Assembly (NCBI GenBank): GCA_026988735.1
Contig: JALSKR010000139.1
Location: 1-15,385, forward strand
DNA length: 15,385 nucleotides
Source: Sulfurimonas sp.
GTDB lineage: Bacteria > Campylobacterota > Campylobacteria > Campylobacterales > Sulfurimonadaceae
Direction: 5' to 3'
A program made the translations under genes and the position numbers. Numbering within the stretch: position 1 is the first letter of the stretch; each line of letters opens with the position of its first letter. This document shows positions 1 to 15,385 of the stretch, in pieces. Below the pieces are notes generated by a model. The model ran no database searches. It saw only the letters and a program-made list of their open reading frames with translations, and was not told where the DNA came from.

Positions 1-406
1 ACGCGGCGTTGCTGCATCAGGGTTTCCCCCATTGTGCAATATTCCTCACTGCTGCCTCCCGTAGGAGTCTGGTCCGTGTCTCAGTACCAGTGTGGCGGAT
101 CATCCTCTCAAACCCGCTACCCGTCATCGCCTTGGTAGTCTCTTACACTACCAACTAGCTGATGGGATATAGACCGATCCCTTGGCGGAATCCATTTCCC
201 AACTTACCTTTTGGTAAGAAGGAGTATCCGGTATTAATCATCGTTTCCAATGGCTATCCCGGTCCAAGGGGCACATTATCTATATATTACTCACCCGTGC
301 GCCACTCGTCAGCAAAGTAGCAAGCTACTCTCTGTTACCGTTCGACTTGCATGTGTTAAGCACGCCGCCAGCGTTCATTCTGAGCCAGGATCAAACTCTC
401 CATAAT
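1..406 (-). rRNA. rrs: 16S ribosomal RNA, 5' part (runs off left edge)
   Basis: Read on the minus strand, 401-381 gives the near-universal 16S start GAGAGTTTGATCCTGGCTCA. The conserved ACTCCTACGGGAGGCAGCAG block lies near 70-50. Aligning the start with the E. coli 16S 5' end puts the mature terminus near 406. Only about 400 nt (V1 to V3 region) are present and the gene continues beyond base 1. The variable regions look like Sulfurimonas and relatives, from memory and without a database comparison. The gene follows an unusually structured leader and lies downstream of the M14 peptidase gene on the same strand. Confidence 0.97.
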
Positions 407-415
407 TGGAAACGC

Positions 416-546
416 AAAAGGGAGTAATCCCTTTTACTACGCTAACGCTTGGTTTGACTCGGCGTCAAGCCCATCGCACTAGTGCGATTGAGCTCTCTGC
501 TGAAGAGAACTCAGTGTTAACGTAGTTATCGGAATTACTTCCGATA
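416..546. repeat. Inverted dimer of a structured GTAG/hairpin repeat in the 16S leader
   Basis: Two copies of one unit meet head to head at the palindrome ATCGCACTAGTGCGAT (473-488). Left arm, read on minus: hairpin A (451-458 with 464-471, 8 bp, one G-U), a core ending in GTAG (complement of 437-440), then hairpin B (416-423 with 428-435, 8 bp, TTAC loop). Right arm, read on plus: hairpin A (489-497 with 505-513, one mismatch), core GTGTTAACGTAG (514-525), then hairpin B (527-534 with 539-546, 8 bp, TTAC loop). Arm lengths are 65 and 66 bp. GTAG beside a hairpin, in inverted pairs, resembles REP/BIME elements. The element ends about 10 nt upstream of the mature 16S end, so it is transcribed in the pre-rRNA. 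I do not recognise the family. Confidence 0.85.
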
Positions 547-669
547 GCGTATTAAATTTAATCTTTTGCCCAAGATTATTAAATCATTGGCTTTGTTATT
601 TTAAGTCTTAATAAAACTGCTTAAAGCTTTATTACTAGACTGTATAGTTATCTATTACTATTAAGGGAA

Positions 670-691
670 CCATTCAGGTAAACCTGAATGG
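670..691 (-). other. Perfect 9-bp hairpin in the rRNA leader
   Basis: CCATTCAGG (670-678) and CCTGAATGG (683-691) are perfect reverse complements around a 4-nt loop. No T-run follows on the minus strand, so this is not an obvious intrinsic terminator. Its place in the transcribed rRNA leader suggests RNA folding or processing, but I cannot assign a role. Confidence 0.6.
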
Positions 692-734
692 ATTTCAAAA
701 TAGAATAGACGGTTGTTGTTTATTAGTTATTTCT

Positions 735-779
735 AAGTAATTTATCTCTCTGTCTGTAAAGATAGAGAGTCTCTTACTT
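735..779 (-). other. Two-tier stem-loop in the rRNA leader
   Basis: The inner stem pairs 746-754 with 761-769 (9 bp, one G-U, 6-nt loop). An outer 6-bp stem pairs AAGTAA (735-740) with TTACTT (774-779). It lies about 90-130 nt downstream of the predicted rRNA start site. Leader hairpins in rrn operons can affect antitermination or RNase III processing, but nothing here shows which applies. Confidence 0.5.
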
Positions 780-783
780 GCTT

Positions 784-795
784 AGTTTTCAATGA
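784..795 (-). promoter_or_regulatory. Possible boxA-like antitermination sequence
   Basis: On the minus strand the leader reads TCATTGAAAACT, which resembles the TTCTTTGAAAACT segment around boxA in Firmicutes rrn leaders. It lies upstream of the first leader stem-loop, a sensible place for an NusB/NusE site. The match is loose and no proteobacterial TGCTCTTTA consensus is present, so this is only a candidate. Confidence 0.25.
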
Positions 796-872
796 TCTCA
801 AACATATTCAGTGGCTTCAACGCGAAGTCTCTCTCAACCTTTTAAACAAGGTCTCTCTGTTTGTGGATGGGA

Positions 873-901
873 ATTATAGGAGAGTCTTGCTTAGAAAACG
901 C
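873..901 (-). promoter_or_regulatory. Candidate rRNA operon promoter
   Basis: A perfect -10 TATAAT lies on the minus strand at 878-873. With 17-bp spacing the -35 position (901-896) reads GCGTTT, a poor match, as is usual for sigma-70 promoters in Campylobacterota. Repeated A-tracts at about 905-960 could act as UP elements. Transcription would begin near 866, giving a leader of about 460 nt before 16S. I see no convincing terminator between the M14 stop and this promoter, so read-through from upstream is possible. Confidence 0.6.
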
Positions 902-983
902 TTAATGTTTGGTGGGTTTTTGAAAAAGTTTTTGAAGTTTTTGATTTGTTACTTTTTGTAGAGTTTTGTCTCTTGTCAAAATT

Positions 984-3572
984 CTAATTATTTACTTCAA
1001 TATATGCAGGCTCAGAAAAATTTGGGACATCATCATAAGAAAATACTGCATAATATTTGTGTACATTTGTATCGCCAAAATTATCATATGTGTAATTATC
1101 ACTGCCTCCATATAATTTTTGTCCGTCATATGGAGAACAGGGAACTTTAAATCTGTTTTTGACTACTATCACTCCTTTATATCCGTCATCATCCGGTGTA
1201 TCCCACTGTAGTTTTATTATTCCGTTTTCCATACTCGCTCGTAAATTTTCTACTTGTTTGGGAGGGTTTTTTCTTTTACGTATATAATCCAGTGTCAGTG
1301 TCGGTTTATTGATTTTTTTATTATCTATCCAATTAACATCAGTATTTTTTGATGTTTCACTTTCAGATGAAGCGGATATGACAAAAAAAGCTTTCTTGTT
1401 TTTTTGTGCCATTTCAAGCATTTCATTAATTGCATAGGTATCAAAAACAAATCTCTGTTTTGAAGAACTTTTAATCTCTGTTACGCTTACATCATACCCT
1501 ATTCTTTCAATTATCTTTCTGTTTTTTATCTTCTCATATGTAACTTCGTCTGGAATCGGTTCTATCAATTCTATGTGAAAACGTAAATTATTTTCTTTTG
1601 CATTTATTTTATATGCCTCTAGATCTATATAGGCATCAGATACTACTGTATTTTCCATATCCGGTAAATTTAACAGATCAAATTCAATACAGGCATATTT
1701 CAAGTCTCCATTTGCATCATATCCGGATTTAAGTGCAGTGTCTTTAATATCATCCCTGTTTAGAGTAAACTCATAAGAAGACTGGATATCCAGTTTGGCT
1801 TCTCGTATAGTATAGGAAATATCAAGTTTTGGTCTATAAGTCAATCCACCGCTAAATTTTCCATACCCTATATCCCACTGCATTAACTGAGAAGCTCTGT
1901 CAAGCGGTAAGGAAGTTGGTCCCTGCATTCTGAAATATGCCTCTCTTCTTTTTAAAGCTTTTTCAAGAACTTTTATTTCCTGTTCTGCAAACTCATACTC
2001 TCTCCAGACACCTTGTGCCAATTGATGAGAACATGTTGGTCTGTCTATATAAGAAAGCATTTTTACATTTTTTATATCATCAAAACTGTCAAGTTTATCA
2101 ATCGTGCGTTCATCCATCTGTCCTACACGCCACTGGCCATAACGCTCAACCTGAACAGCAACTCTGTTCATTGGATAAAACGAAATTTTTGCTGCTGTAA
2201 TAATTGCATTTTCAGGAATAGTTGCCAACGAAAACCCGCATACGCCATAACATTCACCTTTTTGTTCTGAAATACCGACAAAAAGAGAATTATTACCAAA
2301 ATGATCTTTATTCTTTTGTGTTTTTTCCCCAACATAACCAATTTTACTGGCAAGCGGATATAATATTTTAGAAAACATGTTTTCAGCAGGTTTTGTTCGT
2401 ACTCCAACAAGTTGTGCATAAGGAGATTTGATTGATTTGGCTTTACACACGGCACGAATGTAATAATAATAATTTGTCGCACTTTTTAAATTTGAATCTG
2501 TAAAACTTTTCATTTTTGTTACAGTAATTCTGTTGGATGCCTGCGCAAAGCCTTTTAATTTTTTTGACCGGTAAATTTCAAAATAAATTGTTTCATCTTC
2601 TATATAATCCCAAGTTAATTCTATCTCTTTAGCCCCAATACTTTTAGCAACAAAATTTTGCACTCGTTCTAAATTGTCTTCCTTTTTATAATTATTCACT
2701 TCAGAAAGTGCCATAATCAAAGCAGGAATATTCTCTTTGATATTTTCACTCATATGTTCAATATAATCACTGATGTTTCGTGTGCCAACTTCAGCAACCA
2801 ACGACAGTGCACCTTGTGAATAATAAAATTCTCTACCACTTCCCGAAATTAAATGCACAGGAGGTTTACCCATATGAATCCCATACTCTCTTGATGATTC
2901 TTTTCGTATCTCTTCTGCCATATTCCCTGCAAGCAGATTTAAATCCACGGCATCCTCTGCATCTTCATGCATAAAATTATGTGCAGGAAAAAACACATTC
3001 CCCTGAGAATGATAATCCAAGGCTATCGTAATATTTTTATGTGCTAGAAAGAAATCCCGCAGTGCCACTGTTTCAGGTTCACTGAACGGTTCAGGACCGG
3101 AGTAAACATTAGAGGTATAATTTTTGTTTGGAGCAAAACCTACACTGAAGTTTCGATTTAAATCTACTCCGTAACTTCCATCAGGATTTTTTCTACGATT
3201 TTTTCTCCAAAAAGAAAAATGATTTCTTGAGTACTCAAAACCATCCGGATTTGCACAGGGAACCATATAAAGTGTAGTATTGTCCAGTATTTTATTAAGC
3301 TGTGGATCATAATCAATATGTTCCAAAATATATTTTGCAAAAGAGAGAGAAAGTTCTATACCTATCCACTCTCTTGCATGAATTGTACCTGTATAAAAAA
3401 GTGCAGGTTTTGTTTGGTGCACCGCTACATTTTTGCTGATTGAAACAGCAATGATATCTCTGTTTTCCCAAGTTTGACCTATTGTTTCTATTTTAACAAG
3501 ATGTGGATATTTTTTTTGAGCAGAATTAAAAAAATTTATACATTCATCGTATGAACTATATTGTTGTCTCAA
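984..3572 (-). CDS. M14 zinc carboxypeptidase with FN3 and DNRLRE-like domains
   Basis: The 862-aa protein opens with a peptidase M14 domain (about 1-290). Zinc ligands are H65 and E68 (HxxE in HAREW) and H188 (YHSQG). NPDG (108-111) and NRN (139-141) match substrate-binding positions, and E261 (AEVGTR) fits the catalytic glutamate. An FN3-like domain (about 303-394), two beta-rich segments resembling DNRLRE domains (about 400-765) and a C-terminal FN3-like region follow. It should remove C-terminal amino acids from a peptide or protein. The start is TTG with GAAGG seven bases upstream; the ATG just before it is out of frame and stops after two codons. There is no room for a signal peptide, odd for accessory domains typical of exported proteins. 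It follows the ATP-grasp gene by 33 nt in the same frame. Substrate unknown. Confidence 0.9.
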   Translation of the reverse strand: MRQQYSSYDECINFFNSAQKKYPHLVKIETIGQTWENRDIIAVSISKNVAVHQTKPALFYTGTIHAREWIGIELSLSFAKYILEHIDYDPQLNKILDNTTLYMVPCANPDGFEYSRNHFSFWRKNRRKNPDGSYGVDLNRNFSVGFAPNKNYTSNVYSGPEPFSEPETVALRDFFLAHKNITIALDYHSQGNVFFPAHNFMHEDAEDAVDLNLLAGNMAEEIRKESSREYGIHMGKPPVHLISGSGREFYYSQGALSLVAEVGTRNISDYIEHMSENIKENIPALIMALSEVNNYKKEDNLERVQNFVAKSIGAKEIELTWDYIEDETIYFEIYRSKKLKGFAQASNRITVTKMKSFTDSNLKSATNYYYYIRAVCKAKSIKSPYAQLVGVRTKPAENMFSKILYPLASKIGYVGEKTQKNKDHFGNNSLFVGISEQKGECYGVCGFSLATIPENAIITAAKISFYPMNRVAVQVERYGQWRVGQMDERTIDKLDSFDDIKNVKMLSYIDRPTCSHQLAQGVWREYEFAEQEIKVLEKALKRREAYFRMQGPTSLPLDRASQLMQWDIGYGKFSGGLTYRPKLDISYTIREAKLDIQSSYEFTLNRDDIKDTALKSGYDANGDLKYACIEFDLLNLPDMENTVVSDAYIDLEAYKINAKENNLRFHIELIEPIPDEVTYEKIKNRKIIERIGYDVSVTEIKSSSKQRFVFDTYAINEMLEMAQKNKKAFFVISASSESETSKNTDVNWIDNKKINKPTLTLDYIRKRKNPPKQVENLRASMENGIIKLQWDTPDDDGYKGVIVVKNRFKVPCSPYDGQKLYGGSDNYTYDNFGDTNVHKYYAVFSYDDVPNFSEPAYIEVNN

Positions 3573-3605
3573 ACCATTGCCTTCAATTTTTTTGAAATGA
3601 TACTC

Positions 3606-4520
3606 TTACTTCGTTTTTCTGTCAATTAAATCTACAATTAAATCAATTTTTTTGTCATTAAAGTTTAATCCGATTTTTTCCTGTTCGGGAGTGGCAAAGG
3701 CGGGAATGCCGTTTACCTCTAAAACAATATATTCTTCTCTTTCTCTGTCATAGATAATATCAACACCTCCAATATCCACACCTGTTGCCTTGCATGCTTT
3801 TTTTGCAATACTGACAACTTCATCATTTGCTTCACGTACAAAAACACTGCCGCCGCTTGTTACATTTGTGCGCCAATCAGTTCCACTGGCTTTTCTTCCA
3901 TAACAGGAGACAAATTCTCCGTCAACTATATCAACTCTAAAGTCTGTATTGTCATAATCAATAAATTTTTCTACATAAAAATAACGTAAATCCATCTGAT
4001 TTAAAAAAGGCATAAGCATATCCAGACTTGCCTCATTCTCAATTTTGGTAAGTCCGACTCCGCCCCAACCGTCAGTCGGTTTGTAAACCATTTTGTCCCA
4101 TTTCTTAATGATTTTTTTAAGTTCATGCCCGTCATCTCTGTGGCATAATTTATAATCAGCTGTCTTTACCCCGTTGTTTCTCAAGACAAAAGAGGTTTGA
4201 AATTTATCTTCTGTTAATGCGAAAGTCTCATACGAGTTTATCATTGGAATAATCCGGTTAAGTGCCTGATAGAGATACATTTGATACTGAGTCTGTTCTC
4301 CAGCATTATAAGAAAAAAACAAATCAAGTTTATCAAGTTTTTCTCCATGATATTCACTCCCATGATAAAGAATATGAGCATTTTTTGCAATTGCATGACG
4401 TAAATTAATGTCATTTAATACTTCAATATCTCTTTCTTTGAGCTTTTTTATTATTTTCTTTGCAATTTTTTCTCCGCCACCATTTTTATACAGCCACATG
4501 CCGATTTTTCTTTTTTCCAT
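3606..4520 (-). CDS. RimK-like ATP-grasp ligase
   Basis: At 304 aa it has the size and fold signature of RimK-type ATP-grasp ligases, which join a carboxylate to an amine through an acyl-phosphate. Visible elements are an ATP-binding lysine (K147 in MVYKP), a glycine-rich loop GWGGVG (151-156), DFRVD (193-197), the GRK segment near 208-210, and the metal-binding set D254, E268 and N270 (VLEVNG). An N-terminal domain (about 1-100) precedes these. The start is ATG with GGGGA overlapping the stop of the M20 gene, so the two are probably translationally coupled. RimK relatives ligate glutamate to ribosomal protein S6, to cofactors, or to carrier proteins. The acceptor here cannot be told from sequence, and no LysW-like carrier lies nearby. 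Confidence 0.88.
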   Translation of the reverse strand: MEKRKIGMWLYKNGGGEKIAKKIIKKLKERDIEVLNDINLRHAIAKNAHILYHGSEYHGEKLDKLDLFFSYNAGEQTQYQMYLYQALNRIIPMINSYETFALTEDKFQTSFVLRNNGVKTADYKLCHRDDGHELKKIIKKWDKMVYKPTDGWGGVGLTKIENEASLDMLMPFLNQMDLRYFYVEKFIDYDNTDFRVDIVDGEFVSCYGRKASGTDWRTNVTSGGSVFVREANDEVVSIAKKACKATGVDIGGVDIIYDREREEYIVLEVNGIPAFATPEQEKIGLNFNDKKIDLIVDLIDRKTK

Positions 4521-4529
4521 TTACATCCC

Positions 4530-5633
4530 CTAAAATTTTAAATTTTTTATAAAATATTCAAAAAGTTTTGTACTCATTTCTATACGACTTACAAAACTCT
4601 CTTTACTGGCCCGTTCTTTTACTGTATGATCTCCATCACCATATGGTCCAAAACCATCCAGTGTCACAACGCCACATGCACTGACAATATTTGCATCACT
4701 TACTCCACCTCTTTCTTCTGCTGCTATTTGCTGTTGTGTTATCATCTTGATTTTTTGAAGTAAAGCTGTTGAAGAGTCTGTTGTTTGCATAACATCTCTT
4801 TGTATTCCACCGCTTAATGTCGCTTTTACACCACGAACAAAAGAGGTCTGTATAATCTTTTCTATAGCGCTTAAAACTCTCTCTTTCTCAACAGAATATT
4901 TGTATCTTAATTCAAAAACCAATTGGGCATGAGGAGAAACAGTGTTTGCACCTATTCCTCCTTCAATTTTTCCGACATTCACAGTTGTGCCTTTGTCCAA
5001 ATCTGTCAACTGTACAAGTTTTTGCAGCTTATATGAAAGTTCCAGGTTGGCATCACAACCCTCACTGTAATGATTTCCTGCATGAGCGGCTTTTCCCTCT
5101 ATATCAACAAAGAAAGTTCCTACACCTTTTCGTCCGCTTACAAGTTCTAAGTTTGCACCGGCAGCTTCATATACAAAACAATATGTATATTCTTTGGCAA
5201 GTTCTGCTGTCAGATATTTGGAATCATCACTGCCTGTCTCTTCATCACTCACAAGCAAAATATCAATATTTTGAATTTTCAAGTCTTTACATGTAAGCTG
5301 ACGCAGTGCTTCGAGCAGTACAATATTACCACCTTTCATATCACATACACCCGGTCCGTATACCCAGTCCTCATCTTCTGTAAAATATTCAAATTTTCCG
5401 GGAGGAAAAACCGTGTCAATGTGTCCGAGCAAAAGTAGTTTGGGAGAATTGTTTACATGTAAAGATTTGTAATAGCGATGATCACCGACATTGTCGCGTT
5501 TGTAAATGACAGTTTCAAAACCCAATGCTTCAAACCATTCATCAAAAATTTCTCCGACAAGGTTCACACCCTCTGTATTTTTTGTATAGGAATTTATTTC
5601 TACGACCTTTTTTAAGTCTGCTATGTAGTTCAT
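4530..5633 (-). CDS. M20 family metallopeptidase, carboxypeptidase G2-like
   Basis: At 367 aa it matches the two-domain M20 family. Metal and catalytic residues appear in order: H71 and D73 (GHIDTV), D98 (GPGVCDMKGG), the E131-E132 pair (SDEETGS), E156, and H336 near the C-terminus (GDGDHT). The dimerisation domain includes AAHAG near 182-186. The motifs resemble carboxypeptidase G2 (glutamate carboxypeptidase) more than ArgE or DapE, from memory. It is the first gene of a three-gene unit with the ATP-grasp ligase (9-nt gap) and the M14 peptidase. Its ribosome site is weak (TGGAT). A TATAAT promoter lies about 30 nt upstream. Family assignment is firm; substrate preference is inferred. Confidence 0.9.
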   Translation of the reverse strand: MNYIADLKKVVEINSYTKNTEGVNLVGEIFDEWFEALGFETVIYKRDNVGDHRYYKSLHVNNSPKLLLLGHIDTVFPPGKFEYFTEDEDWVYGPGVCDMKGGNIVLLEALRQLTCKDLKIQNIDILLVSDEETGSDDSKYLTAELAKEYTYCFVYEAAGANLELVSGRKGVGTFFVDIEGKAAHAGNHYSEGCDANLELSYKLQKLVQLTDLDKGTTVNVGKIEGGIGANTVSPHAQLVFELRYKYSVEKERVLSAIEKIIQTSFVRGVKATLSGGIQRDVMQTTDSSTALLQKIKMITQQQIAAEERGGVSDANIVSACGVVTLDGFGPYGDGDHTVKERASKESFVSRIEMSTKLFEYFIKNLKF

Positions 5634-5662
5634 TGTTATCCAGATAATGTCTATTTTTATTG

Positions 5663-5692
5663 ATTATACTATGAATTTGTTATTTATGCTAA
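5663..5692 (-). promoter_or_regulatory. Candidate promoter of the M20/ATP-grasp/M14 unit
   Basis: The -10 is a perfect TATAAT (minus strand, 5668-5663). TTAGCA (5692-5687) with an 18-bp spacer is a 4/6 match to a -35. It stands in the 146-bp gap between rplS and the M20 gene and would give a 5' leader of about 20 nt. It implies that the peptidase/ligase unit is transcribed separately from the ribosomal operon. Confidence 0.5.
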
Positions 5693-5779
5693 AAAGTGAG
5701 ATTAATTTTTACGGAGTTTAAAAAATATGTGTAATGTGGGAATGTTATAAAATATGAAGGACCCAAGAGCCCAGAAGAA

Positions 5780-6139
5780 TTATTTTCTTCTAAGTTCTTT
5801 AATACGAGCTTTCTTACCGGCAAGTGCACGAAGATAAAAGAGTTTCGCACGACGAACACGACCACGACGAATAACTTTTATTTCATTGATTGAGTCAGAA
5901 TAAATTGGGAAAATTCTTTCAATACCAACACCGTTGGCACCAATTTTACGAACTGTAATTGTTTGACCAGTTCCCTGACCACGCTTAGCTATACAAACAC
6001 CCTCGTAGTTTTGTACACGAGTTTTGTCACCTTCTTTAATTGTTACTGCTAAATTTACAGTATCACCAGCACGAAAATCAGGAATGTTTTTTTCTGCAGT
6101 TTGTGCTTTTTCAAAGTTTTCAATATACTTATTTCTCAT
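5780..6139 (-). CDS. rplS: 50S ribosomal protein L19 (bL19)
   Basis: The 119-aa basic protein matches bL19 throughout: N-terminal [13 protein letters not shown], the GDTV and [12 protein letters not shown] segments, [16 protein letters not shown], and the arginine/lysine-rich tail [23 protein letters not shown]. bL19 sits at the 30S-50S interface of the large subunit. The start is ATG with AAGGA about 10 nt upstream. It closes the rpsP-khpA-rimM-trmD-rplS operon, the standard bacterial order. It is separated from trmD by 133 nt, far more than the near-zero spacing elsewhere in the operon, and that gap holds two hairpins and a repeat also found in the 16S leader. A 7-bp hairpin (5773-5791) overlaps the stop codon but lacks a T-run, so I do not call it a terminator. 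Confidence 0.98.
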
Positions 6140-6165
6140 AAGACTAGATCCTTAATTTATTTCAT

Positions 6166-6187
6166 AAATGAAGGAAACCCTTCATTT
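6166..6187 (-). other. Perfect 9-bp hairpin in the rplS 5' region
   Basis: AAATGAAGG (6166-6174) pairs perfectly with CCTTCATTT (6179-6187) around a 4-nt loop. On the transcript it lies between the structured repeat and the rplS ribosome binding site, about 10 nt upstream of the AAGGA. It could modulate rplS translation or mRNA processing. There is no T-run typical of a terminator. Confidence 0.5.
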
Positions 6188-6198
6188 GATTTATAACG

Positions 6199-6270
6199 AG
6201 AAAGGAAGTAATTCCTTTCTCTACGTTAACACTTGGTTTTTCTTGGCGAAAAGCCCATCGCACTAGTGTG
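6199..6270 (-). repeat. Single copy of the structured GTAG/hairpin repeat (trmD-rplS gap)
   Basis: Read on minus, it starts three nt after the trmD stop codon. It contains CACTAGTGCGAT (6268-6257), hairpin A (6235-6242 with 6248-6255, 8 bp), core AAGTGTTAACGTAG (6234-6221), and hairpin B (6199-6207 with 6212-6220, 9 bp, TTAC loop). It aligns end to end with both arms of the inverted dimer at 416-546. Against the left arm, hairpin A carries two compensatory base-pair swaps and hairpin B one, so pairing is kept while sequence drifts. It is transcribed between trmD and rplS. It could be a REP-like mobile repeat or a conserved RNA structure. Confidence 0.85.
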
Positions 6271-6272
6271 CT

Positions 6273-6974
6273 TTAAGACAATCGCTGTGTAACTTTATGC
6301 TTTAATAGCTGCTCAGGTCTAAAAAATTTGGTCTTTGCTTCAGACAAGGCTAATTTTAGTGAGCGAATTTTACTATGATTTCCCTTTAAGTATTCTGATG
6401 GAACACTTAAACCCTCATAGTTTTGTGGTTTTGAAAAAGACGGTGCTTCTAAAAGTGGTGTTTCAAAACTCTCAACTTCTAAAGATTCAGAGTTTCCAAG
6501 TACACCTTCTTTATTTCTGCTTATGGCATCACAGAGTACCAGTGAAGCCAATTCGCCTCCGGTTAAAATATAATCACCAATGGAGAATACTTCATCAGCA
6601 TATTTTTCTATAACTCTCTCATCTATTCCCTCATATCTTCCACTCACAAAAGCTATATGGGATTTTTTTGCCAAACGTTTTGCATCATTTTGTACAAAAG
6701 GTTTGGCAACCGGAGTTACAAAAACAATATGAACATCTTCATCTTTACTTTTTAAATCATCCAAAGCATCAAAAAGCGGTTGAGGATTCATAACCATTCC
6801 TGCACCGCCACCGACTGCCGTATCATCAACTTTAAAATGTTTATTTTTCGAATGATCTCTAGGATTAAGATAATTAATTTCTAAAAGATTCTTCTCAATC
6901 GCTCTTTTTAAAATCGAATCTTTAAAATAACCCTCAATCAAATTAGGAAAAAGGGTAACGAACGTATATGTCAT
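6273..6974 (-). CDS. trmD: tRNA (guanine-N1)-methyltransferase TrmD
   Basis: The 233-aa protein is a SPOUT methyltransferase that makes m1G37 in tRNAs to prevent +1 frameshifting. The knot signatures are present: GGGAGMVM (55-62), [11 protein letters not shown] (111-121) and [11 protein letters not shown] (131-141). R153 aligns with catalytic Arg154 of the gammaproteobacterial enzyme. The positions of Asp169 and Asp177 there are glutamates here (E168 in ESF and E176 in LLE), and the usual HYTRP segment reads SFSKP. I recall a similar change in H. pylori, so it may be lineage-wide. The ATG directly abuts the rimM TAA, with GGAAG inside rimM as ribosome site. The C-terminal domain is slightly short compared with the 255 aa of E. 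coli. Confidence 0.97.
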
Positions 6975-7520
6975 TTATGATGCTTCCAAAATATCCATAG
7001 CACCATTAAGTACAATGCGCTTGTTATTTATGTCAACATTAACTTTAAACGGTGCTATAAAAGGAACCAAAAAGCTCTTTGGCAAACCCCTTGCAACCAA
7101 ACTCTCATCAGTTTGAATACTTAAATAGTTTGTATTGTTAAATCTTTCAATCTCTTTGACAACACCAAGAAGGTTGTTGTCTTCATAAACTTTACAATCT
7201 TCCAAATCAAACCAAAAGTATTCACCTTCATTCAGATGACAGTTTTTTCTTGTCTCTTCATACGTTGTAAAAAGTTTTGCATTTGTAAACTTTTTCGCAT
7301 CTTCAGGGTTTGTAATGTTATTAATACGCACCAAACCACGTTCAAGATCTACATCACTTAAAGTAATATGCTCTTTTTTGTTGATTAAAAAGGTTGCGCC
7401 TTTTACAAACTGTTCTGGAAAATCACACTTAATGTGCAACTTCATATCACCTTTGATACCGACAGTTTTGCCGATTGTTGCAATATGAAGCAACTTTTCT
7501 TTACTAGATTGCTTCGACAT
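6975..7520 (-). CDS. rimM: 16S rRNA processing protein RimM
   Basis: The 181-aa protein has the RimM layout. An N-terminal beta-barrel carries the IATIGKTVGIKGDMKLH signature (about 13-29). A C-terminal PRC-barrel-like half begins near EGEYFWFDLEDCKVY. RimM binds ribosomal protein S19 and assists maturation of the 30S head. The start ATG overlaps the last codons of khpA by 17 nt and leaves the expected short lead before the conserved IGK motif, so it is preferred. It is followed without a gap by trmD, the usual pairing. The long overlap implies translational coupling to khpA. Confidence 0.95.
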   Translation of the reverse strand: MSKQSSKEKLLHIATIGKTVGIKGDMKLHIKCDFPEQFVKGATFLINKKEHITLSDVDLERGLVRINNITNPEDAKKFTNAKLFTTYEETRKNCHLNEGEYFWFDLEDCKVYEDNNLLGVVKEIERFNNTNYLSIQTDESLVARGLPKSFLVPFIAPFKVNVDINNKRIVLNGAMDILEAS

Positions 7521-7740
7521 TGATACGGTAACTCACACCATCTTTGGCTTTACATCCGGAAATCACAGTTTTAATAGCACCAATCATCTTGCCGCTTTTT
7601 CCTATTAATTTCCCTATATCCGCCTGGTTTGCATAGAGAACTATTTCTGTTATTTCATCGCCCTCTTGAACTTCAACTCTAATATCATCAGGGTATGATG
7701 CTATCAGTCTTGCAAATTGTGCGACAAAATCAGCAATCAT
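7504..7740 (-). CDS. khpA: KH-domain RNA-binding protein KhpA
   Basis: The 78-aa protein is a single type II KH domain with the RNA-binding loop IGKLIGKSGKMIGAIK (about 42-57, GxxGxxG), which is nearly the whole protein. KhpA-type proteins bind RNA broadly and in some bacteria pair with KhpB/Jag; no partner gene is in this window. The position between rpsP and rimM is the standard location. Its ATG comes two nt after the rpsP stop, and its 3' end overlaps rimM by 17 nt. Family identity is clear, while the cellular target is unknown. Confidence 0.93.
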   Translation of the reverse strand: MIADFVAQFARLIASYPDDIRVEVQEGDEITEIVLYANQADIGKLIGKSGKMIGAIKTVISGCKAKDGVSYRINVEAI

Positions 7741-7742
7741 AA

Positions 7743-7964
7743 TTAACGACCAGTGATCTTTTTCACACGATCACTCATTTGAGCACCAACACCCAACCAG
7801 TAATCAACTCTTTCATTATCAACTTTCAGCTCTTTTGTCATTGGATTATAATATCCAATAAGCTCAATCCAACCACCATCTCTACGTTTACGGCTATCAG
7901 TTACCGCGATACGATAAAATGGTCTTTTCTTTCTTCCCATACGAGTAAGTCTAATTACTGTCAT
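7743..7964 (-). CDS. rpsP: 30S ribosomal protein S16 (bS16)
   Basis: The 73-aa basic protein matches bS16: [21 protein letters not shown] at the start, [14 protein letters not shown] [10 protein letters not shown] at about 23-32, and IGYYNPM in the middle. It ends soon after [11 protein letters not shown], near the short end of the family range. bS16 stabilises the 30S body early in assembly. The start is ATG with AGGAAA upstream. It is the first gene of the ribosomal operon and is preceded by a leader of about 325 nt if the promoter next to ffh is used. Confidence 0.97.
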
Positions 7965-8018
7965 TTTGTTTCCTGTTTTTTTAATTTACCTATTACTGGT
8001 TACATATATACATAATTT

Positions 8019-8048
8019 CTCTATAATGAACAAAGTCCATTATATGAG
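8019..8048 (-). other. Long hairpin with embedded -10-like TATAAT
   Basis: TATAATGAAC (8022-8031) pairs with GTCCATTATA (8035-8044) over 10 bp including one G-U, with a 3-nt loop. CTC/GAG extends the stem to 8019-8048 across one bulge. On minus, 8044-8039 also reads TATAAT, so the same bases could be a second promoter close to rpsP. No good -35 stands at 16-19 bp. Confidence 0.45.
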
Positions 8049-8050
8049 GC

Positions 8051-8069
8051 AGGGACACAATGTCCCTAC
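8051..8069 (-). repeat. GTAG-flanked hairpin, REP-like
   Basis: AGGGACA (8051-8057) pairs perfectly with TGTCCCT (8061-8067) around CAA. On minus the sequence reads GTAGGGACATTGTGTCCCT, with a GTAG overlapping the foot of the stem. GTAGGG-type hairpins are common intergenic repeats in several bacterial groups, as I recall. It is unrelated in sequence to the repeat at 416-546 and 6199-6270. Confidence 0.4.
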
Positions 8070-8296
8070 AACCCCCTAAAGCTACAAAAAACAAAGTTTT
8101 TTGAGATGTTTAGAGTTTATTACTATAAATGATAAGTTTCTTTTGGGAAGTTGTAAATGTAGAAGAGTATTTCTCTTAAATAATTTTGCTTCCCTCTTAC
8201 CATCTCTATAGTTGGATGTACACATGTAACCAGTAAATAGGCTACAAATCTTTTTATCACAGAGGTATTGTTTAAAAAGATTTATTTTGAAATCGG

Positions 8297-8325
8297 ATTA
8301 TATCTGTTTTTTTCTTAAATAGCAA
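8297..8325 (-). promoter_or_regulatory. Promoter of the rpsP operon and its long leader
   Basis: On minus, TTGCTA (8325-8320, 4/6 to TTGACA), a 17-bp A-rich spacer and a perfect TATAAT (8302-8297) form the best promoter in the window. It starts four bases after the ffh stop codon. Transcription from about 8290 would produce a leader of about 325 nt containing the closed, hairpin-rich block before rpsP. Confidence 0.65.
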
Positions 8326-8328
8326 TAG

Positions 8329-9684
8329 CTATCTCGGAAGGCCGCCCATTCCGCCTGGACCTCCGGCTTGACCCATCATTGACTGGAGCTGTTTCATTCC
8401 ATTTTTTCCAGAAAATTTTTTTGCCATCTTTCCTGCATTTTTAAACTGCTTTATCATTCTGTTTATCTCAACTATATCAAGTCCGCACCCTTTTGCAATT
8501 CTCTGTTTTCTAGAATTGTTTAACAAGTCAGGGTTTTCTCTCTCTTTTCTTGTCATGGAAGCAACCATGGCTTTTATATTTTTGAGCTCTCCAGAATTTT
8601 CAAAATCAAAATCTTTAATCGCTTTGGACATATTTCCCATTCCGGGAATCATTCCCATGATAGAGCTCATACTTCCCATTTTTTTCATCTGTTCCATCTG
8701 CTCTAAAAAGTCATTGAAATTAAACTTTCCTTTTTGAATCTTTTTGGTCAGCTTTTTTGCCTGCTTTTCATCAATAACATTCGTTACTTTTTCAGCAAGC
8801 CCTTCAACATCTCCAAATCCCATCAGACGGTTGACAATACGTTCCGGTAAGAAGACTTCCAAATCTTCCATTTTTTCGCCCAGACCGATAAAACGAAGCG
8901 GTACCTGTACCTGGGAAGAAAGTCCCAAAGCAACACCACCCTTTGCATCTCCGTCATACTTGGAAAGAATAACCCCGTCAATACCGATTTTTTCTTTAAA
9001 AGTAGTAGCCGTTCTTACCGCATCCTGACCTGTTAAAGAGTCGGCCACATAAAAAATTTCATCTGGATTTGCCGCTTTTTTTACACTTTCAAGCTCATCC
9101 ATCAGTTCTTCATCAATTGCCAGACGACCGGCCGTATCTATTAAAACAACATCAAAAATTTTAGAATCGGCATATTGCAAAGCGGCTTTAACTACTTCTG
9201 CAGGATTCTTTGTCGATTCATCCTCATAAAGTTCTACTTCAATCTGTGCAGTAATCTGACGTAACTGTTCAACTGCAGCCAAACGCTGTAAATCGGCTGC
9301 AACAACAAGTACTTTTTTACCTTTGTTTTTCAGGTAGTTTGCAAGTTTACCTGTTGTTGTTGTTTTACCCGATCCCTGAAGACCTGTCATCAAAATAACT
9401 GTCGGAGGATTGGGGGCAAATACAAATCCTCTGTTACCACCTACATCTAAAAGTTCATTGAGTGTTTCACGCAAAGCTTCAAGAAACTGGTCTTTTCCTA
9501 TACCTTTTTCTTTTGTACGCAGTTGTACTTTTTGAATCAGTTCTTTAACAACTTTATGATTCACATCCGCTTTTAAAAGATTTTTTTTAAGTTCATTGAG
9601 CGCCTTAGAAAGTGCTTTATCATCATCATGAAAACGAATCTTTTTTATTGCATTTGTAAACGAATCTGTTAAAGTACCAAACAT
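8329..9684 (-). CDS. ffh: Signal recognition particle GTPase Ffh
   Basis: The 451-aa protein has the SRP54 layout: helical N domain (1-90), G domain (about 95-295) and methionine-rich M domain (about 300-451). GTPase motifs are the P-loop GLQGSGKTT (101-109), DTAGR (183-187) and GLGEK near 267-271. The G4 motif reads SKYDGD (241-246) rather than TKLDGD, and the DxxRPAA motif reads DLQRLAA (131-137). These may be lineage traits. The M domain has the expected runs of Met and Gly (MGSMSSIMGMIPGMG) that bind signal peptides and 4.5S RNA. The start is ATG with GAGGTG upstream. It follows the RluA-like gene by 61 nt and precedes the rpsP promoter. It targets nascent membrane proteins to FtsY and the Sec translocon. 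Confidence 0.97.
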   Translation of the reverse strand: MFGTLTDSFTNAIKKIRFHDDDKALSKALNELKKNLLKADVNHKVVKELIQKVQLRTKEKGIGKDQFLEALRETLNELLDVGGNRGFVFAPNPPTVILMTGLQGSGKTTTTGKLANYLKNKGKKVLVVAADLQRLAAVEQLRQITAQIEVELYEDESTKNPAEVVKAALQYADSKIFDVVLIDTAGRLAIDEELMDELESVKKAANPDEIFYVADSLTGQDAVRTATTFKEKIGIDGVILSKYDGDAKGGVALGLSSQVQVPLRFIGLGEKMEDLEVFLPERIVNRLMGFGDVEGLAEKVTNVIDEKQAKKLTKKIQKGKFNFNDFLEQMEQMKKMGSMSSIMGMIPGMGNMSKAIKDFDFENSGELKNIKAMVASMTRKERENPDLLNNSRKQRIAKGCGLDIVEINRMIKQFKNAGKMAKKFSGKNGMKQLQSMMGQAGGPGGMGGLPR

Positions 9685-9745
9685 TAAAACACCTCTTGTA
9701 TAATAAATATAAATTTTTTCGAAATTGTAACTAAGTTTTTCTTAA

Positions 9746-10480
9746 TTATTCAAATGTAACAAAGCTCTTAGGCTCTTTTGCTACAAACTCCATTCCAAGA
9801 AGTCTGACTTTATGAGCATGAAGCATCACACGCTTGGCACGACGTCCGCCATACTGCTCGTCACCGACTATAGGATGGTCGATATAACGTGCATGCACTC
9901 TGATTTGGTGTGTACGTCCATTGTGTATGATACATTTTACTTTTGTCTTTTTTGCACTCACTATATCAGGGAAAAACTCCGTTCTTGCCGGTTTTCCTTT
10001 TGGAGAAACATTTGAATAGGCTTTGTTGTTTTTTTTCTGCGTTGTAATTGCTTTGTCCACTTCAATCGGTTCTGTCATTATGCCCTCAACCCAGGCAATA
10101 TACTCTTTATAGACCTTATCATCACGAAATTCTTTAATCGCACGCTGACGAAACTCTTCATTCTTAACAAGCATTAAAACACCGCTTGTTTCACGATCAA
10201 GTCTGTGAAGCAGAACTGCCGGTTTGAACTGACGCTCTATTTCGTCCGAGTTTACATGTGCAGGCTTGTCCACAACAACTATATCATCATTTTCAAAAAT
10301 AGGCTGGACACGTTCTACTTTTTGCACTCGAAATATCGTTCGCTCATCAATTTCACCACGGGCAATCATTACTTTTTTATTGCCGACATATACAAGTCCT
10401 CTGTCTATCATAGACTTTGCACTTGAGTTCGAGATGCCTTCTTGTTGTGCCAATAATTTATATGCTTTTTCTGTCGCCAT
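9746..10480 (-). CDS. RluA-family RNA pseudouridine synthase
   Basis: The 244-aa protein has a short S4-like RNA-binding segment at the N-terminus (about 12-55) followed by the pseudouridine synthase domain. The catalytic signature HRLDRETSG (92-100) carries nucleophile D95. GRTHQIRVH and HPIVGDEQYGG further on are characteristic of the RluA/RluC/RluD group. It should convert specific uridines in rRNA or tRNA to pseudouridine; the site cannot be told from sequence. The start is ATG with AAGGAG eight nt upstream. It lies 14 nt after waaA, an order I recall from H. pylori (HP0957-HP0956). Confidence 0.93.
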   Translation of the reverse strand: MATEKAYKLLAQQEGISNSSAKSMIDRGLVYVGNKKVMIARGEIDERTIFRVQKVERVQPIFENDDIVVVDKPAHVNSDEIERQFKPAVLLHRLDRETSGVLMLVKNEEFRQRAIKEFRDDKVYKEYIAWVEGIMTEPIEVDKAITTQKKNNKAYSNVSPKGKPARTEFFPDIVSAKKTKVKCIIHNGRTHQIRVHARYIDHPIVGDEQYGGRRAKRVMLHAHKVRLLGMEFVAKEPKSFVTFE

Positions 10481-10494
10481 CTTACTAGCTCCTT

Positions 10495-11661
10495 TTAATT
10501 TTCTAATATTTTTTGAACCACTGGTTCGAGATTTATTTTCTCTTCTACCATTGAAGGTGGTAACTCTTTTGCCGTTTTAAGGGCATCTGCTATCTCATCT
10601 GCTGCAACATACTGTACATGATGAACATATTTGAACAACTCTTTTTGGTGAAAAAAGTGTTTTCCGGTAATTATTTTACAACCAAAATAAGCCGGTTCAA
10701 GCGGATTATGTCCGCCGACATCTTCTTTAAATGCGCCTCCGAGAATAGCTATGTCACTGATGGCATAAATGTTGTTCAGTTCACCCATCATATCGACTAA
10801 AATCATATCACTTGCAAAATTTTTCACCTCTGAAAAACGAGAAAGTGTTGCATTGTTTTGCTGTGCATACAAATTCATTAACCCATATACTTCATCAAAT
10901 CGTTCCGGATGACGAGGAACAACTATCAACTTTGCCTCATACTCTTTTTTATATGTAAAAAAAGCTTCTAAAATACTTTTTTCCTCGCCGGGATGAGTAC
11001 TTCCCGCTACGATAACTTCGGACTCAGGCTTTTCATACTCTTTTGTTTTTTTAATTTCACCTGCCAATTTTATATTTCCGATAACTTCAATCTTTTTTGC
11101 ACCCAGTGCCAAGAATCTGTTTTTATCATTCTCACTCTGCGCATAAACCATATCCACATTCTCTAAAAGTTTTTTGTAAAACCAGGCAAACTTCATATAT
11201 TTGTTGACACTCTTATCTGAAATTCTGGCATTAAGCAAAATGACTTCTGCACCGCGTGAGCGTGCTACACTAAAAAGCAGATACCAAAATTCTGCTTCGA
11301 GTACGATAAGCTTTTTTTGCGGTTTTATCCAAAAAGGCAGATACATTTCATAGGGCAGATAACGCACCTCTGCATTGTATTTTTTTGCTTCATTGTGTCC
11401 GGTCTGTGTAATCGCTGTAATAAGCAGTTTTTTATTTTCCAATATATCCAAAAGAGGCTTTAGCGCTCTGGCTTCGCCCAGGGAACATACATGAAACCAA
11501 ATTGCATTTGTACTGTGAAACGGAGGATTCTTAAAAAGAAAAAAACGTGCAGGAATTGATTCTTTATATTTTTTTTTAAAAGACAAGACTATGAGAAGCG
11601 GAAGTGCTATTATATAAAACACAACGCTTACAATATAATAAAAAAAGAAAAACGGCTTCAA
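10495..11661 (-). CDS. waaA: 3-deoxy-D-manno-octulosonic acid (Kdo) transferase WaaA
   Basis: This glycosyltransferase adds Kdo to lipid A at the inner face of the inner membrane. It starts with a hydrophobic anchor (FFFFYYIVSVVFYIIALPLL). HVCSLGEARA carries the probable catalytic Glu (residue 63), and NARISDKS, AGSTHPGEE, VPRHPERF, GELNNIY and GGHNPLEPAYFG are all typical of KdtA/WaaA. I chose the TTG at 11661 (388 aa), preceded by GAAGAG and two nt after the flgZ stop. An upstream ATG at 11712 would add 17 polar residues before the membrane anchor and overlap flgZ by 49 nt. Lipid A with Kdo is consistent with a Gram-negative cell. The downstream neighbour is the RluA-like gene. Confidence 0.94.
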   Translation of the reverse strand: MKPFFFFYYIVSVVFYIIALPLLIVLSFKKKYKESIPARFFLFKNPPFHSTNAIWFHVCSLGEARALKPLLDILENKKLLITAITQTGHNEAKKYNAEVRYLPYEMYLPFWIKPQKKLIVLEAEFWYLLFSVARSRGAEVILLNARISDKSVNKYMKFAWFYKKLLENVDMVYAQSENDKNRFLALGAKKIEVIGNIKLAGEIKKTKEYEKPESEVIVAGSTHPGEEKSILEAFFTYKKEYEAKLIVVPRHPERFDEVYGLMNLYAQQNNATLSRFSEVKNFASDMILVDMMGELNNIYAISDIAILGGAFKEDVGGHNPLEPAYFGCKIITGKHFFHQKELFKYVHHVQYVAADEIADALKTAKELPPSMVEEKINLEPVVQKILEN

Positions 11662-11663
11662 GC

Positions 11664-12377
11664 CTACTCTTCGTTGACTTTCACATAGAGAATACGTCCA
11701 CAGTGAGGACATGTTGTAATATCTTCACCCTTAATGACATCAGAGTATACTTTATCGCCAATAACCATGTGGCATCCCATACATGCCTGTTCTTCAACAG
11801 GAACCACTGTTGTATTTTTTGCCCAACGACGAATTTTTTGGTAAAAAGCAAGCCCTTTTTGATTAATGTCTGCTAAAAGAGCCTCTTTTCTTTTGAAGAC
11901 TTCCTGTCTTTCTTTGTGTATTTTTTCCAGTTTTGTATCAACATCTGCTTTGACACTCTCCAAATTTGCATTCAACTCTTCTAAAGCACTTTTTGCAGCC
12001 TCAATTTGCTCTTTTTTTGCATCAATGATTTTTTCAAGTCTTTGAATCTCTTCATTGGCAAAGGTTACCTGTTCTTTGGCAATTTCTTCTTCAAGCTGCA
12101 ACGACTTCATTTCGCGTTCTGTTTTTACTTCAGAACTTTTTTTTACATTCTCTTCAAGCTTTTGTGAAAGTTCTGAAAGATGCAGTTCGTTTTTTGCTTT
12201 TTTAACTTCTTCTTCTTTGATTTCATTTGTCAAATTTTCAATATCTGACTCTATACTCTTTGTTTTTGCAAGAGCTGCTTCATAATTTGCATTTGCTTCT
12301 TCTATCTGAGGCTCAAATGCATCTATCTCTTTGTCTATTATTGAAAGGTCGATTAGTTGTTTTAAGTGCTTGTTCAT
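11664..12377 (-). CDS. flgZ: Coiled-coil/C4 zinc-ribbon protein FlgZ (HP0958-like)
   Basis: The 237-aa protein is a long, charged, heptad-rich helical region (about 10-180) followed by a four-cysteine zinc ribbon (C199, C202, C223, C226; CxxC pairs ending CPHCGRILY). This is the build of H. pylori HP0958 (FlgZ), reported to stabilise the flagellar sigma factor RpoN and to affect flagellin mRNA. The position next to waaA matches the order I recall from H. pylori (HP0958-HP0957). The start is ATG with AAAGGA upstream, 48 nt after the nif3-like gene. If orthologous, it links this cluster to motility. Related zinc-ribbon proteins exist in non-flagellated bacteria, so the flagellar role here is inferred. 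Confidence 0.85.
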   Translation of the reverse strand: MNKHLKQLIDLSIIDKEIDAFEPQIEEANANYEAALAKTKSIESDIENLTNEIKEEEVKKAKNELHLSELSQKLEENVKKSSEVKTEREMKSLQLEEEIAKEQVTFANEEIQRLEKIIDAKKEQIEAAKSALEELNANLESVKADVDTKLEKIHKERQEVFKRKEALLADINQKGLAFYQKIRRWAKNTTVVPVEEQACMGCHMVIGDKVYSDVIKGEDITTCPHCGRILYVKVNEE

Positions 12378-12425
12378 TGGGGTCCTTTAGTGGTTTTACT
12401 TCTACCATTACTTGTATTATTAGAC

Positions 12426-13148
12426 TTAAATATATGTAAATGGGTTTTCTGATGATGCAATTATAACTTCTAAACCTAAAATTTTCAAATGCTTTTGCAT
12501 AATTTGTGCAAAAAAACACTCACTTTCATAGTGTCCGATGTCAATTAAAGACAATTTTATACTTTTTGCCTCCATTGCATCATGATATTTTACATCACCC
12601 GTCAAAAAACAGTCAGCATCCAGACTTTTCATCAAAGAGCATCCCGATCCTGTTGTCAATGCCACTTTTTTTACTCTTTGTGCGCACTTGACAGTACGTG
12701 CGTACTTAAGCCCAAAAGCCTTTGCAACATGTTTAGCAAATATGTCAAAATCTTCATCAACTTCCAAATAGGCAACAAAACCGTCTTTTTTACAAATTTC
12801 ATATCCGAGTACCTCTTTTGCAACATACTCATTTAAATGTGTCTGGTCAAAATTTGTATGCATTGCAATATTGGAAATATTTTTTTTAATCATCTTCTGA
12901 ATCAAATTTGCAGGATATTTTGAAAATTCCAGCTGCTTGAGTCCGCCAAAAATTATAGGATGATGTGTTATTAAAAGTGTATTTTCATCCAAAGAATCAA
13001 TCAGTTTTTCATCTACGTCAATACTTAAAGCGACTTTTGAAATATCGTCTTCAAAATCTCCGATTAAAAGACCGGAGTTATCCCATGATTCTTGAATTTC
13101 AAAAGGTGAGAGTTCGTTAAGATATTTATAAATTTCAAGTATTTTCAC
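12426..13148 (-). CDS. Nif3-like dinuclear metal centre protein
   Basis: The 240-aa protein belongs to the Nif3/YbgI (DUF34) family. The metal-binding residues are visible: HHP (H62, H63), HTNFD (H97, D101) and GHYESE (H206, E210). Family members are often annotated as GTP cyclohydrolase I type 2, but the physiological reaction is unsettled. I keep the GTG start (GTGAAAATA), which overlaps the TPR stop by 4 nt and has AAGGGAGA upstream. The gene sits directly upstream of flgZ, the order I recall from H. pylori (HP0959-HP0958). Function is not assigned beyond family. Confidence 0.9.
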   Translation of the reverse strand: MKILEIYKYLNELSPFEIQESWDNSGLLIGDFEDDISKVALSIDVDEKLIDSLDENTLLITHHPIIFGGLKQLEFSKYPANLIQKMIKKNISNIAMHTNFDQTHLNEYVAKEVLGYEICKKDGFVAYLEVDEDFDIFAKHVAKAFGLKYARTVKCAQRVKKVALTTGSGCSLMKSLDADCFLTGDVKYHDAMEAKSIKLSLIDIGHYESECFFAQIMQKHLKILGLEVIIASSENPFTYI

Positions 13149-13753
13149 AGTTTCTCTCCCTTGGCAATTTTACCTAACTCTTCTTTTGCCTCTTTAAATT
13201 CAGGATCAAGTTCCAGCGCTTTTGCATACATGACTTTTGCTTCGTCAAAATGCTTCATATCCACCAGTAAATTTCCATAATTATAATAGGTAATAGGGTT
13301 TGTAGCATCTATTTCAAGTGATTTGTTCAAATGATTTCTTGCACTTGCAAATTCTCCCATTTTTCTGTACAACGATGCCATTGCCTGATGAATGTAGGTA
13401 TTGTTCGGATCCAGTTCGAGTGCCTCTTTGTAGTACTCCATAGCTTCATCATCTCTGTTTTGCTGTGCAAGCGTATACCCCATTTTAAAGAGTGTTTCAG
13501 GATTTTTCGGTTCTTTAATATTTGCCTCACTATAAATAGCAAGTGCTTTTTGCAAATCTCCTTTTTGCATCTCCTCATCAGCTTTTTCTACCAAAGAAGA
13601 GGCATCAAAAGGAGAGAATGCTTCGGCACTTCGTTCATCTTCGGTACCCATATGTTGTTGACCCTCCGGATCTTTAAGTGTCTGTATATGCTCATATATC
13701 TTATATGCAAAAAAAGCAGATGCACCCAGCATCAGTAATTGAAAAAGTGTCAT
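13145..13753 (-). CDS. Membrane-anchored TPR protein
   Basis: The 202-aa protein has a short N-terminal hydrophobic segment (about 1-20) without an obvious cleavage site. A polar linker (about 25-50) follows, then about four tetratricopeptide repeats from residue 55 to 195, recognised by repeated A-x-x-x-Y/G and LDP/EPKNP turn patterns. It probably scaffolds protein contacts at the inner membrane; the partner is unknown. The start is ATG with AGGAAA overlapping the M23 stop codon (10-nt gap). It overlaps the next gene by 4 nt. The neighbouring envelope peptidase suggests a cell-envelope role, but this is only an inference from context. Confidence 0.85.
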   Translation of the reverse strand: MTLFQLLMLGASAFFAYKIYEHIQTLKDPEGQQHMGTEDERSAEAFSPFDASSLVEKADEEMQKGDLQKALAIYSEANIKEPKNPETLFKMGYTLAQQNRDDEAMEYYKEALELDPNNTYIHQAMASLYRKMGEFASARNHLNKSLEIDATNPITYYNYGNLLVDMKHFDEAKVMYAKALELDPEFKEAKEELGKIAKGEKL

Positions 13754-13763
13754 GTTTGTTTTC

Positions 13764-14630
13764 CTATTTCTTTAAAATTAAATTATTGTTTAGCAATGCT
13801 ATAAGTTGCAACGGATCAACTTGTACTCCGTTAATTCTAGCTGAAAAATGCAAATGAGGACCTGTAACCCTGCCGCTTTTTCCTGATAACCCTAAAAGTT
13901 CACCCTTTTGAACAAATTGATTTTTTTTGACACTAAATTCACTCATATGAAAGTAGCAGGTATAAATGCCTTCACCATGATCAATAATGACAGTTCCGCC
14001 CGAATAAAATCTTTTTTTGACCAAAACAACTTTTCCCTCATTGGACGCTACAATCGGTGTACCGATTTTTGCCCGAAAATCTGTTCCGCTGTGATACCCT
14101 TTGAGTGAACCGTTATAGACTCTCGCTGTACCAAAAGCACTTGTAATTTTACTCTGTACAGGAAAAATAAAATCTGAATGCAGGTAGCTTTTGTTTGTAA
14201 CGGTATGATAAATTTTCATAGCTTCTTTGTACTCTTTTGCTATTCTTTTTTTCACTTTTTCTGATTGTGGATTTACTTTAGAATCGCTTACATGTATTGT
14301 TTCTTTTGTATATTTTGCATTTTTGATTTTGAGTGTAAAATATTTATATTTTTTTATACCGTTTTGAATATAGACAATTTTCACAGGTTTATGCGCAGGT
14401 TTCTCATAATAAGAGACCGGAATCAATGCATAATATTCATTTTCATTCAAGGGATTTTGAAAAATTTTTATCTTTTTCCCTTCAAAATCAACTCTTTTGT
14501 ATGCAATATTTTTTTCTTTTGCAAGTTTCACTAATGCCGTTTTACCGTTGCCTACCTCATCATTTATTACCTTTACATGTAAAGCAAAGAGAGAAGAAAC
14601 AAAAAGGCAAACAAATAACAAAAACTTCAT
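13764..14630 (-). CDS. M23 (LytM) family peptidoglycan endopeptidase
   Basis: The 288-aa protein starts with a clear signal peptide ([16 protein letters not shown]), so it is exported to the periplasm. The C-terminal M23 domain (about 165-275) has H180 and D184 (HSGTD), H228 (FHMS), and H259 with H261 (HLHF), the full zinc and catalytic set, so it should be active. The middle region (about 20-150) is beta-rich and probably binds or regulates. Such enzymes cut peptide cross-links in peptidoglycan and in this phylum influence cell shape; I cannot match it to one named Csd/Pgp protein. The start ATG overlaps the smpB TGA by one base (TGATG) with AAGGA upstream, implying coupled translation. Confidence 0.92.
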   Translation of the reverse strand: MKFLLFVCLFVSSLFALHVKVINDEVGNGKTALVKLAKEKNIAYKRVDFEGKKIKIFQNPLNENEYYALIPVSYYEKPAHKPVKIVYIQNGIKKYKYFTLKIKNAKYTKETIHVSDSKVNPQSEKVKKRIAKEYKEAMKIYHTVTNKSYLHSDFIFPVQSKITSAFGTARVYNGSLKGYHSGTDFRAKIGTPIVASNEGKVVLVKKRFYSGGTVIIDHGEGIYTCYFHMSEFSVKKNQFVQKGELLGLSGKSGRVTGPHLHFSARINGVQVDPLQLIALLNNNLILKK

Positions 14631-15082
14631 CAGTAATCCTTCATGGCTCTTTGAATATCTCTTTTTTGATCTTTTTCTTTTAAGTCATTTCGTTTGTCAT
14701 GCAATAGTTTTCCTTTTGCTATGGCAATTTGCAGTTTTGCTATATTTCTTTTGTTAAAATAGAGCTGTAAAGGTACTATGGTATAGCCGTCACGTGCTAC
14801 GGCTTTTTGCATCTTTGCCAACTCTTTTTTATGCAAGAGCAGTTTCCTTGCCCCGCGTTCTTCGTGCCCATAGTAGTGGTGTGTCGTCTCAAGTCTGCCG
14901 ATATGCGCATTAAACAAAAAAGCTTCTCCGTTAACAAAACGGATAAAACTGTCTTTTAGATTTACCCGATGCGCACGGATGCCTTTGACTTCACTGCCTG
15001 TTAAAACAAGTCCTGCTTCAAATTTTTCTTCTATAAAATAATCATGATACGCTTTTTTGTTTTTTGCTATTGTTTCACCCAT
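14630..15082 (-). CDS. smpB: SsrA (tmRNA)-binding protein SmpB
   Basis: The 150-aa protein matches SmpB over its length: [20 protein letters not shown] near the N-terminus, TGSEVKGIR (about 28-36), [26 protein letters not shown] (about 79-88) and a basic C-terminal tail rich in [20 protein letters not shown]. It partners tmRNA to rescue stalled ribosomes. The ssrA gene is not in this window. The ATG overlaps the ispE stop by 8 nt. ispE-smpB is an order I recall from H. pylori. The M23 gene follows with one-base overlap. Confidence 0.97.
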
Positions 15083-15385
15083 TGTTCTTCTCTTCTTCTT
15101 TTAGTTTAAAAAAGCTGCTTCCACTTCCGCTGAAGTAGTATCCGTCTTTATAATGTTGTGCCAAATCCGGATACTCCTGCAAGGCAGGTGCAAACAGATC
15201 ATTTGCTTCTTTGGCATTAAGCTCTTGCAAAATTTCTACTGAAAATTTCTTTTTCAACGCATCTGCAGCAAAACCGTCTATCGGTGCATAAAAATTTTGC
15301 CTGTATGCTTGATAGACTTTTGGTGTGCTGATTTGTACCTTCGGCGTATATATCTCCAAGGGCAATACCTCTTCATCGAAAGCTT
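15075..15385 (-). CDS. ispE: 4-diphosphocytidyl-2-C-methyl-D-erythritol kinase IspE, C-terminal part
   Basis: The frame is open to the right edge, so the start lies outside the window; about 102 codons are visible. The segment [15 protein letters not shown], then NDLFAPAL followed by YPDL, and the glycine-rich [11 protein letters not shown] match the C-terminal half of the GHMP kinase IspE, where the SGSGSS loop is typical. IspE phosphorylates CDP-methylerythritol in the non-mevalonate isoprenoid pathway. The stop overlaps the smpB start by 8 nt. The N-terminal kinase motifs cannot be checked here. Confidence 0.88.

Follow-up and report, generated by a model that had tools for sequence, protein, structure and literature searches.

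Dispersed repeats in bacterial genomes are usually short DNA palindromes, and among the structured RNAs that propagate as mobile DNA are the HEARO and OMEGA RNAs and fragments of group II introns. Repeats tagged by GTAG or CGTC have been reported from all divisions of the Proteobacteria, 'alpha to epsilon', and both types from Sulfurovum (PMC3733652, accessible text). REP repeats usually number >100 per genome (PMC2817692, accessible text), and intervening sequences are carried in helix 45 of the Campylobacter 23S rRNA (PMC2801512, accessible text). No description of the unit reported here was found in the literature searched; the nearest, in their accessible portions, are the GTAG repeat papers PMC3733652 and PMC2817692, and the accessible main text of the former makes no mention of pseudoknots.

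The window, meaning the whole 15,385 nt stretch of Sulfurimonas DNA that was analysed, corresponds to contig 139 in the draft genome G000 (1.86 Mb in 291 contigs, 80 % complete). A unit of about 83 nt is located on the minus strand at 6193-6275, in the spacer between trmD and rplS, and two further copies form an inverted pair in the 16S leader (409-553). We consider it likely that this unit belongs to a family of small, non-autonomous mobile repeats that are recognised in trans through their folded single strand, most likely as RNA. Like MITEs and ERIC-type repeats, it is short, non-coding, dispersed and inserted in operons, where it alters the spacers, but it differs from them in having no family-wide terminal inverted repeats, a conserved RNA pseudoknot and duplications of 19-27 bp. 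It is structured and mobile, as are the HEARO, OMEGA and group II elements, but neither a relevant Rfam match nor an associated protein was seen.

The resemblance of the spacer copy to the 16S-leader arms, reported in a first-pass annotation made from the sequence alone, corresponds to a 79 nt repeat (411-489 and 6195-6273) with 81 % identity. The left unit of the inverted pair (409-491, minus strand) is in the sense orientation relative to the 16S transcript, and the right unit (470-553, plus strand) shares a central palindrome with it. The 16S rRNA gene, represented by its 5' part (1-406, minus strand; Rfam RF00177), runs leftwards from 406. Covariance model R1 scored the left, right and spacer copies at 94.2, 91.8 and 93.1 bits, respectively, all three being among the 28 copies on which it was trained. 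The pattern search that first found the window copies gave four matches in the source genome and its reversed control pattern none; the model gave seven matches there in total. The neighbours of the spacer copy are trmD upstream (6273-6974, minus strand; PF01746), the stop codon of which, at 6273, abuts the first hairpin of the unit, and rplS, encoding ribosomal protein L19, downstream (5780-6139, minus strand; PF01245). Between the 16S leader and rplS, the minus strand (984-5633) encodes an M14 carboxypeptidase, a RimK-like ATP-grasp protein and an M20 peptidase in consecutive order, possibly a peptide-modifying set.

The unit consists of a palindromic hairpin, an H-type pseudoknot, a core (GYGTTARCGTAG) and a long hairpin. 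In the spacer copy, read along the minus strand, these are hairpin C, the segment GGC TTTTC GCC AA GAAAA, the core AGTGTTAACGTAG and a TTAC-loop hairpin closed by CGT. Hairpin C (GCAC....GTGC, 6260-6271) was assigned by fold prediction and by compensated helix variation in the alignment described below, with 88 % of cells paired. The pseudoknot (6238-6255), read from the sequence in this copy and recognised by covariation, is made up of P1 (GGC/GCC, 6253-6255 with 6245-6247) and P2 (TTTTC/GAAAA, 6248-6252 with 6238-6242), the outermost pair of P2 not being conserved across the family. Within the core (6221-6233), GY GTTA RC can form a 2 bp mini-hairpin, and Y47 and R52 covary. Hairpin A (6196-6221), with its long stem, TTAC loop and closing ...CGT, was defined by alignment, covariation, an excess of G-U pairs and fold prediction. 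Beyond the unit on the same strand, and recognised from the sequence, are accessory hairpin D (AAATGAAGG/CCTTCATTT, 6166-6187), which is a separate Sulfurimonas-type module, and element E (TTTATGAAATAAA) with TTAAGGA (6149-6168); 8 of 10 genomes contain this pattern. TTAAGGA is likely to be the Shine-Dalgarno sequence of rplS.

Relative to the left 16S arm, the first-pass annotation had listed two swaps in a stem that is P2 here (G-C to T-A and A-T to T-A) and one in the 3' hairpin that is our hairpin A (G-C to A-T). All three are present. The list had lacked two further paired changes in the 3' hairpin, T.G to A-T and A-T to G-C, and neither the pseudoknot nor the covariation between Y47 and R52 had been noticed. 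Contrary to what had been supposed, the TTAC loop is not fixed; it is common in Sulfurimonas-type copies, yet TTAT and others also occur there, and most copies from other genera have different loops, such as CTTTGC.

The fold covaries. Alignment A1 contains 28 copies from the genus, two of the 30 copies found by pattern (L012 and L018) having been left out because of inserts in the pseudoknot. Two-sided changes were present in 19 of the 25 named pairs, and 94.1 % of the cells paired, compared to 76.1 % after shuffling and no more than 54.1 % for any slid partner. The covariation score for the whole structure was 0.569, compared to 0.216 for shuffled and ≤0.18 for all slid versions. The segment GRC-TTCCT-GCY-GA-AGGAA forms the H-type pseudoknot, GRC pairing with GCY and TTCCT with AGGAA. 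Statistics for individual pairs were taken from 265 distinct copies, reduced to 163 by clustering at 85 %, that had been selected on P2 and the core but without requiring P1; in the pattern used for the contig scan, R23 and Y33 were independent of one another and P1 pairs 2 and 3 were fixed. The first P1 pair was standard in all 163 clustered copies (84 A-U, 78 G-C and 1 G-U; shuffled mean 75 %), whereas pairs 2 and 3 hardly differ between copies and carry little information. The inner P2 pairs, on which selection had been made, were standard in 98-100 % of copies (54-78 % shuffled) and Y47-R52, inside the core, in 97.5 % (76 % shuffled). The outermost P2 pair (columns 26-40) was standard in only 53 % and was rejected as a pair of the family.

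Among 207 copies, hairpin A includes 150 G-U but only 14 A-C combinations. As a cruciform formed by both strands would give equal numbers, the strand carrying the unit acts single-stranded, and the simplest reading is an RNA fold, with a single-stranded DNA fold as the alternative. The earlier proposal of selection on the fold has therefore held up. RNA folding z-scores, from minimum free energy folds that cannot represent pseudoknots, were -3.4, -3.7 and -4.0 for the window copies and -2.8 and -2.0 for two copies from other genera. The GTAG preceding hairpin A is invariant in the 28 aligned copies, where the search pattern required it, and near-invariant in wider sets, and its last base belongs to the pair G57-C81, which is A-U instead in G014 and G027. 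At the gathering score, Rfam had no match in the window other than 16S, and searches at ten loci up to E=1 gave none that was relevant.

A hairpin insert of about 20 nt, resembling CTAGGTGCCCCTTGAGGGT, was observed in varying loops of L012, L016, L066 and L131, with related inserts in L018, L256, L264 and L289, and has the appearance of a nested mini-repeat. The scanner, which uses fixed spacing, misses copies with loop inserts, and for the placement classes, loop variants, tandem arrays and examination of transposase loci it also demanded P1 and P2 pairing. Sulfurospirillum-type copies (e.g. L086, L197 and L212) have accessory hairpins like CTTCTTGCAAAA/TTTTGCAAGAAG before the unit and AGAGTTCT/AGAACTCT after it. 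In the survey of these flanking hairpins, and in the direct-repeat and inverted-flank tests, copies with a hairpin end other than.GT were dropped.

Some copies are flanked by long target duplications. Direct repeats scoring ≥15 flank 11 of 207 isolated copies, where 0.3 were expected from shuffled pairs. Four are clear and non-repetitive, namely 27 bp at L095, 25 bp at L188, 25 bp with two mismatches at L189 and 19 bp at L135; the other high-scoring repeats are accessory hairpin modules or leftovers of tandem copies, and most copies are without any target duplication. In the four duplicated insertions, the 3' border falls 13-14 nt past CGT and the 5' border 5-23 nt before the unit. The duplication at L095 (genome G225) is the only one that was checked against relatives, and it comprises the start of a gene that, from its translation, we take to be bpt (arginyl-tRNA-protein transferase). 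A search of 61 genomes provided 30 bpt loci for comparison, of which 26 are free of the unit, and in 24 of those the start of the gene could be placed. The unit is present in G225, in G436 (the same insertion) and, in decayed form, in G246, and G571 has a different unit nearby. Hence, a target duplication with unoccupied relatives, as seen for mobile elements generally, was found at this site, and empty sites were found at rplS (see below).

By eye, the upstream start and about ten codons of the gene remain at the bpt insertion (L351, L370 and L359). The frame apparently crosses the antisense unit in L351 and L370 to stop near the new start, and stops earlier in L359, in the manner of a leader peptide. 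A test at the protein level for duplicated gene starts next to antisense copies found three cases among 55 tested (0.0-0.3 expected), in genes that we presume to be bpt and queE only.

Near-identical units were found at unrelated loci. The best pairs of units are 93.6 % identical within G092 and within G060 and 97.5 % identical within S. cavolei (G244), and their 5' flanks are only 17-38 % alike. Tandem arrays also occur, and the one in G092 contains five 90 nt units, the last four identical, followed by an ORF that presumably is rplK, to judge from how it begins. Inverted flank matches of ≥13 nt were found for 6 of 213 isolated copies (0.4 expected), the remainder being near the control. Terminal inverted repeats were not found family-wide, and outer repeats of 14-15 nt are confined to a few copies (L089, L177 and L211).

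Mobility by means of a hairpin-binding transposase had been raised in the first-pass annotation. The mobility has been borne out, but a Y1 (RAYT) transposase, the obvious candidate, was not found beside copies and does not track the unit, so that the proposal stands in its general form only. The possibility to be weighed is that the unit is a single-strand DNA element of the REP/REPIN type, mobilised by a RAYT, which is a Y1 tyrosine transposase, with GTAG and hairpin A as recognition signal and the inverted pairs as REPINs or BIMEs. The unit resembles these elements in that GTAG directly precedes a hairpin, at its foot, and in its inverted pairs and its intergenic sites beside stop codons (PMC3733652, accessible text). 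It also has G-T pairs suggesting an RNA function, and Y1 matches, many of them to proteins of ~258-270 aa, were found in 18 of 27 chosen genomes. However, none of 21 Y1 loci, with flanks of up to ~1.5 kb, bears the unit, and no RAYT gene flanked by inverted units was seen among them. Y1 matches were present in 20 of 51 unit-bearing genomes and in 4 of 9 unit-free genomes (60 genomes in both samples), and were absent from G031, G032, G108, G253 and G285, which carry 11-21 copies. RAYT/Y1 as the mobiliser was thus rejected on locus flanks, on co-occurrence and on copy-rich genomes without Y1. Insertion by Y1 enzymes is not expected to leave direct duplications of 19-27 bp, as seen for some copies here. 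The unit differs further in its 83 nt length with a pseudoknot, in its copy number, with no more than 50 seen (6-50 per genome in 18 chosen genomes), and in the pairing of the last base of GTAG, which in REPs is an unpaired end motif (PMC3733652, accessible text). We therefore consider this explanation improbable.

The first-pass annotation had attributed the odd gap between trmD and rplS to the unit and proposed comparing this gap in related genomes. The gap in the window is indeed 133 nt. Among 47 rplS loci from the genus, 42 could be classed by eye; the start was not found in four and one was truncated. The commonest state, in 23 of the 42 with the frame read by eye, is overlapping trmD and rplS with neither spacer nor unit. 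An intact unit is present in six (G000, G011, G014, G072, G027 and G007), a disrupted unit in three (G065, G060 and G064), remnants or the D/E module alone in five (G020, G075, G081, G030 and G080) and other short spacers in five (G071, G073, G003, G019 and G010). Hence, the site is polymorphic between species, the unit has decayed in some lineages, and the gap is absent from the commonest state. The co-existence of occupied and unoccupied states is best read as an insertion that would have replaced the final codons of trmD and opened the 133 nt gap, and that was probably lost more than once.

In the six intact rplS copies, only one of 114 stem cells in P1, inner P2, the core and hairpin A is broken and there are ten two-sided changes, as counted by eye; hairpin C was excluded because it is out of register in the alignment columns and shows broken cells there. 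The letters have changed and the structure has been kept, by either selection in place or gene conversion, and this hints at function in place, or gene conversion, beyond mobility. In G020, G030 and G081, hairpin D and element E are also found at rplS where no intact unit is present, and the D/E module with its likely Shine-Dalgarno sequence may represent a leader repeat in its own right in Sulfurimonas-type genomes.

The near-perfect fold at rplS in six genomes is also what would be expected of a cis-regulatory RNA, either riboswitch-like or a leader bound by a protein, through which ribosome genes and other growth genes are coordinated. Among 179 copies with usable flanks, 128 lie between co-directional genes, and the bias to the sense orientation (85 sense, 43 antisense; one-sided p about 1e-4) would fit such a role, as would operons that recur by eye (e.g. 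rplL, rpmF, dnaK and nifU) and a tRNA gene within 150 nt at 10 of 119 loci selected by pattern, compared to 1.4 % of random positions, though part of this excess reflects the intergenic habit of the unit since random positions include coding DNA. However, one-third of the co-directional copies are antisense, 25 copies are between divergent and 22 between convergent genes (one flank was unknown for four), the neighbours at the 119 loci are mostly unrelated genes, and at rplS the unit is missing from 23 and disrupted or a remnant in 8 of the 42 classed genomes. We therefore regard cis-regulation as very unlikely to be the explanation.

A shared control of ribosome genes, suggested earlier from the rRNA leader and rplS copies, did not survive this comparison, as the unit is dispersed at unrelated intergenic sites in all four orientations, a scatter that the suggestion itself had named as contrary to it. 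A regulator specific to ribosome genes, and acting in the sense orientation only, was rejected on the same spread. Ribosomal-protein neighbours, which we take from N-termini recognised by eye to be rplQ (three times), rplL, rplU and rpsI, were seen at six of the 119 loci. Ribosome-related neighbours seemed commoner among the first 30 loci from the genus (rplS, rpmF twice, rpsN-rpsH, rplJ-rplL, rpsG-fusA, 16S and 23S), and some enrichment for ribosome genes is possible. No copy was inside an ORF of ≥200 aa (0 of 179, using a simple ORF caller), and the upstream stop codon is a median of 21 nt before sense copies.

Inverted pairs are also found in or next to rRNA genes in other genomes. In G012 (L025, 1377-1538), a pair interrupts the 23S gene at about nt 1180, with 188 nt between the aligned halves compared to 14 in another genome; by E. 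coli numbering, we take this point to be helix 45. The pair is present at four places in G253 (L079; C1 762791, 1641306, 1817665 and 2223023), and the one place checked with Rfam is a tRNA-23S spacer. Fold prediction gave a single long hairpin for the G012 pair and branched structures for the 16S-leader and G253 pairs. The G012 pair interrupts 23S as the Campylobacter intervening sequences do, but the unit is mainly found elsewhere, and the likeness to the sequences described is one of position (PMC2801512, accessible text). These pairs, the single long hairpin and this likeness would agree with a processing or stability element, now immobile, the hairpins of which are RNase III or other RNase stops tolerated as spacers in operons and rRNA. 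This leaves the near-identical units at separate loci, the target duplications and the tandem arrays unexplained, and we consider it unlikely as the primary explanation; a role in processing or stability may well be a secondary effect.

The repeat is widespread. Using R1 (E 0.01), the unit was detected in at least 88 of 100 genomes from the genus and at least 66 of 199 from the order (21 of 70 sampled genera), and with a second model, R2, at a stricter E of 0.001, in at least 80 of 397 from the phylum, these being lower bounds because only a limited set of candidates was scored in each genome. The copy numbers of 6-50 given above came from a deeper search, and in the genus sample they range from one upwards. 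An exact-pattern scan of contigs found at least 120 stretches bearing the unit. The stretches listed are labelled as Sulfurimonas, Sulfurovum, Sulfurospirillum, Sulfuricurvum, Arcobacter, Hydrogenimonas and unclassified Campylobacterota-type bins, apart from L140 and L158, which are labelled merely 'Proteobacteria', and neither Campylobacter nor Helicobacter is named among the 120. The repeat has so far been found only in Campylobacterota-type genomes. With one copy as query, plasmids gave a single partial match (Sulfurovum mangrovi, 55 of 84 nt, 80 %) and annotated phages none. Viral contigs contained one copy (L273), and the genes of this contig look phage-like by eye; the unit is just upstream of an ORF, apparently in a structural gene region.

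Returning to the mobile repeat recognised in trans, the unit would be transcribed with the host operon, and an enzyme supplied in trans would recognise the fold, either in RNA or in single-stranded DNA, and reinsert the unit. New copies would survive where genes stay unbroken, beside stop and start codons within operons, and would also be tolerated as inverted pairs in rRNA leaders and spacers and in one 23S gene. Downstream of many sense Sulfurimonas-type copies is a hairpin module that has a Shine-Dalgarno sequence of its own, and this may maintain translation of the following gene. The long variable duplications (27, 25, 25 and 19 bp), the fixed 3' and variable 5' borders and the G-U bias led us to consider a SINE-like bacterial retroelement, in which a short structured RNA would be reverse transcribed in trans and inserted by target priming. 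We hold this more specific form to be rather unlikely, and a plausible role for the pseudoknot is as a handle for a reverse transcriptase or an integrase.

Across many genera, this mobile unit keeps an elaborate RNA-like fold that contains a pseudoknot, and rRNA genes are among its sites. As such, it is a testable case of selection on RNA structure within a mobile repeat. The unit also points to a further mobilising enzyme, and it provides a way in which spacers grow, gene starts become duplicated and 23S is perhaps fragmented within the phylum.
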